Of a stretch of 64,000 nt of DNA, positions 1 to 64,000 are shown piece by piece (position 1 is the stretch's first letter; each line of letters begins with the position of its first letter). The translations under genes were made by a program, and so were the position numbers. This DNA comes from Zingiber officinale (Eukaryota > Streptophyta > Magnoliopsida > Zingiberales > Zingiberaceae): contig NC_056000.1 of the NCBI RefSeq assembly GCF_018446385.1, positions 50,128,722 to 50,192,721 of the forward strand. The letters run 5' to 3'. The notes beneath the pieces were generated by a model, which saw only the letters and a list, made by a program, of their open reading frames with translations, was not told where the DNA came from and searched no databases.

Positions 1-3000
1 AGCAACCCTTTCCGATTGAGGTGGAGCTCCTTCCAGTTGTTGTTTCCCATTTGAGAGTTCAAGCAAGCGCAGTCCGGTTCATAGTTCTATTCATGGCTAC
101 ATCTGGCGCTCCAAAGCCAGATACCTCAATCTTTACCAACCATATTACTGCACCCCTCTCTTCCGAGCAGTTGGATGGTAAAAATTATATCTCCTGTGCA
201 TCTCACATTGAACTTTGGCTTGTTGGACAGGGGTATGAGACACATCTCACTCAAACTGAAGAAGATGTTCAAGACGCCGATCGTCCTCTGTGGAAGAAGG
301 TTGACGCTCAGTTGTGTTGTATTATCCGAGCCACCATCCATTCATCTCTTAGGAATGTCTTCTGTACTCACAAAACCTGCAAAGCTGTTTGGACACAAGC
401 TCAACAACTCTTTACAAACACTTCTCGGCGACTCTATCAAGTTTGTGAAGATCTCATGACTATCCTCAACGCCAATCAGATTAAGGATTCAATGTCAACT
501 TATCTGGGTTCAGTTTCTAGCCTTCTTTGTGACTTCAATGAACTGCTTCCACCTACGGCTGATCCTGTTGAAGAGCTTGAAAATCGGAAGAATTTTTTTA
601 TGTCTTTAGCTTTATATGGTCTGCCCACAGATTATTCTCATGTCCGTGACCAGATCCTGGGTAGCCCCACAGAAGCTACCATGGAAAATACCTGGGCGAC
701 TCTTCTCCGTGTCCCGGCCAAAGTCTTGACGATGCATTCTTCTGTTCCTGTCGACTCGTCAGCTTTGGTCTCTCGACACAAAGGACCTCCACCTCGCAAG
801 GGTGGCAAAGGACGCCCTTGGTGTGATCATTGCCATCGACCGGGACACACGATTGATAAATGCTGGAGTCTACATGGTCGTCCTCCTCGTGCTGCTCAGA
901 TTGTTCAGAGTTCTGTTGCTCCTTCAGCTTCCACCTCACAGTTAACACCTTATTCGACTTCAACACCTTCCTATACTGACTTTCTGAAATGGTTTGAGGA
1001 TCGACAGGCTTCGGGTTCCACTGCTACCATTGCAGACGCTGGTACTTCCTTTGCTGGCATATCTCGTTCTTCGGGTCCTTGGGTTCTTGATTCGGGGGCC
1101 ACCGATCATATCATTGGTAATAAATCCCTTTTTTCCTCTCTCACTACTTCTGATAACTTACCAATGGTCACCATGGCCAATGGTTCCCAAACTCAATCCC
1201 AGGGTATTGGTATTGTTCATCCTTCTTCATCTCTTTCAATTCATAATGTTCTTTATATTCCCGACGCTCCTTTTAATTTATTGTCGATAAGTCAACTTAC
1301 TCGGTCTCTTGATTGTGTCATTTCTTTTACTAACACATCTGTTTCCTTACAGGACCGGAGTACGGGGAGGATGATTGGCTTCGGATGTGAATCCCATGGC
1401 CTATATCGGCTTCAACAACCCTCTTTTGTTGGTTCGGCGGCAACATCTTCACTACTTATTCATGCTCAGTTAGGATCTCCAGGTCTTAATAAGTTGAAAC
1501 AGTTACATCCTAGTCTTTCTCACTTAGAGTCTTTATCTTGTGAGTCGTGTCAATTAGGTAAGCATGTTCGTAGTTCTTTTTCTCCTCGCATTCAGAGTCG
1601 GGCTATGTCTCCTTTTGCTTTGGTTCATTCTAATGTTTGGGGTCCAAGTCGTATTTCTTCCACAATGGGGTCAAGATATTTTGTTACTTTTATAGACGAT
1701 TTTTCCCGTTGTACATGGCTATATCTAATGCAGGATCGTTCAGAATTGTTTTCTATTTTTGAATCCTTTTTCCTTGAAATAAAAACTCAATTTGGTACTT
1801 CCCTTCGAATTTTGCAAAGTGATAATGCACGTGAGTATTTATCTACTCAGTTTCGTACCTTCTTGACATCTCATGGCGTGTTGCATCGCACGTCTTGCCC
1901 TCATACCCCTCAACAGAATGGGGTTGCAGAACGCAAAAATCGTCATCTCCTTGAGACGACTCGGACTCTTCTTCTCCATTCTCATGTCCCTCATCAGTTT
2001 TGGGGTGATGCCTTACTTACTGCGTGTTATCTCATCAATCGCATGCCTTCATCCACTCTCCAGGGTAAAATACCTCATCAGGTACTTTATCCACATCAGT
2101 CCCTTCATCCTCTACCACCTCGGGTCTTTGGTTCTATATGTTTTGCTCATGCTCTTGATCCCGGCGTTGACAAACTCTCTCCCCGGTCTCATAAGTGTGT
2201 TTTCCTTGGGTACCCACGGTCTCAGAAAGGGTACAAGTGTTATTCTCCTACCCTTCGTCGGTACTTCATCTCTGCTAATGTCACATTCTTTGAGTCGGTT
2301 TCTTTTTTTGCTCCTTCCGCTTCACAGGTCGAGGTTTCTCCCTCTCCACCTGCGCCAGTGACTATCTTTTGTCCTCAGGAGGCGCCTCTATCTTCTCCGG
2401 CCTCGCCTCCTCCTTTGCAGGTTTATCAACGTCGTACTCGTTCTGCTTTGCCGCCGGCCAACACTGACACTGCTGTGGGCACATCTTTGGAGCCAAGTCC
2501 TTCGCCGTTTCCTCCGGTCTCATTTCCTGACCCTGATGTTCCTATTGCACTTCGAAAGGGTATGCGGTCCACTCGTAATCCTTCTCCTCACTATATTTCT
2601 TTGAGCTATCATCGTCTTTCCCTTTCCTATTATTATTGCCTGTCTTCCTTGTCTTCTGTTTCTCTTCCAAAGACTGCAGGTGATGCCTGTGCTCATCCAG
2701 GATGGAAACAGGCTATACTTGATGAAATGAGTGCATTACAGAGCAGTGGGACTTGGGATCTCGTTCCTCTACCTCCTGGGAAGTCAGTGGTTGGTTGTCG
2801 ATGGGTGTTTACGGTAAAAGTTGGTGTAGACGGCACGGTTGATCGGCTTAAGGCTCGTCTTGTCGCTAAGGGCTATACTCGTGTATTGATTGGATTATGA
2901 GACACTTTTTCTCCTGTTGCCAAGATGTCTTCTGTGCGTCTTTTCCTGTCTATTGCTGCAATTTGCCATTGGCCCCTTCATCAATTAGACATCAAAAATG

Positions 3001-4320
3001 CATTCTTACATGGTGACCTGCTCGAGGAAGTCTACATGGAGCAACCTCCGTGTTTTGTTGCTCAGGGGGAGTCTTCTGGTCTTGTATGTCGCTTGCGGAA
3101 ATCTTTATATGGTTTCAAGCAGTCACCCAGAGCATGGTTCAGTAGATTTAGTACTGTAATTCAACAGTTTGGCATGACTCGAAGCGAGGCTGATCATTTT
3201 GTCTTTTATCGCCACTCATCTACTGGTTGCATCTATGTAGTGGTTTATGTTGATGATATTGTCATCACAGGTATGATCATCTTTGGATTTCACAAGTAAA
3301 ACATCTTTTCAAACATTTCCAGACAAATGATCTTGGCAAACTCAAATATTTTCTAGGGATAGAAGTGACACAGTCTAAAGATGGGATCATTATATCCCAA
3401 AGGAAGTATGCAATGGATATTTTGGAAGAAACAGGAATGTTAAACTCAAAGATAGTCGACAATCCCATGGATCCTAATGTCAAGCTCCTACCAAATCAGG
3501 GGGAGCCTTTTTCAGATCCTGAACGGTATAGGCGATTGGTAGGGAAACTAAGCTACCTTACTGTCACTCGTCCGGATATCTCATTTGCAGTGAGTGTAGT
3601 AAGTCAGTTTCTTAGCTCTCCATGCAAAGAACATTGGGATGCAGTGACTCACATTGTTCGATATATCAGGGGCGCACCAGGAAAGGGTCTTCTATATGAA
3701 GACAAAGGACATACTCAAGTCGTGGGATATTCTGATGCAGATTGGGCAGGATCTCCCTTTGATAGAAGATCCACTTCTGGATTTTGTATATTTGTCGGAG
3801 GTAACCTTGTTTCTTGGAAAAACAAAAAAACAGAATGTTGTGGCAAGATCCAGTGCAGAGGCAGAATATCGAGCTATGACTATTGCTAGTCAAGAACTTA
3901 TATGGTTAAAACAGTTGCTTCAGAAACTAAGGTTTGGAGAGGTTACACAAATGTCACTCATATGTGACAACCAGACTGCTATGCATATTGAAGTTGACTG
4001 TCACTTTGTCAGAGAGAAAGTCATATCTGGAGAAATATCTACTAGTTTTGTCAACTCAAATGATCAGCTAGCAGATATATTCACTAAATCACTTAGAGGT
4101 CCTCGGATTGACTACATATGTAACAAGCTTGGCGTATATGATCTATATTCTCAAGCTTGAGGGGGAGTGTTAGAATAAGTATAGGGGTAGTTTGGTCTTT
4201 TGGCTTCTTTCTTCTTTTCTATATAAAGGCCTAACTCGTGGTTCCTAAATATACGAGATTTTAGGTTTTACTTTGTAGAGTAACCAACTCGGCTTTGCCC
4301 AGGGCAATTCCAAAAGCAAT
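1..4320 (+). mobile_element. Ty1/copia LTR retrotransposon, 5' LTR outside the window, broken
   Basis: Domain order is that of Ty1/copia: gag with a zinc knuckle (CDHCHRPGHTIDKC, near 820-870), aspartic protease (LDSGATDHI, near 1090), integrase (roughly 1500-2150, with FVTFIDDFSR and a downstream DNAREY), reverse transcriptase (roughly 2700-3300, with YVDDIV) and RNase H (roughly 3650-4000, with ADWAGS and AEAEYRAM). Integrase before reverse transcriptase excludes Ty3/gypsy. A purine tract (4161-4167) precedes TGTTAG at 4168, taken as the start of the 3' LTR. The window opens just inside the internal region. The reading frame is broken in a few places, so this is a fossil; age cannot be estimated from one LTR. 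It sits in an intron of the RRM gene whose next exon starts at 4338. The exact right end is uncertain. Confidence 0.95.
4168..4320 (+). repeat. 3' LTR of the copia element (right border uncertain)
   Basis: The LTR begins with TGTTAGAATAAG directly after the polypurine tract GAGGGGGAG. A TATA-like box (TATATAAA, 4220-4227) would be the promoter core of the LTR. The right end must lie before the exon acceptor at 4337. No partner LTR is visible, so neither the border nor the target-site duplication can be fixed. Confidence 0.7.
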
Positions 4321-4337
4321 CTTGCTACTATGTGTAG

Positions 4338-5522
4338 ATGCCCAGGTTTCTTAACATTGAAGATGCAGAACAAGAGTATTCCTGTTGCATTTATTGATTT
4401 TGAGGTACTAAGATAAACCCATACACTTTCATTATGGAGTCAATAAATGACTACCTGTATAAGTGTACTTGTTTTGATCCTTATTCTTTTAGTTTCCTTA
4501 TTTTTTGTGCAAATCCGAGTGAAAGATAGTATATTAGGCAGTTAAAAGCTATAGACACTTCTCATCATTGACTCCAAATATATTGCTTTCAGTAATCAAC
4601 TGTCAACACATTCTAGTAGTTGTCTTGATAAACCTAGCGTGAAATTGTTTTTGCCACGTTGGTACAAGTATTCAAAATAGTTATCAATCCGATTGTTTGA
4701 CATGACTATTTCTAACTTTTTTTTAACATTATTAAAAGAAAGTGTCCACTGGGAGTGTCAAATGTCCTGAGCGTCGGGTGTCCAACACGGGTATAGATAG
4801 GGTAGACGAAGAGTCCAAGTATCATAGGGGTATAGGAGGATTGAAAGGGAGTTTAGCTTCAACAATAACTCTTCCTTTTGTATTCTGAAATCAGCATCCT
4901 TGAGTCAATTCATCATAAGGCTACAATCTCACTGGAAATTTCATTGGACTGTAATTCCTTGTTGAATGTGGTTTTCTGCAATGAAACCGGTAAGTGTAGC
5001 CGAGAAAGTCCTTGCTGGTTTATCAATTATAAGTTTATGCTTCTTGTGGTCGTCAAGCAAAGGTGCTTATTCTCAAGCTTAAAATGCAAACTAAAAGTGT
5101 TTCTTCATGTAGTCAATAATCAAGTAGATTTATGCCGAGGTTTATTTTCACTGAGCAAGGTTGTGGTTTTTATCATACCAAGCATATCTGAAGCTTCAAC
5201 CAATGAAAATATATTTCTTGCCATTCGTAACATTTCAAACTAGAGTAGCTAGTTAACACATGCTGTAATGCTCATATCAGATCCCATATAGAAGAATCTG
5301 CTCTCGTTATCTTCATCAAATCTTTGAGTTGGAATATAACTTTTGCAGGATGTCGGTAGTTCTACCGCTGCTTTAAATCATCTGCAAGGAACCTTTCTTC
5401 TCTCATCAGTAAGGAACGGCATGTGGTTGGAGTATCCTTTTCAGTATGATCTTCCTAATTTCTTGCTAGTAGATAAGTGGCACAACAGCTTCTCGTGCAT
5501 GGCAATTAAATCATGTACTTGA
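4338..5522 (+). CDS. RRM RNA-binding protein, last two exons (5' part outside the window)
   Basis: Two exons read as the C-terminal half of an RRM. Exon A is 4338-4404 (tgtag acceptor, GAG|gtacta donor) and encodes CPGFLTLKMQNKS then PVAFIDFE, the RNP1 strand. Exon B is 5349-5522 (ttttgcag acceptor) and encodes DVGSSTAALNHLQGTF and RNGMWLEY, the last helix and strand of the fold. Phases agree: exon A starts on the third base of a codon and ends in phase 0. From memory this resembles plant single-RRM proteins of the At3g21215/At2g42240 kind. The tail after the RRM is short and unlike the usual basic C-terminus, ending at TGA 5520-5522. The upstream exons lie left of the copia element, so the gene may be disrupted, or the element may simply be spliced out with its intron. 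Confidence 0.68.
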
Positions 5523-5854
5523 GAAAGCAAGCAAAGTCCTGCTGATGGCCAAGTTGGACTGTGGCAGATCAGGAGCAGCTTGTGAGAGAAGCGTGTGAGG
5601 TGGACAGTGACACGGCACCAAACACTGTTCTTCATTGATCCTTCCTTCATCGTGATCGATGGTATAAAAACTTAATAAATGAATTAAATAAAGTTCATCC
5701 ATCAAATTCCTTTTGGCAGGAGAAATAATGACAGAGACTTCACCTCCTGCCTAAAGCAAACTCAGGAATATTAATTACTTAACTCCTCCACCTCCTCGAG
5801 AAGCTAGCAGCCATGGAGCATCATTGGATACATCAGTAGGATCCAGTACTCCTC

Positions 5855-6144
5855 ATGGCCTGGTTTGGCTCCCTCTTCTCTCCTCTCAGGAAGCTTTGGC
5901 TCACCTTGCGTTCTGCTCGCAGCAGCAAGAGTAAGGATTGATTATTTTTGGTTAATTTTTAATCGCAGTACTGTGTCTTCATGTTCTCATCGCTTTGTTA
6001 ATTTCTGGTGCTAAACTAGCAGAGACGAAGGGGATTTCTATCCTGTACGAGGACGTGAAGTCCTGTCAGTGCGAGGATGTGCAGATCTTGTGGTCTATCC
6101 TTGTGGAATCATCTCATTCTCCTTCTTCCAGATTGAAGCAGTGA
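5855..6144 (+). CDS. Small (65-residue) conserved plant protein, two exons
   Basis: Exon 1 is 5855-5930 (AAGA|gtaagg) and exon 2 is 6023-6144, giving 65 residues. It starts MAWFGSLFSPLRKLWLTLRS and continues with KGISILYEDVKSCQCEDVQ and LWSILVES before the stop at 6142-6144. From memory, a family of roughly 60-70 residue uncharacterised plant proteins has the same layout: a basic amphipathic N-terminus followed by a conserved ILYEDVKSC..EDVQ.LWSILVES core. No catalytic motif, signal peptide or membrane segment is seen. The intron is only 92 bp. Its 3' end is a tandem acceptor (TAGCAG, 6017-6022): use of the first AG adds one codon (Thr-Glu in place of Lys). The gene lies 333 bp downstream of the RRM stop on the same strand. 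Function is unknown. Confidence 0.72.
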
Positions 6145-6889
6145 TGATCTGCGAATAGAATAACTTATGTATCAGAGGATGATGAGCTTTGTCTGCCATA
6201 GTTTCTCTGTAAAAAAGTAGTTTTTAATAATATTTTCTTTAAAAAAATCTTGAATATAATGTCTTCTGTTCTTGTGCTTGCAGAAAAAATGCTTTAATTC
6301 ATGGCAGTTAATAACTCTGTCGGTCGTCGTATTATTATTATTTTTAATAATAAAAGTGCTCGTGATTCATCAGGCAGTTTAATTTTAATATATATGTATA
6401 TATTTTCCTTTTATTTGTTGGGGTTTTTTTTTAATGTTTAGTGGATGGCAGCAAAGATTTAAGATATGGTTAGAAAAGGAAAACAAATCTAACAGATTGT
6501 TACCGTTTAGTTTTGTTCTTTCTTGTTTTTTTGGAAACGAGGTGCTTACACCCAAATCTTTTCTAGGCAAAAATTAAATCTAAGGTTAAACTGTATTTAG
6601 CATTTTGTCTCCATTAAAATCGTTTAGACTCTTGGTGACTTATTATTTATTTATTTATATTTAATATCTATCATTCATATTAGTAATCAAATTTCACAAA
6701 TAAGTACTCTTTAAAATCTTTTAAATCACTAATTTATGTTAATATAGGAGTCATTTTTACTCTCAAATGTTAATTCCAAAAAGGTTCTATAATAATTTAG
6801 ATTAAAATTTATAAACTAACTAAATTTTGAAAATTGGACCTCTTTATTACGGACTATGATGCAATGATAAACATATTTTAAAAGGTAGA
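6145..6889. other. Intergenic, AT-rich
   Basis: Presumed 3' flank of the small gene, followed by AT-rich DNA with homopolymer runs. I see no coding potential and no recognisable repeat. Confidence 0.6.
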
Positions 6890-7066
6890 TCCGTTATCTT
6901 AGTGACCCCCCTAGTGTCAGCTCCACGGATATGGAGGGAGGTTCATGCAGGTACATAGGTCATAGGCACATGACGAGATAAACCTCAGGTCGTCAGTTCC
7001 TAAAAATCGACCCCTAATCATTACGCTAAAGATATCATGCATTCACCGTCTGCGCTATGCCCCATG
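6890..7066 (-). mobile_element. tRNA-derived SINE-like copy
   Basis: Read on the minus strand from about 7060, the sequence has an A-box-like stretch (TAGCGCAGACGGTG) and about 45 bases later a B-box-like GGGTCGATTTTT, the spacing of an RNA polymerase III promoter, followed by a non-tRNA body. The B box is degraded. Ends and target-site duplications were not resolved. Confidence 0.45.
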
Positions 7067-7824
7067 GAGGCATAAATATATCTTAAAACTCCCATTGAGA
7101 ATTGTCATTAGAGACCCTTTGTGATCCCATTAAGTGGTAAAGTTGGATCTTAGAGGAATGCATCAAAGGTATTCATAGTAATAGAGCAATTAACACAAGA
7201 AAATAAGGTTATAAATAAGTCAATTCGAGCTAAATTTTATATTGTTCAAATTAGATAATTGAACTAAGTCAAGTTGAACCTTAAGTTTAACTTGGTTTAT
7301 TTGTTAAGAGTTTAAGTTTGATTCATACTTTGTTTTAGTTTGGTACATTTAGATATTATTTAGTTCTGAATTCAATTTTATTTGGTTGTTTAAAATTTTT
7401 ATATTTTTAAGTTTGTTTAGCTGGTTAGTGAACTTGTTTATTTATTTACCATATTAATAAAAATTTTATCAATAAACATAATTCATAAATTCTATTCATC
7501 AATATTGTTCATAAATAATACATAATCTATATTCATTTAGTTTAATGAATTATTTAAATTTATTTATTTAATTAATTATATATATTAAATAAATATAAAT
7601 AAATTTTGATCGAGTTGAACATCAACTATGTTATTTGCATCCAAAATGGTTTAACTACACATAATAATGAGTAAATTTGTGAAATGTAATGGTGTTGAAG
7701 AGCAAGATGAAAGTTTTTTCTTCATTCATTTAAGGTTTCTATAAATTTGCATTGAAAGAGAAGACTCATATAAATTATTATTATTATTATTATTTTGATT
7801 TTATTTATTTCAAAAGTGAATTTA
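7067..7824. other. Intergenic, AT-rich, decayed repeats
   Basis: Very AT-rich, with runs of TTTA/ATTT and a short ATT microsatellite near 7780-7795. No gene is supported. The stretch near 7200-7660, rich in TTGAACTAAGTCAAG-like words, looks like an old MITE but its ends cannot be defined. Confidence 0.5.
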
Positions 7825-7835
7825 CAATGAAAAAT

Positions 7836-8841
7836 CGACAATTTATCAAAGGGCGCATATGGAGATCTGAATTTACCAAAAGACGCACTCTATTTTGATA
7901 TTTACCAAAGAACGCACCATTTTAAAAGCATTTCCTATTTTATCCTCCTGACAATTTGACATTTTTACCTTTTTCTTTTCTCCACTATTTTTCTCTCTTC
8001 TCTTTTTTGCAGAATATATGAATAATATTAGTTAATCTTTTAATAACATTTTAATACATTTGAAGAAACAAAAATAAACAATGAATAGCATATTTGAACT
8101 ACTTGCAATTTCAGAAATCCATCGGAACTAAAATGAGTGTAATCGGAGCTCTCTAGGTCGATCGATGGATTTTGACCAAAACTCACTAATGGACCTAGAG
8201 AGCTCCAATTGCACCCATTTCAGTTCCTATGGATTTCTGATGTTGCAAGGAGTTCAAATATGGTGTTTATTATTTATTTTAGCTTTTTACAGATGCTTAT
8301 ACAAAAAATCAAAGAATCGTCAAAAACAGCCCAACGTGGATTTTTTTGTCGATTCTTTGATTTTGCATATTAACGTCTATGAAAAGCCAAAATAAATAAT
8401 GGACATCATATTTGAACTCCTTACAATTTCAGAAAACCATAGAAACTGAAATGGATGTAATCGGAGCTCTCTAGGTCCATCAGTGGGTTTTGATCGAAAC
8501 CCACTGATCGACCTAGAGAGCTCCGATTACACTCATTTTAGTTCCGGTGAATTTCTGAAATTGCAAGGAGTACAAATATGCTATTCATTGTTTATTTTTG
8601 TTTCTTCAAATGTATTAAAATGTTATTAAAAGATTAACTAATATTATTCATATGTTCTGCAAAAAAAAAAGATGAGAGAGAAGAGAGAGAAAAATAGTGG
8701 AGAAAAGAAAAAGGTAAAAGGTCAAATTGTTAGGAAGGTAAAATAGGAAATGTTTTTAAAATGGTGCATTCTTTGATAAATATCAAAATAGAGTACATAT
8801 TTTGATAAATTCAGATCTCTATATGCACTTTGGTAAATTGC
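7836..8841. mobile_element. Long foldback (Mutator-like) MITE with 11-bp target-site duplication
   Basis: The 1006-bp block is nearly one perfect palindrome: its two arms of about 490 bp fold onto each other around a loop near 8338. The ends pair as (G)GCAATTTACCAAAG against CAATTTATCAAAG. Both sides are flanked by CAATGAAAAAT (7825-7835 and 8842-8852), an 11-bp direct repeat suited to Mutator-like insertion. Each arm carries a smaller palindrome centred on GGAGCTCTCTAGGTC, so one unit of about 70 bp occurs four times in alternating orientation (near 8090, 8190, 8410 and 8510). It has no coding capacity. The right end is 65 bp from the predicted start codon of the acetyltransferase gene, so it probably forms part of that promoter or 5' leader. 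Confidence 0.85.
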
Positions 8842-8906
8842 CAATGAAAAATAATTTTGTCGGAGGAAATTGGTGATAAACTAATAATTTATTACGTCAC
8901 CTTGTG

Positions 8907-17758
<8,852 letters not shown>

Positions 17759-18288
17759 TGTCCCGAGTTGAGGAATTGTTTTTCTTTACACGTCCCATAG
17801 TGTATTTATGCTGTGTACGAGTATGCGATAATGTGAATAGGGATAATTTGATACTTCAAAACTCACTCTTGCTTAAGCTAATTGTCTTCTGATTGTGTAG
17901 ATCAAATACGACACCTGCTCTCTGCGGCTCATTTATCGTTTGGCATCTTTGCTCACTTCAGAAGTCACTCTCTTGTTTTTTTTTGTAATGAAAAAAAATG
18001 TCGAACAAGGTAACACCGATTCTTGGATAATTAGTTCTGTTCCTATATAGAAGTTTTTCATCGGTTATCAAGATAAATGAAGTTTTCACGACGGACAACC
18101 TAAAAGTCCGGCATTTTATGGTTATACATTCCATTTGAAAGAAATTTTTTTGTAAATATATCGTAGCTCAGATGAAATCGTGAGTGTGTTGGTGATAATT
18201 TAGTATCTTTTTGTTGCACCATAGTTCCGGAGTAGTGAGCGCAGCGATGGGAGAGATAAATTCTTTTTCATTCTTTCCCTTGGTCAAC
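17759..18288. other. 3' flank of NSI and intergenic DNA
   Basis: Contains the presumed 3' UTR and polyadenylation region of the acetyltransferase gene. No further gene or repeat is recognised. Confidence 0.5.
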
Positions 18289-18712
18289 TTTGGGGTGTAA
18301 ACAATTTGGGAAGAAAAATATAAGGCTCGAGTATAACAAATTAGTTATATTCGAGTTCGAGTCCGATTCGAAGTTTAAAATGTTTAAAATTTTTCATATT
18401 CAGCTTGAATCAGAGCTCGAGTGGTTCGAGTTAGGTTCAAAAAATTCAAACATATTCATGAGCTATTGGAATTATTATTCAAAAATAAATACTTGAAATA
18501 CTTAAAATTTATTTATTTAATATATAATTATATTATATTAATAAAATATTAAAATTTACGAGTGACTCTCGAACTATCAAATTAAATAATTTAGACTTAA
18601 GTTCCGCTTGAAAAAAATTCAAATAGGTTGAGTTTGGTTCGAATTCAGTTCGAATACGAATCAAGCCGGTTTAAAAAATGTATGAATCAACTCGATTAGT
18701 TTATACCCCCAG
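18289..18712. mobile_element. hAT-like MITE
   Basis: Imperfect terminal inverted repeats TTGGGGTGTAAAC (left) and GTTTATACCCCCA (right, + strand) bound a segment rich in TTCGAG/CTCGAG words. A related element with better ends and a clear 8-bp duplication lies at 47973-48439. The target-site duplication here is not clear. Confidence 0.5.
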
Positions 18713-18816
18713 TGAACGCCAACAAAGTAAACTGGCATCCCTCTCCTCTCCCTTCCATTCTCCCCGCTCCCCGCTCCCCGCTGGTAAACAGAACCTAAGC
18801 GTGCAAACGTCCCTTA

Positions 18817-19918
18817 GAGCATCTCCAATGCAGCTTTTTTAACAGGTTTGTAAAATTGAAAAAGCTCAACAAAAAAACTCTAATGAGTGGAGACATAAGC
18901 TTTGAGATTTTTATTTTAAGAGCAGGTTTGATATTTCAAACCTGTTTTTTTCTTTTGAAGATGGAGCCCTTAATCATTGAAAAATTAATATTGCATGTTT
19001 GATTTTTTTAAAACCATTAAATATTTTATTTAATAGTTAAATTATACATTTTTCTTTTGAAAATAAATATATTTGGTAAGTTAAAAAAATACAAATGACT
19101 ATAATTAAATTAAAATTCATAAGTTAATTAAATATTAAATAAAAATTACAAATTAAATTAAATTAAAAATCATAAGTTTATTAATTTATTAATTAAAAAT
19201 TACAAATAAATTAATTTAAAGATGAGAATTAAATAAAATATTAAGTAAAAATTATATAGAGATATTAAATGAAAAAATAAAAATAAAGATGTATGATTTG
19301 TAATGTAGGACCCATAAATTAAGTAACTTAAGCTGATGACGAGAATCTGCGATGCAAATTTTGTGAAAGATTTGTAAAATTAAAAAATCTAATTAAAAAG
19401 AGATTTTATGATTGTGTAAGTGAAGTTTGGGATTTTTAATTTAAAAATATATTTGACTTTTTAAATCTATTTTTTTCTCTTGAAAGTGATTATTTTTAAA
19501 TAATTAAAAATAATTTATTTGGTGTAATATTTAATTATAATATTTTATTTCATAAATAGTTAATAATAATTAAAGTGATTTTTTTTTCTTTTAAAAATAA
19601 TTATATTTGAGATAAGTTAAAAATATAGAAATGATTATAATTAAACTAAAATCATAAATTTATTAATTAAAAATTATAAATAAATAAAATCAAAATCATA
19701 AATTAATTAAAATATTAAATGAAAAATATATAGATATATTAAATAAAAAATTAATAAATAACAATATATGATTTATAATATAGGACACACACAAAAAATT
19801 GTATGGAAGTTTTTTCATTGTAGAGATATAGTAGATATTTATGCTTGTGATGTGACATTGGAATATTAAAAACTACCAAAAAAAAGTTTATTGAAAGATT
19901 TAACTATTGGAGATGTCC
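18817..19918. mobile_element. Tourist-like (PIF/Harbinger) MITE with duplicated halves
   Basis: Ends read GAGCATCTCCAATG (left) and CTATTGGAGATGTCC (right), an inverted repeat flanked by TTA on both sides (18814-18816, 19919-19921), as expected for PIF/Harbinger elements. The AT-rich interior consists of two diverged copies of a roughly 540-bp unit (compare the text after TTTGTAAAATTGAAAAA near 18850 with TTTGTAAAATTAAAAAA near 19370). It has no coding capacity. It ends about 500 bp before the APS kinase start codon. Confidence 0.7.
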
Positions 19919-19921
19919 TTA

Positions 19922-20425
19922 TAGGAACGCACGACTTTTACGATACGAGGAGGATATCAGAATGCGCCACGTGTCAAACTTGATCTATAAGGCTGCATGT
20001 AATATAGCCTTCGGCCCACACACAAAGATCACGTGCCCTGCACGCTCTCTGAGTGCAGGGTGCAAGGTCAAGGATTCTCCGTGAACAGGGAATCATAAAT
20101 AAATAAATAAAGCGGAGAAGCGAAATCCCCGACTGTCGGAGCGTTCGATTTGTTTTCTCGCTCTTAGCTCTCCCTCTTTCGCTCGCAGCTGTTCGTTTTC
20201 TGTGTTGCACCCTCGAATCGATCTCGATTGCTTTACCTGGGCGTTGTCGCAATCTCTGCTCCAGGTTTTGTGATCCCTGATCGCTGCAAGTTTTTCCTTG
20301 TCCGTCGGCTTCGGGACGTTGGCGCTTGGTATTCTTGGGAAAAGTTTCCCTTTTGTAGTTGTAATTTTTTTCTTCTTCTGATCTTTTAAGTTCATCTCAA
20401 CCTATCTTGGGGTCATTTTAGTTCA
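19922..20425 (+). promoter_or_regulatory. APS kinase promoter and 5' leader with two G-boxes
   Basis: Two CACGTG cores occur at 19968-19973 (in GCCACGTGTC) and 20030-20035 (in TCACGTGCCC), within 62 bp. Such sites bind plant bZIP and bHLH factors. The following 250 bp is richer in C and T and probably contains the transcription start and leader. The core promoter was not located. Confidence 0.55.
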
Positions 20426-23400
20426 ATGTCTGTAATCGGGAAGTCGACGAACATCTTCTGGCAAGAATGCCAGGTCGGGAAGGTCGATCGGGAGAAGCTG
20501 CTTAAGCAGAAGGGTTGCGTCGTTTGGATCACTGGGCTTAGCGGCTCAGGTTTGGCTTTATCCCTATAGTTTTATTTGTACATCCAGTGGATGTTTTAAT
20601 TTTTATCTGCAACTATCTCTTTTGCTTCGTGGAAATTTAAAAACAAAAAAACAGAAGTTCTTGATTGAGTAACGATCTAATCTTAAAGTCGTTTTTTGTA
20701 ATTTTGATTTAGGGATTCAATAATTTTTTTTTTCTTATTCGATTTAGTTCTTAGTTATGTTTGATATTGTAGAATTAGGGCAGGATGTGTATTTTTACAA
20801 CCTTCAGGTCTAAATGTGAATGCTCGTTTTTTGTATTTTAAATTGACAATGAAAAAAAAATGATCTTGCTCAAGAAATTCGTTAAAAATTTGCTCCTTGA
20901 GTGACGCTATGACTACACTGGTTGTCATTTTGAAATATCAATTTACTTCTACTTACGGAGTAAGAACTAAGTCCGCCTATTGCATATTATGCACCATTTT
21001 TCCAACTGAAGAGGCTGATCTTCTTACTTCTTAAACAGCTATCCATCACGATTTTCTTGATTCTAATGATGGACCGATTCCATGCATAGATAAGTTTTAG
21101 TAGACTTTTGATATGTCAACTGAACTTTTGTTTGAAAAGGAAAATATCAACATAAATTTTAACTTAGTGATCTACATTTTGCTTCTTTTTAAAGAGTTCC
21201 ATGTTCAAATCACAAACATGTAATATTATTATGAACAACTGGAAAACCCATTTGGTTTCACTTAGGGATGGATGTGTGCTGGAATGCCTTATCCGTCTGG
21301 TTTCCTTTTCTCTTAGTCTGCTGATATACTTCCCTTTCTCTTGCAGTTAACAAAGCCAGTAATGTGTTAAAAGCAGTTAAGAACTTAGTGATGTGATAAA
21401 AACATGAAAAGCCTCACCATCTAATATTGGTCTATGCATGCTAAGTCTCTTCTTTTGGGGGAGAAAGAAAAAGATAAGGACATCCAATTAACTGATAAAG
21501 GTGGGATTTATTTCAGACCTTATAGGAACCTTTTTTTGCTAACTTCTTCTATTTGATTTTTAACATTTCAAAAATAGTGTGGTTGCTATTTTTCTACTTT
21601 TGCATGTGTCTGAAACTAGTTAATTTTGACAATGGCATCCATTATTTTGAATTTGAAATGGAATTGCTAAAGTTTACTAAAAGATCTCATCTATTGGGCT
21701 GTTGTTTTGCCACTAGATAAAGAGGAAATTGTATTTTGCTCATATTAAAAAAAAGTCAGACGAGCTGTTAGAGCTTTTCAATGTGGAACATAACTTTGAC
21801 GTTAGAGTAATGTGATTATTTGAATATTTGTCTCTGTTGCTGTTGCCTCATCTAAAATGTAGAACTGCTCTAAAAATGTTCATGTAAGCATTGCATTTTA
21901 TTCATATTAAAAATGTTACTTGAGCAATTAGAGATTTTCAACTGTGGAACATAACATTGGCATTTGAGTACTGTGAGTACTTGAACGTTTGTCTCTTGTT
22001 GCTGTTGCCTCATCTAAAATGTAGATTCCAAAAGGTTCTTTAAGTTAAGAAGAAATAAGGATGCCAGTTTTGTTCTTGTGATTGTAATCTTATCTAATAA
22101 TGGTTTTACCTTGAAGTCGTGTATTTGTGATCTCCAACAGCTTGGTGCAATCTATTGCTTAATGCATCAGAAATTGTTCCTTTTCCCTATCAAAAATAAT
22201 GAAAATTTTGTAGGATCCAAAAGAATTTAGATATCTCCACAATAGCATGATATTGTCCACTTTGGGCCTAAGCCCTCATGGTTTTGCTCTTGGGTTCTAC
22301 CCAAAAGGCCTCATTCCAATGGAGATATCTTTTCTCTTATAAACCCATGATCTTTCCCATGTGTTTCCAATATGGGACTATGTTTGCAACCTTGCAACCC
22401 CAATTCCACCCCTCGGTCCACCCGACCTACTAGGACTTCCTTGCCTAGCCGCAACTAGGACTTCCTGCCTGGTGCACCCACCAGGTCTTTCTGTCCCTCG
22501 GTCCACCCGACCTACTAGGACTTCCTTGCCTAGCCGCAACTAGGACTTCCTGCCTGGTGTCTGGTCCTCTTGATCCAAACATAGGAGCCCCCACTTTCTT
22601 TGTTTGAGGTCAATATTGTACCCACATGGTTCAATCAGACCATAGCTCTTGTGCACAGTCGGCGGTTAAACCTTCTGGCAGTCAGGGCTCTGATACCAAT
22701 TGTAGGATCCAAAAGAATTTAGATATCTCCACAATAGCATGATATTGTACACTTTGGGCCTAAGCCCTCATGGTTTTGCTCTTGGGCTCTACCCAAAAGG
22801 CCTCATTCTAATGGAGATATCTTTTCTCTTATAAACCCATGATCTTTCCCATGTGTTTCCAATATGGGACTATGTTTGCAACCTTGCAACCCCAACAAAT
22901 TTGACTCTAACTTGTTTGTGAAAATATTTACAATGTTAATGATTATGTTCCATGACCATCCATATATCTAGGCCAATTTGTCTGCCTCTACAGGACAGCC
23001 TCATTTCATCCAACTTTAGTTCTACACTATACCTTGCTTTTGACATTACAAAGTGGCAACAATCAGATGGTTTTTTGTGACAACATTGGTTTCATTTAAT
23101 TGGTTTCTTGGCCATGGGAAACCTTGAATGAGGTTCCATCTTCTTTGAAAAAGCATAGTGTTTCCTGTTTAAGTTTAATACTTACAATTTATCCAGGAAA
23201 AAGTACTCTAGCATGCACGTTGAGTCGAGAACTGCATTCCAAAGGAAACCTTACATATGTACTTGATGGTGACAACCTTAGGCATGGGTTGAACAAAGAT
23301 CTTGGCTTTTCAGCAAAAGATCGCACTGAGAATATACGTAGGGTTGGTAAGTTGCCCTTTAGTAATGGCTATTTTTGAGGGAAATTTGTATTAGTTGTTC

Positions 23401-26400
23401 CATAAAATTTTTATTCTGTGCAAACTTCTGATAGTTATTTTGGGACATTTTTCTTCTTTTTTTAGCTGGAGCCTATTAAAGGCAGAGAGCCTAAATTTTG
23501 TTTGTGATAATTGGAATGCCTATATATGCAGGTGAAGTGGCAAAGCTCTTTGCTGATTCAGGTTTAGTCTGTATTGCCAGCTTGATATCTCCATATAGGA
23601 AAGACAGAGATTTCTGCCGTGCAATTGTTCCTGACTCTAGATTCATTGAAGTCAGCACTTCTCTGTATAATTTTTTTTTCCCACTAGACACTGAACTTAT
23701 TTTCAGTTATTTTATGATTTATAGCGAATATCTTATAGGTATTTATGAATATGCCTTTGGAGTTGTGCGAAGCAAGGGACACAAAAGGCCTTTACAAACT
23801 TGCTCGAGCAGGAAAGATAAAGGGTATGCTTTTATTTCTGCAGGTTATAGAGTGATTCAAGATTATCCGAGATAACATCTAAATGATGCTTGTTTAATTG
23901 ATTATTATATACTGTATAAAAGGATATTCTACTTGACAATTCTTAGCATAAACTAAGTTAGCCCTGTGCTTTTCAAAAGTTCTTTTTTTTCACTTACCCA
24001 GCATATTTGCAAGTGTCTTAGTTATTCAGCATGCAATTCCCACAGTAGATAGCTGTAGTTAATGAATAATTAATGTCCATGTTGGAACTTAGTTTTTTTT
24101 TTTTTTACCATAATGTAAAATCTATGAATGGAAAAATAAATCCATGCAAGTAGCTTATGATAACTACTATCTAACGGTTGTCGTCATTCTTAGGGATGAG
24201 AACATGCAAGACTGATTGTCTATAAACACTTAAATATCACTTATAAATATATACATCATGAAGAAATCCCTAAATGAATTAATGATTCTTCTGGACTATT
24301 AATGAGAATCTGTTGAAAACCTTGACCATTTAATAATGGCATCCTTATTTTGTGAAAATTTTGTGTAGCCAGATGGTAACAATTTTTGTTATCCTTTATC
24401 GCAAAGGTTAATCTCCATTGAATTATGTTGTACTGGAGAATTCTAATATCAGAGCTTAACTTATTACATAAATCGTGGAATACATTGTCTATATATTTTA
24501 ACTAGATTCTATGATTGAAAATGATCAAAATTGTTAAATATTTCACACCATATATTTGCATTTCAGATAGGGATGGGAAATTGGACTGTGTGTGCGACTA
24601 TGAGTTTATTTCTCTGCATAATAGTTACTTACAAAAGTTGGATTTTCATGCAGGTTTTACTGGGATAGATGATCCATATGAGCCACCTCTGAACTGTGAG
24701 GTACACATGCAATCACTTATAAATATTACCCTCTTGGCATTGCCCACTATATTTTGCTTAGACAGTTCATGCAGCTTTAAAATGGAGATTCAATATTGAC
24801 ATGCTAGTTATTTAGTTGCATATATTAACATATACAATCTATTTGTATTTTTAAAGGATTATAATGTATTTTTATGGTTAAGATAAAAAAAACCCTAATA
24901 TTACGTGAGATTTTGTTGATTCTGATGAATTCTGCATTATCCAAGAAGTTCTTGGTTGTTCATCCAGCTTCCATGCTAAGGGTCCCTTCATGAAGAAAGC
25001 AAGCTTGATTCTGTACTGAAATCAGATGCATTTTTTATTTTTGAATACTATATTCATTGTGCTATTTGAGAACCAATCATCAAACCAAATGGTTTGAATT
25101 ATGCCATAGATATAGTAATTGTGGATCCATTTCAGTCTTGAATTGTGTGATATTATTAAGGTCTGTAATATCTTATAGTCGTCAAATATGATCTAAAAAT
25201 ATATTGAGAAGAATTCTAGATGTTTCTTTTGGATTATTATCAATTTCATATTATTAGAGTACCCTAGTTATATGCCCAGAATTTACTCATGGTAAGGAAA
25301 TTGTTAATTGGAAATCATAAATGTCTAAATTGTGTGTTCAATTATTCTTGTAGGATATAATGTCACAATGCCTACTTTTCTTAAAGTTAACATATACTGT
25401 GTTACAATTGGAGCAAATTTGAAATGAAACTTGTCAATTTGATTTAGATTATTGGTAGTAGGACCGATGGCCAATATTCTAGGTACTTGCTCCTTCACCT
25501 TCTTAGAGAGAAACCATTTAAACTTTTACTGCAAACATAACTCACGACCTAGGAAAGATCACTTCAGCTACCAAAGGGACATTATGATGCATGTGTTTGT
25601 AGGTTTCAGGAACTATAATCTTGGCACATTTGGAACTCTGCGGGCTCAATTACTTTGGATGGTCTAAGTCATTTGAGAAATTGTGATGGATCTGCTTGTA
25701 GATTTTAGAATTAATGAGTGATGTCTTATGTGGTGTATTTGCATGCCCCATCTTTGCATACAGAACCATTGGGTTAAATTAATTTGAATGGCTTAGAAGA
25801 TAGAGGCCCATCAAATATTCTTTTTTCAGACTTAAATATGTGGCTCACGATTTGCTTGACTTAAATATTCATAGCTTATATGTTAAATATTCGTCTGCAG
25901 ATACAAATGTATATACACAAATTCTTGTATAGATTTATATATGATTGTTCTTCTTTGTTATAAACTCTAGAACAGTCAATTGCTATTTGTCATACCTAGA
26001 TTGTACTCTTAACAGAAATGCAATCTAGCCATAAGATGCTTATTGTTTCTGTTACTTGATATAAACATATTCAATTTCCATAGACATAAATATACTGTCC
26101 TTCATCAAGCTCACACCGTTGCTCAAGAACCATACATTAATTACTTGCATAGTGTTTGGTATCTGATAGCTGTATTCCTTGCTCATGAATATATGCAACA
26201 ATATGCATTACTTAATTGACCTCCAAATAATTGGATAAACACAGCTTGATGACTGAATACCATTCATGTAGATATTAAGTCTCTAAAAATAACTAGTATT
26301 TGATAGCAATATGCTTTCTGTAGCAGCTTGATACAAATTGCAATTCACTGTCGATTATTCCTACTCATCGTGGCCTGGAATTGTAAATGGGTGCCTGTAG

Positions 26401-26562
26401 ATTTATGTATCCTTGTTTCAGGCCTCTTGTTGAAGTATTCCACACCATTTTTTGTATTTCCAGATAGAGATCAAACAAGAAAATGGAATCTGCCCTTCTC
26501 CTCTTTCCATGGCCGGACACATTGTCGACTACTTGGAAGAGAAAGGCCTTTTGCAAGAATAA
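20426..26562 (+). CDS. APK3: Adenylyl-sulfate (APS) kinase, cytosolic APK3 type
   Basis: Six exons: 20426-20549, 23197-23346, 23532-23650, 23739-23823, 24654-24700, 26464-26562; 624 nt, 207 residues, all phases consistent. It phosphorylates adenosine 5'-phosphosulfate with ATP to PAPS, the donor for sulfotransferases. The P-loop GLSGSGKST spans the exon 1/2 junction. The family blocks [72 protein letters not shown] and [11 protein letters not shown] follow in order. Length and the immediate start [14 protein letters not shown], without a transit peptide, match Arabidopsis APK3 (about 208 residues), the cytosolic form, rather than plastid isoforms. Intron 1 (2.6 kb) holds a TRIM element. No damaging change is visible. 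Confidence 0.95.
22209..22403 (-). repeat. TRIM left terminal repeat (3' LTR on the minus strand)
   Basis: It begins TGTAGGATCC on the + strand and matches 22701-22897 almost base for base. Its inner border is blurred by the adjacent purine/pyrimidine tract. Confidence 0.9.
22701..22897 (-). repeat. TRIM right terminal repeat (5' LTR on the minus strand)
   Basis: It runs from TGTAGGATCC to CCCCAACA on the + strand, i.e. TGTTGG...CCTACA in element orientation. The tRNA-Met primer site lies two bases inside it. Confidence 0.9.
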
Positions 26563-27477
26563 TAAAGCTTCACGAAGTCACTTTGTACTCCAATAATATC
26601 TCCTTTTTTGCTGCAACTTGACATCGAGGTCGGCTTACCATTCTACTTATTTATGACTCAAGTAAACAAAACTTTGTGGGTTCTTCCTTGGTTGATAAAC
26701 GAATTACGAATGTGGTGGAATGGAATTTCGGTTGAAAAATCTCAATTTTCTTTCTTGTAGTGTATACACCATTTTGTTTCAACAAGATTTTCATGGTCAC
26801 TGCAGAATGTTCATTAGAGATTTGTCTTTTGCACCTTAGCAAGAAGCAAGGTGTTGACATACAGCTTATTACATAATAAGTCAGGTATAGATAAAAGTTC
26901 AAATTTGATGATATGATCTCATTTCAAAGTTATTTTTGGTCCTGGAATGCTTATAACATGTATTTATGTTAGTTTAAGTTATTTTTTAATGACAAATATA
27001 ATGGAAATGAGTTATTGGACGATTTAAACGCATGATGCATTGAACATATCAGCATCTTTAAAACTTTATGTTAAATCCATTGAGACAAAAAGGCATTTGG
27101 AGCTTAAGCATACACACAAAACCTCAAGCTACTGCACACGATCATCTAATTATGGACTGGTGGAATTAGATTACTTGGTATATAGACAATGACAAAAAAG
27201 TATCAACCCAAAGTAGTAAATATGACTATTCATATTAGGAAAATAAACCCTGCGTTCGTCGCCCACAATAATGCCAATTCTTCGGAAGATGCTAAGCTAA
27301 TAGCAAATCAACGAAGAAAATAACATATAGAAAAGTATTGCTCGTGATAGGAATCTGAAACCACAATCGACAGGTGTTTCTGCAGCACTAAGCTATACAA
27401 AGAGACTAAGTAGTAGCACCATGTTTGACAACAACTTATACGAGGGAAGAAATTGTTGCGGCACTCTGTATCAATCC
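26563..27477. other. Convergent intergenic region between APK and VAMP
   Basis: The 3' flanks of two converging genes. No open frame with family resemblance and no defined repeat was seen. Confidence 0.6.
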
Positions 27478-30034
27478 TCATAAGCACTTGAAGCCATGAC
27501 AAAAGGACAAAAATATGATAAGAATCAGTGCGATGACAATGCCCAGAACCATCAGTTTAATCTTCATGTTTTGTAGCCACATCTTCCTCCTCATTGTCGT
27601 ACCTTGCTGTCGAAAATCCTGCGCCTGCAGTATCAAGCAGCAGAAAATCCAGCAGAGGATGTTAACACTTCAACAAAGATAAAGTGCAACTACATAAATT
27701 CATAAAAGACATGGAAGGATAGATGTCTTGCAGACTATAGTTTGCTCACCTGGGACCGAAGGCTTTCGGTTTTATCAACGAGCAACTCAATTTTCTCACC
27801 ACGGTCAAGAACCTGAATCATGAAAAACGACCAAAAAACAGCACCAAAAATATCAGCGCAGGTGAAAGATATCCCTGAGCATGAATTGAAGAAGACAAAA
27901 CAAGTAGGCACCTTCTCGATATTTTCCATCATTACTCCTTTGACTTCTGAAACCTGAGCTTTCACCTTCGCCAACTTGTTGATCTCTTCGGGGTGGTCCA
28001 CACAGTATTGCATGTGCTCTTTAAGCTTGGCCCTGATATGTTAGCAGATGTTTGAGTATTACTTGCCTTCTCCTTAGATATCATGAGAATGACAATCAGG
28101 TAGCCAGTTAAGTACCCAAACTCACGGCTGAGGCTATTTGCTGGAGCAGTTGTAGCTTTTCCTCCCCCATATCTTTTGCTGAAGTCGTCCTTCACCCTCT
28201 CCAGAAAAGCAATGGGAACTTGCCTGCCTAGAGATTCAACAGCAACTACACAATATGCTGCAGTATTCACATTTTCTAGTTAGACACTGAACTCAACAAG
28301 AAAATATCAACTCAAAATTCAAAAAATAGTCCACAAGGATATACAAGGGCATCTCTAGGAAAACTGCTAGTCAGTGATAGTAAATTGTAGCAGGCAAAAA
28401 CTTACTTCAGACTGAAGTAGAAGAATCAATCAGATTAATGGTGTATCATAAGAATCGACAAAAAATTGTAAAGGTGACCACAAACTTTCAAAATAAATGC
28501 CAGCAATGCACACTATCATTCATATTTGTAAAAATTCAATTATCCAAGTCCACAAATTGCCCTCCAAAAAACCATGTGCAGAAGAACCCTACTAAAACAT
28601 TTGGTATTGCTAAGGTGAATGCCATTTCTCATGCAACACAGTGTGCATGTTTCAAACATTAAAATGGAAATTGGAGATCCTTTCACTATGCCTAAAGTAT
28701 CCATGCTGTCTAAGGAGCATCATACCATTTCTTTATAAGAGCTAAAATAACTTGTGCCCTTCAAATCCAAAATTTTTTCTTTCAAAAACCAAAGCTGTGT
28801 GCAATGCATTTCAAACATTCCAAGATTGTACTGTTTTTAACCTAGTACAAGATGGAACTGTATCTATTTACCAATAAAAGAAACACATTGATATTTCAAA
28901 TATCAGTTTTAGAAGAAAAAAATTGAAGTTTATTTCAATTAAAACATTTTTTAGATATTTTGATCTATAAAACAACATAATACTGTAACCTAAAAAGGAT
29001 GAGCAGATACTCTAATCCTAAAAAGTGATTAAAACCACAGCTAAAAACATGTCATTGTTTCCAAAGTGATGTAGGATGGCATTCCCCATAACATATACCA
29101 TGACTTCATAACTAGGACAGAAGTCTGAAGTCTTGAATGCACAAGATCAAAGAGCCACAACATACAAATAGAACTTAACAACAATCCCAAACTTCTTAAA
29201 GGAAGTCATATTTAATTTAAATTGACTAGTAACAAGGCTTTCCATGTTAGGCATGCTAAGAACAAAGTTGTAAATCTCAATCCATGTCAATCAACATAAG
29301 CAAACCATACCTTTGCATGTTATGATCATGGATGAACTCGAAAATATCATTCAGTGTAAGTGGCACACGTTAAGAGTCTCACTCCATTTGTGGACCAAAA
29401 TAAAGATCAGGTCTGCATGAGCAAGCATTACTTGTTTTTGCCTTATAGTCTAGATTGCAAATCTTATCACTGTCAGTCAACACAAACAAAAAGAATTGTT
29501 CCATTCGAAAGCAAAATCAAAAACAAGATTGGCAAATGCCAATTTTACATGCACATAATGGATAATATAAGCCTTTGTTTTGGCCCATATCGATAAAGAC
29601 AAATTTTGATGGCAGCGAAAAAGGATGAATGGGGTAACCATGCATTCACCTTCCTTTTCTCCTATCTGTTGCTCTTCCACTCATATTCCTTTGGTTCGTT
29701 CAACCCATTGTTCCTCAATAGTCTCCCTCTAGTTGATTGCTCAACCTCACATAGATCTGAAGGAAGAAAAGGAGAACAGTACCTCACCGTCATTTAACCT
29801 TGATCAACAGTATTCTTCCCGTCCAAATTATAGAAAAATAATTTGTTCACAGTTAAATCTAATTCAATTAAAAGATGATTCAAACAAAACTAGGATCCAA
29901 TATTGAGCCCAATTGAAGCCCAAAAGCAAAGCCAAAGAGGATGAGTGAGCTATCAAGCATTCTTTGTCCTCCGCTTCTCTCTTACTCTTTTTCTCATAAT
30001 CTTTTACTTGTTCCAGATGTCATCGTGCCTCATT

Positions 30035-30089
<55 letters not shown>

Positions 30090-32476
30090 AGTATACCAAT
30101 ACCCTCTCCCTCCCCCGATTTTACCTAGATCAAATTATAAAAAATTAATTTATACATGATTTAATCCAGTTCAATTAGCGATTCAACCCAAACTAGGTTC
30201 CTAGATTAAACCCAAAATTCAAGCACAAAAGCAACCATAATCAATAAAATCGTGATTCCACCAATGAAGCTCAACTTAAATCCATTTGAACCCACTTCAA
30301 GCCATTAAACCCAACCCAATCAAATTTAGGCTGAATCCCAAACATTGATTAATTAAAAATGCATTGTGACTAGGCTTAGATATAAGAATAATTATTAATA
30401 AATATATAATAGAAGCATGAAGCTATATATATGTATCAGATTAAGTAATAATATACCTTTTCAAATTGTGTTTGTAGATAAATAGGCCAAGTGAGATGAG
30501 ATTAAAAAAACTTGAAGCTGAGCTAAAACAAGATTGACATAGTTTAACCGATGCCAACCTTCAGAAACAGAAATTAGTATAGAAACCTAAATTTCAAACT
30601 TGGTAGTTATCAAGAAATTCAAATATTAATATTACTAGGTATTATAGAATTTTGAAAATAAGGTGTCTAGTAGAGGCATCATATCAAAAATATTAATGTT
30701 TAAACCAATGTATGTTTTCACAAACATGGAACACTAAAGATGAACACAAAAAAAAAATTACCACTGAGACTTGGTTTGCTTCATACAAAATATTATGTCT
30801 ATGTAAAACATTTTTCATAAAAAAACTTTTGTATCCCTTGTTTGGCATGTTATATAAAATATTTTCTAGTCCTCTTCTTCCTTCTCTTCCTTCCTAAGCA
30901 CAACCAACAACTTCTGCCACCGCATGATGAGTGACAAGTGACAGAAGGTAATGGCTGCAGCAAGCAATGGTCTTGGCAGGCAGTGGTGGCTGGATCTCAG
31001 CAGGCAACAAGATTGAGGCAGCATAACAGGTCTGATGCAACCCATAGAAGCAGCACCACCAACATGTCCTTTTGTCGGGCAATTTGCGATGAGTGGCAAC
31101 AAGCAGCAGATGTAAGTTTTGGCAAGAAGCAATCTCAAGGGTAACAACAAGTGACAGGTTCTACAGGCGATAGCAGACAGACCCTAAAAAGTAAGTTGTC
31201 TTTCATTGTGAATTCAGTAAACACGTAACCAACAGGATGAGAAACCATACTTCACCTAAGGCATATCAGAACTTAACACGTAACCAACAGGATGAGAAAC
31301 CATACTTCACCTAAAGCATATCTGAACTTTCTTTAGTTTTAAATTAGACCATCACCTAAAGTATCAAAGATAAAATGGCAGGACCAAAGCCAAGATGACA
31401 AAGCATCTCTCAGATCCTATCAACATCATAGAAGGTTCATAATTACAGGCAACAGCAACATATAAAACCTACATGAAGTATAATAGTCTAACTAACTTAA
31501 ATTTAGAGAAAGGAAAAGCAAGGAATCTCTACTTTCATATGATAAGATTCCTTAATCAAAAAGCTCTGGTATTAGTTCCAAACGTGAGCAAAGATCCAAG
31601 CATCAAAAATACCTTTATATCATGAATTTTCAAGGTTAATATAAGGACATTTCATAAAAGAAAATTAGAACTTAAAAGCCAAAGCAATAACAGAATTAAG
31701 AAAGGTTTCTGAAAGACAATTATTAAACATACATTTTTAATTCATTAATGAGAGCATAACATAGATGAGGTCTTTCCCAGATCTTTCAATGCTCTGTTGC
31801 CCTGGTCTCAAAAAGAATTGTAATGTTTTACAATGAATACAACAAAATACTGGTCTGTCCTAACTGGCAGTCAAGTTATCAGATCTTGGGATGAAGAATC
31901 AGCTTACGGACCAAACACTAGTTTCACTAAAATTAGTTCATCCTTGATAAAATAGCATTTTTCACTCAAAAGTTAATCGAAATTGATCAGAAGCATCAGT
32001 TCACTAAAATTCTTCATTTTAAAAATACGCAAATGCCTAACCGCGACAAGTTTCAACTTATTACCTTCGAACTATACTATGATCCACCAACGCAACACAA
32101 CGACGGAAACCTCGACATCTAGAAACCCTAAATTCACCGCACCGAATACTACAAACAACAAAGCTCAGTCAAACTCCCTCATTCTACTTCCCAAAATCAC
32201 CAAAAATATCGAAAATGCATCGAGATTCCATCGAATCAGAGAAAACCCTTACGTCAACAATCAGGAAAGGATTCGAGGGCACTCACTGTATCCATCCTCA
32301 ACGAGGTAGTTGAAGGTGTGACCGTCGCAGTTGTAGGTGAATTTATTGCTGGTGGCGGGGAGCTTCTGAAGGCACTGGGCAGCGATGCTGTTAAAGTTTC
32401 CGGTAAACTCCGTGTACTCGGCCACGATCACCGTCCCCCGCGAAACGAAGCTGTAGATGAGCGACTGCTGGCCCAT
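27478..32476 (-). CDS. VAMP72: R-SNARE, VAMP721/722-type longin protein
   Basis: Five exons on the minus strand: 32476-32287, 28257-28116, 28032-27912, 27812-27750, 27624-27478; 663 nt, 220 residues, all phases consistent (Arabidopsis VAMP721 is 219). The N-terminal longin domain starts [20 protein letters not shown] and contains [20 protein letters not shown]. The R-SNARE helix spans [19 protein letters not shown] to [19 protein letters not shown], with the zero-layer arginine in DRGEK. The stretch [12 protein letters not shown] precedes a single C-terminal membrane anchor, followed by CHGFKCL. The family drives fusion of secretory vesicles at the plasma membrane and cell plate. Intron 1 is 4 kb. 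The start is fixed by the conserved N-terminus. It is transcribed in tandem with the costars gene upstream. Confidence 0.95.
30037..30089. repeat. Compound (TC)n(CA)n microsatellite
   Basis: About 17 TC units run directly into about 9 CA units. It lies in VAMP intron 1. Confidence 0.95.
31220..31329. repeat. 55-bp tandem duplication
   Basis: Two adjacent copies of a 55-bp unit beginning AACACGTAACCAACAGG, with only one or two differences between them. It lies in VAMP intron 1, and the near identity suggests a recent event. Confidence 0.9.
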
Positions 32477-32909
32477 CTCCTGATCGCACGAAGCCTCCCT
32501 AACACTGGACCGTGGCCGCGGCGAGATCAGAGAAACAGAGGCCGATCTAAACGGCTAACGAGCGAGACGAAGCCAAACGAACGCGATAGATACCGTGAGC
32601 GGTAAAATTCTGGAACGTTGAAGGGTAAATTAAAAAAAAAATGCTTGCGTCGGTTTCGGAACTTTATACTCAGGACCCTTTTGTTTTAAAAATTCCACGA
32701 CACCCATTGACTGTTGAGGTCGCAATAGTTAATGAAGCAAGAAAACGAGCCACCGTCGTTTCATGCAAGTTCAAATTCTCATAGCTGAGTAACCACATCA
32801 AACTATGAGTGCAGAAGTTGTGATTGGAACAAGGAAACAATTCATACTCAGCGTGCGAACATCGAATGAGAGAAAATAAAAATCATAGTTCGAGTTAAGG
32901 TGATCTAGC
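32477..32909 (-). promoter_or_regulatory. VAMP 5' flank / costars 3' flank
   Basis: The 433 bp separate the VAMP start from the costars stop on the same strand, so the VAMP promoter must lie here or overlap the costars 3' end. The first 130 bp upstream of the ATG is GC-rich, as expected for a leader. No TATA box was confidently placed. Confidence 0.4.
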
Positions 32910-35900
32910 TCATGCAGCAGTGTCGGTCGGTGGCAGAAGTATGATCTCCACATTGTCATGAACACCCTGAAGCAGAAGCTCGCCGTCGTATTTGACGACC
33001 TTTCTCTTCTTTGCAGCACGAAGAGTTCCGACCAGCGCTTCGAATAGGTTAGCACATCTATCGTCATTGAACAGGACCCCAAACTTTACCTGCAACATTC
33101 AAGAGGAGGCCAATCTTTTGATTGAAGGGAAAGAAGGATTGAAACAAAAACAAAAACAAAAACTTCATACGAAATATCATTGGGAGTTCGACGTAGCCAC
33201 AACTATTTCAGGCATAACCGTCGACATAATTATAAACATAAATGAGACTTTGACGCACTTTATATTTAACTCCATAGAATGATTGCGGAGAAGCTCTTTA
33301 TGACAATTCTGAATGTTCTACATAGAATTGTTTATGGCAAGGTTACTCTATTTCCTTAGCTATCTCATTCTTAAAGAGACCAGGGACCTTCTGAAAAACA
33401 AAATCAAGTTTCTATATATATATATAAAAGCAATGCTCAATAACCATATATAAGTGCCAATTAAGAATTTACCTGTGCCAAATGATGAATTAAATATTGC
33501 GTTGTCATCCTAAGTATTGATGAAACTCACTTTAAAATATGTAAAAACTTATAACTTAAATCATTGACATAAAAATCGATTCTTGCTATGATTGACTATT
33601 TTATTTGTAGCGTTTATATTGGTCTAAATGTCCCTAATTGATTAAAACAATATACACTTAAAATTTTAAACAATATTAAGTATTTAAACAAAATAAAGTA
33701 ATGCCTATGAAAATAACTAAGCTAAAGTATGTGAAAAATCATAGATAGAGGGAATTTTGAATATTTTAAAATAATTTTAATTGAATTCTATCATGCTTAA
33801 ATTAAAAAAAAAACAGTAAATTGTCCTAAAATCCCTAATAGCAAACTAAACTTCCTCCTTAGTCTCTCCTTAGTCTCTTCGTCAGAAAATTTTTATTCAC
33901 ACTCTACATGCAAATTTTTCTTTGTTTCAACTCCTTAATGCACACAGATTTACTTAATTGCCCTCATTTTTTTAAGTACAAAAAGTCTTAAATGAGGTAT
34001 AATCTCTCCTAAATTTAGCATATTTAATTAGAATCTAATATATTTTCTATTAATTGGGTAGCTACGATCGATTACGAATCAATCGATCGGCAATCTATTG
34101 ATTTGTTGTGAGAAAACAGAAGTCCTCATTATTTTTTATAGGTACAAAAAGTCCAAAATTAAGTATAGTCCTCTTAAATTCAATATAATTTAATTAGAAT
34201 CAAACATATTTTCTATCCAATTGGGCACGACTTTTTTTCCACCTGACCAATCGATTGGGAGTTCATACCAATCGATTAACTTAGGTTGAATCAATTGACC
34301 TAACCTAATCGATTTGGACTCCTAATCGATTGGTCAGGTGGAAAAAAAGGCATGCTCAATTTAATAAAAAATATACTAAATTATAGTTTAAATGTATTGA
34401 ATTTAAGAGATATTATACTTCATTTTGGATTTTTTGTACTTAAAAAAGAGAGGATAAATAGGTAAATCGATGTGCATTAGGGAATTGAAAGGGAGTTGAA
34501 GTAAAAAAAAAAATTCCATGCAAGGAGTGAGAGGAGGAAGTTGAGGTTTGCATGCAGGAGTTTAGGGCAATTTGCCCTTAAAAACACTAATTAAATCAGA
34601 ATCAATAACTTTAGATGCAGGTCAATTCTGCATCATTAATATTGTATTAATTAGAAAATGAAAATGACAATTATTATTAGGAATCATCAAATCCAATTAC
34701 CATCAAATTAATGTACTCATCCAATTTCACATAATGGGTAAAATTTTGAGAATAAAAAAATTAAAATGATAATTATACATTTAAGTCATGAAAAAAAAGA
34801 TAAATTTAGTTAATCTCATTGATTAGTTCGGAGTGATCAGTCTGACCCTATGAAATTTTTCCATCAATCATCAGGGTAAATCAGGAAACACGCATGGCGC
34901 GCAGCCTAGAAGCCCAACATCTTTTGATTGAGCGTCCCATTTGGAGAAAAAATTCCTGCAAATATACCGGGGATCGAACCGCGAATATCTGGGTGACAAC
35001 GTAAATATCCTACCACGACATCATAGCCCCGGGGACGTTTAAATCATGAAACAAAAAAATGATAATCCCAGTTAGCCTCATTGACTATCTCCGGGGGTGA
35101 CCAATCCGGCTCCACGGAATTTTCTCACCGGTCACCAGGGTAAATCGGGAAGCGCACCCGGCGGCCAACCTAGAAGTCCAGTATCCTTTGGTTACGTCCC
35201 CCATTTGGAGGAAAAATTTCTATAAATATGTCGTAACTGGGGTTCGAACTGTGAATACTTGGATGACAACCTAAATATCCTACCGTGGCACCATTGACCT
35301 AGGGGCGTTTAAATCATGATACAAGACTCAGATGGAGGCGGGCAGAATAATAAAGAATTTCAATGACAACCCTCTTTCAAGCCATTGGATCAAGATAATT
35401 AAATGCAAATTCATATGGAGCATTGATCGATTAGCGGTCCAGATTGATCTATGCTTTGTTTTGAATTCGATGACTTGAAAGGAGACCCGTAGACCCCTTT
35501 GTGTAAGCGTTATTCCTTTCTTTTTATCCATCTATTGTTGCGTACTTGCATGGCCTCTTTCCTTCACAGATAATCACTCTTCCTCTGCAAGAATTTTTTT
35601 TTTCTCTCTTCCTACCATTCTATCGTGGCGGAAAATCTATCGTGGCGGACAAACTAGAAGTGAAAAAAATTTTAAATTTAATAGAGTAAAAATAGAATAT
35701 ATGAAATTTAAGTTTAGAATATTAAACGTAATAAGATAATTGTTAAGATAGACGATCACGAGTTGTGAAAATTTTAAATATGTAAGATCATTTTTACAGA
35801 GGGATAGAAAGATTGAGAGAGAGATATATAGAATACAAACGGGATGGTTAAAATGAATAAGAGTGTCATGTATTCTTTGTGATTATAAAGTACCTCTAAG

Positions 35901-37734
35901 GACTTAAAGAAAATTTTTATAAAATAATGATTAGACCTATTATATTATATTGAGCTGAATGTTGGACTATGACGCGAGCACGTGAACAAAAGATGAGATT
36001 TGTAGAGATGAAGATGTTAAGATAATGTGCAGATATACAAAAATAGATAGGATAATAAATGAAAATATTAGAGAGAGTCGGGATTACATCTATTGAGGGA
36101 AAACTTCAGGAGACGTTTAAGATGATACAGACATGTGCTTAAATGACCAATAAATGTTCAAATTAGGTGATGTGAAACTATGACAAATGTCCATATTAAA
36201 CGAGTAAGGCCAAAAAAAATTTGGTTAGTAATAATAAAATAAGATAAAATTTATTTAAATAAAAATAATAATATAGTAAGGGATAAAGCTCAATGGCGTA
36301 AAAGGATCCATATAATTGACTCCAACTTAGTGGGATAAGATTTAGTTCTTCTTGTTGTTGCTCTCTTCCTACCATCCTCTATCCACCGTTTTCAATTATC
36401 AAAAATGCATACCCTCTCCCATCATTCTTTTCCAAAAATATATAGGCAAATTTCCTTACTAGCAAACCTAAGATTAGGGAATTCCCAACAGAAGCACGTA
36501 GTTTCATTTATCTAAAATCACACACTTACTTTTACTTTTTCTATTTTACATGCCTATATTGCCATTAATTGTCACATTTTTTATTTTTTCCTTTTTAATT
36601 TGTTTAAAAGTTGAAACTAGATCATTTTAGATGAATAAGGGTACTATATTGAATCTGTAAATAAAGATCAATCTGATTTGTTTAACAAATTTCTTTTTGA
36701 GTTGAAATGAATTATTTGGATCGTCATTTTGATCAACACTTTGCTAGAGCATAAGAACACATTGATCTTACCGCTCTATGTCCATCAAAGTTTGTGGGGG
36801 CACCCAGCATATTGCTTGTCTTACCTCAGCCATTTGGCATTCCTAGCTTTATCAAAGCAATTTGACCTACATCACCCTGACGAAATTCTAACCCCAATCA
36901 AATTAGAAACAAAAAACTGCTTGCTCACGAACATTTGATTTATTTGTAACCCTAAATAGCCCAAACCCTCTTGAAAAAGACCAAAAACCATTTGCATCTT
37001 ATCCCTGTCCAGTCCTTTCGCCAATATCCAAAATCAATCTTATCATCACACTAGTTTCTCCCAAAAAACGTTCCAATCCAGTTTTCCCCTCAAAAAGACT
37101 CATTCTTCCATTCAACATACAAAAAAAAAAAAAATCTTTTTCTGCAATTCACAAACAGAAGATTTGAACAATGACACAGCATACCAGATCGGTGATGATA
37201 ACAATGACCCTGATATTCCAGGCTTCTCTTAAGTTTTACTTCTCTTCCCTACTAGACAGGCCGAGTATTCCTCTTGGCCAGCACAAATGGCAAAAGTGTT
37301 TATTCCGTATCATCAATCCGAACTATTCAAATTCCATATCACCGAGTGTAGCCCAGAAACCCCCAAAAACTTATCTAGCATTGAATGCAAAAAAAAAAAA
37401 AAAAAAAACTTGATATCAAAAATCATATCTTCATAATAGCTACGGTGCAGAAAAGTCCAATGAATCTACATGGAAATTGCTCGTCTTTTCGCCCAATTAA
37501 CAAGCACGGCAGCAAATCCCAGATCCATGAGATTTTAGAGACACAGACAATCGGCAAGGATGACGCCCAACGACAAATTGATTCCAACTAATCAGAATCG
37601 AAATCCGACGAGAGGGAAAAAAAAAAAAAGAAAGGAAAGAAAATTACCTTGTAGGAGCCATCGTCCTGTGGCTGACCCAGTCGTTGTATCTCTTCCTTGA
37701 GCCGCACCACTTCTTCCTCCACATTCAACGCCAT
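32910..37734 (-). CDS. Costars (ABRACL-like) family protein
   Basis: Two exons on the minus strand, 37734-37648 and 33089-32910; 267 nt, 88 residues, phase 0 junction. Exon 1 encodes MALNVEEEVVRLKEEIQRLG and QPQDDGSYK. Exon 2 encodes VKFGVLFNDDRCANLFEAL, VGTLRAAKKRKVVKYDGELL and the end LQGVHDNVEIILLPPTDTAA. This is the complete costars domain, a compact winged-helix-like fold related to the C-terminus of STARS and linked to actin regulation; plant members are about 85-90 residues. The split after GSYK is natural. The intron is 4.6 kb, over 17 times the coding length, and carries a foldback element, two SINE copies and a LINE tail. The start is the only ATG upstream of the conserved block. 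Confidence 0.95.
33815..34578. mobile_element. Foldback MITE in the costars intron
   Basis: The left part (TTGTCCTAAAATCCCTAATA near 33820, then CTTCCTCC, AATGCACA, AGTACAAAAAGTC) reappears inverted in the right part ending GGGCAATTTGCCCTTA near 34580. The centre holds short palindromes of the word CCAATCGATTGG. One arm segment (AGTACAAAAAGTC to CAATCGATTG) is present an extra time in the left half. There is no coding capacity. A poly-A-containing flank on both sides could be the target duplication but is not convincing. Confidence 0.6.
34792..35036 (-). mobile_element. tRNA-derived SINE, copy 1
   Basis: On the minus strand a tRNA-like head starts near 35035, with a perfect B box GGTTCGATCCC (34970-34980 on +) about 45 bases after an A-box-like TGTCGTGGTAGGA. 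A shared non-tRNA body follows and ends in an A/T-rich tail. The copy is bounded by TTTAAATCATGA-type repeats. It resembles copy 2 along its whole length but is clearly diverged. Confidence 0.72.
35050..35306 (-). mobile_element. tRNA-derived SINE, copy 2
   Basis: Same family and orientation as the adjacent copy, with B box AGTTCGAACCC on the minus strand (near 35240-35250). It is flanked by TTTAAATCATGA (35038-35049 and 35308-35319), the same word that borders copy 1. The pair is therefore either a tandem duplication of one insertion or two insertions at one site. Confidence 0.72.
35623..36360 (+). mobile_element. RTE-clade LINE, 5'-truncated 3' end
   Basis: Degraded coding text matches the C-terminal part of plant RTE LINE reverse transcriptases (pieces reading YGAECWTM, REHEQKMRFVEMKMLR and a later AQWRKRIH-like stretch). 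It ends in a TTG-repeat tail (36352-36360), typical of RTE. A long target-site duplication flanks it: CTCTCTTCCTACCAT at 35604-35618 and again at 36361-36375. Many stops and frameshifts are present. It is inside the costars intron. Confidence 0.82.
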
Positions 37735-38243
37735 TCCCTCCCCTTCTTCTGAAACCTCGGCTAGGGACTCACCCTTCTACTCTTATCATCGACCGCCAGG
37801 GATCTGGCTTTCGGATCTACAATCTTGGTCAGACACCGAGTAGGAAATTCTCTCTTTCTATTGATCAGATACAATGTCATAAATGCTGCCTTTCTATTGG
37901 TCAATTGGAAATGTTATTTTCATTTTACCCCTGCATTATTAGCAGAAAAGCCTCTAACAATTCTTATAAGTGCAGCGTAGTAAACTAATAGGGGTCATTA
38001 GTTAATATATGGGGTAAAGTATAACTTTCCCAAATTTCGTTTCACTCGATTGGCTGCATTCCGAACGAACACTTGTTCCGTTCCCTTTTCCTTCCCTACC
38101 TCGACGATGGATCGTCCGATCGAACGCTTGTTCCATCCCTTCTCCATCGAGAATGGATCGTCCGATCGATCGCCATGGTCGGAGTTGAGCTGTTTGCGAT
38201 CGGCATTGCCTCCTCACATTCTTCCGCTTGGATGCGATTCCCC
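37735..38243. promoter_or_regulatory. Divergent promoter region, costars (-) and DUF569 (+)
   Basis: Only 509 bp separate the two start codons, so both promoters lie here. The costars side has a GC-rich leader. The DUF569 side has two diverged copies of a stretch containing CTTGTTCC and ATGGATCGTCCGATCGA (38066-38169), each supplying an upstream ATG (38107, 38153). Confidence 0.6.
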
Positions 38244-40167
38244 ATGGACTCGTTCGCCCGGGCGAAGACGGTGCGGCTTCGGAGCTACCAGGAGAAGTAC
38301 CTTGCGGCAGAGGATGATGGGGAGCACGTCTCCCAGAAACGCGATAGCTCTGGCCTCTCCTCCCTGTGGGCGGTCGAGCTTGTCGACGACGCCCCTCACG
38401 GCATCCGCCTACGAAGCTCCCTGTGCGGCCGCTACCTCACCGCCACCGACGAGTCCCATCTCTTTGGCGTCAACGGAAAGAAGGTCCGCCTAACACTTCC
38501 ACCCCACCTGGACTCCTCCCTCGAGTGGGAACCCTCCCGCGACGGCGCCCAGATCAAGCTCAAGAACCGCTACGGTAGCTACCTCCGAGGCAATCGCGGT
38601 CCCCGGCCCTGGCGCAACTCTGTCACTCACGACGTCCCCCATCTTCACCATGACTGGATTCTGTGGAGCCTAGAGATCGCTGAGCCCCTTCCGACGGAGA
38701 TCGCGTCCCCGACATCGTCCGACGCCGAGGTAGGTTTGTGAAGCACTACTTCTTATTGCGATTGTCATGTTATTTCCGTATCCGTGGTTCGAAATGAGAT
38801 AAATTTGGATTTCGATTTTGAATATCGATCGATGTGGAACGCCCTCTTTTTTCTTTTTCTTTTCCTTCTATCGAATTGTTGGATTCTTCCGCAATCATCA
38901 CGATTTGTGATCTAGCTTCGCTAAAATGATCTCCGCTATGTCATTTGAATAATGGTGTTATTTCCATGACCAAAAGCATTTTCCTTTTAAAGTTCTCTTT
39001 CCCATTTATGTGAATTATCAGATCCTTTCACTTCGGCTAAATGAACATACAGATTAAGCAAAAGACTGGAAAAAGATGGCATTTATTTGGATGACGATTT
39101 GAATACAGAGTATTCATGTTATGTTCTTGTCCTTTTTACTGATAAAAAATGGAATTATGTTTAATTGATGAGCTTAATCTTTGAAATCGTAGACTTTGCA
39201 TGTTATGATATGTGGGATAAATGCTTTATTTTAATGTTAAATTGAAAGTATATGCTAAATTTGTTATAAAATTTAAAAAACAAAAATATGCACAGATTTA
39301 TTAAAATTTAAAATTTATGCTAGATTTCTTGAACTATTAAAAGGCTATGCTTGATCTAACAATTAACTATCCGGTATTTAGTTTTATATATTTAGAACAA
39401 GTCTTTTGTTCCTGTTTTTTCAGTTTTGGTTCCAACAAATTTGCTCAACTGTTCTTTCATATTAACTGCTCTAGTTTGTGCGGGACTGGGAGCTTTGTAC
39501 AGTGGCATTGCACCATAGTTGAAAATCATTTGTTCGCATTTGAATCTGTCAACGCATGAAATGATTTTTCTTCGCTCGTACAGTCATCTCCTTCAGCTTC
39601 TGGCTATCTGCACAAGGTTGAAGACCGGAGCATCTTTTATGCCGTTGCAGATGACGAGGGAAATGTGGACGACAGTGTGGAATGGCCTGCCTTCACTTTT
39701 AATGGGACGAGCGTACCAGAGTTGACTGAGAAACTGAAAGAGAAAACTCACCTTGCTGATATAGTTGTTTGCCCCAGGAATCCACTGAACCATCAACTGA
39801 TCCCTCTTCTTCTGCAGTTGCCACCAAACAATGCGACAATGCGTCTTGTGATTGTTGAAGCCCATTCAAGAGGTGAGTCTTTCAATGGTGCTCTTAACTT
39901 TTTCACCCAGATAATGATGTAGATCCAGTTGGAGTTTCTGAATTTTTTAGGGGTTTCACTCAATTATCTTTCAGTTCTAGATTGCATTTTGAATCTCTTT
40001 CACCTAAATCATTTTGGTCAGAGATTTACTGCATATTGATACTAACTCAACGTTCCCTTTTAACTGTTTCAGCAACAAAAATTCTTTTTGATAGAAATAT
40101 ATTCTGCTATACCTTTTCAGCGGCAAAGAAGTTCGACCTTGAAAAGGAAGGATTTGGATACAGCTGA
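38244..40167 (+). CDS. DUF569 (fascin-like beta-trefoil) domain protein
   Basis: Exons 38244-38729, 39584-39872 and 40121-40167; 822 nt, 273 residues, all phases consistent. The N-terminus MDSFARAKTVRLRSYQEKYL is the usual DUF569 opening and fixes the start; in-frame ATGs at 38175 and 38232 exist but add non-conserved residues. The first exon carries the beta-trefoil (LRSSLCGRYLTATDE, WEPSRDGAQIKLKNRYGSYL, HDWILWSLE). The second carries the companion C-terminal domain, including VEWPAFTFNGTSVPELTEKL and VVCPRNPLN, LQLPPNNATM. A stronger-looking alternative acceptor at 40073 would add 16 in-frame codons. Biochemical function is unknown; the fold resembles actin-bundling fascin. Exon 1 is markedly GC-rich while the rest is not. 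Confidence 0.9.
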
Positions 40168-40806
40168 TAATGAGCATCGTTTTCCTGGATCTGCCATTTT
40201 AAGTCATCTGCAACACAGTTTTCACCTCTTCTTGAGCTGTTATGGATCTTTTTGTACATCTGTTTTCCTAATGGTTCTCAAGTAATGACTGCGCTCAAGT
40301 AATAAGGACTGCACAGGTACTGGATGAGCCATTGACAATGATAACTTCAATTTTGTAGGTTTCATTCTATTATTAATTCTCTTGTTTGTAGTAAATAGAG
40401 ATTTTTTTTCCTCTTGTTTTTTGTTTTTTTGTTTTGCTAGACTATTTCCTTTGTTTCTTAGGTGCGTTATTTATGGTCCATCCTGTTGCGATGTTTGAAA
40501 TGATTTCGTTTCATTGTCAGAGCTGAAATGCAGCATTTAACCACTGTAGGGCACTTAAGTAGTAACAAATTGGATGCCCAAATAAAAAGCTGTGGTAGAT
40601 TCAATAACAAACATCTTAATTTTTATATAAAAAATAAAACCAAAATTAACCCTAAGCAAAATCAAACAATGTATAGTCTCTGAAATGTTAGCCTAGAAAT
40701 CAAACAATTCAAACATAACAAGGACAAACATTTCCTAAGAAAATTTCAGTGGGATTAGAAATCATGTTCTGGAGCTTCTTGTTACGAATGGTTGTCTATT
40801 GGAACT
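40168..40806. other. Convergent intergenic region between DUF569 and the renalase-like gene
   Basis: The 3' flanks of two converging genes; T-rich then A-rich. No gene or defined repeat was seen. Confidence 0.6.
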
Positions 40807-43800
40807 CTACAAGGCTGTGCATGCCTGCGGTTCAACTTGTTTTTCATATTCAAGACCAGGAAACTGACCGATATCATGACCCGCAATTGCCTGAAATGTA
40901 CTGTTCAATCCGATAGCAAATTCATCGGACCGTGTTCCTCCACTTTTGAAATAATCAGCCATCTGCGAGATTATATAGTTCGTTAATGTGACATTATATG
41001 CCAACAATAGCATACTGTCATTTCTATAGTTGACCTACAGCTGAAATTTATATATCTTTGCAAGTCTAGATTATTTAACTATTCAACAAAGTTCTACTGG
41101 GCTCATGAACATTATATAAGGACGACCTACCACTCCAACCAAAATTATCATAAGCAATATTGAATTAACAAACAATGAATAGAGATCATACTGACATGAT
41201 GAGCAAGAGCCATTCCACTTAAGGCTGCAGCTTCCACACTTGAACCGAGTAGCCAGTCACCACAAATTCCTGCACGCCCTCTAGGGTCGAAGATACAAGC
41301 AACTGCAGGAGTATTTGTTGGAAGGGCTGCACCCCTATTAGATTGAAAGCAAATATATAGTCACCATCCATTATTTCGTAAAATTGGAGCAACACTGGTA
41401 AAGATAATGCAAACCATAATTGAACTCTAGTGTAAAAGGGCTTCTCGAGTGATCCTTTAGATAATCCAAGGGCTGATTCTACACCTTCAAGCATCTCATT
41501 TGTCACTCTCTCTGCTGTTGCATTAGGTATGTTTTCCTGCATGTATATTCAGATAAGCTTACATTGAGTAAACTGGCAACACGATGAACTGTGAAAAAAT
41601 AAAGAGTATGCCATATTGATTCCATAAAGCAATAGGCCTATCAGGAATTTTGCAAGATACAATAGCATGAAAGACTGATTACATAAAGGGAAAAAGAAGG
41701 ATCATTATCCATAACTAAACAACCTGTGGAACTTTATTTTGCTTCCCATAGGCAGCAGTGCTGAAAAAGGTCCAACAATGAGGCTTGCCACTTTCTAGTG
41801 GGAAGAGCTTGCTAGTGTTGTTGCCCATCCATGAAAGGGAATTAACACCTTTTACAAAAGCTCCATCAAAAGATCTAAAAGCCCCAATTGTTGGGATTGG
41901 AAGAGGATCATCAAATGCAGCAAGAAGAGCCCAAATGGAACTTAGTTCTAGAGTCTGCAAACATCAAAATAGGCACAAGGGAACAGCAATTTCAAAAATA
42001 AATTATCATTGTGACAACTTCAGAACACATGTTCTAAGAAGTTCAGCAGAAACCTTCATCTGTTTAGTAAGCAAAGGTAAGCCTGATGATGAAAGCAAAC
42101 GATTTGCACATTTTCCTGTTGCAGAAGGACATTGAAGATTATTTTAAAAAAAAAGATCAAAGACAGAAAACTTACAGGGAGAGAGAGAGAGAGAGAGATC
42201 AACTTCTTTTTCCAGAGAGTCACGAGTAGTGTTGGTTGTTAGAGCATGGAAGCTTACAAAAAACATATAAGTCTTAGAACAATCAGGGATACAGAAGAAA
42301 TAGATAGGACGCTAATCATTAAGAAAGTATATAAATGATCATTTGCTAATTGAATTAATGTTTGAACAAGACTAAACTTATGGCACAAACGTTTGTGTAT
42401 TCTTGGAGCATTCTTTCCAAGCCTCTAGTTGATCTCAGCTTTTGGAAGGAAGATAGTGAACATGCAAATGGATGTGTACCATGACAATTCAGTTCTTTTA
42501 GGAAGTAATCAAATTCTTCATCAAGGAAGAAATATGTAGGAGAAACTGCTATAAGAATCATCATATTGTCTGAACAAGGGTGCCCATACATAAAACATGT
42601 TCATCAAGATAAGGAATATAATTACCATTATGTGCAATTACAATTGCATCAAACTGGCCATGGTATTCATCTCTCTCAGTCAATCGCCACGTTCCATTAA
42701 ATGGCTCTAGCTTGCTTACCCAACAAGGCCTCACAATATTGACCAATTTACTCTGCAGTTGGAGTTGAAATGCTACTTAGCAAGAGCAAAGAGCTCGAAG
42801 GTATACCAACCTAGCCAAAGAAAAATAAATGATAAACTTATGTTGGCTACACATAGTAGTACTGTATTGCTGTGTATAAAATTATATAGCATATGCTCCT
42901 TAAACACTTAATACAAGGTTCCCTAAGAAGACTACTGGTATTGAACTAACAGCACTGGCACTGCAGATTCTTCATATGAGGAAAACAAAAACATACGACT
43001 TTTAATTTCCTTTTTCTTAAAAAAATCAGTGTAAAAAAAAAGCAATATTTCTAACACAAACCAATATATAATGATGTTTCTACAAACAAGTAGTAATTCA
43101 AAGTAAATGAAAAGAATCTAACTCTAACCTGACATATGATTGAATCCATCAGTGGACGCATTCCATTAGTTCCTACATATCTTTTAGTTGTATAGGGTAC
43201 AGGAACACAATGTCCACCAGCTTCAAGTTCTACTAACAGTCCTTTCCATTCCTGAATCAAACCTTTCTCCAACCAACCATCAACTAGTTTCCGGAATCTA
43301 GAATCACTTACAGTAAAGAATTGAGCTGCATGATCAAAAACCAATGGCTTGGGACTGATAATCCTTGTTGCCATCCTTCCACCTAACCCATGCACCCCCT
43401 ACAAAGAACATAGACATAAACATAGGATAGTCATTTCAAGGTATGTGGATTGCCACTGGGAACAAAGACGATCCTAGGAGATTATTGTTTAAATGCATTT
43501 CCTTTGTCTATGTCAACAAATAATTTAAAATGCATTATTTTTTAGAACAAGTTTGAGTCAAATAGCAATTATCTAAAGCAAGGTTTAAAATTTCGACCCG
43601 TGCCAACGTTTCGGTCTCAGACCGAAACGATACGGTTTCGGTATCGTGCTGTATCGATACGGTTTCGGTATTTTTTTTATTTATATATAATAATTATAAG
43701 ATAAATATGTTTATAGTGTATATAAAAATAAGTTGTATATTGATTTTGTATAAGTTCTCAATTATTGAATAATTTAATATTATTAAAAAAATAATTAAAT

Positions 43801-46594
43801 ATAGTTTTTTTAAATAAAATTGATTTATCAATAACTCAAATTAAAATTGATCTATTTATAATAATAAGTATATAAATTAATACAAAGATATATGATAATT
43901 ATATAAATTAACTATTTATTCATTTAATTAATTATTAATTAAATAATATATATTTTAAATAATAAAATATATAAAATATATCCGAATATAAATCTAATTT
44001 ATTAGAATTTTTTTTAAAAACTTTAGAATTTTTAAAAAATTTCTTTTTTATTTTTAAGAATTTTTTAAAAAATTTAAATGAAATTTAAAGTAATATAAAA
44101 TAATAAAAAAATATTAGAATATAAATCAGAATTATTAAATTTTCAAAATAGTAATTAATAAAATTTATTAAATTTATTTTAATTTTAAATATATTTTTTA
44201 GATATTTTATTAAAATAATTTAATTAGGGTTTATAAAAGTTTGTTCGAAATATCACACATACCTTAGGAATTGTCAAAATTAATTAAATAGAAAATTTAA
44301 TTTTCTCGGAAAAAAAACGCCGCGAGGCGTCCCACGATGCCTTTGGCGCCGCTGGAGGCGTCCCGATGCTTCCGGCACAGCCAGAGTAATCTTGTGACTT
44401 CTCCGGCACCACCTGCAACACGTCAAGATAAGGACACCTCCGGTGCCGGTTTCACCAGCCCAACGAAACGGTAAAAACCGTCCGTGCCAAGCAACACAGA
44501 ACGACATGTCATTCCATGATTCAAAGTACTTTTCTACATATACACTAGTTTAGAAAACTAACAACTTGACCAAATATAGGGTTTCTAGTTCTAGCAAGAA
44601 CAGGAGAGAAATGGATACTCAATTTAAAGTAACCATGATTCCATACTCAATTTAAAGTAACATATAGAATCTTGTGGAAAGCTGTATCCAATAAGTCATA
44701 TATGGCATAACGGAAAATCTTTCATATCTTTAGAGATCCACCCTACAATACAGAATCAGGATAACAAAATTTTTAGCCCTCATAAAAAGAAAATTGATTC
44801 GTACACATCTTTAATGCCCATGTCACATCGATAGTACAAAAAAAAATGCAAAATTTTATTCAATTTATCATAACCAAACTAACTAACCAAATTCTGAAAC
44901 GTGTAAAACAAAAATTTTGCTTACTAACTTTTCTGTTAAGCCATGAAAAAGTTCTTAAAAAGACAAAAACAAATCCACTATCTGTTCATGTCAAAGCAAT
45001 ATTTAGAGTAAAAGCAAATGTATATGTGATCAACTCGTCAAGTTTTTACAAAACTACACAAGAAAAAACATTTTTCAATCATTGGTTATTAGGGGCAGTC
45101 CAGACACATCTGGGTCAAAACATGACTATCAAATTTTGTATATATGCTTTAGTAAGTATAATGAGAATGGTTCACAAAGTCACCATCATGATTAGCTAAA
45201 TCCTATTAGCAAATAGAATTGTGCTAAATGAATGCTTCATAAAGCTGCAACTTTCAATTTTAATCTGTCAATGTTTCAATCACTCAGAGATAATTGTTTT
45301 GAAAATAAGGCCAGATCATTAAATGCCCAATTGATGCTTAGAGAAGAAGACAAATTTTCAGCCTTGTACCTGGGTTTGAAAATTTTAACTTAAAGTTTAA
45401 GTACACAAAGAGTAAGCATAAGAAAAGTATCCACATTCGTTTAGAATCAAATTTGTCTGAGAAGATGGTGTGAAACAATGCAAAACAATTAGTACACACC
45501 TTCACATATCGTCATGCTTGAGTAAACTATTCTTCCCAACGAAAATCAAAGACAGGTTCAAATGGTATGGGATCCACACGACTACAGATTTCAAGAACTC
45601 ACGTGGAAAATATTTGATATCTATTCAGCAGTCACAAACTGGTGCATCTGAAATAATTACTACAACTCTATTCTAGTAGTTAATTGTCATATCAACAATA
45701 GTTCTTGAAAGTCACGCATCAATGCTCTCTTTTGGCATTCTAGCACATTTAGAAAGAAAAAAAGGAAAAGTTAAATGTGGGCTAAAAGTAAACCTTTTCA
45801 GGTTAATACAAATGTAATCATTTCTGTATGAAGAGATGGCATTACAGGTTTAAATAAGGTTATTAATATTAAGGAAAACATGCACCTTCAGGTAGAATCA
45901 CATGTTTTTTTCTTAAAAGAAGAAACCATTTCTGGCTAACACCAGCATAAGGGATGTTCTAAATCCTTATATTCTAGATTTCACTTACATGCATGAAAGC
46001 AATTGTTAGTAGATTGTAAACTAAATCAATAAGAGAGACCGAGCCCAAAATATCTCCATTTGCCACTATATCATTGTGGTTACTCATTCAAGCAAATCAT
46101 TATCTGCATACAAGAGCAAGCAAAGAATCACCTTCCTCCCAATGAGAGGAAAGCAGCACTAGTGGCATCGACGATGGATAGTAGCAAACCGTATCGAAGA
46201 CCGTCGATCTAATCCCTCTCTCCTCAAGCGTCAAGGCGCAGACGAGCCCCGAGACCCCGCCGCCGATGATGGCCACAACGGGATCCTCCGCCACGGGCGT
46301 CGTGAACACGACCTGCTCCTGCGCGAGGCTCTTCTTGATGGAGGACCTCCTCGAGGTCCGATGCGAGTGCCTTCTCGCACCTCTCCCCCCAGGTGCCTCT
46401 GCGCCGCTGTCCATAGGGGGATTCGCTCTCCCTCTGCCACTGCCACTTCCGCTGCTCCTCCTTGGCGGTTCCGGTTCCGCCGAGCAGAGCGGTATGCTTG
46501 GCCGCGCTAGGGTAGGGCATCGTAGGAGGAAGGGTTTGAAAGGTCTAATCGGTTGGAAAACCAGAGAGGAGCTCAAGAAACCAGCTGAGTACAT
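40807..46594 (-). CDS. Renalase-like FAD/NAD(P)-binding oxidoreductase, probably plastid
   Basis: Eight minus-strand exons: 46594-46190, 43398-43129, 42752-42626, 42115-42054, 41954-41724, 41536-41415, 41334-41196, 40962-40807; 1512 nt, 503 residues, all phases consistent. Residues 1-100 are Ser/Arg-rich, like a transit peptide. The dinucleotide-binding motif VVAIIGGGVSGLVCALTLEE is at about 107-126, followed by VFDTGVHGLGGRMATR. The C-terminal FAD motif GRAGICGDWLLGSSVEAAAL lies near 425-444. From memory this matches the plant family of At3g04650 (about 486 residues); the substrate is unknown. ATG 46594 was chosen because the in-frame extension upstream (to 46735) is a hydrophobic stretch from AT-rich DNA. 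Intron 1 (2.7 kb) carries a repeat insertion. Confidence 0.9.
42178..42198. repeat. (GA)n microsatellite
   Basis: About ten GA units in an intron of the renalase-like gene. Confidence 0.9.
43577..44519. repeat. Inserted AT-rich repeat with GC-rich ends in renalase-like intron 1
   Basis: The left end (CAAGGTTTAAAATTTCG, then palindromic GGTCTCAGACC and repeated ACGGTTTCGGTATCG words) and the right end (GGCGTCCC and ACCGTCCGTGCC words) are GC-rich, and about 550 bp of nearly pure A/T lies between. This resembles a non-autonomous DNA transposon, but no clean inverted repeat or target duplication was found. Confidence 0.4.
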
Positions 46595-46852
46595 TCGCAA
46601 GCCTTTGGAAGGAAGAAGATTGGATTGAGGAGTGAGAAATCGGTGGAACCGAACTTCGAAAGCTACCGTCGAGAACGATATGACGGGAAAAAAAACATTG
46701 ACGGATAAAAAAAAAATTAAAATTAAAATGGCCAAATTATGTATTGAAAAAATATCATTTTTTTCACTTTTTTTATAAAAAAATTAAAAACATTTATATT
46801 TTTATTAACTATTAAATATTTTTTAAAACAAATATTCCAAACAAAACAAAAG
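46595..46852. other. 5' flank of the renalase-like gene
   Basis: Promoter region of the minus-strand gene, A/T-rich, squeezed between its start codon and a Tourist-like element. No motif was assigned. Confidence 0.4.
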
Positions 46853-47067
46853 GATGGAGTTTGGTTTAGAGGTTTGGGAATGAAGGAATGTATTTATTCC
46901 TAAACTTTATTTTTAATTGATGGAAATAGAATCAAGATTTTAGAATAAAATCCAAAAATTTGGGTATAGATGAAACTCATTCCTTCCCTTGGGTTTTGAT
47001 AGAATGGAAATGAGAATTAAGTTTTGGACGAAAATATCCTTAATATATTTGTTCAATTTTTCTTTCA

Positions 47068-47815
47068 TTTCACTCTCTCTCTCCTTATTTCTCTCATCAT
47101 ACTTTCTTTCTCCTTATTTTATCATCACACTTTCTCTTTCAACATATTTTCTCTCTCCTCATTCACACTCGTCGCACATTCTCTACTATTTTCTTTCTGT
47201 ATTCTCTCTCATCACACACTCTCTCTAATTATTTTCTCTCTATTCATTCTCTCATCATTTTTTCATCATACTTTCTCTCTCATCATACTTTCTCTCTTCT
47301 CAATCTCTCTTACCATACTCTCTCTTTATATTTTCTCTCATCACACTTCTCTCTCTTCATTCTCTTCCATCACACTCTCTCTCCTCATTTTCTCTCATCA
47401 CACTTTCCCTCTCTTCATTTTTTCCCATCACACTTTCTCTCTCATCATACTTTCTCTCCTCAATCTCTCATTTTCTCTCATCACACTTTCTCTCTCTTCA
47501 TTTTTTTCTCATCACACTTTCTCTCTCATCATATTTTCTTATCATACTTTCTCTCCTCAATCTCTCATTTTCTCTTATCATACTTTCTCTCTCTTTATTT
47601 TTTCCTATCACTCTTTCTCTCTCAGCACACTTTCTCTCTCATCATACTTTTTCTCTTCTCAATCTCTCCTATTAGGCTCTCTCTCCTTATTTTCTTTCAT
47701 CACACATTCTCTCTTTATTTTCCCCATCACACTTTCTCTCTCATCACACTTTCTCTCTCATCATATGTTTCTCTCACATTCAACTTTCTCTTCCATCTAA
47801 TTTTTTCTCTTATTT
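47068..47815. repeat. Pyrimidine-rich minisatellite (CTCTCATCACACTTT-type units)
   Basis: About 750 bp made almost only of T, C and A on the + strand, built from words such as CTCTCATCACACTTTCTCTC and CTCCTCAATCTCTCATTTTC, with a higher-order period near 100 bp. It generates long meaningless open frames. It is the core of Tourist-like copy 1. Confidence 0.9.
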
Positions 47816-47972
47816 TCCTCTAAGGGTAAAAAAGGAAATTTAAGTTTATTCCGATTGAAAATATTCAACTAACCAAATATTATTTTTAAGAATGATATCC
47901 AAGCTCATACTCATTCTCATTCCACAATACTATGATACTTATTCCCATTCCGATTCCTAGGAGAGAACCAAA

Positions 47973-48439
47973 TTGGGATGTAAATGAACCAAACGGTTCG
48001 CGAGTTATTCAGAGCTCGATTCGATAAAAAGCTCGTTTGAGTTCGTTCGTTTATCTTATCGAGCCGAGCTCGAGCTTAAGGATATTCGGCTCGTGAGCTC
48101 GCGAACATGTTCGTTTGTAGGCTCACGAGCCTTAAAATGAACCTTAAATCGAGCAAAAAAAACGAGCTCTAAAACGAAGCAAAAAACGAGTTCTAAAACG
48201 AACCTTAAAACAAGCTTTAAAACGAGCCAAAAAAAACAAGTTCTAAAATGAGCCCGAAAACGAGCCCAAGCTCGCTTAAGGAATTAGGTTATTCCTTAAG
48301 CGAGCTTGATAATTCCAAAACGAGCCGAACTCGAGCCTTGTAATAAAAGTTCGATTTAAGCTCAAACCCGAATATAACTTAAACGAGCCAAGCTCGAGCC
48401 TAATACTGTTCAGCTTAGTTTGACTCATTTACATCCCTA
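47973..48439. mobile_element. hAT MITE nested in Tourist-like copy 1
   Basis: Ends TTGGGATGTAAATGA and TCATTTACATCCCTA form an inverted repeat. The 8-bp target duplication GAACCAAA is intact at 47965-47972 and 48440-48447. The 467-bp interior is built from GAGCTCG/CGAGCC words and has no coding capacity. The target is the sub-terminal GAACCAAA of the host element, so this insertion is younger. Confidence 0.88.
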
Positions 48440-48454
48440 GAACCAAACGCCACC

Positions 48455-48902
48455 ACTAGACATCCTTATTAGGATTCGAACTTGATTCTCTCTTGTTTAT
48501 TCCTCTAAATACTTTACCAAAGGCAACAAACAACCGAAGTTTGATCTTAGAGATTGCTTCTTACTTTAATATAACTCCCTACTCATAGAATACTTGTTTT
48601 ATCTATGACCCTATTTTCCTAATTGGGCAAAAGAAATTAACATAAGAGCAAACCAACTCATCTTACTTGACTTGCACTTGATTTAAATCTACATATTTAA
48701 GTTGAATTTCACAGTTAATGAGGTAGTAATTACGCTAAAATACCATACAAATCATTACAATTTGTAGATTGTTCTTTGAACATGATAGAATTATGATATA
48801 AAGGCTTCAGCATGACAAATGCTGGCTTATTTCAAAATCAATGGTCCCAACAGACGCTTGAAGTATACAAGTTCTTTGATCCAAATGGCTGTGATAAGAG
48901 TA
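48455..48902. other. Intergenic, 3' flank of UAH
   Basis: Probable 3' UTR and downstream region of the ureidoglycolate amidohydrolase gene. Nothing else was recognised. Confidence 0.5.
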
Positions 48903-51900
48903 TCAGTCCAGGGATAGCTTGGCTAGAGTGAGAGCTAATACTTTAACTCCATTTGCAATGTCCTCAATTGATGCATACTCTTCAGGCTTATGGCTGTAAC
49001 CTGCAATACCGGCATCAAGGAGGATTAGATCCAAATCAAAGATCCAATGATGCATTAATCCAAGAACAAAGTTGAAAATAAGTTCATTTGAGGTTAGGCA
49101 TCAACACAATCGTAGAGGAAAATCAAGACGATCAACAATTTTAAAAAGAAGATGATCACGAGAAGGGAAAGAAACAAGGAATTTTATTTTTTTTCCCCCT
49201 TTAGTTAACCGATTTTAACTGGTTTGATAGGAGTAGAAAGGGTAGAGAGGAATAAAGGCAACTTTTGAGCTGTTATTACATCGACTTCACGATCATACTA
49301 GGAATCATCTTTTCCATTGCAATAGGGAACAATAGATATCAAAGAACAAGCTGTGTTTAATAGAGCAAACCTTTGTAGCAAGGAATGAATATCATGCCCA
49401 TTGGAGATACTCTGCATTTATCATAGTAGCAAACTGTTAGCATATGCCATGTGTAATACTCTAAAGCAACAGAATAAGAGAAAATACATGTACCTGGCCA
49501 TGAAGAGTGAGTCATGGTAAGCTCTACTGATCATCAACCTATGACTCAGGTTCAAATGTTGCGATGCAGCTTTCATTGCATTGATTATCGATCCATCACA
49601 AAGAGCAGGTGGATCTTGATTAACAATTTCGAACTGTGACAATTCAACTCCACGCTCCTTTGCAATCCTAGTAGCAGATTGTTGAATTTTCTCAATCACA
49701 ATGTTCCTTCTCTCCATGTCGATGTCTCGTGTGTCTGTAAGAATGTTGAGAAATTAGTTTTAAAGGACGTAACAAAGCTAGACATGCTCATCATACGTAA
49801 TCTCAACTGTAAATAATTCCATGAACTGATTTCTCACCTATTTTACTTGTAATCCTATCTTCAATTGACAGCTTAAACATAGCATTGCCAAAAGAAGGTA
49901 GGATTTACTAGTAAAATGGGGTTATAATTATAGGCTTACCTTTTTGTGAGTTAATGACTTCTTAACTATTTTTCACTAACTACTGTGTGTTTGAATGTCC
50001 AACAAAGACACAATGGTAAGAAGATAAGAATGTAGCAAATACAAATCAGATGGTACAATAGCCTTCTGTCATTCTGTGAAAATGAAACTGAAATTTTGTA
50101 CTTCAAGTTTCAAAAATGAAATAGCATGCAAACATAAGGGACTTTTTATTTGTGGTGTCCTCGAATATGAAACTCTTTTTCCTTACAGGGCATTCCAAAG
50201 TTTCTTCTCCTTCACATGACGCCTAGTAGGTCCCCCTGGTCTGACATTGAATTGAGGACATGACCACAACACATTGAGTCATCGATCTCCAAGTTGCTTC
50301 ATGATTGAGCCGACACCAATGTTTCTCCCTTGCCAGGCTTTAGAATGTTAAGGACTTAGACCACCTTTAATTGCAAGGAGGTGCCTTATTTATTGTCACC
50401 ATTTAAAATTTGAGCTGTCAAACATCTCCAATTGGATGAGCTCTCCTATATCCTTAATTGTCAAAAGAATCATCTGCGCAGAGCAAAAAATTAATCCTCA
50501 AGATTGTCGTAGAAATTATTTATGGCCGCTGGATTAAAATGATTACTTGTTGGTTTCACGTGTAATCTCTTTCCTTTAAGATTAATTTGTCACCATCAAT
50601 GGTGTCTACCAGGATCCAAAAAATTTATAAGATCGTCTGCTCCTCTGTAACTTGCACTACTGAGGAAGAACCCACAGTCCACCCAACTTGGAAACAAGTT
50701 GCTGGAATTCAATCACTGAAGTGCGCAAATCCAGTGGTAGAAGCTTTGTATGCACTGAGGGAGAAGTTTACTGCTTTAAATGGAAAAGGGAAATTACTTA
50801 AATTCGATGTGAGTTTGACCAATCCACTTGAGTTCTTATATAGACTAGTCCCCACCCTTTGGTTGTGTTTCTTGGGCTGCACATTTTCAAGTTTAGCCCA
50901 AATCATTGGATAGCTTGAACAATCGAAATTGAACCAGTTTAAAGCACATATGAGTATGGCCCAAATTTGTCATGAGTGAAATACATATCTCCACTAAGTC
51001 CACCTTTTAGCAAAGCATAACTTTATGCATGAATCTATATTTAAATATCTCGATCTCACTCCAAATTTAAATGTGGACCTAAAGTTCTTTGTGAGTTCCA
51101 GGAGCTTTCCTGTTCTTCATTTCTGTGTTTGAAAACCTTCTAGAAAACAATGCTTATTTTAAAAATTCAACAGAAAACTAGGTCAAGTTCCAACAAATAA
51201 TCAGCTGTTTTCTAGCAAAGCATTTTAAGCAATTAAAAAGCCTAGTGAGCCGGCATCAGTTCATGAAGGCATCTGGTCGTTGCCAGTTCCAGTAAATTTC
51301 TAGTGCAAGACAATAATAGTGAATTGAAAGCTAATCTAAAAAAAAAAATCAGTGTATGCTAAGCTAGTGATATCATGCTAGCCCTAGAAATTAACAAGTT
51401 TTCAAAGATTCTATTTTATAAGTAATCTTTCCAAGCGTCTCACAAGAGTGGCATACCAATCTCCAAATGTGATTTACTTGGAATGCTATTGATAGCTCCT
51501 GGATGAACCTCCAGAATTCCTAGAAGAAATTCAAAGTTTGTGATGTCAGAACGTCATATATCAGATAACATGATGATGATAAACACTGGAGGAATGGTAA
51601 ATGAATAAGGCCAAAGGCTTATACCTACGGTACCAACAGTGTCAATGGATCCAGATTCAATCACATGTTTTTCAACCGCCAGCGCTAACTCTGCTGCTGC
51701 CAATCCTGCATCATTTCTGTTAAATAATTGCAATTATAGTTATTGTAACCATATAATTAAAGTTTGAAATAATAAAAAAAATAAATTTAAGGGAAACAAC
51801 ATGAAATATTTTTCATCCAAAAATAACATATGCCCATTTTTAGCAAGAAATTAATCAACATAGGCTGGATCTTATCAACAAAGAGTTCCCCATATAAGCA

Positions 51901-53919
51901 AAAGTCCTTTGGTCTAGTGGTAAACAAATTAGATCCAGAGGACTTTTTTGCTAGAGGTCGGACTTGCAAATCCGCACAACAACTATTGAGAGGGGTTTTA
52001 CTTGTCACCCCTTGCTCTAAACGAGAAATTGTTACATCCAAGATGGTACGGGGACACCTCATCAAGGATCAAAATCATAAGAGCTTTCCATATAGTAGAA
52101 GATAAAATGGGTTTTCATTGAAAAGTAATGAAATAACAGATACAGCTTTGTAAGATTGGAAAAGGGAATTGAGGACGTAAAGGAAAAAAAGGCAAAACCA
52201 AATTGAAGGTAACTTATCTGCAAAGACAGTTTATATTTGTGAATGAACACGAAATAAGGAGACAACCATGCAGATTAAAATCAAACTAGAGTACAAGGCT
52301 TCGCCAAATCCTGACAGTGAAAAGTATGAAAGGAGAAGATAACATGGAACAATCATCCCTCCTAAAATATGGATGCCATCAATGCATTCCCAAGAAATCA
52401 GGGCATGCATATCATAAAATATTTAATGCTCAACTCTAGTGATGAGACCATGAGAAAAAAAAAGCAAGACAGTCCCATGACTATGGATTATGATGACTGG
52501 CTAAAAGTCACAAATTCCAGCGGCATGCATCCATAACAACTCAAAGTTAAATAAAATGCTTTATTATACGTTATCACTCAATAAAGGAAGTTAGTTATAA
52601 CATATTGTTGTTATAGTTATTACCAGCTAAATGTTGCCACTGGGAAAACATAGCATCCAACTGGATGAAGCGGGAGAAACAAAATGCTTTCTTCAGCAGA
52701 TGAAGTCCTAAAGTGAAGAGATTAATAAATGAACTACTTAAGGACACAATATAGGCATGGTTATGACTGAATAACAAAAGGCATATCATGATGAATTTGG
52801 CAAAATGTATAGTCTTCCCAGAAAAATTGAGAAAATGTATTGTCTTCCCTGATTTAGGTTACGCCATATGATAAAAGCATTAAACCTGTATCAAAATATT
52901 TTAATGCTTGGCTTAGTTCCTCTTTATCAGTTAGTCATGGATGAAATTCTTTGACAAATTAGTAACTAGATTTAAGTACAAGAAATATCATATTGTCAAC
53001 TGGTATCACACAACAGAATTATCAAAGTTATACCACGAGTACAGAAAGCAATTCGAGTATCTGCATTAGACAAACCTTGCAGGCATTAGGACGGCTCCAG
53101 CATGACCTCCATTTCCTTCAAAGTCTACTTTAATGCTTGCAGGGGCAGCAATTGCAGTAACAATGCCAATGGAAACACCTGCAACATTGAGAAATCATTT
53201 AACTGACCTCATCAGATCATGTGTAGCAAACTTGTCAAGTGCACAACCTTCTTCCTCCAGAATTGGCCCTTGCTCAATATGCAATTCCACAAAAGAAGAA
53301 TAGCTAGTTTTTGTCAAAAACATATTTGGTAAATCTTCTTGGCGTACATCATAGCCAGCACCTCTTGCAGCATCAAAGAAGGGAATATTTTGGCTATCAA
53401 CTACCTTATTAAGTGCATTTGCAAGTGGATGGATCCCTGCCAATAAGCGGCTGCAAGTTTGAAAGAAAAATATGAGATGAAGCTACTAAGGTTCAACATG
53501 CTCAAATTCATAGCTCAACATATGCATGCAGGTCAAAGAAGGAAAAGAAGAATAGCTATGTCACGAACTCAGAGGAATCTAGATGCTATTTCTAACTCCA
53601 ATAAAGATGAAGTATACTAATATAGACCTTCCTAAGCAGCTGATTCCAAACCGTGTAGGTTCCTCAGAAGTAAACATGATAACCTCCAGAGATTTCCTCG
53701 GTTGGAAGCCAATTCTGCAAACAAAATCATCAAAGCAGAGTAAGCACAGAAACGAGCATTCTAGAACACTACAGCCTGGCACTTTTGCACCTTTTCAAGA
53801 TTCGTATTGCCTCTAGTGCACCCAATACACCAACTACCCCATCATATTTTCCAGAATATGGAATTGCATCTATGTGAGAACCAGTAGCAACTGCTCCAAC
53901 ACCTGAATCAGAGCCATTC
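48903..53919 (-). CDS. UAH: Ureidoglycolate amidohydrolase, C-terminal nine exons
   Basis: Minus-strand exons: 53919-53791, 53714-53628, 53450-53248, 53178-53076, 51716-51625, 51519-51457, 49734-49494, 49411-49371, 49000-48903. Together 1057 nt, about 352 residues, all phases consistent. The enzyme releases ammonia from ureidoglycolate in the last step of ureide (purine nitrogen) breakdown in the ER. Visible M20-type metal and active-site blocks are ATGSHIDAIPYSGKYDG, FTSEEPTRFGISCLG, VELHIEQGP, FEGNGGHAGAVLMP, VNQDPPAL and SRAYHDSLFMA. The C-terminus ends AKLSLD as in Arabidopsis UAH (about 476 residues), which distinguishes it from allantoate amidohydrolase. The first visible exon starts on the last base of a codon, so about 125 N-terminal residues, including any signal peptide, are encoded upstream. 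No such exon appears between 53920 and 64000. Confidence 0.92.
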
Positions 53920-55392
53920 CTGTGAAATTGGATCGTTCGTCATGATCAGTAAACAATTTACATTCAGGTTTTAGATTGAAGATCAAGCATGAATATACAT
54001 CTACCAGCATTTTTAATCCTTGAACTAGTTAGGAACAGTCATTAAACCGCAAAAGGAAGTTTTCTCAAGGTATGCCAGAATTAATACACAATCTGATATA
54101 TAATTGTCAACCATATCACACAAGTCAGCCCAAACAAATATCTGGCACATATGAATTTGGAATTTGCTTGTTAGCTTGGATAGTTAATTGAATGACTTCA
54201 GAGCCTTAAAAGTCTTATGTGTGATCTAGCCTTGCTTTTGGGACCAGATACAAATTGTAGATACAGCAAACTTAAATATATTACGATTGCAAATCCTACA
54301 TGTTAAACATAGATACAAGACGGGGAGGGAAACAAATGTAAATAAAAAACAAAGAAAACAAGTAAACTAGCATTATCAAATATATATATATATATATATA
54401 CCAAAATGAAAAGGAAGTTATGAAGGAGATAGAAGAGGAACAAGATCATCATCAAAACTACTAAGTTCATGTAGAACAAATTGTTGGTGCAATGATGATC
54501 CCACGTGGGAGTAGGCTATTTTGATATATTTGCCATTGGATTTAAGTTAAATTTATTATGTATTTTTGATATGTGCATCAAGTGTGCGAGGAAATGGCAA
54601 AGTGCACATTAAGCTCTCGAAGCGTGTTGAGTCGATGGGGTAGAGCCGGTTTGATGTGATTGTGAGATCGTTTATGTTTAATGACTTAGAAATTCGTAAT
54701 GGCGTGAACTAGGAGGCAAGGCAAAGAATGGCACTGAGCGACCTCTAGGAGCTTGGTGAATCTGAGAGAGAGATTGGAGGCCTATCAAGGTGAATCTAAG
54801 ACAAGGAGCAGGAGTGGCCCATAATGGGGTGAACTTGGAGGCCAAGTGAGGGATGACACGGAGCGAGTTTGAAAAGGGACGAAAGATATGATAATGTGAA
54901 CTCTAGGGTGGCCTGTAACAAAGTGAATTTGAAGGTAAAGAGGTGAAGGATAGCAAAGAGAAAGCTCATGGAGCTTGGTGCATCAGAGGAATTGAAGACC
55001 TCTAGCAAGGTGAAATATAAGGCGAGAAGCATCGAGACCATTAAAGACATGGACCATGGGAGGCTACATAAGGGGACATGTAATGTTAGGCGTACGATTT
55101 TGTATACTATTATATTTCCACTACATATTCTTGACACAAATAATACATGAGTACACATGCAATTAACATCGATTTGTTTGTGTTTGTGCAAGGAATTTCA
55201 ATTTGGGTGAACCTGCTATTAACCCCCTGTAGTCTAGCAATAAATAACTATCCTATCAATGACCAAAATCAACCTGTTTCCATGATTTTTCATCCCAAAA
55301 TAACGTGAACTCAATGTATGTCCCTAAACTAAAGCAATAAACATGCGAGCCATTACAGAAAAGAGTTTTAAAATTTAATCACCTTAGCTAGG
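53920..55392 (-). other. UAH upstream intron, repeat-rich
   Basis: The acceptor tttcacag at 53920-53927 shows this is an intron. It contains a TA microsatellite (about 54380-54400) and an LTR-like block (54482-55239). No further UAH exon was found. Confidence 0.55.
54482..55239. repeat. LTR-like or other dispersed repeat
   Basis: The block starts TGTTGGTGCAATGATG and contains several similar phrases (GGTGAACTTGGAGGCC, GAGCTTGGTG) about 100-140 bp apart. It ends near TCTAGCA at 55239. The TG...CA form suggests a solo LTR, but no convincing 5-bp duplication flanks it. No coding content. Confidence 0.35.
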
Positions 55393-58271
55393 ACATTAAG
55401 AACTCCGCTCATGACGACCGGTCATGGCCGGTCCCAAGCCCGGATAAAGGAGGAGGGTTGCTTAGGTTGCCACCATCGTTAAAATTATAGCAATATTCAA
55501 TGAATAGATCTATTAAACTATTGTGTTAACGCTAGGTTATTTCCCGAAAGGAAAGCATTGTAGGGTCCAACTATAACATCTCGACAAGGACCGCTACATC
55601 TCCAGAACTTGGATGAAGTGCTAAATATGTAAGAGTTCACGTTATAGGGTCCAACTGTAACGTATCAGCAAGGACCGCTACATTTCCATGAGAACTTGGG
55701 TGTAGTGTTAAATAGGCAAAACTTCTCACACCATAGGTTGGATAAGAACAAATATGATAGTAAAACTAATAATCTAATATTTGGAACATGAAACATAGAA
55801 ACTCTCACTAATAAATCAGCGGAGATAGTAGATACGATGATTAGAAGGAGAATTAGTATTTTGTGTGTACAAGAGACAAAAAGGGTAGGCGAGAAGACAA
55901 AGATGATAGAGAACTCGGGTTATAAGTTATGGTACACTGGAAAGTGTAAAACAAGAAATGGAGTGGATATTATTATAGATAGTTCGTTAAAGGATGAAGT
56001 TGTAGAAGTAGTTAGAAAAGAGGATAGAATTATAACTCTTAAGATAATAGTGGTGAAAGAAACTATGCACATAATTAGCATATATGCACCGTAAGTAGGA
56101 TTAGATGAAGCTACCAAATCAAGATTTTGGGACGACTTAGATGAAATATTACAAAATATTCTATTAAATGAAATGATTTTAATAGGAGGTGATCTAAATA
56201 GGCATGTCAGAGTGAAAAAAGAGAAATATGAGAAGGTGCATGGGAGTTATAGGTTTAGAACGAGAAATGAGGAAGGGAAAATTATATTAGATTTTGCGAT
56301 AGCATATGACCTTATATTAGCTAATACGTTTTTTAAGAAAAAAGAAGAACACTTAGTCCCGTTCAAAAGTGAGAATAATAAATCGCAAATTGACTTTCTT
56401 ATGGTTAGGAAGAATAATAGAAAAATTTATAAAGATTGTAAAGTCATCCTTGCAGAAAGTTTAACTACCCAACGTACGCTAGTAGTGTTGGATATACGTC
56501 TCAAATTAATAGAAAGAAAATATAGACGACTCATAGAATTAAGTGGTGGAAGTTAAAAGATGGAAAGCAAAATATATTTAAGGAGAAGGTGGTGTGAGAT
56601 TGAGACATGCTAGAGGGGTGAATAACACTCGTGGCTTTTTCAGTTTTTAGAAAACACAGAATAACGTAGTAGAAATAAAAAGCAAGACAAAGAACAAGTA
56701 CACCAAAGATTTACTTAGTTCGGAGCATGTGACGACTTATACTCCAAGACTTACGATCGTTGATCATTTTCGTTCGGCAATTACTATAGTTTCAGAAAAT
56801 TTTTACAAATAGAGAATTACAAGTGTAGAACGTAATTACAATAATTTAAAATTATATCCTATGTTGTAAGAGGCGCGAGGTGCACCGAGGCGCAAAGGGG
56901 CTACTAGAGCCCGAGGCGCGCGCCTCTAGAACATGAGGTTGATGACTACTAAACTATTGACACACTCATATAATATGTTAAATATGATAACTATTAATAT
57001 TCCACACACATCAATATCAAATATGACCAGCAAAGCAACACCATGATAAAATTAATAAAAGTTTCAAACTTTCAAGTTTCAACTAACAAAGTTCATCAAA
57101 ACAAGCGTAATAAGTCAAATTAATCATCAAGCTCAAGATCATCCTCATTGTATTCTTCTTCTTCTTTATCTTCATCTTCTTCAAATTCAATTTCTTCTTC
57201 TTCTTCTTCTTCATCTCTAAGTCTTAGAGATGAGTGTCTCATAGAGGAAGATGTATTTCCCTTCTCAACTTGTTTACGCATAGCATGTGAACTAGAGGTC
57301 ATGGATGCAATATTTTTTCCTCCTAGTACAATATCCAGGCTCTTCAACTCCACTAGCCCTAGCAACGACATCCCATGTCAAGTCATAACCTTCAAAAACC
57401 AACTCATCTTCTTCATTATCACTTTCTCCATCCATTCTACCCATCAACCATTCATTACAATCATCAATATCTGTCAAAGAGATAGGGTCAATCTTATCAC
57501 GTGCATCATACCGAAGTTTAAAGGCACGATTATATTTCACAAATATCAAATCATTTAAGCGCTGCTGAGCTAGCCTATTCCTTTTTTTTTACTGTAAATC
57601 TACAAAATGTCAAAAATCACAATAAATATAATAAAATAGCAAAGAATATTTTCTACTTATAAAAGTAACATACTAATAATATTAAACATTTATATTTATT
57701 ACATACCTGCTCAAATACACTCCAATTGTGCTCACAACCAGAAGCACTACAAGTGAAGCTAAGCACTTTAATAGCAAACTTTTGCAATTTTGGGGTATTT
57801 GCTCCATAGCATTCCCACCATTCTGTTGTAGATAATGTTCTTCTATGTCTAATTGTCACATTCCTCCCAAATAGCCCTTCTGCCTTTCGATATATAGAGA
57901 GTTGGGTAGTGATTTTATCTTGCTCGGCAGCGCTTGAAACCAATCTCTCCATAGTTTCAAACAAACCATTCACCACTTCTCCACAGATATTTGAATCTGT
58001 GTATGAATAAAAATATTCTAGATTCAAATAATGTCCTGCAGCATGCAGAGGCCGATGAAGTTGACATTCTCATCTCGCATCAATGATCTCAAACACTTCT
58101 TTGTATTTCTCTTCTTTCTCCATAAAGGCCTTCATAATTATTTCTTTTACCCTATCCATAGCCTCATAAATATAACCCATTGCAGGTTTTCTTTCGCCAT
58201 CAACCAATCTCAGAACATAGACTAAAGGGTCATATATCTTTAAAATATGCACAATACTGCTCAAAATCTAA

Positions 58272-59531
58272 GGGGGCGTTTGGTTCTCTCCTAGGAATCG
58301 GAATGGGAATGGGTATGAGCTTGGGTATCATTCTTAAAAATGATGTTTAGTTAGTTAAATATTTTCAATCGGAATGAACCTAAATTTCCTTTTTTACCCT
58401 TACAGGAAAATAAGAGAAAAAATTAAATGGGAGAGAAATTTGAATGTGAGAGAAATATATTATGAGAGAAAATGATGAGAGAGAAAGTGTGTTGGGAAAA
58501 AATGAAGAGAGATAAAGTATGATCAGAGAAAATGATGAGAGAGTGCATGATAGGAAAGATTGAGAAGAGAAAAGGCATTATGAGAGAGAAAGTGTGATGA
58601 GAGAGAAAGAGTGATGAAAAAAATGAAGAGAGAGAAATTATTATGAGAGAAAATGAAAGAGTGAGGAGAGAGAAAGTGGGTTGAGAGAGAAAGAGTGATA
58701 AGAAAAAATGAAGAGAGAGAAAGTATGATGAGAGAAAATGAGAGACTGAGGAGAGAGAAAGTATGCTGAGAGAGAAAGAGCGATGAAAAAAATGAAGAGA
58801 GAGAAAGTATTATGAGAGAAAATGAAAATATGAGGAGAGAGAAAGTATGATGAGATAGAAAGTGGGTTGAGAGAGAAAGAATGATGAGGAAAAAATGAAG
58901 AGAGAGAAAGTGTGATGAAAGAAAATGCGAGACTGGGAAGAGAGAAAATATGATGAGAGAGAAAGTGTGCTGAGAGAAAAAGTGTGATTAGAGAAAATAA
59001 AGAGAGAATGTGTGATGAGAGAGAATAAAGAGAGAGAAAATGAGGAGAGAGAATATGCTAAGAGAGATTGAGGAGAGAGAAAGTATGATGAGAGAAAAAG
59101 TACGATGAGAGAGAAAATATGCTGAAAAAATAAGTAGAAAGTGTGTAATGGGAGAGAAAGTGTGATAGAAGAGAATGAAGAGAGAGAAAATAAGGAGAGA
59201 GAGTGTATGATGAGAGAGAATATATAGAGAAAATAAGGAGAGAAAAAGTATCTTGAGAGAAAAAATGTGATGATAAAATAAGGAGAGAGAAAATATGATG
59301 AGAGAGAGTGTGTGAAATTTAAAAAAAATGAACAAATATACTAAGGGTATTTTTGTCTAAAACTTAATTTACATTCCTATTCCATCAAAACCCAAGGGAG
59401 GGGGTGGGTTTCATCCATACCCAAATTTTTGGATTTCATTCCAAAATCTTGATTCCATTCCCATTAACCAAACACAAGGTTTGGGAATGAATCCATTCCC
59501 TCATTCCCAAACCCATAAACCAAACGTCACC
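58272..59531 (+). mobile_element. Tourist-like (PIF/Harbinger) element with long purine tract, copy 2
   Basis: Ends GGGGGCGTTTGGTT (left) and AACCAAACGTCACC (right) form an inverted repeat flanked by TAA on both sides (58269-58271, 59532-59534), the PIF/Harbinger target site. Sub-terminal blocks include CTCTCCTAGGAATCGGAATG on the left and ATTCCCAAACCCATAAACC on the right. The centre (58425-59325) is a G/A-rich minisatellite, the reverse complement of the tract in copy 1. No transposase. It lies inside the hAT transposase gene. Confidence 0.88.
58425..59325. repeat. Purine-rich minisatellite (GAGAGAAAGTGTGATGA-type units)
   Basis: About 900 bp made almost only of A, G and T on the + strand, with units like AAATGAAGAGAGAGAAAGT in irregular order. 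Counterpart of 47068-47815. Open frames here on the minus strand are artefacts. Confidence 0.9.
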
Positions 59532-62500
59532 TAAGTGTCATGATGATTTTAGCTACCTTCTTCCCCGCCGCTTCTTTTGCCCATTTACTCTCTGTCCAAT
59601 CCTTTGAAATGAACATTTTTCTTAAATTTTGCTTCTGTAGGTTCATTCTTTCAAGAGTGAGAAAAGCAGTAGCAAATCTTGTGACACCCGCCCGACAAAG
59701 CTCTTTTTATCTTGTGAATTGCCTCAGCATATTTACCATGCCGGGGCGAACATAAATGTAAGCATTCACACTCATTGCCTTCTTCAATGTTGCTTTAAAA
59801 TCAGGCAATTTTCCAATATCTTCTAAAGATCAAGTCGACACAGTGAGCAGCACAAGGAGTCCAATACAAATGTGGTATTTTTGCTTCTAATAATTTTCCT
59901 ACAAAAGAAGTTAGAAAAGTAGATAAGTTTAACATATATAAGAAAAAACATATTGATAAGAAAGAATTAAATAGATTATTACCAGCAAGCACATTATTAC
60001 TTGCACTATCCGTAACAACTTGAACATCATTTACTTCTCCTACACACTCCACAAATCGATCAAACAACTGAAATAATTTCTCTCCAGTCTTTGCATAATC
60101 AGGAGCATCAACCGATTCGATGAAAACTGAACCTTTAGAAGAATTCACTAAAAAATTAATCAATGTTCTCTGCCTTTTGTCTATCCATCCATCTGCCATC
60201 AAACTACAACCATACTTTGCCCATTCTGTTTCACATGACTTAATGTAGTCATTTGTCACACTATCAACAACCTTTTATAGAAAAAGAACCTGCATCTCAT
60301 GATAACTAGGCCCTTTTAGACATATACCATATTGGCCAACCAAGTCCAACATTCTTTTGAAGCTTGAATAATTAACGGCATTAAAAGGAATTACCGCATC
60401 ATACATCCACTCAGTTATGACCATACAAGTTTTTTCCCTCAATTCTTTCTTGTATACCTCATTTATCGTAGTTTGTCTTTCTTTACCCTTTCTACTTTCA
60501 ACATTTTTTTTTACATTAGGAGCAAAATACGTATCCATTGGACCTATTTGTCTGGGCCTTTTTTGCATATTCATTGATCTAGAACTTGTACTTGTACTTA
60601 TAAGCGGCACAACTTTAGCTCCAATATTATCCATATCAATATCATCACCAAGAGAGTCTACATCCTCAAAGTCCAATGTCGTAAGTTTAGAAAGATTACT
60701 TTTCTCCGTCTTTTTCTCCATGAAATTTTTAATTTCTTCACGTACATGAGACGGACATTTTTTGCAAGTCATTTTGAAACCCCCCAACAAGATACTGTTT
60801 TGCACGATAGATACCCCCTTTTGTAACTTTTTGACAAAAGTTATAAATTAAATCATTTTTATTATCCGGATTAACTCTTTGAAAATAATTCCATCCCGGA
60901 TCTTTTGATATATATGTTGGAGTATCACTACTACCTTCCATATAATTGAACAAGAAAATAATCTGAAAAATTAAAAATAAAATAAAATCAATATGGTACC
61001 AGCAATAAAAAAGCACTGTACCAGCAATAGCAAAATAGTAAAAAAAACAAAAAGCAAAACAAGACAAACAAAAATGAAAAAACAGTAAAAAAAAAATGAA
61101 AGCAACACCAATACGAACCAATAAAAATGGAAAAACAACACCAAAAAATCCAAAACCGGACAGCAGTAGGAAGCAAAAACACAACCTGCAAAAATTAAAA
61201 AACAGGAAACCAAAACAAAACAAAACCGGACAACAGCACAGCAAGAACACGAACCGGACAGCAGCACAGCAAAGAAAAGAAGATACAGAACTGCAGAAAA
61301 AAAGAAGATACAGAAAAGAAAGAAGAAAAAGAAGCGAAGAGAAGAAGCGTAGAGAAGAAGAGAAGAAGAAGATGATAACAAACAAAACAGAAGAAGTGAA
61401 GAACAGAAAAAACAGAAAAAAGAAGGAAAACATACTTGGGCGATGACGCTCAGCGATGGCGCGACTATGGCGGTGGCGGACGGAAATGGGTTCAGGTTTC
61501 TTCCTCCCTTCCTGCGTTCTCTTCCTCCCTTCCTTCCTGCGTTCTTTTCTGCTCCTGTTTCCCGTGCCCTAATTCCAAACAACGTTGATTTGGAATGTTT
61601 TTTTTTGGTTTAAAATCCAGATTTGTTCACGATCGATCGTGGCACCTCGATCGCGCCTCGATCGTGCCTTCGTTGAGGTGCAAAGGCGCACGAGACGCGC
61701 CTAGGCGCGCACCTGGCGAACAGCGCCAGCCTCGCGTGGGAAGAGGTGTTTTTCCCAACGCCTTGTGCGCCTAGCGCCTCGGGCGTGCCTTTAACAACAC
61801 AGATTATATCGACAATGTGGAATTCTGAAAATAGAGCTTTTAGTTGTCGGAGCAGTGTTACGACTTCGTTGGATCATCTTTGGAGCAATGCACAGGAGAA
61901 AAATCGTGAAGATGAGTTGTGTTCTTGCATCTGCTCGAACTAGCCTTTTATGGACTACTAAAGGCGCTTTCAACCCCATGGAAGGCGTGAAACTTATCTC
62001 CACAGCTTCGGTCTCGATAATTTCCACTTTCTGCGAAGTTTATCCCTTCGAAGGCGCCTTCAAGCTCATGGAAGGCGCCTTCCATCCAATCTCCAATGTG
62101 CCTTCAAACGCTTCAAAGGCGCCTCTGTGCCACTTCCGCGCGGGCCTTCGGCCAAGCCACCCGAGGCGCCTTCGACAGCCTCGGAGGAGCCTTGGACACT
62201 GTTCATCGGAGCATTTTGTGTGCTTTTCACTCCCTGCAAGATACATTAGTTCAAAATACCAACATACCCTGCAACACAAAGTTAGTACGATAAAATATGA
62301 TTAATAGAACTGTTTAACAATCTTCGGACTGTCCGGTTCTGACTTTCGGATTTCCCAAAAATTCTAGGTCGAACCGACCCCTACTGTTCCCTCAACGAGG
62401 AACGTGTCGTCACCTATTCCTCTCAGGAGAGTTTACCTTTTGTCAGATCAGTCGTCTGGACTTTTATTCAGTGTCAGAGACGTTAGGACTTCATATTGAA

Positions 62501-64000
62501 CGTCTGATCTCGACCCGTCCAGTCTTCCACCCGATGTCCGCGACCCCTAAGATTTTCACCTAGTGTCCTCGACACTAAGATTTCGCCCAACGTCCTCGAC
62601 CCGCCAAGGCTTTTCCCAGTACCCCGAACCATACCTAACTACAGTTAGGACCCACCTGCCTAGAATCCACTAGGACTTTTGTTTAAGATAATTTAGGACT
62701 TTCCTGCAAGCTCAGTCACATTTATTAGACAATAAGACAACTTAACTTTGAACTCTTTGCCCTTATCAAAACACAAGTTTGATTGTTTGGTGCTCCCTAG
62801 ACCAACAGGTAGAAGTACAAGCATTAGGTGAAATATACGATAACTCTAATACAACATGGGATAAGATGGTATCAAAGTTAAATAGTAGCTAAGAGTATAC
62901 TCGATGAGTCAAAGGGGCATGCACTATTAAGTAAGGAATATTGGCAGTAGAATGAGAAAGTACAAGAGAAAGTGAAAGAAAAACGAATAGCTTATAAGGA
63001 ATTATATATTTGTAAGAAAAAAGAAAACTTAAAAAAATATACAATAGCCAAGAAAGAAACTAAGAAAGTAGTGAATAAAGCAAAGAATGAAACTTTTGAA
63101 TGATTATATAAAAAATTGGATATAAAAGGAGAAAGAAACATTTATAAAATAACTAAAGTGAAAGAAAGAAAAATAAGTGATCTTATCCAAATAAAATATA
63201 TTAAAGATGAATGTAATAGAGTATTAGTAAACGATAGAGAAATAAAAGAATGATGGAAGAGGTACTTTCATCAACTTTTTAATAAAGGTTTGGGTGACCA
63301 ACTTAACTTAGGTAATTTAAGTAGGTCAAATGAGTATAGAAATTTCAATTTTTATCATAGAATTCAAACTTTAGAAGTAGAATAAATTTTAAATGGGATG
63401 GACAATGGAAAAGTTGTTAGAGCATATGATATTCTGATAAAGGTATGGAAGTGCCTAGGAAACAAGGCATTGAATGGCTTATAAAATTATTTAATATGAT
63501 ATTGAAAATAAAAAAAAATGTCTGATCAATGGAGGATAAGTACTCTAGTTCCCTTATATAAGAACAAGGAGACGTACAAAATTATACAAACTATAGGAGT
63601 ATTAAATTAATGAGTCATACCATGAAACTTTGGAAAAAAATAATAGAAAAAATTAAGGAAGGAGACCAAAGTGACCACAGATCAATTTAGGTTCATGCCT
63701 GGAAGGTCGATAATAGAAGTTATGCATCTTCTTAGACAGTTAATTGAAAAATATCAGGATAAAAACAAGATCTACACATGTTGTTCATTGACTTAGAAAA
63801 AAGCTTATGATAGAGTGCCAAGAGAAATTATATGGAGAATTATAGAAAAGAGAGGTGTTAGTGTAACATATATTGAACTAATTAAGGATATGTACGAGGA
63901 TGTAACAACCAGAGTAAAGACTTCAGGTGGAGTAATTGAAGCATTTCCAATAAAGATAGGGTTATATCGAGGATTAGCTCTAAGTCCCTATCTTTTTACA

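What the first reader, a model, noticed from the sequence alone, without database searches (positions are those of the whole stretch)
55393..64000. Four-layer transposon nest with every layer datable by its target duplication
An RTE LINE is split by a solo LTR (GGTGG/GGTAG), which is split by a hAT transposon (ATTATATC on both sides), which is split by a Tourist-like element (TAA on both sides). The order of events is unambiguous: LINE, LTR element and its recombination to a solo LTR, hAT, then Tourist. Having four different mechanisms stacked in 9 kb makes this a good internal clock for repeat turnover. It also lies in or next to the apparent giant intron of UAH.
Basis: partly seen in the sequence, partly recalled or inferred. 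Interest (0 to 1): 0.75.

Follow-up and report, generated by a model that had tools for sequence, protein, structure and literature searches.

The report
Nested transposons in a ginger intron
Four mobile elements sit one inside another in an intron of what appears to be a ginger gene; the plant's other chromosome copy carries the two older ones but not the two younger ones, which confirms most of the order of arrival, and it is an ordinary, cleanly documented case of a well-known pattern.

Summary
An RTE-type LINE (window 55401 to 64830-equivalent) is split by a solo LTR, the LTR by a hAT element, the hAT by a Tourist-like element. The homologous locus on C16 carries LINE + solo LTR but no hAT or Tourist: one uninterrupted ATTATATC marks the empty site. 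Of other family copies, 18 of 18 LINE loci fetched run through the LTR site, and 39 of 39 non-self hAT matches in each of two capped searches stop at the Tourist's borders. The LINE has its own 13-bp duplication, partly outside the window. Corrections: target duplications order events but do not date them; nesting cannot tell whether the Tourist entered the hAT before or after it landed; family divergence does not follow nesting (the LTR is out of order). The alleles give a better clock: LINE+LTR differ by 7.9% between haplotypes against 2.2% in the same intron, and the hAT has 1.7% private changes against 4.1% in the LINE since the split. Ordinary kind, well resolved.

The parts
55387..55399 (.). 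5' target-site duplication of the LINE, GCTAGGACATTAA (3' copy GCTAGAACATGAA at window-equivalent 64831-64843)
55401..56592 (+). RTE-type LINE, 5' part with endonuclease region (includes LTR target copy GGTGG 56588-56592)
   Evidence: Pfam Exo_endo_phos_2 E 3.8e-4, below its cut-off; family copies
62808..64000 (+). RTE-type LINE, 3' part with reverse transcriptase region (includes LTR target copy GGTAG 62808-62812); continues beyond the window to 64830-equivalent, TTG-rich tail
   Evidence: Pfam RVT_1 E 2.6e-4, below its cut-off; 18 of 18 loci contiguous across the site; 3' end
56593..56858 (-). Solo LTR, first part (3' end of the LTR in its own sense), including one copy of the hAT target 56851-56858
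61811..62807 (-). Solo LTR, second part, ending CA at 62807
   Evidence: 29 of 38 non-self, non-allelic matches end at 62805-62810; primer-site-like and polypurine-like sequence beside LTR pairs elsewhere
56859..61802 (-). hAT transposon with imperfect terminal repeats CTATGTTGT.. / CTGTGTTGT.., DUF659 and hAT dimerisation domains; flanked by ATTATATC at 56851-56858 and 61803-61810
   Evidence: absent from C16
58272..59531 (.). Tourist-like element, terminal repeats GGGGGCGTTTGGTT / GGTGACGTTTGGTT, purine-rich repeat interior, TSD TAA 58269-58271 and 59532-59534; lies between the reading frames with the DUF659 and dimerisation domains
48906..53918 (-). Downstream exons of UAH; the next upstream exon is at window-equivalent 65868-65942, so the whole nest is intronic

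Best explanation
Four successive transposition events in one intron of the ginger UAH gene. An RTE-type LINE inserted (13-bp duplication). An LTR retrotransposon then inserted into the LINE at GGTAG and was reduced to a solo LTR by recombination between its two LTRs. Both events preceded the coalescence of the two haplotypes in this plant. After the haplotypes parted, a hAT element landed in the LTR on the C15 haplotype only (8-bp duplication). A Tourist-like element (TAA duplication) sits in that hAT copy, between its transposase domains. Shown: the elements, the junctions, the allelic empty site, and that no other copy of the searched junctions was found. Inferred: that the hAT was never on C16 rather than precisely excised from it, and that the excess of C-to-T change reflects methylated TE cytosines.
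For: Collinear C16 allele, with only two full-length hits to the left flank (best 40 of 1,564 scored). C16 reads straight through one ATTATATC without a footprint. C16 has GGTAG on the left and AGTAG on the right, C15 GGTGG on the left and GGTAG on the right, so the original 5-bp duplication was perfect, with one later change on each haplotype; the target reads GGTAG in 8 of 9 LINE copies read. 18 of 18 LINE loci cross the LTR site. 39 of 39 non-self hAT matches lack the Tourist in each of two searches; of the 7 non-self hAT loci first fetched, 6 show the closed site and one does not hold it. hAT private changes 49 of 2,888 sites (1.70%) against 93 of 2,274 (4.09%) on the C15 branch of the LINE since the split; Fisher p 3e-7, independent support for arrival after the split.
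Against: Precise excision of the hAT from C16 cannot be fully excluded. Substitution rates of hAT and LINE need not be equal; transversions alone (17 of 2,888 against 19 of 2,274) do not separate them clearly. Tourist private changes (2 of 232 sites) are too few to order it against the hAT's landing. The LINE's Pfam matches are below the curated cut-offs and 2 of 4 LINE pieces gave none.
Confidence: 0.95

Rival explanations
1. The hAT was present before the haplotypes parted and was lost from C16 by excision.
For: hAT elements excise (general knowledge); the outcome can look like an empty site.
Against: No footprint on C16. The hAT's private changes are about 0.4 of those accumulated in the host LINE since the split (49 observed, 118 expected at the LINE rate).
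Confidence: 0.04
2. The Tourist was already inside the hAT when it landed here, so hAT and Tourist arrived in one event.
For: hAT elements move by cut and paste, so a donor copy would vanish; the private-change counts do not separate the events.
Against: The Tourist separates the transposase's domains, so movement would probably need a transposase supplied by another copy (whether it lies in an exon or an intron of the transposase gene was not tested); no second copy with this junction was found.
Confidence: 0.25
3. The block spread as one composite repeat.
For: None found.
Against: 30-mers across four of six junctions occur only here, apart from the C16 allele for LINE/LTR and three look-alikes without hAT sequence.
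Confidence: 0.005
4. C16 is a paralogous duplicate, not the homologous haplotype.
For: The TE part differs by about 8%, and the block is inverted between the two contigs.
Against: Only two full-length hits to the left flank; two UAH exon pieces checked are 98.7% and 100% identical and flanks are about 98%. The assembly paper reports 281 inversions between haplotypes (passage).
Confidence: 0.03

Closest known systems
Nested transposable elements of large plant genomes (maize and wheat type)
   Same: Successive insertion of different TE classes into one another, ordered by junctions and target duplications (general knowledge; one wheat-3B TE paper and one maize-region paper seen as search listings only)
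   Different: Here the sister haplotype of the same plant gives the empty site and a rate calibration
RTE-clade LINE
   Same: About 3.2 kb without its inserts (from the coordinates), endonuclease and reverse transcriptase regions, TTG-rich tail, target duplication
   Different: Broken by stops and by the LTR; clade label not tested with a clade-specific model
Solo LTR of a plant LTR retrotransposon with a tRNA-Met-type primer site
   Same: TG..CA ends, 5-bp duplication, relatives in pairs with primer-site-like and polypurine-like sequence
   Different: Superfamily not determined: 18 of 34 ORFs from a 4.4-kb internal piece of one relative, including all 10 on its sense strand, gave no retroelement domain
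DUF659-type hAT transposon
   Same: 8-bp duplication, DUF659 and hAT dimerisation domains, CAGTGTT-type left ends in relatives
   Different: Interrupted by the Tourist-like element; its own left end reads CTATGTTG
Tourist-like MITE (PIF/Harbinger)
   Same: Terminal repeats with GTTTGGTT, TAA/TTA duplication
   Different: 1.26 kb with a purine-rich repeat interior, longer than usual MITEs (recalled)

Membership tests
RTE LINE | Endonuclease and reverse transcriptase domains | tested here: inconclusive
   2 of 4 LINE pieces matched: Exo_endo_phos_2 (E 3.8e-4) and RVT_1 (E 2.6e-4), both below the curated cut-offs; clade label recalled, no RTE-specific model run
RTE LINE | Shared 5' end among copies, simple-repeat 3' tail, target duplication | tested here: met
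   5' end shared by 18 of 18 loci examined; these were picked from 26 held, the other 8 having matches that begin further in; TTG-rich tail and 13-bp duplication
Solo LTR | TG..CA ends with 5-bp target duplication and no internal region | tested here: met
   on C16 the last bases are also ACA
Solo LTR | Same sequence occurs as paired LTRs with primer site and polypurine tract | tested here: met
   Two candidate pairs fetched: C19, 5.1 kb apart (83.4% LTR to LTR, alignment stopping short of the LTR end) and C10, 10.5 kb apart (84.6%); TGGTATCAGAG on the minus strand at C19, degenerate at C10; purine-rich tract at C10. The tRNA label is recalled; target duplications of these two were not checked.
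Copia or Gypsy | Order of pol domains | tested here: inconclusive
   No retroelement domain in 18 of 34 ORFs tested from one internal piece (all 10 on the sense strand); one sub-threshold InsA match, E 0.0046, taken as chance
hAT | 8-bp duplication | tested here: met
   ATTATATC on both sides, once on C16
hAT | hAT transposase | tested here: met
   2 of 6 pieces matched: DUF659 E 2e-40 and Dimer_Tnp_hAT E 4.7e-8, both above cut-off
hAT | Short terminal inverted repeats | tested here: met
   Imperfect repeats here; of 19 relatives' left ends, CAGTGTT in 12 (one shifted), near variants in 4, not seen at the aligned place in 3
Tourist-like / PIF-Harbinger MITE | Terminal repeats and 3-bp TWA duplication | tested here: met
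   TAA here; of three relatives read, TTA twice in L070, TAA twice in L072; L071 shows TCA on the right and its left end was not found
Tourist-like / PIF-Harbinger MITE | Mobilised by a PIF transposase with matching ends | not tested
   No autonomous partner was sought

The most novel reading that the evidence does not exclude
Because both haplotypes carry the same LINE + solo LTR in one intron and only one carries the hAT, the locus is a self-calibrated clock. Since one and the same split, TE DNA has changed 3.6 times as much as intron DNA a few hundred bases away (339 of 4,292 against 53 of 2,432 sites), chiefly by transitions, with the polarised LINE changes mostly C to T. The excess falls off within about 100 bp of the LINE's edges. 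The hAT then arrived no earlier than about 0.4 of the way back to the split.
Probability: 0.75. Interest if true: 0.35.

Novelty: new member of a known kind. Interest (0 to 1): 0.25.

Why it matters
Nested insertions are routine in large plant genomes. What this one adds is a checked order with an allelic empty site in the same plant, and a direct local measurement that TE DNA in an intron diverges 3.6 times as much as the intron around it. That warns against reading ages from TE divergence with one rate: at the 1.3e-8 per site per year used for ginger LTRs (PMC8342452, passage), the same haplotype split would be about 3.1 million years from the LINE branch (4.09%) and about 0.8 million from the intron (half of 2.18%).

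Tried and rejected
Composite repeat: rejected by the junction searches. Two look-alikes of the hAT/Tourist left junction (C21, C188) and one of the right (C1) were fetched: the first two match neither element, the third is a Tourist in other DNA. Ectopic gene conversion as the cause of TE-specific divergence: not favoured, because derived changes are split nearly evenly between haplotypes (93 and 81 of 2,274) and are mostly C to T (57 of 93 and 49 of 81). 'Younger layers closer to family' as a test of order: fails for the LTR. LTR superfamily: not resolved. Paper searches with narrow term sets gave nothing, or one maize TRIM paper and four listings, none opened; led to the ginger assembly paper, of which passages and section 6 were read.
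Full report
What is there. I read the region and searched the window's own genome. The window is C15:50128722-50192721 of a 3.09-Gb assembly. Contig lengths C2 194,392,478, C15 141,269,392 and C22 88,687,397 equal, to the digits given, the longest pseudochromosome (194.39 Mb), the scaffold N50 (141.27 Mb) and the shortest pseudochromosome (88.69 Mb) of the phased diploid ginger assembly (PMC8342452; passages and section 6 read). So the plant is very likely Zingiber officinale and both haplotypes are held; the naming is an inference from lengths.

The allele. The left flank 54800-55500 has two full-length matches, here and on C16 (90% over the query, gaps counted, best 40 of 1,564 candidates scored, the other 38 covering only the last 100 or so bases, which are LINE). 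Over C15 37516-69182 the C16 block is collinear on the other strand, apart from the hAT and a 690-bp extra piece on C16. C15 56858 pairs with C16 index 19915 and C15 61803 with 19908: an 8-base overlap, the hAT target. C16 reads AATTTAAAATTATATCGACAAC without interruption. C16 therefore carries the LINE and the solo LTR but neither the hAT nor the Tourist.

The LTR in the LINE. All 18 other LINE loci fetched (L011-L028, from the best 40 of 8,482 candidates) align across the joined LINE flanks (17 over 401 and one over 400 of 401 query bases). The target reads GGTAG in 8 of 9 copies read and GATAG in the ninth; the other 9 were not read because that script did not turn them. LTR identity: 29 of 38 non-self, non-allelic matches end at 62805-62810, and relatives occur as pairs on C19 and C10, with a tRNA-Met-like primer site on the minus strand and, at C10, a purine tract (motif names recalled). 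LTR-to-LTR identity in those pairs is 83.4% (alignment stopping short of the LTR end) and 84.6%. From a 4.4-kb internal piece of the C10 element 18 of 34 ORFs of 70 aa or more were scanned, including all 10 on the sense strand: no retroelement domain. The superfamily is open and the family may be non-autonomous.

The hAT and the Tourist. Of six hAT pieces scanned, two match: DUF659 (E 2e-40) and the hAT dimerisation domain (E 4.7e-8), on the minus strand. In one search, 39 of 39 non-self matches stop at or before the Tourist's left border, 39 of 39 begin at its right border; both lists are capped at the best 40. Of the seven non-self hAT loci first fetched, six show the closed site and one (L002) does not hold it. 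The Tourist lies between the reading frames with the two transposase domains; whether in an exon or an intron was not tested. Of three longer Tourist relatives read, L070 has TTA and L072 TAA duplications; L071 shows TCA on the right and no left end.

The LINE itself. It starts near 55401; 18 of 18 loci examined share that start, but these were picked from 26 held, the other 8 having matches that begin further in. It ends at window-equivalent 64830 with a TTG-rich tail, flanked by GCTAGGACATTAA and GCTAGAACATGAA; on C16 the second copy is GCTAGAACATTAA. The finding's end at 64000 is only the window's end.

Junction uniqueness. 30-mers with up to 3 mismatches: LINE/LTR left hits C15 and C16 only; LTR/hAT left hits C15 only; hAT/Tourist left hits C15 and two places without either element; Tourist/hAT right hits C15 and one Tourist in other DNA. 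No sign that the block is a repeated unit.

The gene. A recalled Arabidopsis UAH fragment finds minus-strand exons at 48906-53918 and at window-equivalent 65868-65942 and 67279-67380; one exon matches PDB ureidoglycolate hydrolase 4pxe/4pxb at E 1e-29. The nest lies in the intron between 65868 and 53918, about 11.9 kb on C15 and about 7.0 kb on C16. Effects on expression were not testable.

Clock. Between haplotypes the intron outside the LINE differs at 53 of 2,432 sites (2.18%) and LINE+LTR at 339 of 4,292 (7.90%), Fisher p 7e-25; transitions to transversions 34:19 against 271:68, p 0.013. In 500-bp bins the long plateau of about 7-11% coincides with LINE+LTR; most other bins lie at 0.4-3.6%, but not all: 4.4% at 44.0 kb, 5.9% at 68.5 kb, 19% (176 sites) at the ragged end near 69.1 kb, and 3.5-9.2% over 46.5-48.5 kb, which holds another Tourist-like copy shared by both alleles. 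The 100-bp bins just outside the LINE have 7 of 100 and 5 of 98 differences, too few to claim spreading. Polarised with family copies, the LINE has 93 changes on C15, 81 on C16 and 114 shared, over 2,274 sites; C to T makes 57 of 93 and 49 of 81 (16 and 17 of 18 copies used). The shared class includes subfamily differences, so it overstates time before the split. The hAT has 49 private changes in 2,888 sites of 56859-58271 and 59535-61020, an upper bound for change since landing; 118 would be expected at the LINE's rate since the split. The Tourist has 2 private changes in 232 sites against 17 relatives.

Against the reading. Divergence from family does not follow nesting order: best non-allelic identities are about 90% for the LINE, 82-87% for the LTR, 97% for the hAT and 97% for the Tourist's end. 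Rates may differ between elements; contigs are unnamed; no reads were available to test the assembly; precise excision from C16 is unlikely but not excluded.

Verdict. It is a well-resolved member of a familiar class. I make no claim that this locus is unreported beyond the searches listed.

Noticed in passing
window 46690-46698; C16:39950051-39950741: C16 carries about 690 bp absent from C15, with a 9-base overlap at the break like a target duplication: a likely haplotype-specific insertion on C16.
   Followed up: no
C15 window-equivalent 69182-81553 (beyond the window): About 12.4 kb on C15 has no counterpart at the C16 break point: a second large C15-only segment next to UAH.
   Followed up: no
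window about 46700-48000: A second, inverted Tourist-like copy with a similar purine-rich repeat interior, shared by both haplotypes and also divergent between them.
   Followed up: partly
window-equivalent 64654 (C16 allele): C16 has an extra 154 bp near the LINE's 3' end that looks like a tandem duplication of LINE sequence.
   Followed up: no
C19:98422255-98428750, C20:95813695-95818350: LTR pairs of the same family with only some 3.7-3.8 kb between them, suggesting short non-autonomous members (the C20 pair is seen only as search hits).
   Followed up: partly
window 58272-59531: The Tourist-like element is largely a purine-rich repeat array; two relatives are 87-89% identical over most of its length though the 232-bp end is 97% identical, so the array probably changes fastest.
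   Followed up: partly
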